Shown piece by piece: positions 1-47,489 of a DNA stretch of 47,489 bases. Position 1 is the stretch's first letter; each line of letters begins with the position of its first letter. Origin of the DNA: a virus; the IMG/VR virus record IMGVR_UViG_3300048929_000021, positions 1 to 47,489 of that record; one strand, written 5' to 3'. Position numbers and translations under genes: made by a program. Below the pieces are notes generated by a model. It saw only the letters and a list, made by a program, of their open reading frames with translations, did no database searches and was not told where the DNA came from.

Positions 1-126
1 AAAGAGTACGTATATCCTGACTGCAAACCACTGCACGACTGATGAAGCAGCACCTGACTCCAAGCGTGGTTATGTCGTCATCGACAACAAGGAACGTGGT
101 AAGTTGATCGATACAAGTCAGCTTGT
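1..126. repeat. Left copy of 126-bp terminal direct repeat
   Basis: Bases 1-126 are identical to 47347-47472. The protease gene runs through the repeat in frame from the right end of the window to the left end. This suggests that the sequence is a circular or circularly permuted genome cut inside a gene, leaving an overlap, rather than a true terminal repeat. The unique length would be about 47.35 kb. Confidence 0.9.
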
Positions 127-586
127 CTATGACATGGTAATCCGTGACACAGGACATGACCTTGCAATTCTGAAAATTCGTAAGGAAGGTCTGTTCCTAC
201 CGGCAGCTAAGATTGCCACACAGGACCCACGAGAGGGTGAAGACGTCTGGACTATCGGTTACCCACTAGGACTGACGAAGACCGTCACACAAGGCCATAT
301 GGGCGATTATGAGACGATCAATAACGACATGGGTTTCGATCAGTTCGGTGACGATGGTCGTACGATGTATCGTGCTACGCCTGCCATTTACGGAGGCAAC
401 TCTGGCGGTGGATTCTTCATGAAGCGTAATGGTGAGTATCTCCTTGTCGGTATTGCTGATGCAGGTTTCCGGTCATTCTTTGTCGCTGGTTACTATGTGA
501 CTCAGAAGGATATCAATGAGCTTGTTTCTCGGGCCTTCAAGGATTATGATCCGAACAAGATCGAACAGAAGAAGTTGAATGACTGA
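2..586 (+). CDS. Trypsin-fold serine protease, C-terminal part (split by window edge)
   Basis: This is the 3' part of a chymotrypsin/trypsin-fold (S1/HtrA-like) protease whose start lies at 47168; joined across the repeat it is about 254 residues. The catalytic triad is visible: His in TANHC (about residue 70, bases 29-31), Asp in GHDLAIL (about 113, bases 158-160) and Ser in GNSGGG (about 194, bases 401-403). The Cys before CSG and the Cys after the catalytic His could form the usual disulfide of the family. There is no PDZ domain, so it is shorter than HtrA/DegP. The N-terminus carries an export signal (see 47168), so it should act in the periplasm or at a membrane. The target is unknown. 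The gene overlaps the next small membrane-protein gene by 8 bases, implying coupled translation. Confidence 0.9.
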   Translation, partial: KSTYILTANHCTTDEAAPDSKRGYVVIDNKERGKLIDTSQLVYDMVIRDTGHDLAILKIRKEGLFLPAAKIATQDPREGEDVWTIGYPLGLTKTVTQGHMGDYETINNDMGFDQFGDDGRTMYRATPAIYGGNSGGGFFMKRNGEYLLVGIADAGFRSFFVAGYYVTQKDINELVSRAFKDYDPNKIEQKKLND

Positions 587-677
587 TATCTGGTTTGGTA
601 TAGTCGTTGGTGGCTTAATAGGATTTCCTATTGGAGTCCTTGTTGGAACCTTTACTGAAAGATATCTCAATGACTGA
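579..677 (+). CDS. Small single-pass membrane protein (32 aa)
   Basis: The ATG at 579 lies inside the end of the protease gene and the frame closes at 677. The product has one hydrophobic Gly/Ile/Val-rich segment (residues 4-24) followed by a short charged tail (TERYLND). It belongs to no family I recognise. Overlapping stop/start junctions on both sides put it in the same transcription unit as the protease and the next membrane protein. It could be an anchor or partner of the protease, but that is inference from position only. Confidence 0.6.
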   Translation: MTDIWFGIVVGGLIGFPIGVLVGTFTERYLND

Positions 678-807
678 GGACCAAGACGACGACAAGACAT
701 CTGCTGAACAGTACTTTCACTACGGTATTTATTGTGGTATTGGATTGGGAGTACTGACAGCAGGTTTTCTCTACTTGATAAACATATTGGAGCAGTCCAT
801 TAAGTGA
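670..807 (+). CDS. Small single-pass membrane protein (45 aa)
   Basis: The ATG at 670 overlaps the previous stop and the frame ends at 807, overlapping the GTG start of the primase gene. The product has an acidic, soluble N-terminus (TEDQDDDK) and one hydrophobic helix at about residues 19-39. No family is recognised. Together with the preceding 32-residue protein it forms a pair of tiny membrane proteins between the exported protease and the replication genes. Confidence 0.6.
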   Translation: MTEDQDDDKTSAEQYFHYGIYCGIGLGVLTAGFLYLINILEQSIK

Positions 808-2369
808 CAACAAAATTTAAGGAAACGGGTTTGCCGTGTCCTTGTGGAGTCTCCAGCGACGCGTATTGTATCGATCACGAAGGTGGAGACTTCTGCTTTT
901 CATGTAGCAAAAGCCCGAGTAAAAAATTTTCAAAAGAGAAATACATAGATTTGGACATTTCTGAAAACGATATTGTTACAGCCGAGTATGTCCCTCATCG
1001 TGGACTATCTCAGAAGACACTAGAATTCTTTGACGTCAAGACGAAACTTGTAAATGGTATACCACTTGAATGGGGATTTCCCTACCCAAATGGTGCTTAC
1101 AAGATCAAACGAGTCAACCCGAAATCAAGGAGCGACAAGTATGTCTGGAAGGGTGAAGCGAACACAGCGGGTCTTTTCGGAGCAGACCGTTTCCCAGCAG
1201 GTTCGAGAGAATCGATCACGATTACAGAGGGAGAACATGACGCCCTCGCGATCAGAGAAGCCGTCGGAGACAAGACTGCCGCAACTTCAGTTCAATCAAG
1301 TTCTACAGCGCTACGAGATTGTGATCTAAATCGTGCGTATATCAACTCATTCGACAAGATTATACTGGCTTTCGACAACGATGAAGCGGGGAAAAGTGCC
1401 CTCAAGAAAGTTGTCTCATCGGGATTGTTTGATTTTAATAAAGTCTATTATATCCCCTTCGACCGTCACAAGGATGCGAATGAGTACCTCGTGGCAAAGG
1501 AACGAGATGAACTTCTCAAGGTCTGGAAAGCTTGTAAGAAGTACACACCAGACAATATTATCTCGACTTTCAACGAGATTTCCGAAGCTCTTAAGGAAAA
1601 CAGGGAAGATGAGATTGGTACGTATCCGACGGACCGACTCAACGACATGCTCTATGGCTTTTATCGAGGACAGGTGGTGCTTGTCAAAGGGCTTGAGGGT
1701 ATAGGCAAGACTGAGATATTCCGACTGATGGAGTTCCATCTTCTAAAGACGACAGATTGTAAACTCGGTCTGATCCATATGGAAGAGGATAAGGCCACAA
1801 CGATCAAGGGGGTAGCGACCTATGAATTGGGCGTTCCCTGTAACCTCCCAGACACTGGCGTTTCTGAAGAAGATGTATTACGAGGATATCGTGATGCCGT
1901 CAAAGGTCGAGAGGATCGTGTCTACATTTACACTATGTTTGGTGGCGATGATCCTGACGATGTCCTCGATAGCATTAGATTTCTTGTGGCTTCTGGTGGT
2001 GTCGATATTGTTTTTCTGGACCATATTACGATGCTTGTATCAGGTGTCGAAGAAGGTGATGAACGTCGCAAGCTCGACTATATCTCGACTAAGCTGAAGA
2101 AGATGGCCAAAGAGTTAAAATTCTGTCTCGTCATGATTACTCATGTCAATGATGATGGACAGACGAGAGGTTCCAGAATGATTTCCAAGATCGCTGACAC
2201 GATGATTAATCTTAATCGTGACCTTACCGCTGACGATGAAAATGATAGGAACACGCTTTGGATGACAATCGAGAAGAACCGATTTACTGGCAGGACTGGT
2301 AAGGCAGGTGGATTGTTCTTCAATACGAATACGTTCAAGCTAGAGGAAAGTCATAGTGAACAACTTTGA
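804..2369 (+). CDS. T7 gp4-like primase-helicase
   Basis: This bifunctional replication protein (521 aa) unwinds duplex DNA at the fork and makes primers for the lagging strand. An N-terminal zinc-binding module has Cys12, Cys14, Cys22, Cys31 and Cys34. A TOPRIM primase core follows, with TEGEHDAL (Glu142) and DND (191-193). A linker leads to a RecA/DnaB-type hexameric helicase with Walker A GLEGIGKT (296-303) and Walker B IVFLDH (Asp406). The length is close to T7 gp4 (566 aa). The start is GTG at 804, overlapping the previous stop by 4 bases. It lies upstream of the DNA polymerase and SSB genes, as expected for a T7-type replication module. Confidence 0.95.
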   Translation: MTTKFKETGLPCPCGVSSDAYCIDHEGGDFCFSCSKSPSKKFSKEKYIDLDISENDIVTAEYVPHRGLSQKTLEFFDVKTKLVNGIPLEWGFPYPNGAYKIKRVNPKSRSDKYVWKGEANTAGLFGADRFPAGSRESITITEGEHDALAIREAVGDKTAATSVQSSSTALRDCDLNRAYINSFDKIILAFDNDEAGKSALKKVVSSGLFDFNKVYYIPFDRHKDANEYLVAKERDELLKVWKACKKYTPDNIISTFNEISEALKENREDEIGTYPTDRLNDMLYGFYRGQVVLVKGLEGIGKTEIFRLMEFHLLKTTDCKLGLIHMEEDKATTIKGVATYELGVPCNLPDTGVSEEDVLRGYRDAVKGREDRVYIYTMFGGDDPDDVLDSIRFLVASGGVDIVFLDHITMLVSGVEEGDERRKLDYISTKLKKMAKELKFCLVMITHVNDDGQTRGSRMISKIADTMINLNRDLTADDENDRNTLWMTIEKNRFTGRTGKAGGLFFNTNTFKLEESHSEQL

Positions 2370-2565
2370 ACCATTACAGGAACCGTGGCTAGAAGAGTTC
2401 CATATCAACAAATACGTCAAGAAGACAGATCATCGTGAATTCAATCGTCCTAATCGATCAGCGACAGAGAATGCTGGGTTTCGTCGATTGATAGAAAAAG
2501 AACGTCGACGTGCGTTTAAAGATGAAATTCGTGTTGACAAAACTCAGATTATATCGAAAGTATAA
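2356..2565 (+). CDS. Hypothetical protein, basic/charged, 69 aa
   Basis: The GTG at 2356 overlaps the end of the primase-helicase gene by 14 bases. The protein is small and hydrophilic, with an acidic N-terminal part (NNFEPLQEPWLEEF) and a strongly basic helical middle (IEKERRRAF). I recognise no domain. Its position between helicase and polymerase hints at a replication accessory role, but nothing in the sequence proves it. Confidence 0.6.
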   Translation: MNNFEPLQEPWLEEFHINKYVKKTDHREFNRPNRSATENAGFRRLIEKERRRAFKDEIRVDKTQIISKV

Positions 2566-2580
2566 GTATAGGATAAAGAA

Positions 2581-2748
2581 ATGATTGTTACAGATGATTA
2601 TTGCCAGTCGGCAGCCACAGATATAATGAACATTGTAGAAAATTTTGGTCTTACTATAGAAGACGATCTGTGGATTGAAGTCTACGATAAGATTTTTGAT
2701 CTCCTTATAGATAAGTTTGAAAGCAATGGTTATGTCAATCATAACTAA
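2581..2748 (+). CDS. Hypothetical acidic protein, 55 aa
   Basis: The ATG at 2581 follows a purine-rich stretch (ggataaagaa). The reading frame ends 9 bases before the DNA polymerase start. The product is acidic and probably helical (IEDDLWIEVYDKIFDLL). I do not recognise a family. Confidence 0.6.
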   Translation: MIVTDDYCQSAATDIMNIVENFGLTIEDDLWIEVYDKIFDLLIDKFESNGYVNHN

Positions 2749-2757
2749 AGGGTCGAC

Positions 2758-4647
2758 ATGGACTTTCCCGGAATTGTATGTGACTTGGAGGCGGATGGGT
2801 TAAATCCCACGAAACTATATGTCCTGTGCGCGACTAACTCAGTCAGTGGTGAACCAAGTGCTGCGATTGACTACGAAGATATGCGAAAGATCAAGAATGT
2901 CGATATCATCGTGTGTCACAACTGTATTCGCTTCGATAAGCCAGCGATGGAACGAATTCTGGATGTTGAGTTCCCCAAGGATACTCTCTTCGTTGATACC
3001 TTGGCTTTGTCTTGGTATCTCTATCCTCTTCGTACTAAGCATGGTCTTGCAGAATGGGGCGAAGAATTTGGTATTCCCAAGCCAGTAATCGATGATTGGT
3101 TCAATCTCTCAATAGAGGAATATACACATCGATGCAAGGAAGACGTAAAGATCAACGCCCTGCTGTGGAAAAAACAGTGGGACTATTTACTAAAACTCTA
3201 TGGTACGCCGGATGCGGCTATGAGTTTCCTCCGATATCTACAGTTCAAGATGGATTGTGCAGCCCTTCAGGAAAAGTCGGGATGGAAGCTGGATCAAGAG
3301 AAGTGCAAAGCGAGCATCGAGAAGCTCGAACAGATGCAGTCGGAGAAGATCGATGAACTTGGCAGAGTCCTCCCTAAAGTACCGATTATCGGAGTTGTCA
3401 AACGACCTAAGGTGTACATCAAACGAGATGGCAAACTTAGCAGCGCTGCAGTCCGTTGGGAACAGCTACTTAAGTCACGAGGACTTCTTGAAAGCAATCC
3501 AGAAAAGATTGACATCATCAAAGGATACAATGAGCCAAATCCAAACAGTCATGGACAAATTAAAGACTGGCTCTTCAGCCTAGGATGGGAACCTGATGTT
3601 TTCAAGACTAATGACAAAGGTGTTGAAGTCCCTCAAATCAATAAGCTCAAACAGGACGGTGGTGGACCGAGTGAGAGTATCAAGAGACTCGGAGAGCTAC
3701 ACCCTGAAATACTTCCTGTTATTGGTCTTGGCATTTTACAGCATCGTCTTGGTATCCTTAATGGGTTTATTCGTGATGTTGACTCTGATGGTTACTTACG
3801 TGCTCGCATAGCAGGACTGACTAACACTCTGAGGTTTAAACATGCCGAACTCGTCAATCTGCCTAAAATCGATGCTCCTTTTGGTATCGATATTCGTGGT
3901 TGTCTGTCTGCTCCTGATGGCTTTGAGCTTTGTGGATCAGACATGTCAAGTCTCGAAGACCGGACCAAACAACACTATATGTGGAAGTACGATCCAGACT
4001 ACGTTCGGGAAATGATGACACCAGACTTCGATCCTCATCTTGATATTGCGGTAATTGCAAATCTTATGACGAAGGTCGATGCAGACTGGTATAAGAAATT
4101 CAAACCAGCGATTGCTAGCCACGATGAGCACACACGTTACAAACTTCTTAAAACGATCCGAGGAATTGCAAAGAATACAAACTACGCCTGTGTCTACGGA
4201 GCTGGAGCACCGAAGATTGCTAAGACGGCAGGCATACCTGTTGCAGAAGCAATTCCGATCCATGCCGCATATTGGCAGCGAAATTGGAGTGTCAAGGCGG
4301 TCGCTAACGACACGAAGACAAAGACTGTCAATCAACAGGAGTGGTTATACAATCCAGTCTCTAAGTTCTGGTATTCCCTTCGTAACAAGAAAGACAAATT
4401 TTCAACACTTAACCAAGGTACAGGAGTCTTTTGTTTCGATACTTGGATTGCTTTTATTCTGTCGAAAAGACGAGAACTCACGGGACAGTTTCATGACGAA
4501 GGTGTTTGGACGATTCGCAAAGGATTTAGAGATGAAATGACAAGTCTATGTAAATGGGCTGTCAAGAAGACAAATGAAGTTCTCGGATTGAATAGAGAAC
4601 TTGATTGTGATGTCCAGTTTGGAGATTTTTATAGTGACATTCACTGA
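2758..4647 (+). CDS. Family A DNA polymerase with 3'-5' exonuclease (T7 gp5-like)
   Basis: This is the replicative polymerase (629 aa). The N-terminal proofreading exonuclease has Exo I DLEAD (residues 9-13), Exo II CHNCIRFD and Exo III YTHRCKED. The polymerase domain shows motif A as SDMSSLEDR, motif B (O helix) as the R-x3-K-x6-YG pattern in RGIAKNTNYACVYG, and motif C FHDEG (about 578-582). Both activities therefore look intact. The length is a little below T7 gp5 (704 aa). The start codon ATG at 2758 is preceded by aaagggtc. In T7 the enzyme borrows host thioredoxin for processivity. I see no phage thioredoxin, and whether this enzyme uses one is unknown. Confidence 0.95.
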   Translation: MDFPGIVCDLEADGLNPTKLYVLCATNSVSGEPSAAIDYEDMRKIKNVDIIVCHNCIRFDKPAMERILDVEFPKDTLFVDTLALSWYLYPLRTKHGLAEWGEEFGIPKPVIDDWFNLSIEEYTHRCKEDVKINALLWKKQWDYLLKLYGTPDAAMSFLRYLQFKMDCAALQEKSGWKLDQEKCKASIEKLEQMQSEKIDELGRVLPKVPIIGVVKRPKVYIKRDGKLSSAAVRWEQLLKSRGLLESNPEKIDIIKGYNEPNPNSHGQIKDWLFSLGWEPDVFKTNDKGVEVPQINKLKQDGGGPSESIKRLGELHPEILPVIGLGILQHRLGILNGFIRDVDSDGYLRARIAGLTNTLRFKHAELVNLPKIDAPFGIDIRGCLSAPDGFELCGSDMSSLEDRTKQHYMWKYDPDYVREMMTPDFDPHLDIAVIANLMTKVDADWYKKFKPAIASHDEHTRYKLLKTIRGIAKNTNYACVYGAGAPKIAKTAGIPVAEAIPIHAAYWQRNWSVKAVANDTKTKTVNQQEWLYNPVSKFWYSLRNKKDKFSTLNQGTGVFCFDTWIAFILSKRRELTGQFHDEGVWTIRKGFRDEMTSLCKWAVKKTNEVLGLNRELDCDVQFGDFYSDIH

Positions 4648-4876
4648 GTTTGTTACCCTGCCTAAGGGTTGTAAAAATCGTATGTACTATGTTATTACGA
4701 TGCCATTAAATGAGTATGGTCAGGGTCCAGTGGAGGGGTCTGAAGTTGATAAAATTACTTACGAAGTCTGGGACTGGTTCTTTGAGACTTCTGAAAGTTT
4801 TGAATTTCTTCCTGATGCAATAGATCGTGCAGAAGAACTTAATCTAATTTGGATGAAAGAAAATGACATTCATTGA
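4634..4876 (+). CDS. Hypothetical protein, 80 aa
   Basis: I chose GTG at 4634 because GGAG at 4621-4624 lies 9 bases upstream. The gene overlaps the end of the polymerase gene by 14 bases. The product is acidic and aromatic-rich (YEVWDWFFETSESFEFLPDAIDRAEEL), probably mixed alpha/beta and soluble. No family is recognised. The overlap indicates coupling with the polymerase. Confidence 0.65.
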   Translation: MTFTEFVTLPKGCKNRMYYVITMPLNEYGQGPVEGSEVDKITYEVWDWFFETSESFEFLPDAIDRAEELNLIWMKENDIH

Positions 4877-5033
4877 CCTAGAACCAATTTCGGGAACGAT
4901 TGTAGCGAACCAGATTGTTCGTATGCGTTCTACGACAGTTGGAAATTACCATACAGTCATCACCTTGGTAAACAATCAAGATATTTTTACAGAGAAGACA
5001 ATCGACGAATTGAAGGTTCTAATTAATGGCTAA
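4863..5033 (+). CDS. Hypothetical protein, 56 aa
   Basis: The ATG at 4863 overlaps the previous gene, and the stop overlaps the start of the single-strand binding protein gene. The product looks like a small beta-rich domain (TIVANQIVRMRSTTVGNYHT...). No family is recognised. The tight overlaps on both sides support it as a real gene. Confidence 0.65.
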   Translation: MTFIDLEPISGTIVANQIVRMRSTTVGNYHTVITLVNNQDIFTEKTIDELKVLING

Positions 5034-5580
5034 TCGTAATATCGTACTATCTGGTGTCGCATATTGGGCACGTCCTCATGAAGGACAGGAAGATGAATAC
5101 GAAGATAAGAAGTTCTACAAGATCACTCTCGTTCCTGATGATGAGTCGTGGGCTAAGTTTGCTAGGACTGGTCTGAAGCTCAAGAAGAAGCCTGTAAACA
5201 AGGATGACGATGCACCTGAAGGTCTGACGTTCAAGCGTGACCTCGAAGGTAAGGAAATCGAAGACAAGAAGACAGGTAAGATCAAGGTCCTTGGTGGTGG
5301 TCCAATCCCTGTAGTAGATGCAGATGGTCAGACATTGACTTGTGAGATTGGTAACGGTTCTCTTGTCGATATCCTCGTAAACGTCTACGATGGTGAATAT
5401 AAGAAGCGTCGTTACGTAGGTCACAGGACTGAAAAGATTCGAGTCAATAAGCTCGTCAAATACGATCCGTTTGCAGAAGATGATTTGTCTGACTTCGGAA
5501 CTGGTTCGAAGGTCGAAGAAGAAGACGAAGAAGAAGTTCCGGTAAAGAAGACAACCAAGAAAAGTGATCTACCATTCTGA
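5026..5580 (+). CDS. Single-stranded DNA-binding protein (T7 gp2.5-like)
   Basis: This 184-aa protein should coat single-stranded DNA and recruit the polymerase and primase-helicase. The body is consistent with an OB-type beta-rich domain with many Lys/Arg. It ends in an acidic run (VEEEDEEEV) and a terminal DLPF tip. That arrangement is typical of SSB proteins, whose acidic C-terminus binds partners. It starts at ATG 5026, overlapping the previous stop by 8 bases, and lies directly upstream of the RecB-like exonuclease. Assignment rests on the C-terminal architecture, size and neighbourhood rather than on a catalytic motif. Confidence 0.85.
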   Translation: MANRNIVLSGVAYWARPHEGQEDEYEDKKFYKITLVPDDESWAKFARTGLKLKKKPVNKDDDAPEGLTFKRDLEGKEIEDKKTGKIKVLGGGPIPVVDADGQTLTCEIGNGSLVDILVNVYDGEYKKRRYVGHRTEKIRVNKLVKYDPFAEDDLSDFGTGSKVEEEDEEEVPVKKTTKKSDLPF

Positions 5581-5738
5581 AAACAATTGACACACTAATC
5601 CCAGATATCCAGGAGACCCTCGTAAAGGGGGTTTCTAGCGTCACTGAAGAGCTTCTCGATAAGTACGCTGCATCCTTCAAGGAACTCCTAAGAACGCGCC
5701 TAGCGGCTTCTGAGAGGCAAAGAGAGGCTACTCTACGA

Positions 5739-6425
5739 ATGTCGAACATCGGTAAGCCGTGTGAACGACAATTGTGGTATGACGTAAACATGAAGAGTGA
5801 GGCTGAACCACTCCCTGCTGAAGCTTATTTGAAGTTCCTGTATGGAGATATCGCAGAGCTTCTTCTTCTTTATCTAGTCGAGGTATCAGGACACGATGTA
5901 CAGGGTACACAAGACACACAAGAAATCGAAGGTGTCCAAGGCCACCGTGACGCAGTTATTGATGGCACAATCGTGGATGTCAAGTCAGCATCAAGCTATT
6001 CATTTAAAAAGTTCAGTGAAGGACGCTTGGCAGAAGATGATGCATTTGGGTACGTCGATCAGCTTCAATCGTATTTATACAGTGGGCAGACCGATGATAA
6101 AGTCAAGGACAAAAATCGTGCCGCCTTCTTGGTACTTGACAAAGTCTTAGGACATATCTGTCTTGACATCCATGAAAAGAAAGACATTCCGTACGATGCG
6201 ATTTACAGACACAAAAAAGAAATGGTATCGAGCGAGTCTCCACCAGAACGTGGATTTGATCCCATCCCGGAAGGACAGTCTGGTAACAGGAAGCTCGGCG
6301 TTAACTGCTCTTATTGTGATTTTAAGCATAAGTGTTACCCTAATCTTAGAACGTTTCTTTATTCAACTGGTCCAGTATTTTTAACAGAGGTACAACGTGA
6401 ACCAAAAGTCCCAGAAGTCAAATAA
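5739..6425 (+). CDS. PD-(D/E)XK exonuclease (Cas4/RecB-like)
   Basis: The 228-aa form shown begins at the first standard start, ATG 5739. Motifs of the fold are present: the N-terminal KPCERQLWY block, GDIAE, GHRDAVIDGTIVDVKSA containing the D-x-K core, and QLQSYLYS (Q-x3-Y). A C-terminal Cys cluster (CSYCDFKHKC, pairing with an earlier Cys) recalls the iron-sulfur site of Cas4/AddB-type nucleases. It probably degrades host DNA or processes phage DNA ends in recombination, as T7 gp6 does. The frame is open upstream to 5568 and encodes plausible helical protein, so the real N-terminus may be up to 54 codons earlier from a non-standard codon (CTG 5577). Confidence 0.88.
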   Translation: MSNIGKPCERQLWYDVNMKSEAEPLPAEAYLKFLYGDIAELLLLYLVEVSGHDVQGTQDTQEIEGVQGHRDAVIDGTIVDVKSASSYSFKKFSEGRLAEDDAFGYVDQLQSYLYSGQTDDKVKDKNRAAFLVLDKVLGHICLDIHEKKDIPYDAIYRHKKEMVSSESPPERGFDPIPEGQSGNRKLGVNCSYCDFKHKCYPNLRTFLYSTGPVFLTEVQREPKVPEVK

Positions 6426-6603
6426 TTTAAGTGATAAGCTAGATGCCCTCTATAAAGAACTCTTCGAAGCTCAGTTCATCCGAGAAGATCAGTACGCAGA
6501 ACAAGACATCATCAATCGTATCCGACGACTTGAAGCAGAAGAAGGAAACGGCCAGATGGAAGCGTATCGAGAAAGTGTACGGGCTGACACGGAGTCAGTA
6601 TAA
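6397..6603 (+). CDS. Hypothetical helical protein, 68 aa, overlapping endonuclease VII gene
   Basis: The GTG at 6397 lies within the last 30 bases of the exonuclease gene. The product is charged and strongly helical (LSDKLDALYKELFEAQF, then an Arg/Glu-rich helix) and could form a coiled coil. Its 3' part overlaps the start of the endonuclease VII gene in another frame. Residue quality in this frame is protein-like up to about base 6545, where the endonuclease frame takes over. It may be a separate small gene, or supply the N-terminus of the endonuclease by frameshifting; I favour a separate gene. Confidence 0.5.
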   Translation: MNQKSQKSNNLSDKLDALYKELFEAQFIREDQYAEQDIINRIRRLEAEEGNGQMEAYRESVRADTESV

Positions 6604-6862
6604 TGAACTTGATGACGGAAGCTGCCCGGTATGCTTACGGAATTGGTCTGACAGCGTCAGGCCTGTTATTGATCACGATCATCATACGGGCTTTGTTCGG
6701 GGACTACTCTGTAGATACTGTAATCATAGGGTTGTTGGCAGGAACCGTGATGCTTCAAAGCTTCAACGCGTTGTTGACTACCTCCTCAGATCAGTAAAGT
6801 ATAAAGTCCCTCCAAAAGTAAAGAAGAAAAAGATTGTCAAAAACATTTCTAATCGTACCTGA
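6530..6862 (+). CDS. Recombination endonuclease VII-like nuclease
   Basis: This zinc-binding His-Me/HNH-type nuclease is related to T4 endonuclease VII, a Holliday-junction and branch resolvase. The diagnostic blocks are RSQYNELDDGSCPVC (first Cys pair), RPVIDHDHHTG (catalytic region) and VRGLLCRYCN (second Cys pair). I chose TTG 6530 because the residues after it (KQKKETARWKRIEKVYGLT) match the usual start of short phage members. The frame is open further upstream to ATG 6443, but that stretch looks like non-coding translation. No clear ribosome-binding site precedes 6530. The gene ends inside the phosphoesterase gene. In T7 the equivalent role is played by gp3. Confidence 0.8.
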   Translation: MKQKKETARWKRIEKVYGLTRSQYNELDDGSCPVCLRNWSDSVRPVIDHDHHTGFVRGLLCRYCNHRVVGRNRDASKLQRVVDYLLRSVKYKVPPKVKKKKIVKNISNRT

Positions 6863-7610
6863 CCAACACGCCCATCCTGAACATGATAACACAAGGGCTG
6901 ACTACCTCGCTAAGCTCACAATTGATCTACGCCCTGATGTGGTTATCAATCTCGGTGATGCTGCCGATATGGATAGTCTTTCTTCTTATGATAAGGGAAA
7001 GCGATCTGCAATCGGTAAGAACTATAAGTCTGATCTGTACTCGCATCTTGAATTCCAAGATCGTTGGTGGGGACCGGTAAAAGCGACCAAAAAGAAAATG
7101 CCATACAGAGTAGTTCTCGAAGGCAATCACGAACATCGTATTGAACGAGCACTAGACATGTCTCCAGAATACGAAGGTGCGATTGGCTTTAAGGATTATC
7201 AATTTGATGAGTTTTACCATACTGTCGTTCGTTATGATGGTGATCTTCCGGGTATCTTCGAACTCGAAGGCATTCTGTTTGCTCATTATTTCCCTGCTGG
7301 CGTTTCAGGGCGTCCTATTGGCGGTGTAAGCCCTGCTCGTGCTATGGGTCAGAAGAATAAGACTTCTTGTATCCAAGGTCATATACATACGTTTGACTTC
7401 TTTTCTGAACGTAACATCGGTGGCAATGTACTGAACTGTCTGGTTGCAGGATGTTTTCAAGACTACGTGAATGGATGGGCAGGATCAATCGGGAAGTTTT
7501 GGAGACCCGGTGTCGCGATTCTAAGGAATGTAGAAGCTGGAAACTATGACCTACAATGGGTCAGTCTTGAAAGTCTAAAGGATATTTATAGTGATGCTAC
7601 CGTCTCGTGA
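6834..7610 (+). CDS. Calcineurin-like metallophosphoesterase
   Basis: This 258-aa phosphoesterase carries the full metal-site signature of the calcineurin-like superfamily: D-x-H (PDQHAHP, residues 10-12), GD (NLGDAAD), GNHE (LEGNHEHR) and GH-x-H (QGHIHTF). The substrate could be a nucleotide, nucleic-acid phosphoester or protein phosphate; the sequence does not say. The start is TTG 6834 after an A/G-rich stretch, overlapping the end of the endonuclease VII gene. Similar enzymes are common in the replication regions of T7-like phages. Confidence 0.9.
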   Translation: MSKTFLIVPDQHAHPEHDNTRADYLAKLTIDLRPDVVINLGDAADMDSLSSYDKGKRSAIGKNYKSDLYSHLEFQDRWWGPVKATKKKMPYRVVLEGNHEHRIERALDMSPEYEGAIGFKDYQFDEFYHTVVRYDGDLPGIFELEGILFAHYFPAGVSGRPIGGVSPARAMGQKNKTSCIQGHIHTFDFFSERNIGGNVLNCLVAGCFQDYVNGWAGSIGKFWRPGVAILRNVEAGNYDLQWVSLESLKDIYSDATVS

Positions 7611-7773
7611 AAGACGGAGGATGGAACAGGCAGTTAAACTTCTACTTGAATACCAGTCAATGGAAGAATTTTTGGAATACTTCGATATTCCTGCTGAGGA
7701 AGCAATCCTCCAATTATATGAAGCTGGACAACTTGATCCAGACAAATTTGAAGAAGTAATTTCAGATGAATGA
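7591..7773 (+). CDS. Hypothetical acidic helical protein, 60 aa
   Basis: Starts at GTG 7591 (or ATG 7594) with AAAGGA about 8 bases upstream, overlapping the phosphoesterase end. It has a basic N-terminus (SRERRRMEQ) followed by acidic helices (MEEFLEYFDIPAEEAILQL) that could form a small helix-turn-helix. No known family. Confidence 0.65.
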   Translation: MMLPSRERRRMEQAVKLLLEYQSMEEFLEYFDIPAEEAILQLYEAGQLDPDKFEEVISDE

Positions 7774-7957
7774 TTTTATCGCATATGTTGAAAAGAAAAC
7801 AATTTCAAAACTCTTTACTTCTTGGTTCCGTCATACAGGATTTATTCATCCAAGTATGAAGCTCGATATCAAAGAAGTTTCAGATACAGAAAAGGGAGAT
7901 CACTTCAGGGTTACTGGTGAACTCCTAGATGACGAGGACTACAGTGTCGGAGCGTGA
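7766..7957 (+). CDS. Hypothetical protein, 63 aa
   Basis: The ATG at 7766 overlaps the previous stop by 8 bases. The product is small, soluble and probably alpha/beta, ending in an acidic segment (ELLDDEDYSVGA). No recognised domain. Its end overlaps the following basic protein gene. Confidence 0.6.
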   Translation: MNDFIAYVEKKTISKLFTSWFRHTGFIHPSMKLDIKEVSDTEKGDHFRVTGELLDDEDYSVGA

Positions 7958-8180
7958 CTATAAAAAAGAGTATGAGCGAGACCAAAAGCACCGAAAGAAG
8001 TACCGAGCATCTCTTCGCAAGGAAAGGGTTAAGAGGGGACTCACCAGTTCCGATGGAACTGCAAACGGGAATGGTGACAAAGATATTGCCCACAAGAAGT
8101 TTGCAAAGGGCAAGCCCGGTGGAGCAGTCTTCGTCCAAGGTGATAGTGCCAATAAGCGGAACCAACCGAAGCGCAAATGA
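7929..8180 (+). CDS. Small basic phage protein, degenerate HNH-like
   Basis: This 83-aa, very basic protein has a DYKKEYERDQ...RKKYRASLRKERVKRGL helical part and then GDKDIAHKKFAKGKPGG and SANKRNQPKRK. The order resembles a small conserved phage family in which a KxDGKDVDHKxG-like block and an SANR tail are remnants of an HNH nuclease. The key residues here (AHKK) look insufficient for catalysis, so a structural or DNA-binding role is more likely. The start may be ATG 7929 or the internal GTG 7944. The family assignment is from memory of the pattern and moderate. Confidence 0.6.
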   Translation: MTRTTVSERDYKKEYERDQKHRKKYRASLRKERVKRGLTSSDGTANGNGDKDIAHKKFAKGKPGGAVFVQGDSANKRNQPKRK

Positions 8181-8566
8181 AGAATAACTTCCAACACAAC
8201 ACCAAGAACTTCGATCATATCTTGAAGAGGCTGCATTATGAAATCGGTCTCTTAAAGGAATGGTTCTCTAAGGATTTTCCAGAGTCTCGGATCGAAGTTC
8301 TCGTCGATGCAAATAATATTCTCATGACTATGACGATCACCGTCAAAGCCCTGATGGGTAAAGAGATGGCTGGTAATCGTGGTCACTTTCAGAATAAGAT
8401 CGTACTAAAGGAGAGTGAAGTCTTTGACAAAGGATTCATGGACCAATTTCTTGATGCTTTTGGGTGGGCATATAGAACCGAAATATCTAGAGCTATCAAC
8501 GCCCACTACAATCAAGAAAAAGAACGTGAACAAGCCGGAGTCGCTTTATCTGATCGGCTCTCTTAG
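8177..8566 (+). CDS. Hypothetical protein, 129 aa
   Basis: The ATG at 8177 overlaps the previous stop (ATGA). The product is soluble, with a helical N-terminus, a probable beta section (RIEVLVDANNILMTMTITVKAL) and a helical charged C-terminus. No motif is recognised. Its last 40 bases overlap the start of the deoxyribosyltransferase-like gene. Confidence 0.65.
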   Translation: MKNNFQHNTKNFDHILKRLHYEIGLLKEWFSKDFPESRIEVLVDANNILMTMTITVKALMGKEMAGNRGHFQNKIVLKESEVFDKGFMDQFLDAFGWAYRTEISRAINAHYNQEKEREQAGVALSDRLS

Positions 8567-8951
8567 GAACGAGAATGTTACGGCCTTGGCATCTCGTCTA
8601 CGTCTTCTGGGGATTGATGTCTTTGATGACTGGATGTCCGCTGGACCCGAAGCTGATGACTTTTGGAAGAAGTATGAACAAGATCGTAAACACAGTTACC
8701 AAGAAGCTCTCCAAGGTCATGCGGCTCGTCATGTTTTCGAGTTTGATAAATATCACCTTGACCGTTGTGACGCTGCGCTTCTGGTTCTACCTGCGGGAAA
8801 GTCTGGGCATCTGGAGCTTGGTTATGTTGCTGGCTCTGGTAAACCTACTTACATACTACTTGATGAAGCTGATGTACGATGGGACGTGATGTACCAATTC
8901 GCTGATAAAATCTTTTTGAACGAAGGAGAGATGATTGAGTACTTCAAGTGA
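8526..8951 (+). CDS. Nucleoside 2-deoxyribosyltransferase-like protein
   Basis: From GTG 8526 this gives 141 aa. The pattern fits the deoxyribosyltransferase/TIR-like Rossmann fold: a first strand with LYLIGSLRNE, then VFDDWMSAGPEADDFW, a central LDRCDAALLVLPAGKSGHLELGYVAGSGKPTYIL. The last block carries the conserved acidic residue (HLELGYVAG) used for catalysis in this family. Such enzymes exchange or hydrolyse the base of deoxynucleosides or their monophosphates. The neighbouring dNTP diphosphohydrolase-like and HAD genes support a nucleotide-pool role. An alternative is a nucleoside hydrolase that removes unwanted nucleotides. Longer upstream starts exist but lie inside the previous gene. 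Confidence 0.8.
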   Translation: MNKPESLYLIGSLRNENVTALASRLRLLGIDVFDDWMSAGPEADDFWKKYEQDRKHSYQEALQGHAARHVFEFDKYHLDRCDAALLVLPAGKSGHLELGYVAGSGKPTYILLDEADVRWDVMYQFADKIFLNEGEMIEYFK

Positions 8952-9309
8952 GTTGAAGACGAACACTTCACAGAAACCGACTGAAGGTCTTAAGTTTGAT
9001 TCGGAAAAGACTCGTCTAGAACTCCTTCCTCCTGAACTTCTTTTTGCAGTCGGAGATATTCTTACATTCGGTGCAAAGAAGTACGCAGATAGGAATTGGG
9101 AACTCGGTATGAGTTGGTCTCGTGTATTCGGTGCACTTAATCGACATCTATGGGCATGGTGGGGAAGCAAACTTCCGACAACCAAATCATTCCTATTTGG
9201 TGAACTCGATATGGAAACTGGTCGTTCTCATCTTTGGCATGCAGGTTGTTGCCTCGCATTTCTTATTGCATATGAAGAACGTAAAGTCGGAAAGGACGAT
9301 AGAGCATAA
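8935..9309 (+). CDS. dATP/dGTP diphosphohydrolase-like (MazG-related) protein
   Basis: This 124-aa protein matches the small phage family with FDSEKTRLELLPPELL, LTFGAKKYADRNWE, WSRVFGALNRHLWAWW and an E-x2-(T/D)...SHLWHAGCCLAFL helix. The family is annotated as dATP/dGTP diphosphohydrolase and is related to MazG all-alpha NTP pyrophosphatases. It should convert dNTP to dNMP plus pyrophosphate. The start is TTG 8935 with a strong aaggag 7 bases upstream, and the gene overlaps the previous one. Relatives in some phages support 2-aminoadenine DNA, but no PurZ-like synthetase is visible here, so simple pool control is more likely. Confidence 0.82.
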   Translation: MSTSSELKTNTSQKPTEGLKFDSEKTRLELLPPELLFAVGDILTFGAKKYADRNWELGMSWSRVFGALNRHLWAWWGSKLPTTKSFLFGELDMETGRSHLWHAGCCLAFLIAYEERKVGKDDRA

Positions 9310-9629
9310 TGAAGATCGCACTTGATTACGATAAGACATATGACCAAGACCCAGACTTCTGGGAAGATTTTATATTTCTTGCCGATACTTATGGTCATGA
9401 TGTCCGTATCGTTACTGCTCGTAATGTAGAACTCGATAACATCGATGATAAAGTTCCAGAAGATGTAGTCATCATGTACTGTGATGGTGTAGCCAAAAAG
9501 TGGTGGTGCCAGCATCGTGGAGATTTCTGGGAACCTGATGTCTGGATTGATGACAAGCCTGAAGGCATTCTTCAGAATGGTCCGTTGACAGAAGAACAAA
9601 TTGCAGACTGGCGAAAGAATCGTGAATAA
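9309..9629 (+). CDS. HAD-like phosphatase, small phage type
   Basis: This 106-aa protein has the HAD motif I DxDxT as LDYDKTYD near the N-terminus, motif II as IVTARN (Thr in a strand end) and a late acidic motif VWIDDKPEG. It is much smaller than typical HAD enzymes and lacks an obvious cap domain. It may dephosphorylate a small nucleotide or sugar phosphate. It is the last gene of the plus arm. The ATG at 9309 overlaps the previous stop, and the two-way terminator follows directly. Confidence 0.85.
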   Translation: MKIALDYDKTYDQDPDFWEDFIFLADTYGHDVRIVTARNVELDNIDDKVPEDVVIMYCDGVAKKWWCQHRGDFWEPDVWIDDKPEGILQNGPLTEEQIADWRKNRE

Positions 9630-9630
9630 C

Positions 9631-9683
9631 AAAAAGCCCGCTTAAGGAACCTCGATTGGGGAACCTTAAGCGGGCTTTATTTT
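9631..9683. terminator. Bidirectional intrinsic terminator between convergent arms
   Basis: A 15-bp perfect stem (9633-9647 with 9664-9678, core AAGCCCGCTTAAGG) encloses a 16-base loop. A T-rich run follows on the plus strand (9678-9684), and the A-run at 9631-9635 gives a U-run on the minus strand. It sits between the stop of the HAD gene (+) and the stop of the 1003-residue virion protein (-), so it should end transcription from both arms. Confidence 0.92.
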
Positions 9684-12600
9684 TATCGAGCTACTTGACC
9701 TTGACCTGCGTCCTTGCCGAGTGCTTGTTCAGTCTTCTGCATATTCTCCCTAAAGCCACCGATATTACCTGCGAGGGCATTGTCAATAACCTTGGCAGCC
9801 CAACCGGGTAGGCTATCCTTCGAGAATGAAGGACCCCATGCACGCTGTTTACCTTGATCGATATGGATCGAGTTCGGGTAGACACCGATACCAGTAAAGC
9901 CTTGAGAGATGGCATTCTGGATTACAGCTTCCTTTTCAGATTGAGATAGATGTGATACATCCAAGTCTACTGCGTCACCTTCCATATGCTGAGAATGTTT
10001 GGCACCACCAGCCTTGGCGTTCCTTTCTGGATCGCGATAGCCTGAGATGACGGGAACGTCTTTGCCGAGAATATCTCGAAGACCTGCTTGGAGACCAGAT
10101 ACAGCTACCTGCATACCCTTCGTCAGACCAGAAATGTCTGGATCGTAACCACGAGTATTCGCAGTCTTGATACCAGCTTGATCAGAGCCTTCTCCACCAC
10201 GAGCAGATATACCGTCAAATCGACCGATACCTGCGTTTCGTGCACCCATCCAAGAAGACCAACCATTCTCCTTAGCGTAGTTCAGACCAAACTCGATCTG
10301 CTGACGCCAAGTACTAGGATCACTAGCATCTAGTCCAGTAGCCTTGGTGAACTCATCACCGAGACCGGGATTAGGATACTGTTGACTTTTCCCACCATAA
10401 TGGAGCTGCATAGGACCAAAGCTTGATTTATCATCACCACCTAGATCAGGACGTCTGGGATCGAATGCATCAAGTCCCTCAGACCTCATGACACGAACTG
10501 CGACATCAGGATCGATACCGAGATCACCAGCAGTCTTGCGGGCAAATGCTTCGACATCGTCACGAGTACCCGGAGTCATATCGGAAGACTTTACCCAATT
10601 CTTACCAGCGTCTAGTGGTACGTTATACTGAACCTGTTCACCTTCTGGGCCTACAGGCTCATCAAGCGGTACTTCTTTATAAGTTCCCTCAGGAGCGTTA
10701 CCAGTCGACTTAGCATTCGATGCAGCGATAGCATCACCAACCCAAGTCAAAAAGCCTCGCTGAGAACCTGACTGACCAAGAGAGCCGATCAATTCCTGTA
10801 CAGTCTGGGCTTCATTCTGACCTGCTCCCTCAATGATAGGAGACATGACAGACAATGCCTGGTTCAACGAAGATGCTGCCTTCTGGGTCTGTTGGAGAGC
10901 AATCCTAGACGGATTAGATGCACCGGGACGTTGATCGGTATTCTGGTTATTAATCGCATTCTGATCAGCTTCGATGACGACCTTATTCCTTGCCTCATCA
11001 TAGTAAGCACGGAAGAACTTGTTGTAATCGACATTCGAAGATACAGTATTCTGAGCAGTCCTGATTTCAGGAATAGACCTGAACTTATCGACAGCGTAAT
11101 CGTAGTACTGATTAATCAATTTCTGATCACCAGTCTTAAGAACTTGATCGGTAATCTTAGGATCAAATATCTTCGTATACAGTTTGAGATACTGAGACTG
11201 ACCTGAATCAGGCTGATCACCAGTCACCTGCTTAAAGATATCCTTGTCGTTGTTATAGTTGTTCTGGACGAAAGTAGATACCTGCTGAGGTTCGACCTTA
11301 CCATTCCTGATAGCATCAAGAGAAGAGTTTACTACAGAAGAGACGATCTGATTCTTCTGAGGACCACTCATGTTCTTGGAGTTAATGACACGACCATTGA
11401 CATCAGACAACGTATCGTCACCAGTAATGACAGAACCGACTTGGTCACCAATAGCGGTAGCCTTGACGAAGTTCTTGACACCACCCATGTTGTCAATGAC
11501 CTGCTGCATGATGTACTGACCGACTTCAGGAGCTACCTTAGAGATACCTACAGCAGTCGCAGTCATAGGACTCTGCTTGTAAAGATCAGCAAGACCCTGA
11601 GTCTGCATAGCTTCATTCTGAGCAGCAAGACGTGCAGCACCTTGGTAGTTCTTATTAGCCAACATCTCCTTGACATCAAGGATCGGCTTCATAGCAGCAT
11701 CTACCATCTGCTGTTTATCCTGTGGTGAGACAGAAGACAACTCAGGACGGTTAGCTTCATTCATAAGCTGAGAACGGACAGCGAAAGAATAGTTATCGAA
11801 CTGACCATTCAATGTGGCGATCTGATCGTTAGACAATCCCTGTCCTTGACCAGCCTTAGATAGTGTGTCGACAAAGCTCGGTAGAGTAATACCGGAAGCC
11901 TTTGATGCACCAGACAGGAAGGATTGAGAGACCTGAGATAGACGACCACCAAGGTTTTGTTTAAGGACTTCTTGGTTATTCGTATTCGACTTAAGCTGAT
12001 ACTCCCAAGACTGTTCATCACCTTTGATCTTAGCGACACCAGCCTGAATCTGGTTCTCTTGTCCGGTATACTTATCAGGATTGGTAAAGTAGTCAGGGAA
12101 TGCCATCTGGATATAACCAGCATTCTGTTTCTTGTACTCATCCCACTTATTAGCAGATGACTGCATGACCTGAGCATCAGCCTGAATCTTCTGCTGAAGA
12201 GCCTGACGATAAGCATTGGCTGGTTGGACACCAGTTACCTGCTGGACGATCTGGTCTACATCTTTCTCATAACCCGGATAACGAGCACGGAGAGACTTGA
12301 GCTGAGAATTCAGTTGCTGATAGTAGAACTCATTAGTAATCTTACCTTGATCACGAGCCATAGCAAGAGTCTGGAGACTCTGACCAGCAGAGGTAATAGC
12401 TCCTGGAGTCTGACTTGACTGAGTCCCTGCCGTACCATTCATACGAGCCGATGAAGCTGCTGATGCATCCTCAAGGACAGACGTCGTGCCTTCGTTCAGA
12501 TTATTCAGACCATAACGAGCCTGATCTTCAATACGGTTCTTAATGTAGTTATCGGCAGTACCGACACCAGCAGAAATCGTATCTCCGATACCAGAGAACA

Positions 12601-12694
12601 GGGAACCGAGGGAAGTATCTCCAGACTTCCCCCTTGATGTACGAGTCTGGTCATTCGTTCCAGTGTCTTGGATTTGCGGATTGAACTCGGCCAT
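9683..12694 (-). CDS. Internal virion protein with two peptidoglycan-hydrolase domains
   Basis: This is a 1003-aa ejected virion protein. About 690 residues are Gln/Asn/Ala-rich and helical, like T7 gp15/gp16-type core proteins. They are followed by a lysozyme/transglycosylase-like domain (VMRSEGLDAFDP with the candidate Glu, then SSFGPMQLHYGG) and then a D-Ala-D-Ala carboxypeptidase-like M15 domain (SGYRDPERN, KHSQHMEGDAVDLD, NSIHIDQG, with the three zinc ligands His, Asp and His). Two different wall-cutting activities in one ejected protein would open the peptidoglycan for DNA entry. The start ATG abuts the stop of the 1577-residue gene with no gap. It is the last gene of the minus arm. Confidence 0.88.
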   Translation of the reverse strand: MAEFNPQIQDTGTNDQTRTSRGKSGDTSLGSLFSGIGDTISAGVGTADNYIKNRIEDQARYGLNNLNEGTTSVLEDASAASSARMNGTAGTQSSQTPGAITSAGQSLQTLAMARDQGKITNEFYYQQLNSQLKSLRARYPGYEKDVDQIVQQVTGVQPANAYRQALQQKIQADAQVMQSSANKWDEYKKQNAGYIQMAFPDYFTNPDKYTGQENQIQAGVAKIKGDEQSWEYQLKSNTNNQEVLKQNLGGRLSQVSQSFLSGASKASGITLPSFVDTLSKAGQGQGLSNDQIATLNGQFDNYSFAVRSQLMNEANRPELSSVSPQDKQQMVDAAMKPILDVKEMLANKNYQGAARLAAQNEAMQTQGLADLYKQSPMTATAVGISKVAPEVGQYIMQQVIDNMGGVKNFVKATAIGDQVGSVITGDDTLSDVNGRVINSKNMSGPQKNQIVSSVVNSSLDAIRNGKVEPQQVSTFVQNNYNNDKDIFKQVTGDQPDSGQSQYLKLYTKIFDPKITDQVLKTGDQKLINQYYDYAVDKFRSIPEIRTAQNTVSSNVDYNKFFRAYYDEARNKVVIEADQNAINNQNTDQRPGASNPSRIALQQTQKAASSLNQALSVMSPIIEGAGQNEAQTVQELIGSLGQSGSQRGFLTWVGDAIAASNAKSTGNAPEGTYKEVPLDEPVGPEGEQVQYNVPLDAGKNWVKSSDMTPGTRDDVEAFARKTAGDLGIDPDVAVRVMRSEGLDAFDPRRPDLGGDDKSSFGPMQLHYGGKSQQYPNPGLGDEFTKATGLDASDPSTWRQQIEFGLNYAKENGWSSWMGARNAGIGRFDGISARGGEGSDQAGIKTANTRGYDPDISGLTKGMQVAVSGLQAGLRDILGKDVPVISGYRDPERNAKAGGAKHSQHMEGDAVDLDVSHLSQSEKEAVIQNAISQGFTGIGVYPNSIHIDQGKQRAWGPSFSKDSLPGWAAKVIDNALAGNIGGFRENMQKTEQALGKDAGQGQVAR

Positions 12695-15600
12695 TTAGTT
12701 TCCTTCGTGAGCAGCAGAGATTGCGTTTCTCTTAGCTATACGTTTGTTGATAGTATCAGTAGCCTGTTGAGTAAGAGGCTTTGTAGACAATGCCCTAGAG
12801 CCTGCCTGTAGCATATCAGTCATACTCATATTGTTTTCACGAGCCAATTGCTTACTCTTAGAGAAGTAGTATTCAGCAGAGTCTTCATCACCTTGGTTGA
12901 TAGCATCCATACCCTTAGATACAAGAAGAGAATAATTCTTCTGGACTTCTTGTGTCGACTCTTTGTTGTTCTTCATGACAGCCAGCTTAGAATAAGCATC
13001 CGAGACAGATTGCAGTTGAGCACCAGAGAAGAACGAAGCAACCGCTTCAGCAGTCGTAGGATTAGCAAGTAATGTACCATCCTTAGACAGATAGCGATGG
13101 GTATTGATAGCTTCCCACATCTTGTCAAAGCTCTTGACCGAACCGATAGTCTGGAACGGAGCAAGAGAGTCTTGGACTAGAACAGGCCATGTAGTAGGAT
13201 TATCCTTATTAAAGATATCCATGACTCCTTGAGCGAATGTAGCAACACTAGACAGAGTATCACCCAAAGTAGTATTGGATGCACCAAGGACTAGCTGTTG
13301 CCATGTCAAGTCACTATTAAAGAGCTGACGTATTTGTTCGACACCATTAGGACCATACGAGTTACCGAAGTCAAGTCGTGCACCAGTCATCGCATTAAAG
13401 ATAACAGGCATGACACCGTTGACCGCATTATCGAGAGCCGTATTATTCTGGACATCGACACCGTGGTCAGCCAGAAGTTCATGGACCCAAGACTTAGCAG
13501 GGAACAGAGTAGCACCACCAATAGCAGCAGGAGCGCCATACATGACAGACATCATCGTCATGACACGAGCTTTCTCTCCAGCAGTCAGTTTACGACCAGA
13601 CTTGAAGATACCACCATCCCAGAGCTGTTCAAAGAACCTAGCTTGATAGCCCATGAACTGAGTAGCAAGACTAAGACCTTTAGTAGTCTGCCATTGGGCA
13701 AACGAATCTCTCGTCATATTACCAGTCAAGTCCTTAGCCCTCTGAAGGATACGGGACTCATCGAAACGAGTCAGTTCCTTGTTCGGATTAAGAGTACGCC
13801 ATTCCTGCCAAGCAGTAGGATAAGCAATATCACGACTGATCTGTTCACCCATATTGAAAGGAGTATTACCAAACTCGACTGCCTTACCAAGCATACCATT
13901 CGATAGTGAACGAGGACGGAAGTCATCGAAATAGCTTCTAGAAGACACAGTCGAGAAACCAGTCCTCTTATAGCTATCAATCATCTTCAGATAGTCTTCA
14001 TGATCCCAACCGTGGATACCATCGAATTTCTTCAGGAGTCCACGAAGGACGACTTCGTTATCAGTCCAGTTAGCAAGGTTCGTAATAAAGGCACCACGAA
14101 GGGCTTTCAGTCCTGCTACAGGAGAAGCTGCCAGAATGACAACTGCCTGTGATGCCTGAGTAAACAGACTCTTAGGATTAAGCATCCCAAGGTTCTTTAC
14201 AAACGTAGCCGAACGTAGGAAAGACGGAGCATCCTTTGCAAGATAAATCCCTTTCTCGACGACTTCACGCCATTGCTGGGAACCAGTTATATCATACGTC
14301 TTGGAGAGAACTTTCTCGATAGCATTATCCCAAGCTGTAGCTTCAGGAGAACGATGCATAGCAAAGGCAGTAATAGCCTGAGCTGTACTCTTGGCAATCG
14401 AGACCTGACCATCCTTAGCACCAGCCTTGAAGACAGGATTGAACATATAGTACAAAGGATTTGCAGCAAGCTTCTTAGAGTCTACATCGAGTAGATTACC
14501 AAACTGTTGAGTCCAGTCTGCTGTACTCTTAGTGATATAATCATTCATGACTCGGGTATTCACCATGTCAGACATAGTGTTCCTGAGAGTATCGAATGGA
14601 TCGAGCAAGCTTTCACCATCAGATCGAGCGATGACATCGTTCTCTGCCTTCAGGACATCGAGTGCGGTCTCACTCTTCTCAGTCAAATATTTACCCTTGA
14701 TAGAGTTAAATGGATTGTGTTCACCACCAAGACTATCAGAGAAGTTATCTTCACCGAACAATCGCTTATAGTCGATTACATCTGACGTCCTCTGTCCAGT
14801 CCTTGTAAAGACAAATGGATGATTGACATCGATATCTCCCTTGGCTACACGAGACATGAACTCTTGATAAGTAAATGGAGTCTTAGTCTCGATGAAGTTC
14901 TTTGCATTAGGAGACTGTTCACGGACGAGGTTTCTAGCCTCATTCATGATGTCGACCATTTTCTTAGCCTGACTCTCGGACAAAGCCATACCGAATGCAC
15001 GATCACCTTGTAGACGAGTAACACCATCACGTCCCTTAGACAGGATACCCTGTTTCAGGAAGAATCCCTTACGATAGTCGTAATGACCACCAGCCTTGTA
15101 TGGCAGAGGATCAGGACGGACGTTATCACGCTTAAAGTTCTTAAGTACGTAGTAGTTACCATCTTCACCAAGAATGACTTTGTAACCCTTCTTAGCGACG
15201 AGGTTGGCATTGATCTCAGAACGAGCTTTACCAAACTGTTCAGTCAGGACACCATCAGCGTCCTGAACGATTACACGAGTCCGACGATCCAATCCCGGTG
15301 GAATTTCATCCTTGACAATACCATTCATATCACGAGGAATAGAAGTCTCATCAGCTTTGAATTCACGGAAGCGAATACGTTCAGCACCCAGATCAGTCAA
15401 CTGCTTTCTGACATCAAGATTTCTAGTCACATAATCAAGATCGTTCAGAGTTCTATACGTATAGTAACCAGCATAGTGATCGTCAGCAGGAGCATGACCG
15501 TTTAGATTACGGAATTCAGTCTCAAAGTCATCGACGTTATCAAACCATTTCTGGTTAGTACGATTTGACTTTAGGACTTTACCAAGCTCATCATACCACT

Positions 15601-17428
15601 CTTTGGACTTACCGGTAAACGGTTGAGCCATTGCTTGAACGACAGGATGGAGACCTTCACGACTATGGACTACACGCCCACGAGCTTCAACATTCTCTTG
15701 AGAAAGCCTGTAATCAGCAGAGCGAACAGAGCGAAGGAAACGATTAGATACCGAATCGGGGTCAGCAACGTCTGTTGCTATGGAGACATTACGAAACTGT
15801 CCGACATTTGCGACCGGACGACTAACCTCGATATAGTACCCACCCATACCCTTTTGCTTAATGATGTAGTCATCGGACTTGAGTTGGATGTTTTCACGAG
15901 CGAAGTTTTCTGCACGTTCTGGACTAGCGAACAGGGACCCATCCTTTTCGCCAAAACGGACTTGGACAGTAGCACGATTAAGGAGTGGATCGGCCTCAGC
16001 AGGAGTCGATGCCATATCTATGATGTTGTGCTGTATGTTCGAAAAGGTGTCCTTGATGCGACTCTGAGCTTCTACTACTGACTGAGCTAGTTGCTCCTGA
16101 GACTGGACATCTACGGGAGAAGACAGATCAAGGAATTTCTTCGCAAGATCAGAGTTCTTTTCGATAGTCAGACGTAGACGGCTATTTGCTGCCGCATCTA
16201 GGGTCGTAGACTCGGTAAATGCCTTCTGGGGTGCATAGATACTAGGGACAAGACTTTCGATCTTGTCGGGCGTCTTAGCTACCGTAGAAGTCAATCCAGT
16301 GATATCACCAGCAGCCGCATCATCCATCGTACGACGAATTGCAGATAGTGAGTTACCACCAGCTTCAGCAGCTACCTGAGCTACATTTCTGGGGTTGACC
16401 AAAGCACCCTTAGCGGAACTAAGAAGTCCTTTACCGAGTGAGAAGACACCCCTAGCTATATCAGCATTTAGAGCATTACTACCGATTTCAAGAGCGTTGT
16501 TTATATTCTGTCCTGACTGAGATACACCACCAGAGATAAACGCCTGAAGGAGACGTTCAGCCTGATCATATGTACCGAGAGGTCCACCCTTGAGATCAGA
16601 GACAGCTTTATTCAGAGAGACTTGGAAGTCTGGAACAGATAGACTATTAAGATGACCAACCTGAGCATCTAGGTTCTCACCCGGAAGGACAGGACCATTT
16701 GTACCTTCGACAGCATTATTTCCACGATACCAAGTAGCGCCGGGAATAGCTTCTTTAAGAAATCCTGCACCCCAACCAAGCCAACCCTGTTGAGAGGCTT
16801 CAGTCTGGATTTGATCCAAGAGTCCCTGAGCGATCTGCTTCTGAGCAATCATCTTAGAGAAACCGTCCATTGTCTCTAGAGCCTGATCAGGATTTTCCTT
16901 CATGGCATTCTGGACAATGGGCAGGTCCGGGTTGGCTATCGTATTTGTATAAAGATCAGCGTACTTCCGTTCAAGGATTGAACCGATATTCTCAGAGTGC
17001 AACTCATCGTTAGTTAGACCATTGACAAGGTTAGATGCAGTAGGAAAATCAATCTTACCAGAAGCTGCACCATTAGCAACTTCATTGATAAGACTCGTCC
17101 TCATAGCATAATTCTGAGCATCAGATTGGTTCTTAAGCATATGGTCCCAGCCAGACTGTTCACCACGAGCTAGATCATTCTGAATGCTATCAGGAGATAC
17201 ATCAGGCTGATTGAGAACCTTAGCATACTTGACTGCCTTAGATGCAAGATAATCATCAGTATGAGACTCGACAGGAGCCGAAGGAAACATATCGACTGTC
17301 TGCTTCGGTTGAACATCCTGAGGATCAATTAACTGGAACCCTTGGTCAGGAGTCCCCGACGGAGACGCAGCAGGAAGTGCTGGACCTTGTACGACAGGAG
17401 AGACAGTTGCGGGAGTCCAATCAGCCAT
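12695..17428 (-). CDS. Giant internal virion protein (T7 gp16-like)
   Basis: This 1577-aa protein is the largest in the genome and lies where T7-type phages encode gp16, the ejected DNA-translocation protein. The N-terminus is Pro-rich (TPATVSPVVQGPALPAA). Most of the rest is predicted helical, with a hydrophobic stretch near residues 1230-1420 (for example AVVILAASPVAGLKALRG) that could insert in the membrane. I see no lytic motif in it; the wall hydrolases sit in the next protein instead, the reverse of T7 where gp16 carries the transglycosylase. The gene lies between the gp14-like protein and the hydrolase-bearing virion protein. Confidence 0.82.
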   Translation of the reverse strand: MADWTPATVSPVVQGPALPAASPSGTPDQGFQLIDPQDVQPKQTVDMFPSAPVESHTDDYLASKAVKYAKVLNQPDVSPDSIQNDLARGEQSGWDHMLKNQSDAQNYAMRTSLINEVANGAASGKIDFPTASNLVNGLTNDELHSENIGSILERKYADLYTNTIANPDLPIVQNAMKENPDQALETMDGFSKMIAQKQIAQGLLDQIQTEASQQGWLGWGAGFLKEAIPGATWYRGNNAVEGTNGPVLPGENLDAQVGHLNSLSVPDFQVSLNKAVSDLKGGPLGTYDQAERLLQAFISGGVSQSGQNINNALEIGSNALNADIARGVFSLGKGLLSSAKGALVNPRNVAQVAAEAGGNSLSAIRRTMDDAAAGDITGLTSTVAKTPDKIESLVPSIYAPQKAFTESTTLDAAANSRLRLTIEKNSDLAKKFLDLSSPVDVQSQEQLAQSVVEAQSRIKDTFSNIQHNIIDMASTPAEADPLLNRATVQVRFGEKDGSLFASPERAENFARENIQLKSDDYIIKQKGMGGYYIEVSRPVANVGQFRNVSIATDVADPDSVSNRFLRSVRSADYRLSQENVEARGRVVHSREGLHPVVQAMAQPFTGKSKEWYDELGKVLKSNRTNQKWFDNVDDFETEFRNLNGHAPADDHYAGYYTYRTLNDLDYVTRNLDVRKQLTDLGAERIRFREFKADETSIPRDMNGIVKDEIPPGLDRRTRVIVQDADGVLTEQFGKARSEINANLVAKKGYKVILGEDGNYYVLKNFKRDNVRPDPLPYKAGGHYDYRKGFFLKQGILSKGRDGVTRLQGDRAFGMALSESQAKKMVDIMNEARNLVREQSPNAKNFIETKTPFTYQEFMSRVAKGDIDVNHPFVFTRTGQRTSDVIDYKRLFGEDNFSDSLGGEHNPFNSIKGKYLTEKSETALDVLKAENDVIARSDGESLLDPFDTLRNTMSDMVNTRVMNDYITKSTADWTQQFGNLLDVDSKKLAANPLYYMFNPVFKAGAKDGQVSIAKSTAQAITAFAMHRSPEATAWDNAIEKVLSKTYDITGSQQWREVVEKGIYLAKDAPSFLRSATFVKNLGMLNPKSLFTQASQAVVILAASPVAGLKALRGAFITNLANWTDNEVVLRGLLKKFDGIHGWDHEDYLKMIDSYKRTGFSTVSSRSYFDDFRPRSLSNGMLGKAVEFGNTPFNMGEQISRDIAYPTAWQEWRTLNPNKELTRFDESRILQRAKDLTGNMTRDSFAQWQTTKGLSLATQFMGYQARFFEQLWDGGIFKSGRKLTAGEKARVMTMMSVMYGAPAAIGGATLFPAKSWVHELLADHGVDVQNNTALDNAVNGVMPVIFNAMTGARLDFGNSYGPNGVEQIRQLFNSDLTWQQLVLGASNTTLGDTLSSVATFAQGVMDIFNKDNPTTWPVLVQDSLAPFQTIGSVKSFDKMWEAINTHRYLSKDGTLLANPTTAEAVASFFSGAQLQSVSDAYSKLAVMKNNKESTQEVQKNYSLLVSKGMDAINQGDEDSAEYYFSKSKQLARENNMSMTDMLQAGSRALSTKPLTQQATDTINKRIAKRNAISAAHEGN

Positions 17429-17448
17429 GAAATATTTCCTTAATTAGA

Positions 17449-17982
17449 TTAAGCGAAGAGATACGTACCAAGCTTACCAATCTGATCTTGGTTTTTGACG
17501 AGTGCGCCACCAAACGATGACAGACCAGCACCAGTCGATGCAGTAGTACGACCAGCAGCTTCCTGAGCGTTAGCATCAAACATTTGTGCTCCAATCCTTT
17601 GACCAGCAAACGAACCCTGAAGGTTCTGACCAGTCTGACCAGAAATCTGAGCCTGACCACCAGCTAGACCAGAAGAGTCAAGAACTCCCTGAGAACCAGC
17701 ATTCGATACAGCAGTAGCACGAGCAACCTGAGACTGACGTATGATACTACGACGCTGACGCATCGAGTCCATATTCATCTGAGCTTCTCTGAGTTGTTCT
17801 TGTTTCTTCTGAGCATCAGCAGCAGCTCGGGCACCTGAAGCTTGTAGAATAGTACCACCGATTGTGGCAGCAGTACCAATAGCACCAGCTACAGCTCCGA
17901 GGCCACTAGCAGCACCTCCAGCCGCACCTGTACCAGCAGCCGTAGCTCCCAGTGCTGTCAATAGTGAAGTAAATAGAGCCAT
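17449..17982 (-). CDS. Internal virion protein (T7 gp14-like)
   Basis: The 177-aa product starts at ATG 17982 (AAAGGAA about 8 bases upstream; a TTG lies one codon earlier). It has an Ala/Gly-rich hydrophobic N-terminus (residues 3-45), then a Gln/Arg/Lys-rich helix (AADAQKKQEQLREAQ) and a Ser/Gly/Gln-rich tail. This matches T7 gp14-type ejection proteins, which enter the outer membrane. The start overlaps the stop of the acetyltransferase gene (TGATG). Confidence 0.75.
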   Translation of the reverse strand: MALFTSLLTALGATAAGTGAAGGAASGLGAVAGAIGTAATIGGTILQASGARAAADAQKKQEQLREAQMNMDSMRQRRSIIRQSQVARATAVSNAGSQGVLDSSGLAGGQAQISGQTGQNLQGSFAGQRIGAQMFDANAQEAAGRTTASTGAGLSSFGGALVKNQDQIGKLGTYLFA

Positions 17983-18416
17983 CAAGAAAATTCCTTTACG
18001 TATGATTGCTCAAGCAATTTATAACCACGTTTTTCATAAAATTTAGAAAGGTCAGTCACCGATGGAAGCATTGCGACTTGGCAAAGGCTACATCCTACTT
18101 TTCTCGACCATATTTCATATGCATCCAGAAGAAGTAGTGAGTCTCGTTTGCCACGACATTCTGGGTTTACCCACCAAGCTACCTCTGTGGAAACTTTGTG
18201 GTTTGAGAACGGTGCTTGAGACGCAAATGCGATTAGCATACCGTGATCTGACAGGAGAATCATTACAGACGTTTTATCTTGCAGATAGGCCTGAAACAAT
18301 TGCATACATCGCAACTCAGAAAACTCAAGTACTTGATATGGAGACGCTTCATGAAACTTTCTCGCCATTTGTATAATGAGTGGAAAGTCGTCTTCAGTAG
18401 CTAATCTTATTGTCAT
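17982..18416 (-). CDS. GNAT-family N-acetyltransferase
   Basis: This 144-aa enzyme has the GNAT order: N-terminal IRLATEDDFPLIIQMARKFHE, a central strand EVAWWVNPECRGK with the acetyl-CoA pyrophosphate loop (a weakened R-x-x-G-x-G), and C-terminal KFYEKRGYKLLEQSYVK. ATG 18416 is chosen because GGAG lies just upstream. Single GNAT genes among tail and core genes occur in other T7-like phages; the substrate is unknown. It may acetylate a virion or host protein. Confidence 0.85.
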   Translation of the reverse strand: MTIRLATEDDFPLIIQMARKFHEASPYQVLEFSELRCMQLFQAYLQDKTSVMILLSDHGMLIAFASQAPFSNHKVSTEVAWWVNPECRGKRDSLLLLDAYEIWSRKVGCSLCQVAMLPSVTDLSKFYEKRGYKLLEQSYVKEFS

Positions 18417-18431
18417 AGACACTCCGTGTCA

Positions 18432-20474
18432 TCAAGGTACTTGACTCGCTGTCTCGAAGCCTGCCCAAGCCACAATAGTAAAGGGCTTACCAGCTTCATT
18501 AAAGAATTTGAACTGCAATGCTCTACCGTTACCACGCATCTTTAGTTTAGATCGTTGGTAATTTCTGTAACCTAGATAACGATAAATCTGCTGAGGATTT
18601 GTAAATCGTCCAGTCAACTCGTCGTTAGCATAATCCCAGATACCTTGGACAAAACAAGAAGCCTGAGCTACGTATGGTTCTGTCAAGACAGTAAGATAAT
18701 TAGTTTCGAATTTATTCAGAAGATTACCACGAATTCTATATCCAGTTATAAATGAACAAGAGACTGGAGTATTATCTGACGTTATAAAATCTACAGGTGA
18801 CTCATTAATATACTCACCGAACGTCATGTTGCTACCACTCAAGACAGCGAATTTGAACGTACGAGATTTTTCTACAATTAATGATACGACACCAACTATC
18901 TTATTACTACCAGTCGGTAAAGATAATGGATAGAATGCATTAGTCAATGTATCAAAGACTAGGACTCTATCGAAGTATGTCGTATTTCCAGTCGTACTGT
19001 AGAGCCAATAGATAATATTCTGTTGTTCGTTGTACTGACCCTTGGCTGTCATCTTTGAGACTGATGGTATAGCATCATAGAATCGTTGGATGGTCGTGGT
19101 AGTCAAATTATTGACTGAAGACGAAACACCACTCTGATCCTTTTGGAGTGCATAAATACCTTCGTAGTTCCACCAGATAGGCATACCACCGATATCGACG
19201 ATAGTCGTGCGACTCAGTGCAGGGAAAGATGAGACTTTAGTTACCGTATAGTCAGTAGCCTTAAATGGAGCATCGATAGTTCCAGAGATAGTCCAGACAC
19301 CATTGCTAGCAAAGATATATAGACTCTGACCAATGACCTTCATATCAATGATATTGTTGATATCCTGAATCTTTACTGTACCGCCATCGGTAGCCAATAG
19401 ATCGAAGTAGTCCTTTGAGGTCGGATCGTTTGCCTGATAGCATTTACCGAAGTCAGGGTCTTTCTGAATAGTCTGGGAGAAATAGACAGTACTAGAATAA
19501 CCAGATGCTCCAATACCGGCATAGAATGTACGACCAGCATAAAAAGCAATGACTGATGGACCGTATCCGTTCGAACTCGTCTCAGTCACACCAGAGATGC
19601 CAGAAAGAGATGATCTATTCGTGCTTAGCGCATTAAGGATATAATGTCCTTTAGGAGCTGGTGTGTTACCAAGCAATGCCGTATTAGCTATAGCAGTAGC
19701 TGGAGGATTGAACTGATCCGTACCAGTCGATGCACCAGAAGTATCTGGGGTCGTGTAGTACCACCAGAAGTCAGCGTTAGATGGGTAATTACCTTCGTCG
19801 CTATGCCATGAGTCATAGACTTGAACTGTGCCGCCACCAGCATGCTGTGTAGTAGCATACCAACCTTGGTTAAAGGTATTGTACTTATGGGCAGCAGTCT
19901 CTACTGTAGGACGATCTGAGGTCTGTAAACCATCATCGACTCCTTCGAAATCTCTAATCAATAATTGAATACCGACAGCAGTAATACTATCTGTCGAACT
20001 ATTATAAGAGATATAAAATGGAGTGCAGTTAGGGTGGGCTACGAATAGATAGCCACGACCAGAAGAAAAGGAACAGGAATTAGCAGCTACTACACCAATC
20101 GTAAAAGCAGGGTTTCTAGCACTGTTCAAATCATAAGTAAAACTCTTATGACCTGTCGAGAGTGGTTGATCGAAGGAAGACTGATAGAAATTCAGATACC
20201 GACCAGTCTGAGTGACAACAAATGTCAGCGGACTATTTTCAGTCACTGTCTCCCAAAGGTATTCTCTATAAACACCTGATGTATCTAAGACCGTATTCCA
20301 AGAGTAACTAGCCTCATAATCAAGACCGGGACGAGTCTTTGCTCTACCAGTTCTATCATAGATGACATCAATAGTTTGAGTGACCGAATTTTCAGGGGAA
20401 TTAGCACCAGTTACTTCAGTCAGAAGACCTTTGGTAAAATTATTCTCAATAGATACACCAACTGAACGGGGCAT
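18432..20474 (-). CDS. Tail tubular protein B (T7 gp12-like nozzle)
   Basis: The 680-aa product begins PRSVGVSIENNFTKGLLTE, which fits the start of gp12-type nozzle proteins, and has RPGLDYE and many beta-rich repeats after it. These proteins form the distal hexameric tail tube through which DNA leaves. The start ATG 20474 has AAGGA upstream. It follows the tail tube A gene as in T7, with one small gene in between. Confidence 0.85.
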   Translation of the reverse strand: MPRSVGVSIENNFTKGLLTEVTGANSPENSVTQTIDVIYDRTGRAKTRPGLDYEASYSWNTVLDTSGVYREYLWETVTENSPLTFVVTQTGRYLNFYQSSFDQPLSTGHKSFTYDLNSARNPAFTIGVVAANSCSFSSGRGYLFVAHPNCTPFYISYNSSTDSITAVGIQLLIRDFEGVDDGLQTSDRPTVETAAHKYNTFNQGWYATTQHAGGGTVQVYDSWHSDEGNYPSNADFWWYYTTPDTSGASTGTDQFNPPATAIANTALLGNTPAPKGHYILNALSTNRSSLSGISGVTETSSNGYGPSVIAFYAGRTFYAGIGASGYSSTVYFSQTIQKDPDFGKCYQANDPTSKDYFDLLATDGGTVKIQDINNIIDMKVIGQSLYIFASNGVWTISGTIDAPFKATDYTVTKVSSFPALSRTTIVDIGGMPIWWNYEGIYALQKDQSGVSSSVNNLTTTTIQRFYDAIPSVSKMTAKGQYNEQQNIIYWLYSTTGNTTYFDRVLVFDTLTNAFYPLSLPTGSNKIVGVVSLIVEKSRTFKFAVLSGSNMTFGEYINESPVDFITSDNTPVSCSFITGYRIRGNLLNKFETNYLTVLTEPYVAQASCFVQGIWDYANDELTGRFTNPQQIYRYLGYRNYQRSKLKMRGNGRALQFKFFNEAGKPFTIVAWAGFETASQVP

Positions 20475-20483
20475 AGAAATTCC

Positions 20484-20762
20484 TTAGCTTGATGCAGAGG
20501 CTTCACGAGCCTTCTTGTATTCGATCTTACGTTGACCATGACCATCTACATAATTTTTGATATCGGTCAATGCAAAAAGATGATAGGTATATCGTCCTCG
20601 TAGTGCAGATGGAACTGAACCAGAGTCGACTTCGATAGTCCACATTCCTGTGTCAGCATCTTTAACGATCTTGAATTTAGAACCCATGTTAGTTCTTACG
20701 ACTTTTAATCGTTCAGTCTCTTCCGAGTATGCGGCGTTGAGGTCTTGCCCTGCCATATCCAC
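20484..20762 (-). CDS. Hypothetical protein between tail tube genes, 92 aa
   Basis: GTG 20762 is preferred because AAGGA lies 6 bases upstream; ATG 20756 is the alternative. The gene overlaps the tail tube A gene by 50 bases. The product is soluble and possibly beta-rich in the middle (KFKIVKDADTGMWTIEVDSG), with a basic helical tail. No family is recognised. Its position suggests a minor tail or assembly factor. Confidence 0.65.
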   Translation of the reverse strand: MDMAGQDLNAAYSEETERLKVVRTNMGSKFKIVKDADTGMWTIEVDSGSVPSALRGRYTYHLFALTDIKNYVDGHGQRKIEYKKAREASASS

Positions 20763-21504
20763 CGTGTTTCCTTATAGCTGATCTAGGGTCAGTACTGTCT
20801 TTAGTCTTGTAAGCCAAGAGCTGATTGCGACGAGCCTTTGCCTTAGCATCTGTGTTTTCTACTTGCTTGAGTTCTATTGAGGCTTGAGCCTTAGACTTCT
20901 GCAAGAGTAGTTGAAAAGAACGAGCATCTAGTTCAGGAGTATATGTATCAACCATCTGGAATGACGGGATACGAAATCCTTCACCATATGTCCTGATTGA
21001 AGTCAGTGTATCTTCTTCAGTAGACTTATAAGCATCGAATAGAATGGTTTTATCATCAGGTGATGTCCACCATGTAGGCCAAATGTCATTACGGAGTTTA
21101 AAGGTAAAGTCACCCTCACCCCAATTAATCGTCTGATGAGCTACCCAATCAGCTTCAGAATCGAGTCCACCAACCATACGCATAAACTCAGGTAGTGGCA
21201 TATACTCAAGAGTTCTGAGTTGTACGTCATCCGTTATCGTACCGACGTTGTACTGAAGAAGTTCAATACGAGAAATATTCTCGGGAAGATACATCAGACA
21301 AGGTTTGGTATCATCAGTACTAGCATCTAGGTGAAAGAGAGTATGGACTTCGTGAGGTTCAATCTCTCCGATAATATCGTTGTAATTCTCTTTGATGATG
21401 TTCGCTACAGACAGTGATTCAGGAGTCTCACCAATCGTGTTGACTTCATCTGAGTCGATGCTTTCTAGGACTCGCTGGACTAACTGAATCAGTGTATAAC
21501 GCAT
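20713..21504 (-). CDS. Tail tubular protein A (T7 gp11-like adaptor)
   Basis: This 263-aa protein starts with RYTLIQLVQRVLESIDSDEVNTI, the helical start typical of gp11-type adaptor proteins. It contains IKENYNDIIGE and a later block ALNW-like as TINWGEGDFTFKLRNDIWP. These proteins join the portal to the nozzle. The ATG at 21504 has AAAAGGAA upstream. The C-terminus is basic (GRARPQRRILGRD). Confidence 0.82.
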   Translation of the reverse strand: MRYTLIQLVQRVLESIDSDEVNTIGETPESLSVANIIKENYNDIIGEIEPHEVHTLFHLDASTDDTKPCLMYLPENISRIELLQYNVGTITDDVQLRTLEYMPLPEFMRMVGGLDSEADWVAHQTINWGEGDFTFKLRNDIWPTWWTSPDDKTILFDAYKSTEEDTLTSIRTYGEGFRIPSFQMVDTYTPELDARSFQLLLQKSKAQASIELKQVENTDAKAKARRNQLLAYKTKDSTDPRSAIRKHGGYGRARPQRRILGRD

Positions 21505-21540
21505 TAGAAAAGTTCCTTTTCGTCATTGATGTGAAACATC

Positions 21541-21738
21541 TCAACCAAACCTCCGCAGGATTTCGATAAGTCCTAGGACTGACAGGACGCCACCGGCGAT
21601 CCAGAAAAATCGTTCAATAATCTTTTTCAAACCACTCATAGCCTGACGCTCAGCGATAATTTCTCTCATCACTTTATAGTCTTTAAAGGGTAGTTGAACA
21701 GTGACAAGTCTATCTTCTTCGGTCAGGTCATCACTCAT
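21541..21738 (-). CDS. Small membrane protein, possible holin (65 aa)
   Basis: A charged N-terminus (SDDLTEEDRLV) is followed by one hydrophobic helix at about residues 44-62 (RFFWIAGGVLSVLGLIEIL) and a basic tail. It lies directly after the endolysin and spanin genes and overlaps the o-spanin stop, so a holin or pinholin role is likely by context. One helix with the N-terminus probably inside would fit a class III-like holin. The sequence alone does not prove it. Confidence 0.6.
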   Translation of the reverse strand: MSDDLTEEDRLVTVQLPFKDYKVMREIIAERQAMSGLKKIIERFFWIAGGVLSVLGLIEILRRFG

Positions 21739-21917
21739 TTGCAGAACTTCTCGTATTTTTGGTTATTAGCTAGAATTTCTCTCTTCGTCTGGAGAGTATC
21801 ATCTTTAGAGACAGAGATTGTCTTAGCGAGATTACAGTAATCACTTTTGGTCGTTACGCATCCACTTAGAAAGCTTAGCGTCGACATCAGACTCAGACAG
21901 AGTACGAACACTTTCAT
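21735..21917 (-). CDS. Outer-membrane spanin lipoprotein (Rz1-like)
   Basis: This 60-aa protein has a signal segment (KVFVLCLSLMSTLSF) and a lipobox LSGC, so the mature lipoprotein begins at about Cys20. Two further Cys residues (DYCN and KFCK) could form disulfides. It overlaps the i-spanin gene by 77 bases in another frame, the classic nested Rz/Rz1 arrangement. With the i-spanin it should fuse inner and outer membranes in the last step of lysis, which indicates a Gram-negative host. Confidence 0.85.
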   Translation of the reverse strand: MKVFVLCLSLMSTLSFLSGCVTTKSDYCNLAKTISVSKDDTLQTKREILANNQKYEKFCK

Positions 21918-22104
21918 CGATTTTATTTGCTCCCTGTAGATCGTTCAGGTCTTTCTTGACCTGTTTAATTTGTATAGAACTCTTGGCATCTTGACGTCCT
22001 TTGATGTAGATGCCTGCAAGGAGTGCCACGACAGCACCCCCAGCAACGACATATCCCCACACCTTAGACCATAGGCCAGATAAGGCGGACAGGATGAACG
22101 TCAT
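21841..22104 (-). CDS. Inner-membrane spanin (Rz-like)
   Basis: This 87-aa protein has an N-terminal transmembrane helix (about residues 12-33, VWGYVVAGGAVVALLAGIYI), followed by a charged Gln/Lys/Asp-rich periplasmic stretch suited to a coiled coil (QIKQVKKDLNDLQGAN). It is short for an i-spanin. The ATG overlaps the endolysin stop (ATGA), and the 3' end holds the start of the nested o-spanin gene. Confidence 0.85.
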   Translation of the reverse strand: MTFILSALSGLWSKVWGYVVAGGAVVALLAGIYIKGRQDAKSSIQIKQVKKDLNDLQGANKIDESVRTLSESDVDAKLSKWMRNDQK

Positions 22105-22799
22105 TTCTTTACACGTTCCCAGACAAAGAAGCCAATGGCCACTAGGGCTGCTACGACGGCCACAGACGCGATTGCGTACTGGAATGGACCATCACCAGTC
22201 ACTAGCTGGGAACCGCCACCAGAGAGGAACGTCGTAGCAATGGCGACATTCTGAGGTGTAAGTATCTTAGGAGTTTCTTTTGTAGCAGGAGTAGATGAAG
22301 ACGCGACGTAAGACCCCCGGACCCAAAGGCCAGCTTCAGCGGCTCTACGGTTCTTCAGACCACCAGATGTGACCTTCTTACCATTAATCGTAGTTTTATT
22401 CCACTTAGCGAGTTCAGAAGGAATTGATTCATAATCGCCAGCATTAAGCTTCTTTAGCAGTGTGGAACTCCTGAGTGCACCAATACCAGCATTAAAGGCA
22501 AATGACACGAGGGCCGCAAACTGATTGTCGTTAAGTTCGACTTTAACCAGATTGGAGACTGCCTGCTCAGCAGGTGCAAGGTCTTTATAAAGAAGTTGCT
22601 CAGCCTGTTCCTGTGTGATTACCTGACCCGGAAATACATCTGGACCAGTATGGCCATAACCGATAGTAAGAGTACCAGCAATATGCTGACCCTTTTCTAC
22701 AGGTTTATGAGAACGATCTGCATCATCATATGCATTAGGAATAAATGCTTCCCACTGCTTAATGAGAGCTAGACCATCAGTGTTTATTTGTCTTACCAT
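22101..22799 (-). CDS. Endolysin, T4-type lysozyme (GH24) with C-terminal membrane segment
   Basis: This 232-aa protein should cleave the glycan strands of peptidoglycan. The catalytic Glu is in IKQWEAF (Glu17), Asp26 lies 9 residues later, and TIGYGHT follows, the GH24 signature. The hydrolase ends near residue 165. A Ser/Thr/Pro linker and a C-terminal hydrophobic helix (about 207-226, YAIASVAVVAALVAIGFFVW) then follow, with a basic end (ERVKK). GH24 enzymes with an N-terminal signal-anchor are known (SAR endolysins); a C-terminal anchor is unusual. It heads the lysis cassette, which lies between the tail spike and tail tube genes. Start overlaps the spike stop (TAATG). Confidence 0.9.
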   Translation of the reverse strand: MVRQINTDGLALIKQWEAFIPNAYDDADRSHKPVEKGQHIAGTLTIGYGHTGPDVFPGQVITQEQAEQLLYKDLAPAEQAVSNLVKVELNDNQFAALVSFAFNAGIGALRSSTLLKKLNAGDYESIPSELAKWNKTTINGKKVTSGGLKNRRAAEAGLWVRGSYVASSSTPATKETPKILTPQNVAIATTFLSGGGSQLVTGDGPFQYAIASVAVVAALVAIGFFVWERVKK

Positions 22800-24580
22800 T
22801 AGTCCCTCACTATAGCCATTGTTGGAATAGTCGTATAAGTAATAGTTACACTCTTCCTAGGAGGAAGGGCAAATGAACCTGGCGTCGTATTAATTAGTGC
22901 TACACCATCGACAGTACATACGACACCTGAACCACCATATATAGTGACATATTCAGTCGTCAGTCCAGCCGTATAGACATAACCACTAGCTCCGACAGTA
23001 TTGAGGACAGCTCCACGAGGATTATAGCCGGGGCAATTCTTGACAGAAGAACCTACTGCACTAGTACCATTATCATAAAGGGAACCGACCGCATTACCCT
23101 GAATACGAACTCCATTAAGCAGGATAGTACCAGAGAAAGTTCCATCGAGTTCTATACCAAACTTTTGCGGATCAGCATATGGATCAATACCGGGATGCTG
23201 TCCCCAAACCCCACCATTACCAGAGAACTTAGAAGCACCCTTGACAGAGATACCAGATTTAGTACCACCAGCTTGTAGTGAGTTATTATAGATCACAGCA
23301 TTATTGACAGTCACCATAGCAGCGCCATCAACATTAATACCACATAGATAGTTACTATTAATACTGGCAGAATTGATTGTCACTGTACCGACATTAGGTC
23401 CAAGATAGACACCATCACCATGCGCTCCAGCAGCAAATAGCCAGCCAAGGTTGACATCAGTAACCCACTCGAAGTCGACACAAGCAATGTACATGGCTTC
23501 GATTTCGAGACCTGAACCAACAAGGAACCGAGGAGCCAGAGCCTTGATTAGTCCGGGAGTATTGACTGTGATTATGCCCTTACCAGCAGAAAGAAGTTTT
23601 AGACCATCGAACTGAACTGAATGGACTCGACCATCCAGTGCTAGACAAGTCGTACTATTCGCAGGACCACCTGATACATAATTACTCTGGATAATAGTAT
23701 TATAGAACATGATGACATCGATCTGATCGTTCTCACCATTTCTAGGAGTACTAGTACCATAGGCGTAGACACCAAATGTACCTGTGACGGTATCAACCAT
23801 TGTATTGACAAAAGCGATATTACCAGACTGTCTGATCGAGATACCGTTAAATGGTGTTACAAGATGGAACTCATTGAAGATCACATTCTGACACCAGTCC
23901 AGAGCGACTGCATAAGCACTCGTCATATTTGAACAGATTACAGAAAAACGATTAAAGATCGTCCAACCAGCTCTAGAACCAATACCTTGGACTTTTAGAA
24001 GAGTAAAGTTACCATTCAGATAAATCTTAGTCGCTAGAGGATTGGCTCCTTCAATTGTAATACGACCAGTCAGTACAGGAAGTGCAGACGTAATTAGGTA
24101 CGAACCATTTGGGATATAAATCTTTGCAGGAGATACAGCCGAAATAGATAGAGCTGCGTTCCATGCTGCAGTAAATGCTGCTGTGTCATCAGCTACACCA
24201 TCACCAATGGCTCCATAGTTCATGACGTTGACTACCTGATCAGTAGGAAGTCTCCAGAACATTGTAGAGCCATCAGTACTAAGATACTTTCCAGCATTAC
24301 CAGTCAGAGCCGGAATAACGGTCGTAGAATTTACTTTTAGATAGTTAACCAAGTCGATCCAACGAACAGCAGAGTCAGAACCTGCTGGAGCACCTACGTT
24401 AATGATCTCATGGGTATTCATATCGATCTGAGCATTCATCTGATTTGGTGTAGAACCATCTCTAGACAAAGTATTCTCTATGGCAGTTTCAATTAATGCA
24501 TTATTAGCATTAATCGTGTTTGCGGCAGATGTTGGTGATCCCAACAGATTTGATACATCAGTAAGGGCAAGTTTAGCCAT
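22799..24580 (-). CDS. Tail spike with pectin-lyase-like beta-helix
   Basis: This 593-aa protein shares its N-terminal roughly 60 residues with the protein encoded just upstream (MAKLxLxDVxNLxGxPT, then NTINANNALIETA), which I take as the virion anchor. After residue 115 comes VMNYGAIGDGVADDTAAF, the classic start of pectate-lyase-like right-handed beta-helix spikes. The Asn/Gly/Ile-rich repeats to about residue 520 fit the helix coils. It probably binds or cuts a surface polysaccharide. The start overlaps the upstream stop (TAATG). Confidence 0.88.
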   Translation of the reverse strand: MAKLALTDVSNLLGSPTSAANTINANNALIETAIENTLSRDGSTPNQMNAQIDMNTHEIINVGAPAGSDSAVRWIDLVNYLKVNSTTVIPALTGNAGKYLSTDGSTMFWRLPTDQVVNVMNYGAIGDGVADDTAAFTAAWNAALSISAVSPAKIYIPNGSYLITSALPVLTGRITIEGANPLATKIYLNGNFTLLKVQGIGSRAGWTIFNRFSVICSNMTSAYAVALDWCQNVIFNEFHLVTPFNGISIRQSGNIAFVNTMVDTVTGTFGVYAYGTSTPRNGENDQIDVIMFYNTIIQSNYVSGGPANSTTCLALDGRVHSVQFDGLKLLSAGKGIITVNTPGLIKALAPRFLVGSGLEIEAMYIACVDFEWVTDVNLGWLFAAGAHGDGVYLGPNVGTVTINSASINSNYLCGINVDGAAMVTVNNAVIYNNSLQAGGTKSGISVKGASKFSGNGGVWGQHPGIDPYADPQKFGIELDGTFSGTILLNGVRIQGNAVGSLYDNGTSAVGSSVKNCPGYNPRGAVLNTVGASGYVYTAGLTTEYVTIYGGSGVVCTVDGVALINTTPGSFALPPRKSVTITYTTIPTMAIVRD

Positions 24581-26292
24581 TAAGTCAAAGTTCCTATATC
24601 GTATGTGCCGCTAAAATTAATCGTAGTCGTATTAGTAAAATTTGCATCAGTAGCTTGAACAGTACCACTACCCGAGTTCGAGAAAATACCGAACGTAGTA
24701 GTTGAGCCAAGAACGACACCAAATGGACTTACGAGAGATGTCGTACTCACGACACCACCAAATCCTACGTTTGCCTGACGAGCACCATTAGTAAATGGAA
24801 GACCACTAATCAAGACGTTACCGGTAGATGATCCCTTAGATGACAGTGTGATCTGACCACTAAAGAAGATCAATGAACCTATACGAGAATAAGTACCGAC
24901 CTGAGTCGTATACGTAATACCGACAGAAGCACCACCAAACGATAGTACAGGAGTCCAAGAAGTACCAGTCGAGACTGCCATAGTAGCAGCCGCTGTCAAT
25001 CCTAGGTTAGTCCTTGCTCCAGCCGCAGTTGTTGAGCCAACGCCACCAGATGTAAGAGCAAGAGGCTGTGACAAAGAGACTGCACCAGTAGATCGAGTGA
25101 TCGTAACAGGATTATCAATAAATGTACCAGCATCATCAAAACGACTGATATTCAGATCGGAACCTACATTCGAACCTGTCTGAGCTACATTATTAGCCAG
25201 AATAGCCCAGCTAGATGCACCAGAGGTAGAGAACCTAAGAGTCCTATTATTACCCGCTGCAAGATCAATAATGATCCCCGGAGCAGCCGTGTAGGTCTGA
25301 GTACTTGACCAAGTGTTCGTTGCATTGAGCAGCGGAATAGTAGCACCAGACGTACCAGTATTGACTGTAGCAGAAGTACCGAGACCAAGGTTGGTTCGTG
25401 CTGCTGCTGCTGTGATACCACCAGTACCGCCCTGAGTAATTGACAATGCAGTAGTTAATCCAGTCAATGATGTAATATCGGAGTTTGCTCCAGATGCTGC
25501 TGCACCAAGACCAGTCCTAGCTGTAGCTGCTGTAGTTCCTCCTGTACCACCATATGCAACACCAAGTGGATTAGTCAGCGTAAGAGTATTTACAGCGTTA
25601 GTACCAGAGAATGTCTGGTTAGCAGACCAAGTATTTGCACCATCGAGTTTAGCTACTACAGAACCAGAAGTACCTGTATTCTGTGTCGCTGCTGTACCAA
25701 GTCCAAGAGTAGTACGAGAAGTAGCTGCATCAGCATCATCGATAAGCGTACGACCAAAAGCAGAAAGAGTTGTAACAGTCCAAGTATCGGTAGCAGTCGT
25801 ATAAGCAATCTGATTAGCAGAAGTAACTATAGTTGCTAAAGACTGGAGTGTCGCATCATAAGCTTGGACAGTGACACCAATAGACGAAGGCTGTAGAGCA
25901 GTATCAGCCTTAGCACCTTGGATCGTAGTTGCAAACTCACTAGCATTATGAGTTACGATATCACCAAGACCAAGATTGGTTCTAGCTGTTGCAATGTTAG
26001 AAAGATCAGATAGATTATTAGCGATTTTTAAAGCGTCTTGACTATAGACATTTCCAGTCACTACTTCTTCCCCATTCAAGAGAAGAACTTGAGTAGAGAC
26101 CGTTGACGCATTTAATACATCATTACCGTTTATATCAAGATCAGAATTAAGTTGATTGGGAGAAGAGCCGTCCCGAGAAAGTGTATTCTCCAAGGCCGTC
26201 TCAATCAATGCATTATTAGCATTAATCGTATTGGCAGCGGTAGTAGGATTACCGTAAAGGTTCGCTACATCTGCAAGAGTTAGCTTTGCCAT
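24580..26292 (-). CDS. Tail fibre with repeated ARTNLGLG motifs
   Basis: This 570-aa fibre starts with the same anchor domain as the tail spike. It then carries repeats of the type (T)AAxARTNLGLGxxATxNTG, at least five copies, separated by segments such as NTWSxxQT. This repeat is typical of trimeric tail fibres. The C-terminal 150 residues (after about 420) look like a beta-rich receptor-binding domain without a recognisable fold. With the spike it gives the phage two receptor-binding proteins. Start ATG 26292 has GAGGA upstream. Confidence 0.88.
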   Translation of the reverse strand: MAKLTLADVANLYGNPTTAANTINANNALIETALENTLSRDGSSPNQLNSDLDINGNDVLNASTVSTQVLLLNGEEVVTGNVYSQDALKIANNLSDLSNIATARTNLGLGDIVTHNASEFATTIQGAKADTALQPSSIGVTVQAYDATLQSLATIVTSANQIAYTTATDTWTVTTLSAFGRTLIDDADAATSRTTLGLGTAATQNTGTSGSVVAKLDGANTWSANQTFSGTNAVNTLTLTNPLGVAYGGTGGTTAATARTGLGAAASGANSDITSLTGLTTALSITQGGTGGITAAAARTNLGLGTSATVNTGTSGATIPLLNATNTWSSTQTYTAAPGIIIDLAAGNNRTLRFSTSGASSWAILANNVAQTGSNVGSDLNISRFDDAGTFIDNPVTITRSTGAVSLSQPLALTSGGVGSTTAAGARTNLGLTAAATMAVSTGTSWTPVLSFGGASVGITYTTQVGTYSRIGSLIFFSGQITLSSKGSSTGNVLISGLPFTNGARQANVGFGGVVSTTSLVSPFGVVLGSTTTFGIFSNSGSGTVQATDANFTNTTTINFSGTYDIGTLT

Positions 26293-26313
26293 ATTTCCTC
26301 GGGACAGTTAGGA

Positions 26314-26622
26314 TTACTTGAGTGCAGTAAGAAGTGCATTCAGCTTGGCAGCTAGAGTTGCAACATCATTCTTAATTGCCGTAATAGCAGCATTTGTAGA
26401 TGTGAGTGAAGCAGCGGTAGTATCAGTCGTAGCAGCAGTTGCTGCGGGAACTGAAGGAACCGTATTACCACCAGAAGCACCGCCAGACGAGTCTGTAAGG
26501 TTCACGATAGCAGCTACATCAGGGTCAATGACAGAACCATTGAACTGGCCTGTAAACCAGTCTGCCTTGATTTCAAGACCTACGTGATCTTCCTGATGAC
26601 TCTTTTCATATTTATCAGCCAT
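26314..26622 (-). CDS. Head-fibre-like capsid protein
   Basis: The 102-aa form starts at ATG 26622, with GGAG 6 bases upstream (longer in-frame starts lack a site). It contains HVGLEIKADWFTGQFNG, a Ser/Thr/Ala/Pro-rich middle, and a C-terminal heptad-like helix (AAITAIKNDVATLAAKL). The tail resembles phage head-fibre proteins that trimerise on the capsid. The position after the major capsid and decoration genes supports this; the family match is moderate. Confidence 0.6.
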   Translation of the reverse strand: MADKYEKSHQEDHVGLEIKADWFTGQFNGSVIDPDVAAIVNLTDSSGGASGGNTVPSVPAATAATTDTTAASLTSTNAAITAIKNDVATLAAKLNALLTALK

Positions 26623-26640
26623 ATGTATCTCCAAGAGGAA

Positions 26641-26656
26641 GGCCCCCTTAGGGGCC
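26641..26656 (-). terminator. Possible weak terminator after capsid genes
   Basis: GGCCCC pairs with GGGGCC around a 4-base loop (6-bp GC-only stem), followed on the minus strand by ttcctctt. It lies between the capsid-decoration gene and the head-fibre gene. T7 has a partial terminator just downstream of its capsid gene, so this could lower expression of tail genes relative to capsid. The U-run is poor. Confidence 0.45.
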
Positions 26657-26664
26657 AACCCATA

Positions 26665-27186
26665 TTAGAAGCCGTTAGTCGAGTTATACGGATCAGTCGT
26701 CGGGACGTACAGCTTGACACGGACACGAAGAAGACCTGCAGAGAACGTACCAGCGACATTGACAGCTACATACTGAGGCTTGACGAGAGTCGTACCAATC
26801 AGCGTACCAGCCGATGTAGAACCAACGATAAGGACGTTGCGTTCGCCAAGAGTATCAATCGATGCAATCGGCATGGCAGAGACCAGACCAGCAGCAGCAA
26901 CCGTAGCACCCGTCAGATCGACAGTACCAATGGTTACCGAAGTACCACCGACAGCGGCGACTTCAGCCGAGACATCGACTTCTTCGATACGAGAGTTACG
27001 AGCAAGCGGAGCAAAACCGAAGTTTAGAGCCGTCAAGGTCGAAGTCTGTTTAGTAAGGTCTACAAGGAACTCTTCTACTCGCCATTCACCAGCAGAAGGA
27101 GTTTCACCAAACGAGTAGGTGCCCTTTGCCGAACGGTTGTCAGACGGGAAGAAGATGACTAGACCATCTTTATTAATGTAAGACAT
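26665..27186 (-). CDS. Putative capsid decoration or minor head protein, 173 aa
   Basis: The gene follows the major capsid gene directly, with a strong GGAG before ATG 27186. The product is beta-rich with Ala/Val/Thr/Gly stretches (VDVSAEVAAVGGTSVTIGTVDLTGATV) and no enzymatic motif. Proteins encoded in this position often decorate the capsid. No family is recognised, so the role is positional inference. Confidence 0.65.
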   Translation of the reverse strand: MSYINKDGLVIFFPSDNRSAKGTYSFGETPSAGEWRVEEFLVDLTKQTSTLTALNFGFAPLARNSRIEEVDVSAEVAAVGGTSVTIGTVDLTGATVAAAGLVSAMPIASIDTLGERNVLIVGSTSAGTLIGTTLVKPQYVAVNVAGTFSAGLLRVRVKLYVPTTDPYNSTNGF

Positions 27187-27212
27187 TTGTTTCTCCTTTA
27201 CTGCTAGTCAGA

Positions 27213-28172
27213 TTAGCCGACAACAGCAGTGTTAGTCAGGATGGAAACGATAGACTCTTCACGATAGAAGCCGAAGCCCCAACGCGAGGTCGTAACGTAT
27301 TCATCACGCTGGTAGTCCTTGTTGTAATCCGAATCGACCTTGGGGGCCTGACGCATAGCGCCAACAAACGGATTAGCATCACCAGCCGTCGAGAAGAAGA
27401 TGTTCTGAACACCAGAAGTCGTAGACTTACCGTTGATCGTCTCATTGACATTCTTCTTGAGGAACTCGGAGATATAGACATCCCAACCGTAGATGTTCAT
27501 CTTGAAGTTCATGCCCGTCGACATACCATCACGAACGATACCTTCCCACTGAGGGTTATAGGAAACGTTAACGAGGTTAGTAAGAGTCGAGAGCGTCCAT
27601 TCGACAGACGAGTCAACGATAGCGACGAGGTTAGTCATCGGAACGTTGGCCTTACGAAGGGCATACTTAGCAGTAGCAAAGTCCTGCGGAGCAATGGCAC
27701 CAGACGGACCAGAACCTACAAAGCGATGGGAACCACCGTTGATGAGGTTGAGGTTATTAGCCGTCTGAGCATTCGTAGAGTCAGAGACGATAGAAAGGAT
27801 TTCACCTTCCATACGTTCCTGAATTGCACGAGCCTGCTTCGGAACGAAAGCTGCTTCAAGACGAGCCGTATAGAACGAATCCTGCTTCATCTTGTTAGTA
27901 ATGTAGGTAGCAGATGCTACGTAGTCCGTGATACGGAACTGGAAGTTACCAGTATCAAGAGCCGTATACTTGACAGGCTGACCTTCTTCATAATCGAAGG
28001 CGTCCATCTGACCGAGCGACGGGATATTGATGACTTCGCCATCAGGGAAGTCCGTCAGCCAGTCTACGTATTTCATAGCAAAAAGGTCTGCAAGGAAGAT
28101 TTCCTTCAGACGGGTCGACCAAATCTGAGAACGAATCAGATGGTTGACAGTAGTAGTCATTACACCAGACAT
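27213..28172 (-). CDS. Major capsid protein
   Basis: This 319-aa protein is encoded directly after the scaffold gene and fits an HK97-fold capsid subunit: IPSLGQMDAFDYEEGQPV, ITDYVASATYITNKMKQDSF, the spine-helix region FVPKQARAIQERMEGEIL, and WTLSTLTNLVNVSYNPQWEG. No cleaved N-terminal delta domain is apparent, in keeping with a separate scaffold. ATG 28172 has GGAG 9 bases upstream. Confidence 0.88.
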   Translation of the reverse strand: MSGVMTTTVNHLIRSQIWSTRLKEIFLADLFAMKYVDWLTDFPDGEVINIPSLGQMDAFDYEEGQPVKYTALDTGNFQFRITDYVASATYITNKMKQDSFYTARLEAAFVPKQARAIQERMEGEILSIVSDSTNAQTANNLNLINGGSHRFVGSGPSGAIAPQDFATAKYALRKANVPMTNLVAIVDSSVEWTLSTLTNLVNVSYNPQWEGIVRDGMSTGMNFKMNIYGWDVYISEFLKKNVNETINGKSTTSGVQNIFFSTAGDANPFVGAMRQAPKVDSDYNKDYQRDEYVTTSRWGFGFYREESIVSILTNTAVVG

Positions 28173-28202
28173 GGGTGTACTCTCCTATAATGATTAGTTA
28201 GC

Positions 28203-28217
28203 GTTAGCAAAGCTAAC
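28203..28217 (-). repeat. Short hairpin between scaffold and capsid genes
   Basis: GTTAGC (28203-28208) pairs with GCTAAC (28212-28217) around AAA, flanked by further copies of TTAGTTAGCG. It is not followed by a U-run, so it is not a standard terminator. It may protect or process the capsid mRNA. Confidence 0.4.
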
Positions 28218-28946
28218 TTAGTTAGCGTAAAATCTCGCTTCACCAAGAGCTGCTAGATCACGAATCATGTCTGAAGTCGTTTCCGGTGCATTGTACTTCT
28301 TGGGGTCGGTCTGCTTCATGCGCTCGTAATACTTAGCATCACGGACACTCGTGTTACCCGGCTGAGCAACTGAGTTTACCTGATTACGTGGGATCACAGC
28401 ACCTTGAAGAGAACGATCACCTTCAGAGACTCCAACGAGTTGGAAGAATGCTGACGGAGAACGGGCAGCCAGAGCAGTCAATTCCTGACCGGTCATACCG
28501 AGTTCTTGGGCCTTATGATTAACTACCTTTGCGTAATCAGAACCATGGTTCTCTGTGAGAACACGCTGAACACGCTGAAGGTTGGTTTCTTGTAGTTTCT
28601 GAGACTCTCTACGAGAGAGAAGCTCTTCCATCTTAGAAAGCAAGGTAGCCTCATCGAGACCACGCTGGTCATCACCACCCGGTGCGGGAGGAGTCACAGG
28701 CGGTTCGCTTCGACCTGTCTTCTGAGCTTCAAGAAATTTCTCAAGGGTCATGCGGGTCGAAAGCTCCTTATTCTGTTCTTCGAGTTGCTCCTTCAGACGA
28801 GCAATATATGCGTCTGATTCGGCTTTGCCCTTAGCGAGTGCAGAGATGTCCTTGAACTTCTTGCCTTCACCGACGAGCTGATCTACGTAATCGACATCCG
28901 GGATGGTTACTGTCTGGTCGTCTTGTAGGTCGAAAATATTATCCAA
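28218..28946 (-). CDS. Scaffolding protein
   Basis: This 242-aa, acidic, largely helical protein carries Glu/Gln/Lys-rich coiled-coil segments (AYIARLKEQLEEQNKEL, then LLSKMEELLSRRESQKLQ) and a Pro/Gly linker (PPVTPPAPGGDDQ). It sits between portal and major capsid genes, the normal place for the scaffold that shapes the procapsid and is later released. The C-terminus (MIRDLAALGEARFYAN) would bind the capsid protein. ATG 28946 has AAGGA upstream. Confidence 0.85.
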   Translation of the reverse strand: MDNIFDLQDDQTVTIPDVDYVDQLVGEGKKFKDISALAKGKAESDAYIARLKEQLEEQNKELSTRMTLEKFLEAQKTGRSEPPVTPPAPGGDDQRGLDEATLLSKMEELLSRRESQKLQETNLQRVQRVLTENHGSDYAKVVNHKAQELGMTGQELTALAARSPSAFFQLVGVSEGDRSLQGAVIPRNQVNSVAQPGNTSVRDAKYYERMKQTDPKKYNAPETTSDMIRDLAALGEARFYAN

Positions 28947-28980
28947 TGGTTAGGATTCCTTGTAAAGGAAGACGTGATAA

Positions 28981-29280
28981 TCACGACTCCAAAAAATTGA
29001 AAAGTTGTTTAACTTTATGACTAAAACGAATAGCACCATTTCTATCAGCTTGTTTATGAGACCATGATGCCGTTTCGTATTGATTGATATCTCGTTCAGA
29101 TCGAAGCTCTTCTTCTTCCATTTGGTTCAATGCGTTTAGGAATGCTTCGATTAGAATCTTATTGTTCCGAAGGATATACTCGATATCCTCCTTACCTTTA
29201 TTGTCCTTGCCCTTGACCCAAATTGATGGGATTGGGCGAGCCTGCTGGGGCTGAGGAGCCTGGGGTTTGACTCGGGCCAT
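28981..29280 (-). CDS. Hypothetical protein overlapping portal 3' end, 99 aa
   Basis: ATG 29280 has AGGAGG upstream and lies 83 bases inside the portal gene in another frame. The product has a Pro/Gln-rich N-terminus (KPQAPQPQQARPIP) and a helical charged body ending in KVKQLFNFLES. No family is recognised. The strong ribosome site supports a real gene, perhaps a small head-assembly factor. Confidence 0.7.
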   Translation of the reverse strand: MARVKPQAPQPQQARPIPSIWVKGKDNKGKEDIEYILRNNKILIEAFLNALNQMEEEELRSERDINQYETASWSHKQADRNGAIRFSHKVKQLFNFLES

Positions 29281-31105
29281 TAGATGGCTGTCCTCCTATA
29301 TCGGATGCCTGTAGACCTTGTTCAGAGTAATCATCAGGAGTCAGTCCAGATGGGGTCTGAGCCTGCATCGCTAGGTCTTCTTGAGCGGACTGTTTGAGCT
29401 TCTCAGCTTCTGCTTCTTCAGAGATACGAACATACGGGATCATGACATCATAATCACCGAGATTCAAAGCCTCTTCGATAATCTCAGACAACTTGACAGA
29501 CGAGAAGTGCTGTTTGATTTCAGGGTCTACACCAAGAGGTGACTGAGACCAATTAGTCAAATTCTGAATCATTTCAGCCTGCTCAGCAAAGTGACGAGCC
29601 GCAATTGGCTTAAGACGACCATTGGCAGACAAATCCTGTCTAGTGACAGTATCGAAACCTACGACACCATACTGATCGTCAATGACTCGGATAGTAGCAG
29701 AGTTCAAATTCTCTTTAGCCAAGACAAGCATAGCATTCAAAAGAGGTTCGATGATCTGCTCTTCGAACTGAGCGATCTTATTCTGGAAGATACGAGATGC
29801 AGCATTTTCGAGACGCTGGACTTCGTATGCAGTCTTCTCTCCGGGAGTACGAAAACCCATGGCCTCTTTGGGAGAACCTGCCATCTCTTCCATAATCGAC
29901 ATGATCGATTGAATCTCGATATTAGTCTGAAGAGCATTGACATCAGGAGACTTGATCTGGACGTCACCATCAGAGTCGACGTAAATCTTCTCCATTGGTT
30001 CCCAGTTAAAATCAGAGACAGCACCTGAACCACGTACCATAATAGGAGGGAACGTGATCAAGTCCATCAAGTCAGACTTCATATTTTCGATATGATCGAG
30101 ACGATACTGGAGTCCGACAAGGTTGTCGAGAGGACCCATGGCCCATAGATTATCTTGGCGTGGTCTCCATCCTGAATGGAAGATCGGTACTTCGGCCAGC
30201 GGGTAGGGGTAAGGACGTTTGACTGCGACCTTATGACGGTCAAGTACGACGATGAGGTGGTTCTTAAGGAAAACCTTTTCATCTCGGTCGTAGATGTCTC
30301 CGCAGAAGGTAAGAAGTTCAACATAGTCACTCCCGAGATAATGCCTAAACGAAGTAAATCCATCAACCATGTATTGATCATTGACCGCAGTGATGTCAGC
30401 AGACCCGTAAGCCGCTGCCGTATTACGGACATCCATGCAGTATTGATAGACTGCTTCAGCCTGTTGACGTTCAGCATCGGTGCTCGTCATCCTCATCAAG
30501 ATGTCCTTGGCTTCACCGATATTCATCAGAGTCCTATAAATCTTGGGAGTACTTGTGAAATCAGGAGCCGTCGGGTTCATGACGAAATCGTGTGGAGAGA
30601 TACGGACAGGTCTTGGACCTATGAAGCCTAGCGTAAGACCATCAGGAGTAAGTATAGAATTATCGACCCACTCGACAGTGGCGATACAATTACCATAGTC
30701 GATATAATCGAGGACTAGCTTCTTGATCTCGGCTTTGAACTGAGGCTGATCGACAGCCCACATCATATAGTCCTTGATCTTACGAGTCTTCATCTTATCT
30801 TCGTCATTGCTAGACATACCTTCCCAATTCAACCAACGACGCTTTGGAAACATAGTAGCGACGTAGTTCGAATAAAGGTTATCACGAATCTGAGTCAGCT
30901 TTGGAAGAGTAGTAGTGTTCGACCACGGAAGCTTGTTATTCGTCGTATGTGTAGTATCAGTCGCGTACAGATAACGTCTTAGTTCCTGCCATTCAGCGAT
31001 CTTAAAGGTACGACCCATATTCCAGTTGATCCATTGGACCGCAATGGCTGATCCCAATGTATCTTCTTTGATGAGGTCGTTTAGGACTAGGACTTTACCG
31101 ACCAT
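29198..31105 (-). CDS. Portal (head-tail connector) protein
   Basis: This 635-aa protein is the dodecameric portal through which DNA is packaged and released. It is recognisable from size, position after the large terminase gene, and conserved portal blocks such as TQIRDNLYSNYVATMFPKRRW, MVRGSGAVSDFNWEP and GSPKEAMGFRTPGEKTAYEV, the last being typical of T7-like podovirus portals. The C-terminus is Gln/Pro/Gly-rich. Start overlaps the previous stop (TAATG). Confidence 0.9.
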   Translation of the reverse strand: MVGKVLVLNDLIKEDTLGSAIAVQWINWNMGRTFKIAEWQELRRYLYATDTTHTTNNKLPWSNTTTLPKLTQIRDNLYSNYVATMFPKRRWLNWEGMSSNDEDKMKTRKIKDYMMWAVDQPQFKAEIKKLVLDYIDYGNCIATVEWVDNSILTPDGLTLGFIGPRPVRISPHDFVMNPTAPDFTSTPKIYRTLMNIGEAKDILMRMTSTDAERQQAEAVYQYCMDVRNTAAAYGSADITAVNDQYMVDGFTSFRHYLGSDYVELLTFCGDIYDRDEKVFLKNHLIVVLDRHKVAVKRPYPYPLAEVPIFHSGWRPRQDNLWAMGPLDNLVGLQYRLDHIENMKSDLMDLITFPPIMVRGSGAVSDFNWEPMEKIYVDSDGDVQIKSPDVNALQTNIEIQSIMSIMEEMAGSPKEAMGFRTPGEKTAYEVQRLENAASRIFQNKIAQFEEQIIEPLLNAMLVLAKENLNSATIRVIDDQYGVVGFDTVTRQDLSANGRLKPIAARHFAEQAEMIQNLTNWSQSPLGVDPEIKQHFSSVKLSEIIEEALNLGDYDVMIPYVRISEEAEAEKLKQSAQEDLAMQAQTPSGLTPDDYSEQGLQASDIGGQPSNGPSQTPGSSAPAGSPNPINLGQGQGQ

Positions 31106-31341
31106 TATTTACTTCCGTTTCGATTACTCTTTTGGATAGATTGACTTGCATAGCTAGTAGGTTTTCCAGCCTGAGAGTCAAAATACTGTTGAGCCATCTG
31201 GGACATATCATTTCGTATCATACTATTTTCGATATCAGATGAACCGAGACCAGCAGAAGGGTTCGAACGAATCTGTTCTTTCTGATTATTTCCAGACATA
31301 CGTTGATCAGGGGTCTGTATCTGACCAGTTTTTTGTGCCAT
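31105..31341 (-). CDS. Hypothetical Gln/Ser/Asn-rich protein, 78 aa
   Basis: It lies between the large terminase and portal genes, with one-base stop/start overlaps on both sides. The product is polar and low in complexity (Gln, Asn, Ser, Gly) and probably disordered. No family is recognised. Confidence 0.7.
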   Translation of the reverse strand: MAQKTGQIQTPDQRMSGNNQKEQIRSNPSAGLGSSDIENSMIRNDMSQMAQQYFDSQAGKPTSYASQSIQKSNRNGSK

Positions 31342-32891
31342 TATCCAAGGCCTCCGAATCTATGATTAGTAATCTGTGACCAGTCTCTGACTTTGTTGAC
31401 CAAGCCGCTATTCGATGGAGCGACACAGATACCAAAACAAGAGGCTAGGCAGTCTTTGATGTCATCATGTGCTGGATTCTGGTGGACTAGTTCTTCTTCA
31501 AGAAGCTCACAGTTACCACCTTTGTAATGCCAGACTTGTTTGTTCTCGTATCTAGGATTAAGACTCGCGAAGATTCGCTCGTCTTTTGATCCCATGGTCT
31601 TGTTAGGTCTGAACTCATCGACAGACAGAAGAAGACCAAACTGCTTAATATAATTTTCTTTAAGCTCATTTACAATGACAGACTGAGCAGCAGTCACCTC
31701 AGCTCTGATCTTTCTGAAGTACCACTTATCGTGGAGAGCCAGGATATGATCATAGTAATCTTTGATCCTACCTTCAGTCTTGAATCGGTCGATATCAAGG
31801 ATGTAGTAGTTATTAAACGAATCGACACCGACGACACAAATGACAGAAAAGTCAGCTCGTTTAGCCAGAGAGTAAGCAAAGTCTACGCAGGCAAAGACGT
31901 TCAATCGTCTACCGTTGTAAGCGATATACCCACCCTGTCGAGAGATCAGTGATCGATTATAATATTGGAATAGGTCTCTGGAGAGAGGGGAAGACTCAGC
32001 GTCGTTGGGATCATTATAGTATTGGGCGCGAAACTGAACAATGTTCCCCTGATACTTGGCACGCTTCTGAGCGAGAATGCGTTGATCGAAACCAAACCGC
32101 TTGCCGTCTGTTCGGACCTGTAGAGGCCAGAGATACTGACCTGATCCATCTCCGGCATCTTCGACGACTCGTTCGAATACTTCATAGACAGGTTCCTCTG
32201 AAAGAATCTCACCATGTTCGTCGTAAATCTCGACCTTCATGGAAAGCATATTGGAGTACAGATCAGCAGGATGATAACGAGTTCCGACAGTCCACTCTCT
32301 TGCATCAGTACCTTCAATAGATGCGAGCAGAGAGTATTGCTGAGAGACCTTCTTTCGGCCTTCATCAGTATAAGCATTCTCTTGGACGACGACGTCATCG
32401 AGGACAGCGATATCGCAGTGTAGGCCAGTCAGACCAGTCGTAAGACCACCAGTAAAGACAGTCGGATCACGGACAGCTTCAGCCTTACGGAGAGGATGAT
32501 CGACAGAGAATTCAGATGTCGTCCACTTCTCTCGTTGACCTACAGCCTCGTTGACCATCTCGGGCCAGTATCGACGATAAATCTTGGATGTCAGAATATC
32601 CTGAATGAACTTCAATTGCTTCTCAGCAAGATTGGCAGTAGCAGAGATATACAGGATACGGACAGTAGGATTGCGCGTAATCTCCCATGCGACTCGATAA
32701 GCAATCATAGCAGACTTACCATGGTCACGGGGCAGAAGAACAAGCTGATCCTTACGAGCACCTTGACGAGTCCACCAACGACACAATTCCTCATGGATAG
32801 AACCAAGGACACGCTGGGGATGGACAAGACGAATGAAAGTCACCAAGTCAACCTCAGCAGCTTCTCTGATAGCTTTAATTTTCTCGTCCAT
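31341..32891 (-). CDS. Terminase large subunit
   Basis: This 516-aa DNA-packaging motor has an N-terminal ATPase with Walker A LPRDHGKS (53-60), Walker B IAVLDD (161-166) and a motif III-like YISATA. A C-terminal RNase H-fold nuclease begins around residue 330 with VFACVDFAYS (first catalytic Asp). Gly-Leu-rich TGGLTTGLTGLHCD is also typical of T7-type terminases. ATG 32891 has AAAGG upstream. In T7 this gene lies at the end of the late region; here it precedes the portal. Confidence 0.92.
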   Translation of the reverse strand: MDEKIKAIREAAEVDLVTFIRLVHPQRVLGSIHEELCRWWTRQGARKDQLVLLPRDHGKSAMIAYRVAWEITRNPTVRILYISATANLAEKQLKFIQDILTSKIYRRYWPEMVNEAVGQREKWTTSEFSVDHPLRKAEAVRDPTVFTGGLTTGLTGLHCDIAVLDDVVVQENAYTDEGRKKVSQQYSLLASIEGTDAREWTVGTRYHPADLYSNMLSMKVEIYDEHGEILSEEPVYEVFERVVEDAGDGSGQYLWPLQVRTDGKRFGFDQRILAQKRAKYQGNIVQFRAQYYNDPNDAESSPLSRDLFQYYNRSLISRQGGYIAYNGRRLNVFACVDFAYSLAKRADFSVICVVGVDSFNNYYILDIDRFKTEGRIKDYYDHILALHDKWYFRKIRAEVTAAQSVIVNELKENYIKQFGLLLSVDEFRPNKTMGSKDERIFASLNPRYENKQVWHYKGGNCELLEEELVHQNPAHDDIKDCLASCFGICVAPSNSGLVNKVRDWSQITNHRFGGLG

Positions 32892-32905
32892 GATTTAACC
32901 TTTGG

Positions 32906-33157
32906 TTAGGAGACAGCCCAGTACGAAGCAGTGGCGGTCTGGGATACGACGTTAGATACAGCCAATGGAAGTGTGACCGTACCGACAATAAGAGCGACAG
33001 TAACCGTACTAGAATTGGGATCATCGAGCTGAAGGACAGCATTACCAGCGACAGTCGTAGTAATCAAGATACCTTTACCAGCAGCCCGAGGTGTTGCTAC
33101 GACATATGGAGATGCATATCGGTAGTAGTCAGAGACAGGATTAGGTGCTGTAGACAT
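32906..33157 (-). CDS. Hypothetical beta-rich protein, 83 aa
   Basis: Small protein with alternating hydrophobic residues (KGILITTTVAGNAVLQLDD, VTVALIVGTVTLPLAV), suggesting a beta-sandwich. It lies upstream of the large terminase with a one-base overlap to the preceding gene. It might be a minor head or spike component; no family is recognised. Confidence 0.7.
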   Translation of the reverse strand: MSTAPNPVSDYYRYASPYVVATPRAAGKGILITTTVAGNAVLQLDDPNSSTVTVALIVGTVTLPLAVSNVVSQTATASYWAVS

Positions 33158-33321
33158 TAGCCTTTAACCTTCTTCAGATTAGGGTTGGCCTTCTTTGCCT
33201 TAGCAGAAGCATTCCTAGAAGATGCAGCCAGAATAGCTCCAGCCTTATCCTTTGAGATACCTTCCTTCTTGGCAATCTTAGATTGGACTGCTTTGAATCC
33301 CGGATGTTTATTTGCCACCCT
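33157..33321 (-). CDS. Lys/Ala-rich basic protein, 54 aa
   Basis: GTG 33321 is chosen because GGGAG lies 6 bases upstream; an in-frame GTG six codons earlier is possible. The product starts ANKHPGFKAVQSKIAKKEGI and then has an Ala/Lys-rich run (ILAASSRNASAKAKKANP). A similar short KKEG-S-x-x-AGAILAA pattern occurs in small phage virion and DNA-binding proteins. It overlaps the 44-residue basic protein upstream. Confidence 0.65.
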   Translation of the reverse strand, partial: RVANKHPGFKAVQSKIAKKEGISKDKAGAILAASSRNASAKAKKANPNLKKVKG

Positions 33322-33442
33322 TCTCTCCCTTGACACCACGCTTCTTGTCTAGCGCCTTGTCTTTAGCAGAGCCGAGTTTGATACCAGCCTTCTTATCCAT
33401 AGCCTGATCTTTCTTAGCAGACATTCCTTTAGACTTAGCCAT
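33308..33442 (-). CDS. Lys/Gly-rich basic protein, 44 aa
   Basis: ATG 33442 opens a 44-residue frame, nearly a third Lys, with three KKDQAMDKKAG-like repeats. Its start overlaps the small terminase gene end and its stop overlaps the next gene, so it sits in a coupled chain. It is probably a nucleic-acid-binding or condensing peptide; no family is recognised. Confidence 0.6.
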   Translation of the reverse strand: MAKSKGMSAKKDQAMDKKAGIKLGSAKDKALDKKRGVKGEKGGK

Positions 33443-33956
33443 TACCCATGATCCTTTCATAATCTAGATCAAAATCTGTTTTCTGTTTAAATAACTTCTC
33501 AGCTTCCTGAGCTACCTTTTCCTTCGTAGGACGTCCTACAGAGGCTTTCTCATCTGGAAGCTTCCATCCTGCCTGAGCTAGGTACTTCTGCGCCTGAAAG
33601 GCTTCCTTGCCCGGAGTAGAGGCTACCTGTCGAATACCGACTAGACCTTTAGCACGGAGACGGACTTCTAGTTCTTCACGCCACTCGATCAGATAATCCT
33701 TGAAGAAAGATGCTTGAGTAAGCTTCTTCCAGTGAGTCCATCCATCGAGGTATTGACAGGCGAAATTATATTCAGTCGGGTCTTCACATTCGACATAAAG
33801 CTTTCGAAGACTAGGATAGAATTTCCCCTCGAAGTTCCCGTCGTAATCTTTAAGTGAGTAAATAGCGTTAGGTCGTCCAGCTTCATCAAGCTCATAGAAG
33901 ATGGCTTTCAGAAGGTACAGACCTTGTGTGTTCTTGAATCGGTTTCCTTCGAACAT
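33435..33956 (-). CDS. Putative terminase small subunit
   Basis: This 173-aa protein is the first gene of the virion arm. It has an aromatic-rich N-terminal half (LLKAIFYELDEAGRPNAIYSL, PTEYNFACQYLDGWTHWKKL) and a C-terminal helical, charged region (GRPTKEKVAQEAEKLFKQKTDFD). The position before the large terminase and the size fit a DNA-recognition subunit as in podoviruses. No helix-turn-helix is obvious, so the call is partly positional. ATG 33956 has GAGG upstream. Confidence 0.72.
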   Translation of the reverse strand: MFEGNRFKNTQGLYLLKAIFYELDEAGRPNAIYSLKDYDGNFEGKFYPSLRKLYVECEDPTEYNFACQYLDGWTHWKKLTQASFFKDYLIEWREELEVRLRAKGLVGIRQVASTPGKEAFQAQKYLAQAGWKLPDEKASVGRPTKEKVAQEAEKLFKQKTDFDLDYERIMGNG

Positions 33957-34021
33957 GTAACCTCGTTTGTGACTTGATGGTTCTATATACGAACCCTGTG
34001 TTTGTTGGTTCTTAAAGCGAA

Positions 34022-34038
34022 GTAGGTGTTGAACCTAC
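34022..34038 (-). repeat. Hairpin in leader of virion operon
   Basis: GTAGG and CCTAC form a 5-bp stem around a 7-base loop TTCAACA on the minus strand, in the untranslated leader before the small terminase gene. It looks like a tRNA T-arm but no acceptor partner is present, so I treat it as an mRNA hairpin. Confidence 0.4.
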
Positions 34039-34075
34039 ATGTCGACTAGAATCCAAAAGTAGAAGACATAATGAA

Positions 34076-34087
34076 TTACTTAAGTAA
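34076..34087. repeat. 12-bp palindrome centred on ACTTAAGT (copy 1)
   Basis: A perfect palindrome TTACTTAAGTAA. A partial copy (CCTTAAGTG) lies at 34091-34099 and another CTTAAG at 34207. All lie just downstream of the promoter-like element of the virion arm. Two equivalent palindromes occur in the 46460-46724 region. It may be an operator or regulator-binding site. Confidence 0.6.
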
Positions 34088-34107
34088 ATACCTTAAGTGT
34101 ATACTTA

Positions 34108-34136
34108 TACATTCATTATTTTTTCAGAAAAGTCAA
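34108..34136 (-). promoter_or_regulatory. Promoter-like element for virion arm
   Basis: Read on the minus strand the element begins TTGACT, has a six-A tract, and ends AATGAATGTA, 29 bases in all. The same layout and length recur on the plus strand at 46467-46495 (21 of 29 positions identical). TTGACT resembles a sigma-70 -35 box, while the 3' end does not match TATAAT well; a near-consensus TATAAG lies just beyond. Both copies point toward a long operon, hence the promoter call. Confidence 0.6.
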
Positions 34137-34384
34137 GAGGTAAAATGAAAATAAATAAACTATTTTATAAACCTTTGTAAAAACAAGATAATTTTTTGTA
34201 GAAATTCTTAAGTCGCTATACACTGTGGACACCCATACCCCTGAACCCCCTGCTACCCCGTCTTGAGACATTTGTCGTTCGTGAGATATTCCCTTGATAA
34301 TAGATCGTGTACGATTTAATCCTGTGAGACACAGTCATGTGTGAACTAATCGTGTGGTACCAGAGTATGTTATGTTATTAAGTA

Positions 34385-34436
34385 ACACCCCGACGCTACG
34401 CGATAGGGAATCAGAGACTATGGAAGTTCGGGGTGT
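34385..34436. repeat. 9-bp inverted repeat, possible structured element
   Basis: ACACCCCGA (34385-34393) is complementary to TCGGGGTGT (34428-34436), with 34 bases between. The GC-rich stem stands out in an AT-rich stretch. It could be a cruciform, a short RNA or a protein site; nothing more can be said. Confidence 0.45.
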
Positions 34437-34632
34437 ATATCCCTATGTAATGATATAACATTTCTCTTCTGTTCTATTAAACTATAGCGTCTGATCGTTA
34501 GTACACTAATCAAATCTACGGTATCATAGAGCCTCTAGGATGAGCAGTTCATTTGACCTATACCGCGTATCATTTTATGCCTCTTGCTCGCCCTTGCCCT
34601 TCTGTGTGTCAACCAAGGCATATCGATTTATG

Positions 34633-34660
34633 TTGAACAAAACAATCATGATTATATTAT
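34633..34660 (+). promoter_or_regulatory. Possible sigma-70 promoter for plus early arm
   Basis: TTGAAC, a 16-base spacer and TATTAT (5 of 6 to the -10 consensus) point toward the early plus arm. A related stretch at 34684-34705 repeats TGAACAAAA and ATATTATTCTA with a shorter spacer. The distance to the first good gene (35401) is long, so other promoters may lie closer. Confidence 0.3.
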
Positions 34661-35042
34661 TCTATTTTGTCTCCCATTATCGATGAACAAAAGAATATTA
34701 TTCTACATTTTCCCCTTTCTTTCTGTCCTCTTATGTGAGACTATCTAATCAGTCGAGGGACACAGACTTTAAAGTGTCAAACACATGGTTCTTTCATGTG
34801 GGTTCTTTGAATGGATTGAGTTGGACACTTGTATTACCAAGGCGTGAGTGTGCCCGATGACTGCCAACTGAATAGGGTGTCACCCATGCAAATGACGGCT
34901 GCTCCAATCGCAGTGACTTATCGAAAAGATTGGCTTGAAGGATAGCGCCCTGTACTGCAGAGAACGTGTTACTTCAAAGCGGATGATATCATATCCATGT
35001 TATCGCAATCAGTTGCGGTATTACATATGTGTCATGAGGGCT

Positions 35043-35213
35043 ATGAACCACAAATCTAAGATTGGGATATGGGAGTGTGTAATTTGTGCGTGTGGCAATA
35101 CCAAGCTTCGCCCCAATGGCATTGACAATGTAGTTGGTTACACTCCCAAGAGCAGACAAACAGATGATGTAACAGCGTACAAGGCTATGGCATTTATCAT
35201 CTGGTCAATGTAA
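35043..35213 (+). CDS. Doubtful small Cys-containing ORF, 56 aa
   Basis: ATG 35043 opens a frame containing WECVICACGNTKLRPNG, which looks like half of a zinc ribbon. GAGGG precedes it at a poor distance. The frame is open upstream to TTG 34935 but that part looks non-coding. It may be a leader peptide gene or simply chance. Confidence 0.25.
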   Translation: MNHKSKIGIWECVICACGNTKLRPNGIDNVVGYTPKSRQTDDVTAYKAMAFIIWSM

Positions 35214-35400
35214 TATGTGTGTCGTATTGAACATGTATCATGTATCATCGTTGACTATGCTCTAAGAAATCAAAACGAATTCTAGCATCATGTTCCTATC
35301 ATCAACGCGCGCAAACTATATGCGTTGCAGTTGTTCGGTAGGCTCATGGTGCTATTGGACGTTTTGTCCATGTGTCATCTCTAACAAAGGAGTTTGTGTC

Positions 35401-35931
35401 ATGACCGTAACTGTAACTGAAAAATCTCTGAACGCACGTTCAGCAAGCATTGCAAAGGCTTCAACAAAGATTGCTTCTGCAATTCACTCGCATGCATGTG
35501 ATATCGCTGCATTCATCAAGTCGACTGGCAACGTCACGCCTGCTACGACATTCGTCAATCTGTTGTCGACAAGCGTTCGCAAGAATGCACTCCGTCAATG
35601 GTTTATCAGCTATGGCGGTTGCTCGTGGAATGCTGAAAAGAAAGCATTCGGCAAGAAGAAAGATTTCATCTGGGATTTGGTTGCAGCACATGCCAATCCG
35701 TTCTATGATCTTATCCCTGAACCGGACTTCAAGCCGGTAAACGGTTATAACCTCATCAAGGCAGCAATTGCCCAGATGGAAAAGGCTCTGGCTGATACCG
35801 CACATGCTGACAAGCACAAGGTTGACGTCGATATGTTGGCTGAACTGAAGGAAATCGTCAAGAAGACGAAAGAACCTGTTCAACAGACGAACAAGATTGA
35901 CGTGAAGTCTCCCGAGATTGTCAACGCATGA
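35401..35931 (+). CDS. Conserved-looking phage early protein, 176 aa
   Basis: ATG 35401 is preceded by AAAGGAG at a good distance; the frame is open upstream but without a site. The product has a Ser/Ala/Lys-rich helical N-terminus, then a core RKNALRQWFISYGGCSWNAEKK followed by AFGKKKDFIWDLVAAHANPF, and a Lys-rich tail. The core pattern resembles early proteins of other podoviruses, but I know no function. Codon choice here is more GC-balanced than in the replication genes. It is the first solid gene of the plus arm and is likely made early. Confidence 0.85.
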   Translation: MTVTVTEKSLNARSASIAKASTKIASAIHSHACDIAAFIKSTGNVTPATTFVNLLSTSVRKNALRQWFISYGGCSWNAEKKAFGKKKDFIWDLVAAHANPFYDLIPEPDFKPVNGYNLIKAAIAQMEKALADTAHADKHKVDVDMLAELKEIVKKTKEPVQQTNKIDVKSPEIVNA

Positions 35932-36023
35932 TCGGCGCATTCATTGGTGGCATGGCGACAGGTGTGTTTATTGTGCTTGTCGTCTTGTCAATCCTTTCAT
36001 TCGCTCTCGAACACAGGGATTGA
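35928..36023 (+). CDS. Tiny single-pass membrane protein, 31 aa
   Basis: ATG 35928 overlaps the previous stop (ATGA). The product is nearly all one hydrophobic helix (GAFIGGMATGVFIVLVVLSI) ending in EHRD. Probably an inner-membrane micropeptide; no family is known. Confidence 0.55.
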   Translation: MIGAFIGGMATGVFIVLVVLSILSFALEHRD

Positions 36024-36025
36024 TT

Positions 36026-36202
36026 ATGATAATCATTCAGGTTCTTGAAACAACATGGCAAAGCTTGTTGACTGTAGCAGCCGTATTGTTTGTGTTCGAT
36101 ATGTTTCGTCCTGTTACAAGGAGAGAACGCAATGACAGCATTCATAGCCTCAAAGAGGCACAACGAAACTGCGTTTCTTATGGGAAAGATTGCATACGGT
36201 AA
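36026..36202 (+). CDS. Possible small membrane protein, 58 aa
   Basis: ATG 36026 follows the previous stop by two bases. Residues 12-24 (SLLTVAAVLFVFD) are hydrophobic, and the C-terminal half is charged. The 3' 71 bases overlap the next gene in another frame, so only the first half may be under coding constraint. Confidence 0.45.
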   Translation: MIIIQVLETTWQSLLTVAAVLFVFDMFRPVTRRERNDSIHSLKEAQRNCVSYGKDCIR

Positions 36203-36362
36203 GTATACAGTCAATCCATTCGCGCTTGGAACAATCGAGTCCCAGCAATGGGAACGTGGTTATCTTCAAGCAATCGATGACGACATCGAAAGAGAAATCG
36301 AAACAGGTCAGTCGGTATTCGTGCCGCATGATCAGTTCTTCAACCCAATGACGATACACTAA
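36132..36362 (+). CDS. RMF/CrpP-like small protein, copy 1 (76 aa)
   Basis: ATG 36132 has AAGGAG upstream. The segment AFLMGKIAYGKYTVNPF, then SQQWERGYLQAID, follows the layout of ribosome modulation factor and CrpP: a G-x-x-A(Y/G) helix, a (C/N)P(Y/F) turn and a W-x-x-G(W/Y/F) helix. RMF dimerises and silences ribosomes in E. coli. This copy is the most divergent, with Asn-Pro-Phe in place of Cys-Pro-Tyr. Two related genes follow within 400 bases. Confidence 0.6.
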   Translation: MTAFIASKRHNETAFLMGKIAYGKYTVNPFALGTIESQQWERGYLQAIDDDIEREIETGQSVFVPHDQFFNPMTIH

Positions 36363-36376
36363 AGATCGGAGAATGA

Positions 36377-36463
36377 ATGTCTCATCATCAGGATACTGAT
36401 AACCTTCGTTTCTGGCTATTCTTGATAGCCGGGTTCTTTGTCGTCTGTCTGCTCATCACATGA
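36377..36463 (+). CDS. Tiny single-pass membrane protein, 28 aa
   Basis: ATG 36377 has CGGAG upstream. A polar start (SHHQDTDNLR) leads to one hydrophobic helix (FWLFLIAGFFVVCLLIT). It lies between two RMF-like genes. No family is known. Confidence 0.55.
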   Translation: MSHHQDTDNLRFWLFLIAGFFVVCLLIT

Positions 36464-36473
36464 GGATATCGCC

Positions 36474-36638
36474 ATGCACTTTTATCTTGAAGGTTATGAC
36501 GCTGGCGACACAACGCTATCGCCGTGTGGCATACGCAAATGTTACTACAAGATCGGTACGTTTGCGTATTCAGAATGGTGGCGGGGTTTCTGCGATTCGA
36601 CTGAAGTATGGGCACAAGGAGTAGTGAGCAATGTATAG
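36474..36638 (+). CDS. RMF/CrpP-like small protein, copy 2 (54 aa)
   Basis: ATG 36474 has GAGG upstream. It begins HFYLEGYDAGDTTLSPCG and continues KCYYKIGTFAYSEWWRGF. The GY-x-AG opening and the W-x-x-G(F) end match the RMF pattern (GYQAG...CPY...W-x-x-GW). It has three Cys. It shares the FYLEGY start with copy 3, which indicates a local duplication. Confidence 0.65.
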   Translation: MHFYLEGYDAGDTTLSPCGIRKCYYKIGTFAYSEWWRGFCDSTEVWAQGVVSNV

Positions 36639-36756
36639 TTTCTATCTCGAAGGGTATGAGGCGAAGATTTGGTCATGTCCATACGCATATGATTCATTCG
36701 AGTGTGATGAATGGAATCGTGGATTCCGTGACAAGCTCGATGATGTACTCCGATAA
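36631..36756 (+). CDS. RMF/CrpP-like small protein, copy 3 (41 aa)
   Basis: ATG 36631 overlaps the previous stop by 8 bases, with AAGGAG upstream. The 41 residues run YSFYLEGYEAKIWSCPYAY, then ECDEWNRGFRD. This is the copy closest to RMF, keeping GY-x-A, SCPY and W-x-RGF at the same relative spacing. A terminator follows 8 bases after the stop, so the three copies end one transcription unit. Confidence 0.65.
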   Translation: MYSFYLEGYEAKIWSCPYAYDSFECDEWNRGFRDKLDDVLR

Positions 36757-36763
36757 GCAATTC

Positions 36764-36800
36764 AAAGCGCACGACCTATCATCATTTTTGTGCGCTTTTT
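36764..36800 (+). terminator. Intrinsic terminator after RMF-like genes
   Basis: AAAGCGCAC (36764-36772) pairs with GTGCGCTTT (36790-36798), a 9-bp stem with a 17-base loop, followed by five T's. It lies directly downstream of the third RMF-like gene and upstream of the 36849 gene, splitting the plus early arm in two. Confidence 0.82.
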
Positions 36801-36848
36801 GGTGTTTATCTGTGTGTCAAACGACACCGCACCATTGGAGTATCTAAT

Positions 36849-37211
36849 ATGTCCAAGACCATTGAAATGAAGCGCTTCGATCTTTCTGTCATCCGTCCGA
36901 TCAAGAACAAGCCGGGCGAATTGGTATTCGAAATGTCGGTGACCGATGAATCTGTCTCGAAGGCAGTCGCTTACGTCCAGAACCTCGTCGGCAAGGACAG
37001 TGGTCTCATCGTCCTTCAGACTGCAAGCGTCATTCGCAATCATGTTGTCGACCCTGAACAGCGTGCCGCTATCCTCAAGAAGCTTGGTATCTATGTTCCA
37101 GAAGGTTACGATCTTCCGAAGGCCAAACTCGACCATATCGAGGAAGTCAAGGCCGTCGATGCATCTGCAAATCCCATCGGCTGGACAATGGTGGAGACGA
37201 GTGTCGAATGA
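36849..37211 (+). CDS. Hypothetical protein, 120 aa
   Basis: ATG 36849 has TTGGAG about 8 bases upstream. The product is soluble and alpha/beta (IRPIKNKPGELVFEMSVTDE, AVAYVQNLVGKDSGLIVL), with no known motif. It starts the second unit of the plus early arm, after a terminator; a small hairpin GTGTC-AAAC-GACAC lies in its leader at 36814-36827. Confidence 0.8.
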   Translation: MSKTIEMKRFDLSVIRPIKNKPGELVFEMSVTDESVSKAVAYVQNLVGKDSGLIVLQTASVIRNHVVDPEQRAAILKKLGIYVPEGYDLPKAKLDHIEEVKAVDASANPIGWTMVETSVE

Positions 37212-37432
37212 ATCATATTGCCGTCAACTACGGACATTTCAGACTGACTGACTCAGGATTGAATAACGACAAGAATCGTTTCCTCCTGTACAATCGTCGG
37301 TCTGGTGATGTCCTGAAATTAAACAAACAGGAGTACGATTACATTCGTGCTTCTAAGTCGGCAGCTATGGCTTGTATTGAAATCGAGCACTGGCATGATG
37401 GAAAGAAAGGAAAGAACTTCGATGTCGTGTAA
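37208..37432 (+). CDS. Hypothetical protein, 74 aa
   Basis: ATG 37208 overlaps the previous stop (ATGA). The product is basic and aromatic (HIAVNYGHFRLTDSGLNN, EYDYIRASKSAAMACIEIEHWHDG). No domain is recognised. Overlaps on both sides support it. Confidence 0.7.
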   Translation: MNHIAVNYGHFRLTDSGLNNDKNRFLLYNRRSGDVLKLNKQEYDYIRASKSAAMACIEIEHWHDGKKGKNFDVV

Positions 37433-37760
37433 CAACGTTGAGGTAGGAAAGAAGTATCGTAGGTGTGATTTACCAAATTCTAGTCCCGCCACTGTACTCT
37501 TTGTCGATGACAAGGGTGTCTTAGTTGAGAAACCAACAGGTCGTGTGTACTGGCCGGTAAAAGAATTTAAGGTTTACTTCAAAGAACACGTTGAACCAAA
37601 GGTGTACGAGATTGAACGACTAATCGTTCATGACGCAGTTCGCGACAACATTTATACCAGTCTCGTTGAATTGAAACCGTACTATAATAGAGAGAACAAG
37701 ATGATCGGTACGATTAAGATCAAACTGATCGACGACAAACTATCGGTCGAGGTGCTATGA
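37422..37760 (+). CDS. Hypothetical beta-rich protein, 112 aa
   Basis: ATG 37422 is preferred as the start near the end of the previous gene, with AAAGGAAAG about 10 bases upstream. The first half (VEVGKKYRRCDLPNSSPATV, then LFVDDKGVLVEKPTGRVYWP) looks like an SH3-like barrel. The second half is charged and alpha/beta. No known family. Confidence 0.7.
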   Translation: MSCNNVEVGKKYRRCDLPNSSPATVLFVDDKGVLVEKPTGRVYWPVKEFKVYFKEHVEPKVYEIERLIVHDAVRDNIYTSLVELKPYYNRENKMIGTIKIKLIDDKLSVEVL

Positions 37761-37978
37761 TGTTTGCTAAGTTGGTAATCATCGTGATGGTTGGATGGAA
37801 TGCGACAACCAATACGTCGGTGACGTCATTCAAAGTCTATCCCTTGGCTGATCAGAATGCATATGATCATTGTATGGACCTTGCAACACACGCAAAGCAG
37901 AACATTTCGAAAGACCTTAATATCAGTCCGTCGTCTGTCTCTGCTACATGCTATGATGTGGGTCAACCCAATGAGTAG
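37757..37978 (+). CDS. Putative secreted small protein, 73 aa
   Basis: ATG 37757 (or 37760, ATGATG) follows GAGG and overlaps the previous stop. A hydrophobic N-terminus (FAKLVIIVMVGWNA) looks like a signal peptide. The mature part has two Cys (DHCMD and ATCYD) that could form a disulfide, as expected for a periplasmic protein. Function unknown. Confidence 0.65.
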   Translation: MMFAKLVIIVMVGWNATTNTSVTSFKVYPLADQNAYDHCMDLATHAKQNISKDLNISPSSVSATCYDVGQPNE

Positions 37979-38003
37979 TCTCGAAAGGAGTGACATCAAG
38001 TTA

Positions 38004-38126
38004 ATGGGTGAAATCGTGGCAATCAGATTTAGTCAGTCGAGCATCAGAACCTATCATCAAAACGGCTTGTCGTCGCGTGATCTGTACCTGATGCAAAAGC
38101 AGGCACTACAAGGACGCTTCAAATGA
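38004..38126 (+). CDS. Small basic protein, 40 aa
   Basis: ATG 38004 lies 13 bases after GAAAGGAG; ATG 37971 is an alternative that overlaps the previous gene. The product (GEIVAIRFSQSSIRTYHQNG, then LSSRDLYLMQKQAL) is short and could be a single helix-turn-helix. Its stop overlaps the next start. Confidence 0.5.
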   Translation: MGEIVAIRFSQSSIRTYHQNGLSSRDLYLMQKQALQGRFK

Positions 38127-38296
38127 TCTTTGTTAGTGTGTCTGACAAACAAAGACGGATTGAAGAGATTGATCGTATCACTATGAACGGTTCGTCTCTT
38201 GCAGTCGTCGATCTTGGTAACTTTTCACGTCTTCGTCATGAGCGTGCATGGCTTATCAATTCATTACGAAATCACAAACCGAAAGGAGTTGCTTGA
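38123..38296 (+). CDS. Hypothetical protein, 57 aa
   Basis: ATG 38123 overlaps the previous stop (ATGA) and its own stop overlaps the next gene (TGATG). The product is charged and partly helical (SDKQRRIEEIDRITMNGSSL, then HERAWLINSLRNHKPKG). No family is known. It leads directly into the amidoligase operon. Confidence 0.55.
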   Translation: MIFVSVSDKQRRIEEIDRITMNGSSLAVVDLGNFSRLRHERAWLINSLRNHKPKGVA

Positions 38297-39306
38297 TGGG
38301 TATGACAAGTTCTCACCAGCATTTGCGGAATGTCATGGACTCTATGGTCCTCGCTGCACAAGGTGTAAACTCGACACTCTTGATGGAACATGATGTCTAT
38401 AAGGGTCGTCATGGTATTAAAGGACAAGACTGGTCTTCTAATGCCAAGGACTATTCGTTCTGGCCACGATGGAACCAGCCATGTCAAGGTGGTGAGTTGA
38501 GGAAGTATGCGTCTGTCCACGGCAAAGAATGCACTCAACCTTTGAGTGGCAAGCCGGGTGATCTTCATCATCCATTTCCTGAAGGCAATCCGGTTGCTGT
38601 AGGCGTCAGATTCTACGGTGGTGCTTTCCAAGAGAAGTACGAAGACATTCTTCAGCACCTGTTCTCACAATCCAGCCCTTATCGTCGTGGTGTTGGTCAG
38701 GCTCGTCTTGTCAAGGACGGTTCAAATATCGTTGGTGCAGTCATCGAAGATACCAAGAAGGTCGACCCGACTGCGATGGTCAACCTGTTTCAGTTCATCA
38801 ATTCGTCTTTGGCTGGAGCTGGTATCAGTACTGTCCGTTCTATCATGGATGCAGGAGCGACGATCAACGAAGCTCTTCTGATACTCATGCTTGGCAGTTC
38901 AGTTCTCAACGCAATGTACAAGACGTACGAGTATTACTACGCATCCAAGATGTCAGTCCGTCGTTTCCTTGACGGTGATGTGAACGATTTGTCTCATGGC
39001 ATTTCGTTCTATGATCGTGGAGATTACAATCGTATCGATGTCTCGAAGCTCTTCTGGGAAGATGACACCGAGAAGGCAATGATCTGGACTCGTGACATGG
39101 CTGATCAAGTCGAGGTCGTGAATCCTTACGGATCAAAGTGGAAGGGTGATTTCATCAAGGACGTTCTTCCAGTAGCTCTCGAACGTATTCGTGAGAAGTA
39201 CAAAGAAGAACCGTCGGTCATGAAATCTGAGAAGCCAGTCAAGGGACCGAACGTCCAAGTCTTGAAGGCAGAGAAAGAAAAGTTGAAGGTCAAGAAGGTA
39301 GCCTGA
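38296..39306 (+). CDS. Unrecognised 336-aa protein heading amidoligase operon
   Basis: ATG 38296 has AAAGGAG 7 bases upstream, favouring it over an in-frame ATG 48 bases earlier. The N-terminal 100 residues are rich in His, Trp and Cys (DVYKGRHGIKGQDWSSNAKD, WPRWNQPCQGGELRKY). The middle has two hydrophobic helices around 170-215 (AMVNLFQFINSSLAGAGIST, LLILMLGSSVLNAM), and the C-terminus is Lys/Glu-rich. I do not recognise a family. It is separated from the amidoligase start by one base, so it is likely co-expressed and may be the substrate, carrier or scaffold of the pathway. Confidence 0.8.
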   Translation: MGMTSSHQHLRNVMDSMVLAAQGVNSTLLMEHDVYKGRHGIKGQDWSSNAKDYSFWPRWNQPCQGGELRKYASVHGKECTQPLSGKPGDLHHPFPEGNPVAVGVRFYGGAFQEKYEDILQHLFSQSSPYRRGVGQARLVKDGSNIVGAVIEDTKKVDPTAMVNLFQFINSSLAGAGISTVRSIMDAGATINEALLILMLGSSVLNAMYKTYEYYYASKMSVRRFLDGDVNDLSHGISFYDRGDYNRIDVSKLFWEDDTEKAMIWTRDMADQVEVVNPYGSKWKGDFIKDVLPVALERIREKYKEEPSVMKSEKPVKGPNVQVLKAEKEKLKVKKVA

Positions 39307-39307
39307 T

Positions 39308-40123
39308 ATGCAGTTGACGATTGGTACTGACCCGGAAGTCTTCGTCCGGGATTCTGCAGGAAAGTATTTTTCTGGTCATGATCTGATACCGGGGACGAAG
39401 GAGAATCCTCATCCGGTCAAGTCGGGTGCGATCCAAGTCGATGGTGTTGCTCTTGAGTTCAATACCTACCCGGCCAAGACCAAGGACGAATTCACCAAGT
39501 ATATCAATGATGTACTGCATGAACTTGAAGCAGAGTATAAGAAGTTTCGTCCTGATCTGACAATCGCAATGACTCCGACTGCGACGTTCGACAGGGAATA
39601 CTTCGACGCCCTTCCCGACAAGCCGAAGGAACTTGGCTGTACACCTGATTACAACGCCTATACAGGGGACCAGAATGAACCTCCCAGCACTGACGAACCA
39701 TTCCGGACAGGTTCAGGTCACATTCATCTGGGATGGACCGAGTGGGAAAACCCGCATGATGATGCTCACTTCAAGAGGTGCTGCGGCCTTGTGCGTCAGC
39801 TCGATGCTATCCTGTATCCGGCGTCACTACTCTGGGATAGTGATGACAAGCGTCGTTCCCTGTACGGAAAGATTGGTGCGTTCCGACCGAAGTCGTATGG
39901 GGTTGAGTATCGACCTCTGAGCAATGCGTACCTTGCTTCGAAGGAAACTCAGGGACGAGTCTTCGAAATTGCTATGCAGGCTGCTGACGATTTCTTTGGT
40001 GGTAGTATCTACGAAGAACGTCAGGAAGTGACTGACTTCATCCATCGTATTCGTTCGGGTGAAAACCTATCATCAAACGACGTTCAAGCATATTTGCTGA
40101 AAAACTTTGGAGGATGGCTCTGA
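39308..40123 (+). CDS. phiEco32-like COOH-NH2 ligase (amidoligase type 2)
   Basis: This 271-aa protein matches the glutamine-synthetase-fold ligases first noted in phage phiEco32: an opening LTIGTDPEVFVRD (Glu10), then GAIQVDGVALEFNTYPA (Glu50), GSGHIHLGW (His138, His140) and GVEYRPLSNAYL (Glu200, Arg202). These acidic and His residues are where the fold binds metal and ATP. Such enzymes activate a carboxylate with ATP and join it to an amine. The substrates are unknown. The next gene, a class I amidotransferase, overlaps it by one base. Confidence 0.88.
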   Translation: MQLTIGTDPEVFVRDSAGKYFSGHDLIPGTKENPHPVKSGAIQVDGVALEFNTYPAKTKDEFTKYINDVLHELEAEYKKFRPDLTIAMTPTATFDREYFDALPDKPKELGCTPDYNAYTGDQNEPPSTDEPFRTGSGHIHLGWTEWENPHDDAHFKRCCGLVRQLDAILYPASLLWDSDDKRRSLYGKIGAFRPKSYGVEYRPLSNAYLASKETQGRVFEIAMQAADDFFGGSIYEERQEVTDFIHRIRSGENLSSNDVQAYLLKNFGGWL

Positions 40124-40731
40124 TGACCAAGAAAATACTAGTCCTAAAGGGCGACTCATACAAGGCCGTAGGAGAGATGTTTGCTCGTCATGGGTATGAG
40201 GTACTCTATGGTGTAGAAAACCTCTCACAGGCCGACGTCGTCGTTTTTACGGGTGGTTCTGATGTCTCCCCGTATATTTACGGTGAAGAACCTCATGGTG
40301 CTCGTGGTTGTGACCCGATCCGTGATGAATTCGAGAAGGGTATCTTCAATGAATATCCAACATCGAAAGTCAAGATCGGTATCTGCCGTGGTGGACAGCT
40401 TCTGAACGTCCTGAATGGTGGGAGGATGTTCCAAGATTTAGGTCTGATCACAGGTATAGTCCCTGTTTTCGACACCGAGAATGGTTACATCGATGTTCTG
40501 GTCGATCATCACCAAGGTATGGAATCAAATCCGCCAGAAGCGCTTGGTTGGGGTGCATGTGCTTGGCATGAACTAAGGAGTGATCTTTATTGGCCTGACT
40601 ATGCAATTTTCTATCCCAAGACGAAGTCGTTCTGCTTCCAGCCCCACCCTGAATGGGGTCACAAAGGGACTGAAGACTATTTCTTTGAACTCCTTGAACG
40701 ACACGAGGTGTTGAATGATTCTGGAACCTGA
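40123..40731 (+). CDS. Class I glutamine amidotransferase / gamma-glutamyl hydrolase-like
   Basis: ATG 40123 is chosen because AGGAGG lies 9 bases upstream; ATG 40114 has no room for a site. The 202 residues carry a full triad: Cys88 in GICRGGQ, His175 and Glu177 in FQPHPEWG. The GICRGGQLLN elbow is closest to PuuD-type (C26) hydrolases that cleave gamma-glutamyl amides, rather than to synthetase subunits. In this operon it could supply ammonia or trim gamma-glutamyl bonds made by the ligases. The overlaps on both sides (TGATG; 17 bases) imply coupled translation. Confidence 0.9.
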   Translation: MTKKILVLKGDSYKAVGEMFARHGYEVLYGVENLSQADVVVFTGGSDVSPYIYGEEPHGARGCDPIRDEFEKGIFNEYPTSKVKIGICRGGQLLNVLNGGRMFQDLGLITGIVPVFDTENGYIDVLVDHHQGMESNPPEALGWGACAWHELRSDLYWPDYAIFYPKTKSFCFQPHPEWGHKGTEDYFFELLERHEVLNDSGT

Positions 40732-41167
40732 TAATTCTCAGACGTATTCCGTATGTTCGATTGCTCGTCTATCTGGGTTTGGTGAGACGACTGTCACTTA
40801 TTCAACAAATCTACCCTCAGTAAACAATCCTCAGGTTCCACTCGATAAGTTCAAAGAGCATATAAGGGATTTGATGAAAAAGTGGGATGCAGACGTAAAA
40901 GAAAATCGTTCTGGATATACTTGGTATCAGAGCGAGACGGGATATGTTCCAAAGCTGGCAGCGGTTATCGCATGGACTGCATCAGGTCAACAAGTGACGA
41001 TGTCTCATTTCCGTTCTCTTGGTTTCAAGGAGATTGGTCCGTTCGAGAAGCTGAAGCATCCTGATAGTACACTGACATTCTGGATCATCCCGGCTGACGA
41101 TCTGTGCAAGGCTGTCGGCTATATCAGTAAATACGATCCACGAACAGTGGAAGAAAGAGGTTACTAA
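40715..41167 (+). CDS. Unrecognised 150-aa protein in amidoligase operon
   Basis: ATG 40715 follows GAGGTG and overlaps the amidotransferase by 17 bases. The protein is soluble and alpha/beta, with TYSVCSIARLSGFGETTVTY near the N-terminus and HFRSLGFKEIGPFEKLKHPD and TFWIIPADDLCKAVGYI later. The second part vaguely recalls GNAT-like or double-psi folds, but no motif is convincing. Its place between two amidotransferase genes argues for a role in the same pathway. Confidence 0.75.
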   Translation: MILEPDNSQTYSVCSIARLSGFGETTVTYSTNLPSVNNPQVPLDKFKEHIRDLMKKWDADVKENRSGYTWYQSETGYVPKLAAVIAWTASGQQVTMSHFRSLGFKEIGPFEKLKHPDSTLTFWIIPADDLCKAVGYISKYDPRTVEERGY

Positions 41168-42090
41168 TGTGTGGCTTGGCAGGAGTTGCTGGACGGTCTC
41201 TGATCACGTCCGAAATCAAAGCGTTTAAAGACATCTTGTATGTCTCGTCTCTTCGTGGTCCACACTCGACGGGTGTCGCATCGGTAGCTTACGACAAGCT
41301 TATCGTACAGAAGATCGTCGATGATGCTCCGTGTTTCCTAGACCACTTCGGTTCGGAGAAAGGATATCTTCATCGATCAGGTCAGAGTCTTCTGATGGGT
41401 CATTGCCGTTGGGCTACCGTCGGTAAGGTTACGACAAAGAATGCTCATCCGTTCGATACTGGTCGGTTCATCGGTGCTCATAACGGTACTCTTGCAGACT
41501 TCAATTATCGTCCGAAGAAAGACGATACGAGGACTGACAGTGAACTGATGTTCAACGCGATGAATACAAAGGGTATCATTGATACTCTTCAGGGTCTATC
41601 GTACTGGTCAGCATATGCAGTCTCGGTCTATGAGAAATCGACGAAGAAGCTTTATCTCGCAAGGAACTCGGAACGTTCTCTGTTCTTTGCTGTCGATAAG
41701 AAGGCACCAATCGTCTATTGGGCTTCGGAAATCAGGATGCTGATGTTCGGTCTGATGGGTCATAAGATCGAAGCCGACTATTTCAAATGTGTTGCTGATA
41801 CGGTATACGAGTTCGATATCCCGACGATGACTCGTGACAACATGTTCAAGGAGACGAAACTTGAGCCAGCTCAACCCCCAAAGAAGTTTGAAAGTCAAGG
41901 TTACGTCTGGGATGAATTTGCTGGTGACTTTGTACCTCGGAGTCTCAGTTCTGTTGCGACTTCATCTTCGACATCAGTACAGAGCTATCCGGCGAACGAC
42001 CAGAACGTATATCCATTCTTGAACAAGGATCGTCCGAAGAGCGCTATTGGTGAAGTGCTGGACGAAGTTATGCAGTCTAAGGGAGACTAG
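41167..42090 (+). CDS. Class II (Ntn) glutamine amidotransferase
   Basis: This 307-aa protein begins Met-Cys-Gly-Leu-Ala, so removal of Met exposes Cys2, the N-terminal nucleophile of class II amidotransferases. Supporting residues are SSLRGPHSTG, GHCRWATVG (Arg81) and FIGAHNGTL (Asn106, Gly107), which bind glutamine in GlmS/PurF-type domains. The C-terminal third (after about 230) is Ser/Pro-rich and linker-like, with no sugar isomerase or synthetase domain. It may release ammonia for a partner ligase or act as an amidohydrolase. The start overlaps the previous stop (TAATG). Confidence 0.92.
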   Translation: MCGLAGVAGRSLITSEIKAFKDILYVSSLRGPHSTGVASVAYDKLIVQKIVDDAPCFLDHFGSEKGYLHRSGQSLLMGHCRWATVGKVTTKNAHPFDTGRFIGAHNGTLADFNYRPKKDDTRTDSELMFNAMNTKGIIDTLQGLSYWSAYAVSVYEKSTKKLYLARNSERSLFFAVDKKAPIVYWASEIRMLMFGLMGHKIEADYFKCVADTVYEFDIPTMTRDNMFKETKLEPAQPPKKFESQGYVWDEFAGDFVPRSLSSVATSSSTSVQSYPANDQNVYPFLNKDRPKSAIGEVLDEVMQSKGD

Positions 42091-42092
42091 TG

Positions 42093-42773
42093 ATGCAATT
42101 GGCATACAAACAATTTATGCCGAATCTTTATACGACGATGAAGGATTTGTCAGATCGTCTAGACAGTTGTCTGGTTCGGTACAAAGGCAAGCCTTATCGC
42201 TGCCGTATCAAGACCGAAAGTGACGGTTCACCTGTTTTGTTTCTGTACGAGCTGGTGAATAAGGGTGTAACTCCAAACGTCAGGTGCAAGCCTGATGATC
42301 CGTTCTTGGATATCTCTATCTTGGAGTCGATGTATGTCAACTTCAAGTACAGTAGTGATGAGTTCGATACACCACATCGTGCTTGTTGGATTACTAGAGG
42401 GACTGGCAAGAGTTATAAGTCGGCTACGTTTTCAGGTGGTAGTGTCGTCAAGACAATCGATGGTCATCAGTCGACTGAGTATAACTGTGACACTATCTTC
42501 TGGACTCAGTTTATGGAGGATGCAATCCTCGGTAAATACATGGCGTTGCCAGTAGTCTTGAGTGTCATGTCAAACATGAAGCGTCAGGAGTATGAAGCTG
42601 CTGTCAGCCAACGTGTCGCATTAAAGCGTGAGTCAATCGGGTTGATCAAGGTCTATATCGATACTCATATCGTCGGATGGATCGATCCTGATACAGGAAA
42701 GACAAAGATTACGAATGACGATCGTCGATGGGCAATCAATCGTATGCTCGCACCACTAGGATTTAAACTATGA
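42093..42773 (+). CDS. Unrecognised 226-aa protein in amidoligase operon
   Basis: ATG 42093 has GGGAG about 7 bases upstream. The product includes PYRCRIKTESDGSPVLFLYE, HRACWITRGTGKSYKSATFS and VYIDTHIVGWIDPDTGK. The GTGKS string resembles a P-loop but lacks the usual context, so I do not call it an NTPase. No family is recognised. It lies between the class II amidotransferase and the second amidoligase, and its stop overlaps the latter (ATGA). Confidence 0.75.
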   Translation: MQLAYKQFMPNLYTTMKDLSDRLDSCLVRYKGKPYRCRIKTESDGSPVLFLYELVNKGVTPNVRCKPDDPFLDISILESMYVNFKYSSDEFDTPHRACWITRGTGKSYKSATFSGGSVVKTIDGHQSTEYNCDTIFWTQFMEDAILGKYMALPVVLSVMSNMKRQEYEAAVSQRVALKRESIGLIKVYIDTHIVGWIDPDTGKTKITNDDRRWAINRMLAPLGFKL

Positions 42774-43858
42774 AAAATTTGTACGACATCTTTGGACGAG
42801 GTAGAAAGCTCAAGAAAGGTCTCGGAGAATTTGGTGTCGAGATTGAGACTGAGACCAAAAGTGCATCTGACTATCCTCGTGATTTCTTTGGTGAAGGACA
42901 GCCGAAGGAAACGATACATGGTCTCAAGATGTACTGGCATCCAAGGACTATCCCTGAATGGGTCGTGACTGAAGACGGTTCTCTTCGTGACTTCGGTCGT
43001 GAGTTCGTCTTTAAGAATCCCTTGAACTACCCACTCGCTATGGCTGCTCTACAGTCATGGGGTACGGCTGTCTCTGCTGTTAAATTCTCGAAGGATGCAC
43101 CAGCTACGTCAGTTCATGTCCATATGAATGTCACGGAGTTTACTCCGCTAGAGCTGGCAAACTTGTTGGTTCAATTGTTCTTCTTTGAGAATCTTCTGAC
43201 CGAATTCTCTGGTACAATTCGTCGTTCCAATACGTTTGCCAAGCCAGCAAGGTGTGCAGATCAATCGCTTGAGAATGTCATCTCACTCTTCGAGTCTATC
43301 GACAAGGGCAAGAAGAATGCAATCGTCTTCTCTGAACAGCATGTCAAGTATGGTGTCATCAATCTGGCAACCATTGCTGCGTATGGTTCAATCGAGGTTC
43401 GTTCATTCCGTGGGACGACTGACTATGTACAGATTCAGGATTGGTTGACGATTCTTAATCGGATATATAAGTTCTCACGAGTTCCGGGATTGACGCCATT
43501 CGAGTTCTATAAGACGTACCAAGACATCGAAGAAGAGATCGTTGATCGTGTCTTTGGTTCTGATGCAGAGAAATTGAAGTGTGCTGACTGGAGAGATTGG
43601 CTTCGTCGTAACGAGTTCTATCTTTCGAACCTGTCTACGTATATTCAGGATTGGAGTAAGTTCGGAAGTAAGTATGTAGACGAGCCTACTCCAAAGAAAA
43701 ATTTGGGGCAGCCTAGCGATTTCTTAAATCAGGTTAGTCCCCTTCCACTTGGAAATCAACTCTATCAACCTTGGGGTGATACAACATCCCCACCTGTTGA
43801 ACCAGTGACTGACGACGTAGACGAGTTCCCAAACTTTGACGATGATGAGGAAGACTAA
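42770..43858 (+). CDS. Amidoligase (glutamine-synthetase fold, second type)
   Basis: This 362-aa protein fits the putative amidoligase family: FGVEIETET (Glu24, Glu26), VVTEDGSLRDFGREFVF (Asp69, Glu78), SVHVHMNV (His116, His118) and GSIEVRSFRG. These match the metal and nucleotide residues of the fold. It differs clearly from the ligase at 39308, so the operon has two unrelated carboxylate-amine ligases of the same fold. The C-terminal 60 residues are acidic and Pro-rich, ending DDDEED. The start overlaps the previous stop. Confidence 0.88.
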   Translation: MKNLYDIFGRGRKLKKGLGEFGVEIETETKSASDYPRDFFGEGQPKETIHGLKMYWHPRTIPEWVVTEDGSLRDFGREFVFKNPLNYPLAMAALQSWGTAVSAVKFSKDAPATSVHVHMNVTEFTPLELANLLVQLFFFENLLTEFSGTIRRSNTFAKPARCADQSLENVISLFESIDKGKKNAIVFSEQHVKYGVINLATIAAYGSIEVRSFRGTTDYVQIQDWLTILNRIYKFSRVPGLTPFEFYKTYQDIEEEIVDRVFGSDAEKLKCADWRDWLRRNEFYLSNLSTYIQDWSKFGSKYVDEPTPKKNLGQPSDFLNQVSPLPLGNQLYQPWGDTTSPPVEPVTDDVDEFPNFDDDEED

Positions 43859-43892
43859 TGACCTACGGTCTTAACGCAAAGGGCCTTTGCTA

Positions 43893-44924
43893 ATGTGTAA
43901 TATTATTGTTCTAAAGCCCGGCCAGTTGCCGATCAAATCCGAATTCCAAAACATGTGCTGGAATAATTGGCACTCGTATGGACTTGTGACTAAGATCGAC
44001 AACAAGCTTGACATCGTCAAGAAGGTTCCTGAGAGTGGTGAAGTCGATGCGGATGAAGTCTACAAACTTCTGGAACGTGATCTGGAATTCGAACGTATCT
44101 TGCATGTACGTCACAATACAGCAGGTGCTACCAATCTGGAGAACTGCCATCCGTTCGATGTCTACTATAACCAGAAGCTAGGACGTCAGATCGTATTCAT
44201 GCATAACGGTACGATGTACGATTACAAGTCGAAGAAGAAAAGTCAGTACTCGACACAGGAAGTCGATGATCCTGATGGTCCTTCTGATACGAAGAACTTC
44301 GTAGACCGTATGTTGACTCCACTTCTGACACGACTGAACGGTGATATCGATGATATCTTTGTCCAGAAGATACTCGATAAGTTCTTTCCGATGGGTGGTA
44401 ATAAAGGCATCTTGATTGGTGCAGGTCAATGCTCTCTGATCTTCGGAGATTGGAAGAAGAAGAAAGACTTGGACGGCAATGAGTTCCTATCATCAAACGA
44501 CGACTACTTCGATACCCTTAAGCGAGGTCCTGAATATGACCGACGAGAGGCCGCGCGTAAAGCCAAGTTATCGACGGTTAAAACCAAACAGGAGGTCGAG
44601 CGCACAGTTGTCCCGCTCGGAGAGTTTCGTCTCGGTCACAAACATGGTTTCTACCAGCTCGAAGGAACGCTCAGAGACATCAACAACGACTGGAACATCT
44701 TTGATCGTGACACTGCGGTCGCGCTTGGGTATGCTACTAGGGACGAGCTAGCAGACATATACAAGGCTGGTGAAGAGAAAGTCGTCTATCTGATGGACTG
44801 GATGTTCGCTGAGTACGCGACGCTCTATGGTGAGCTTCTGGAGGCTCAGGAAGATAAGAAGAAGGGTGAGCTTGTCATCGCTTCTCTTAAGAAGGAACTC
44901 GAAAAGGAGAAGAAGGTTGGCTGA
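43893..44924 (+). CDS. Second Ntn amidotransferase-like protein
   Basis: I chose ATG 43893, with AAAGGG upstream, because it gives Met-Cys-Asn-Ile and hence an N-terminal Cys2, as in class II amidotransferases. Other matches are WNNWHSYGLVTKID, ILHVRHNTAGAT (Arg73), NCHPFDV and VFMHNGTM (Asn105, Gly106). The 343-aa protein is less canonical than the one at 41167. It could be a peptidase of the same fold, cutting an amide rather than transferring ammonia. The C-terminal part is helical and Lys/Glu-rich. Confidence 0.85.
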   Translation: MCNIIVLKPGQLPIKSEFQNMCWNNWHSYGLVTKIDNKLDIVKKVPESGEVDADEVYKLLERDLEFERILHVRHNTAGATNLENCHPFDVYYNQKLGRQIVFMHNGTMYDYKSKKKSQYSTQEVDDPDGPSDTKNFVDRMLTPLLTRLNGDIDDIFVQKILDKFFPMGGNKGILIGAGQCSLIFGDWKKKKDLDGNEFLSSNDDYFDTLKRGPEYDRREAARKAKLSTVKTKQEVERTVVPLGEFRLGHKHGFYQLEGTLRDINNDWNIFDRDTAVALGYATRDELADIYKAGEEKVVYLMDWMFAEYATLYGELLEAQEDKKKGELVIASLKKELEKEKKVG

Positions 44925-45618
44925 CAAGTCATTCTCTATGCCTTCGATTACAGGCGCACCTTGGGATGATGAAGAAGAAACAACTTGGAGTGATTTGATG
45001 ACAGAAAGTCTATCTCGTGATGACGTCGACAGGGTTCTTGGTCGTCCGAAGACGAAACGTGAAGAAAAGTATCTGGAGAATGATGTCAATCTTCTGGTCC
45101 AACTTGATCGAAGGATTACCAAGAAGACTCCTGATTTCCTTCAACTGAAGCTTCAAGATTTTATTCCGGTAATCGTCTATGGTACACTGAAGTACGAAGG
45201 TCTGTATCATGATATCTTGAAAGATGCACCTTTCGTAGGTGTCGGTCAGACAGTCGAACCGAAGTTCATCATGATGGAGACCCAGAGTTTTCCTGTAGTC
45301 TTTGAGGCTGATATGCACAACAAGGATGAACGGAATAAAAAGGGTAAGATTCGTGGTGAAGTCTACATGGTTGACGCCAAGACGATGCTACGTCTCGATG
45401 AACTCGAAGCAAATGGGTCGATGTACTCTCGCAAGAAGACATGGGTCAAGCTTATGGATCAGGGAATGTCTGGTGTTCTTCCGAGTATCGAGGCTTGGAT
45501 TTATATCGGACATCGTGATTTCTTCAAGGCAAGATACCTGAATAAGGTTAAGGCAACACATAATGGTCAGCATCTCGTCTTCGATTGGGATCAGACACAA
45601 ACGGTGATGTACGGCTAA
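44917..45618 (+). CDS. Gamma-glutamylcyclotransferase-like protein with N-terminal extension
   Basis: TTG 44917 is chosen for its AGGAG site; ATG 44938 has none. After about 80 residues of helical, charged extension comes a GGCT fold: PVIVYGTLKYEGLYHDIL (YGTL 88-91), FVGVGQTV, SFPVVFEA, IRGEVYMVD and LDELEANGSMYSRKK with the expected acidic residue. Members open gamma-glutamyl amides, releasing 5-oxoproline and an amine. In this operon it would remove what a gamma-glutamyl ligase adds. The start overlaps the upstream gene by 8 bases. Confidence 0.88.
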   Translation: MADKSFSMPSITGAPWDDEEETTWSDLMTESLSRDDVDRVLGRPKTKREEKYLENDVNLLVQLDRRITKKTPDFLQLKLQDFIPVIVYGTLKYEGLYHDILKDAPFVGVGQTVEPKFIMMETQSFPVVFEADMHNKDERNKKGKIRGEVYMVDAKTMLRLDELEANGSMYSRKKTWVKLMDQGMSGVLPSIEAWIYIGHRDFFKARYLNKVKATHNGQHLVFDWDQTQTVMYG

Positions 45619-45628
45619 GGAGGTCGAC

Positions 45629-46459
45629 ATGAAGGGTTACATTCTACGTCGTAAGGGTCTTGGTGCTACAAGTACCCCGATCATTGCAGAGATTCTTGAC
45701 TTCAAAGTCATCAATACGAATGAAGAGAAAGCCCCGACTGATGCTGATGTAGTCATCCGTTGGGGCACTACGAATGGTTCGTTCGATTGCAAGATTATAA
45801 ACAAGTCGAAGGCGATTGAAACGTCGTCTGACAAGAAATACTTCCGTGAGTTAATCCAGAAGGAAGGGTTGTGCCCGAGGACTTGGCAGAATATCACCGA
45901 ATTCTCGACTGATATCTATGGTGATTCATTTACCCCACAGAAGCCCGTACAGAGGGTTTTGATCCGTCCCGCTATCCATGCCCGATCTGAGGACATGTTC
46001 TTGTGTACGAGCCTGTATGAGGCAAATAAGGCCATTCAGAAGATCAATGGTCCATACTACATCTCTGAATTCGTTCAGAAGAAGAAAGAGTTCCGAGTAA
46101 TGGTCGTTTCAGGCAAGGTTGTCTGGGTCATCGAGAAGCATCCTAAGTCCGAAGAGGAAGTCTCTTGGGGTTGTGTCGAAGCAGGGAACTTTGATTATGT
46201 CGGTTGGTCCGAATGGCCTATTGAAGTGGTACGAAACGCTACCAGAGCCGTTGAAATCTCAGGTCTTGATTTCGGGGCAGCAGATGTCATTGTTGACCAA
46301 GAAGGAAAAGCGTACACTCTTGAAGTCAACACTGCACCTTGGCTGTCTCCATATTACGCTAAGAAAATCGGAAACGCCTTGAAGTGGCTTGTCGATGGAA
46401 AAGAAATTGAACAGAAGGAAATTACAGATTGGAAGAGTGCAATTCATCCTTCTTGTTAA
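45629..46459 (+). CDS. ATP-grasp ligase (RimK/carboxylate-amine type)
   Basis: This 276-aa enzyme has strong AAGGAGG before ATG 45629. The ATP-grasp layout is clear: a preceding N-terminal domain (DADVVIRWGTTNG), VLIRPAIHARSEDMFL, YYISEFVQKKKEFRVMVVSG, and the metal-binding C-terminus FGAADVIVDQEGKAYTLEVN ending NTAPWLS. Such enzymes form an acyl phosphate from a carboxylate and ATP and join it to an amine, as in Glu-tail addition by RimK. It is the last gene of the operon and gives the phage a third amide-forming enzyme. Confidence 0.9.
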   Translation: MKGYILRRKGLGATSTPIIAEILDFKVINTNEEKAPTDADVVIRWGTTNGSFDCKIINKSKAIETSSDKKYFRELIQKEGLCPRTWQNITEFSTDIYGDSFTPQKPVQRVLIRPAIHARSEDMFLCTSLYEANKAIQKINGPYYISEFVQKKKEFRVMVVSGKVVWVIEKHPKSEEEVSWGCVEAGNFDYVGWSEWPIEVVRNATRAVEISGLDFGAADVIVDQEGKAYTLEVNTAPWLSPYYAKKIGNALKWLVDGKEIEQKEITDWKSAIHPSC

Positions 46460-46466
46460 TTAGAGG

Positions 46467-46495
46467 TTGACAAACAGAAAAAAAGAATGAATGTA
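46467..46495 (+). promoter_or_regulatory. Promoter-like element for replication arm
   Basis: TTGACA followed by an A-tract and AATGAATGTA, 29 bases, with 21 identical positions to the minus-strand element at 34108-34136. It lies downstream of the amidoligase operon and points into the replication genes, so it likely starts that transcript. The -35 box is perfect; the -10 is unlike TATAAT, which hints at an activator or altered RNA polymerase. Confidence 0.6.
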
Positions 46496-46605
46496 GACCT
46501 ACAAGGTTTGTCTAAGTCACCTACTTAGGTATTTCATAAGGAGCTTTCCTTATGTAAACTTAAAGAACCTTATTTAGAGAACATACATATGTAATACTCA
46601 AGTGG

Positions 46606-46617
46606 TAACTTAAGTTA
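46606..46617. repeat. 12-bp palindrome centred on ACTTAAGT (copy 2)
   Basis: Perfect palindrome TAACTTAAGTTA, 111 bases downstream of the promoter-like element, in the leader of the replication arm. It shares the eight central bases with copies 1 and 3. Confidence 0.6.
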
Positions 46618-46654
46618 ACCTATGTAATGTTCTTTAATTAAAGTTCTTTAAGTA

Positions 46655-46666
46655 ATACTTAAGTAT
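46655..46666. repeat. 12-bp palindrome centred on ACTTAAGT (copy 3)
   Basis: Perfect palindrome ATACTTAAGTAT, 49 bases from copy 2 and 59 bases before the first gene of the replication arm. The spacing of copies 2 and 3 is close to five helical turns, which would place bound proteins on one face of the DNA. Confidence 0.6.
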
Positions 46667-46724
46667 ATTCTTTAGACTATATATGTACGATTTCTGAAAA
46701 TTCAAGTACCGAAAGGAAATATTT

Positions 46725-46931
46725 TTGAGGTGTTATGTTTGTGACGTCTCTGACGTCGGGTTGTCTAATTACAGACCTGATGGGAAGAGCCATTCGAACC
46801 ATTTCTATCAGACACCTAAGGGCTGTATGTGTGAGGAATGCTACGATGGTGGTGAAGAAGTAACACAGGACTTCTATGAACAGGACCTTGAACAGGAGGA
46901 ACTAGACGAAGCTTATGAGTACGATGGATAA
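46725..46931 (+). CDS. Small zinc-ribbon-like acidic protein, 68 aa
   Basis: TTG 46725 has AAAGGA about 8 bases upstream. Two Cys pairs (CYVC near the start and CMCEEC in the middle) make a likely zinc site, and the C-terminus is very acidic (EQDLEQEELDEAYEYDG). The acidic tail suggests a DNA mimic or a partner of a basic protein. It is the first gene after the promoter-like element. No family is recognised. Confidence 0.7.
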   Translation: MRCYVCDVSDVGLSNYRPDGKSHSNHFYQTPKGCMCEECYDGGEEVTQDFYEQDLEQEELDEAYEYDG

Positions 46932-47175
46932 ACTCAATTCTAGTGTGACTGGAACCCTGAAAGATTGGGTCTATGATAAGTTCTGTAATTGTGTCTGGGG
47001 ATATATCGAAGGAGACGTTCGAGACAGGTTCACTGATGGAACATGGATTCATACATCTGACATTCCATCTACAAGACAGACAAGGAGTTTTACTGCAAAG
47101 GAAGGCGACTTGATCTATACACGTAATTCTATCTACCGGCTTGGTAAGCCACGAAAGGAAATCGAAGATGTTTAA
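46915..47175 (+). CDS. Conserved-looking hypothetical protein, 86 aa
   Basis: ATG 46915 overlaps the previous stop; ATG 46924 is an alternative. The product contains VRDRFTDGTWIHTSDI and then GDLIYTRNSIYRLGKP, a pattern seen in small uncharacterised phage proteins of early and middle regions. It probably forms a small beta barrel. Its stop overlaps the start of the protease gene. Confidence 0.7.
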   Translation: MSTMDKLNSSVTGTLKDWVYDKFCNCVWGYIEGDVRDRFTDGTWIHTSDIPSTRQTRSFTAKEGDLIYTRNSIYRLGKPRKEIEDV

Positions 47176-47489
47176 GACTCGACTAGGATTTTTTGCTTTT
47201 TGCTTTTTTGCAGGATTTGTTTCAAGTCTTGTGGGAGCGTGTGTATCTAAGGCTGATGAACTCGATACGTTCCAGAAGCAGGCTATCAACCCTGTTGTCC
47301 AGCTTGAGCGTAACTGCTCAGGTGTCGTAGTCGATATTGGTGACCCAAAGAGTACGTATATCCTGACTGCAAACCACTGCACGACTGATGAAGCAGCACC
47401 TGACTCCAAGCGTGGTTATGTCGTCATCGACAACAAGGAACGTGGTAAGTTGATCGATACAAGTCAGCTTGTTGTCGATGACGACATAA
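47168..47489 (+). CDS. Trypsin-fold serine protease, N-terminal part with lipoprotein signal (runs off end)
   Basis: ATG 47168 starts the protease completed at 2-586. The first 25 residues are FKTRLGFFAFCFF, a hydrophobic core, then LVGAC. This is a plausible lipobox with Cys25 as the lipidated residue; signal peptidase I cleavage just after is the alternative. The mature chain begins about VSKADELDTF and reaches CSGVVVDIG and the catalytic His in TANHC. True sequence ends at 47472; the last 17 bases belong to the fold-back tail. A phage-encoded exported serine protease is unusual. Confidence 0.88.
   Translation, partial: MFKTRLGFFAFCFFAGFVSSLVGACVSKADELDTFQKQAINPVVQLERNCSGVVVDIGDPKSTYILTANHCTTDEAAPDSKRGYVVIDNKERGKLIDTSQLVVDDDI
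47347..47472. repeat. Right copy of 126-bp terminal direct repeat
   Basis: Identical to bases 1-126. After base 47472 the sequence departs from 127 onward. Confidence 0.9.
47416..47489. repeat. Terminal fold-back (19-bp inverted repeat)
   Basis: Bases 47471-47489 are the exact reverse complement of 47416-47434, with 36 bases between. This is the pattern of a fold-back chimera at a sequence end, though a DNA hairpin terminus would look the same. Confidence 0.85.

Follow-up and report, generated by a model that had tools for sequence, protein, structure and literature searches.

The window analysed here, a stretch of viral DNA of 47,489 nucleotides, is a terminally redundant podovirus genome in which ten tightly packed + strand genes (38296-46459) on balance probably specify a cytoplasmic phage pathway, made in mid-infection, for building and subsequently trimming gamma-glutamyl-type amide bonds. 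This cassette encodes three ligases, two of the glutamine-synthetase (GS) fold and one ATP-grasp, together with a GATase I of the C26 type, two Ntn glutaminases, a GGCT and three proteins to which no named domain could be assigned. The pathway reading is drawn from the combination of three ATP-dependent carboxylate-amine ligase families with Ntn (one or two) and C26 and/or GGCT proteins, with intact active sites, and it is supported by a five-part core in 111 loci, by the position of one of the unnamed families, U2, between both ligases in 143/143 pairs, and by the complementarity of C26 and GGCT. The absence of membrane segments by hydropathy in the cassette proteins and the middle-phase expression of the homologous block in phage PaP3 (PMC4707531; by the annotation of phage tf, its ORF48 is the ligase and ORF43 the ATP-grasp protein) are consistent with a cytoplasmic, mid-infection setting, and the latter weakly disfavours a role in virion maturation. 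The features are as follows:

1-126, no strand: direct terminal repeat, left copy; right copy at 47347-47472 (126-base exact match)
804-2369, + strand: DNA primase/helicase (PHROG 5.6e-105), the next gene after the cassette across the terminal-repeat joint
38296-39306, + strand: g1, U1 family, 336 aa, without a named domain; homologous to Rhizobium phage 032 (3.7e-34)
39308-40123, + strand: g2, phiEco32-type COOH-NH2 ligase (PF14395), glutamine-synthetase/GCS fold (Pfam 4.2e-7, PHROG 2.2e-70)
40114-40731, + strand: g3, GATase I, peptidase C26 (gamma-glutamyl hydrolase-like; Pfam 3.6e-14)
40715-41167, + strand: g4, 150 aa, family not recognised, no Pfam match
41167-42090, + strand: g5, Ntn class-II glutamine amidotransferase domain with N-terminal Cys, without a synthase domain (GATase_6 2.7e-14)
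42090-42773, + strand: g6, U2 family, obligate cassette component and putative partner of g7
42770-43858, + strand: g7, Amidoligase_2 (PF12224), second GS-fold ligase (Pfam 2.5e-7, PHROG 1e-37)
43893-44924, + strand: g8, second Ntn glutaminase-like protein, Met-Cys start (GATase_4 2.2e-9)
44917-45618, + strand: g9, GGCT/GGACT-like gamma-glutamyl cyclotransferase with N-terminal extension (GGACT 4.8e-16), start probable
45629-46459, + strand: g10, ATP-grasp ligase, R2K/RimK-like (PHROG 'S6 glutaminyl transferase' 8.8e-24)

The earlier note on this DNA had described an operon of amide-bond chemistry made of nine consecutive, mostly overlapping genes. The operon is real, its enzyme families being verified by Pfam and PHROG profiles (by PHROG only for the ATP-grasp protein, which is below the Pfam cut-offs), and the genes are indeed consecutive, with neighbours that overlap or sit 1-34 nt apart, but they number ten. 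The cassette is not a chance assembly, given that only about 0.04 open reading frames of at least 200 aa are expected by chance across the window, that 110-156 homologues retain the catalytic residues, and that gene order is kept. It adjoins the primase/helicase across the 126-bp terminal repeat joint, as in its relatives, and the primase/helicase is the cassette neighbour also in relatives L003-L013.

Both GS-fold ligases scored above the curated cut-offs of their families with catalytic residues in place, g2 for PF14395 (29.9 versus 25 bits) and g7 for PF12224 (31.3 versus 22 bits). Residues E10, E50, H138, H140, E200 and R202 of g2 are kept in 149-150 of 150 homologues, and the metal and phosphate residues of g7 in 150-151 of 151. 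The Arg, Asp, Glu and Asn of the ATP/metal site of g10 are likewise kept in 152-156 of 156 homologues. The R2K/RimK Pfam matches of g10 (1e-4 to 4e-3) all fall under the cut-offs, including those for R2K_3 (22.5 versus 26.3 bits) and R2K_2 (21.8 versus 26.2 bits), and g10 is therefore classified only as an ATP-grasp ligase. That it lies under every Pfam cut-off is a point against the pathway reading.

Among the putative removers, g3 reached 53.5 bits against the peptidase C26 cut-off of 20.5, and its Cys-His-Glu triad is present and kept in 112/112 homologues. The glutamine-site Cys, Arg, Asn-Gly and Asp of g5 are conserved among homologues, and the start codon of g8 was corrected to ATG 43893. 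In the loci with two Ntn proteins, an Ntn gene is followed directly by GGCT (8/8). The start of g9 is probably TTG 44917, with AGGAG upstream, and its catalytic Glu is kept in 54 of 58 homologues. C26 and Ntn domains are also able to serve as ammonia donors, a point against trimming.

The relatives compared comprised 111 loci, or 76 clusters at 70% identity. Both GS-fold ligases, the ATP-grasp protein, Ntn and U2 were found in all 111, U1 in 95, and the cassette is kept as one block in conserved order. Neither loss of catalytic residues nor random scattering of the genes in related genomes, which the earlier note regarded as arguments against its proposal, was seen; the catalytic residues of the cassette enzymes are essentially invariant. 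Its logic of bond makers and breakers also stood, since C26 or GGCT occurs in 111/111 relatives and none is without both. All 15 loci without C26 carry GGCT (Fisher 5.5e-7, or 2.7e-5 by clusters). Points against are that on a tree this pattern depends on about eight inferred changes, and that the phylogenetically independent test, which had 3 pairs only and was underpowered, gave p 0.5, with a direction that was never opposite. C26 and GGCT thus distributed appear to substitute for each other. The first ligase was carried by 317 viral records and had no match in plasmids, and its ten matches in GTDB genomes were MAG contigs, phage-like among those examined. Detection of homologues needed profile alignments, given that viral contigs scanned with g1 or g2 as single proteins gave no matches.

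The three proteins that the earlier note had left as unknowns proved to be of two kinds. U1 and U2, to which g1 and g6 belong, are standard cassette families, whereas g4 was recognised in no other locus, its HMM matching only g4 itself among 93 loci. Comparison of the U1 and U1b profiles gave a probability of 97.5% (E 5e-12), and a near-invariant Cys (C63, in a QPC motif) is found in 52 of 53 aligned U1 members. No relatives of U1 or U2 were found in Pfam, PDB-sequence or PDB-fold searches, including comparisons of the AF2 models of g1 (pLDDT 70, pTM 0.71) and g6 (a confident model, pLDDT 89.6, pTM 0.85) with the PDB, neither of which gave a match with E<1e-3. Against viral models, the significant matches of the g6 fold were phage proteins 181-263 aa long with no function assigned, CW02 U2 included. 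Weak matches of U2 to the EF-P/eIF5A fold were set aside, their TM-scores being only about 0.2.

The U2 gene overlaps that of the second ligase in most ligase pairs, by 4 nt in the window. U2 was not found in locus L018, where Amidoligase_2 has a divergent form of 564 aa; this links U2 to the usual type of that ligase. A fusion of the two proteins in L018 was tested for and rejected. Judged from its position, U2 would be an obligate partner of the second ligase.

Under the build-and-trim reading, the PF14395 ligase would link glutamate through its gamma-carboxylate to an amine, and further amide bonds would come from Amidoligase_2, paired with U2, and from the ATP-grasp enzyme, with U2 acting perhaps as a subunit or as presenter of the acceptor. 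Ntn may cleave a gamma-glutamyl amide or supply ammonia from glutamine, and C26 or GGCT, interchangeably, would take off the gamma-glutamyl group at the end. A peptidoglycan precursor and a small-protein tail are the main candidates for the acceptor; two further targets suggested in the earlier note, glutathione-like thiols and a virion protein, gained no direct support here.

Gram-negative peptidoglycan contains gamma-D-Glu bonds and is made from cytoplasmic precursors, and the hosts named in first-ligase records are mostly Gram-negative. These points fit the published hypothesis that the ligases put unusual peptide linkages on cell-wall precursors in the cytoplasm, so as to block superinfection or prepare for lysis, a role proposed, with Iyer 2009 and Hardies 2013 cited, in PMC5498523, PMC10580990 and PMC11945000. 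Peptidoglycan as the target is a prediction for which no direct test was found in the literature; U1 and U2 lack similarity to Mur enzymes, the cassette proteins carry no membrane or export signals, and the tailed small proteins described below would be left unexplained, so that we regard this hypothesis as possible but on the unlikely side. Glutathione metabolism follows a logic of GCS-fold, ATP-grasp and GGCT enzymes, which the cassette matches, and a glutaredoxin lies beside the cassette in RIO-1 and is also encoded in RHph_I3_11. The phage might accordingly make and recycle a glutathione-like gamma-glutamyl peptide, or mobilise amino nitrogen for its growth, as proposed for the ZRK32 phage set (PMC10945688). 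That link is correlative, however, family searches showed no closeness to GshA or GshB, and two orphan proteins and three ligases exceed what glutathione needs, which makes such a metabolic role quite improbable.

A different acceptor is suggested by relatives of at least seven lineages, in which 6-19 small proteins with a common, lineage-specific C-terminal tail are interleaved with the cassette. In CVT22 there are 19, all within 28-43.2 kb, and in RHph_I3_11 tails occur on 9 of the 12 small genes that lie within the cassette span, against 5 of the 49 that lie outside it (p 2e-5). Among loci selected by their primase, 7/60 with the cassette had tails versus 0/49 without one (p 0.016). The tails are conserved as protein in 7 of 8 loci although synonymous change is saturated. 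A literature search found no description of them, which is weak evidence. An origin as ribosome-binding-site repeats was rejected for 7 of 8 loci, in which codon differences are as frequent as expected from codon usage, and is also countered by tails that no start follows; for CVT22 such an origin is only partly excluded.

RimK acts on S6, and PafA with Pup, at protein tails. The ligases may similarly target the C-terminal ends of phage or host proteins, in several lineages on small proteins with a shared acidic tail, and protein modification has been proposed for the R2K clade (PMC4431377). We consider this rather unlikely, given that the small open reading frames of the window share no tail, that most cassette phages likewise lack tails, and that the tails may instead be peptides that bind a hub, as the SSB tip does. 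In a more specific and still more doubtful form, ligases and trimmers would be a conjugation system acting on the tail of 6-19 otherwise unrelated small proteins, with U2 (perhaps U1) as adaptor or acceptor and, in the tail-less window, U2 or U1 itself as acceptor. If protein tails were the target, the cassette would be a new virus-encoded conjugation system. The likeness to Pup-PafA and RimK-S6 lies in GS-fold (PafA) and ATP-grasp (RimK) ligases working at acidic C-terminal tails; in contrast, the phages show no Pup or proteasome context, their activity is predicted only, and small tailed proteins encoded beside a ligase occur only in relatives, the tails being lineage-specific and absent from the window.

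The earlier note had implied that the first ligase alone was known from phages, yet the literature describes the whole set, under the name of a 'peptidoglycan modification' cassette or module, in RIO-1-like, phiEco32, 7-11, PA11, tf, LUZ24, PaP3 and CW02 phages (PMC5498523; PMC11945000), and the core set is thus already known. Like the RIO-1-, phiEco32-, LUZ24- and PA11-type cassettes, the window holds a PF14395 ligase, Amidoligase_2, Ntn GATase and ATP-grasp protein in one block, with GGCT and/or C26 (here both), just before the primase/helicase in the replication region. It differs in a second Ntn followed by GGCT, in the insertion of C26-g4-Ntn between the first ligase and U2, in an ATP-grasp gene at the far end and in the orphan g4. 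U1 and U2 are not named as core parts in the published cassette accounts compared, and the obligate U2, the widespread U1, the constant presence of C26/GGCT and the tailed small proteins are new here. Amidoligase cassettes occur in hundreds of phage records, and U2, the U1 Cys protein, the remover and the tails offer concrete, testable handles on them. With R2K-clade ATP-grasp enzymes (PMC4431377), g10 shares weak R2K_3/R2K_2 profile matches, but these are under the Pfam cut-offs and RimK and D-Ala ligase profiles match weakly too. The build-and-trim reading also has counterparts, by analogy rather than by a membership test, in which a ligase (GS/GCS-fold or ATP-grasp) is paired with a gamma-glutamyl remover (C26, GGCT or Ntn). 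These are the gamma-glutamyl protect-deprotect routes of putrescine (PuuA/PuuD), butirosin (BtrJ/BtrG) and ergothioneine (EgtA/EgtC), from which the phage set differs in joining all these types plus two orphan families.

The window (47,489 bp, 45% GC) is probably a complete genome, terminally redundant or circular, since a direct repeat of 126 bases or more is found at its two ends (1-126 = 47347-47472); the ends of the record may be classed as linear despite the repeat. It encodes podovirus functions, including a head-tail adaptor, major head protein, tail appendage, primase/helicase and DNA polymerase. At 5026-5580 lies a gene for a 184-aa protein with no PHROG match, whose C-terminal end (KKSDLPF) resembles the tip of single-strand-binding proteins. 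Across the terminal-repeat joint, the primase/helicase gene (804-2369) adjoins the amidoligase cassette at the right end, which comprises ten plus-strand genes (g1-g10, 38296 to 46459) that overlap or have 1-34 nt between neighbours. The earlier note had counted nine genes, and profile searches bore out all the enzyme families that it named. The start of g8 (Ntn) is ATG 43893 and that of g9 (GGCT) is probably TTG 44917.

Relatives of the first ligase (g2) were found in 317 phage records and those of the second (g7, Amidoligase_2) in 170. Loci were gathered from 11 GenBank phages, from IMG/VR by first ligase (80) and by second ligase (79), and from 10 GTDB contigs, and their ORFs were searched with iterated profiles; the two ligase searches share some contigs, and 98 loci are left once identical second ligases are removed. 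Both GS-fold ligases, the ATP-grasp protein, at least one Ntn protein and U2 were present in all 111 loci with adequate flanks (76 clusters when first ligases are grouped at 70% identity), together with U1 in 95, C26 in 96 and GGCT in 47. The commonest order is U1-C26-Ntn-ligase1-U2-ligase2-ATPgrasp. The presence of two Ntn genes has a single origin on the ligase tree, within the clade to which the window belongs, and in 8/8 two-Ntn loci an Ntn gene is directly followed by GGCT. Two first-ligase copies occur in each of L014, L015, L016 and L017, with a U1- plus a U1b-type gene in three of the four; two U1 genes were present in 2/3 loci counted with two first ligases. Two ATP-grasp matches were seen in L043, L049, L059, L136, L142, L145, L153, L154 and L163, in several of which one copy lies upstream and the other downstream of the ligases.

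Catalytic residues are essentially invariant among the homologues: the C26 triad is kept in 112/112, the metal and phosphate residues of the GS fold in about 150/150, the ATP-grasp Asp/Glu/Asn in 156/156, the GGCT catalytic Glu in 54/58 and the glutamine-site residues of Ntn in nearly all. The two trimming enzymes are complementary, given that each of the 15 loci (12 clusters) lacking C26 has GGCT and no locus is without both (Fisher p 5.5e-7 on loci, 2.7e-5 on clusters). On the ligase tree C26 changes about eight times, and an independent-pairs test, with three supported pairs only, gave p 0.5, the direction never being opposite. From this complementarity we infer that gamma-glutamyl removal would be an obligatory step, which either fold could perform. 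Protect-deprotect routes with gamma-glutamyl removal are known. Hydropathy revealed no membrane-like segment in the cassette proteins of the window. The most likely mechanism would be a cytoplasmic gamma-glutamyl-type build-and-trim ligation pathway, whose acceptor could be a precursor of the cell wall, the tail of a protein or a small metabolite. L102 (4439-10066) and L100 encode the first ligase, C26 and GGCT without U2 or Amidoligase_2 and may represent the pathway in minimal form. A further L102 product, 1123 aa long, resembles, by eye, a phage RNA-polymerase beta-type subunit.

In this pathway U2 (g6) would act with the second ligase, of which it is most likely a dedicated partner. It sits between the ligases in 143/143 non-identical ligase pairs within 3 kb, overlapping ligase 2 by a median of 11 nt. 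The exception is L018, kept out of these pairs by distance: its second ligase is divergent and 564 aa long, and U2 could not be detected there. With U2 of phage CVT22 as query, 39 GenBank records matched, and in the informatively annotated ones its neighbour is an amidoligase or a COOH-NH2 ligase. The window's g6 is a divergent U2 (E 2.6e-8 against a Rhizobium phage protein) with a confident AF2 model (pLDDT 89.6, pTM 0.85), for which a PDB fold search found no relative; its significant fold matches are solely phage proteins without assigned function, CW02 U2 among them. The U1 protein g1 is homologous to the commoner U1b (profile comparison: probability 97.5%, E 5e-12), while the control comparison of the U1 profile with U2 gave no match. 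The sole near-invariant U1 residue is a cysteine (52/53), and the moderately confident g1 model (pLDDT 70) had no match in the PDB. For g4, a 150-aa protein, profile search of the gathered loci found no relative.

Small genes are inserted between the enzymes in many cassette phages. Several lineages have 6-19 small proteins per phage, mostly unrelated to one another, that end in a common acidic tail specific to the lineage and are concentrated in and around the cassette; the loci are listed below, with L018 as a separate case.

Loci with tailed proteins and their tails
L183, 28002-43249 (CVT22): LENE
CW02: LLEENV
L344/L345 (RHph_I3_11), L014, L105-L107, L186-L188: GDTEEDI-like
L096: NKEDWL
L030: EEDIWL
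L324: TSLEEYM
L003: tailed locus
L018, 10951-18538: longer motif, GFAKFIxxIE / GF[AG]KF[IV]xx[IV]E-like, near the C-terminus of eight small ORFs

The L018 ORFs share their locus with the divergent Amidoligase_2. Bodies of the tailed proteins gave 0-6 BLAST pairs of 21-105, and about half carry GDxV close to the N-terminus, a motif found in 13/190 untailed proteins. Since codons at identical tail residues differ about as codon usage predicts in 7/8 loci (e.g. 0.51 observed vs 0.50 expected; CVT22 is lower, 0.28 vs 0.55), the tail appears to be kept as protein, and a DNA repeat or ribosome-binding site is ruled out in those seven. In CVT22 the 19 tailed genes are all located between 28.0 and 43.2 kb, a stretch that spans the cassette, whose enzymes themselves lack the tail; in RHph_I3_11, tails are encoded by 9/12 small genes within the cassette span vs 5/49 elsewhere (p 2e-5). 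In a primase-selected sample, tails occurred in 7/60 cassette loci (the truncated L187 included among them) vs 0/49 others (p 0.016), an association that is suggestive only, because many cassette-lacking loci are short. These tails could serve as substrates, as docking tags or, like the SSB tip, for binding to a hub; no such tail was seen in the window or most cassette phages, and therefore they cannot be a universal substrate.

The cassette is real, and its core is of an already known type. Published descriptions of RIO-1, phiEco32, 7-11, PA11, tf, LUZ24, PaP3 and CW02 call this gene combination a peptidoglycan modification cassette or module (PMC5498523; PMC11945000), and its genes were annotated one by one in UFV-P2 (PMC3890496). 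Superinfection exclusion or lysis preparation is the proposed role, credited to Iyer 2009 and Hardies 2013; the published accounts of cassette phages examined report no product. The homologous PaP3 genes are middle genes by expression timing (PMC4707531), their identities being taken from the tf annotation. When phage FJK.R9 was subjected to directed evolution, an amidoligase and an adjacent Ntn-type gene acquired missense changes in both lines (PMC11450229), which suggests that the module is under selection. Compared with the known type, the window's cassette differs in having a second Ntn gene followed by GGCT, an altered gene order and the orphan g4.
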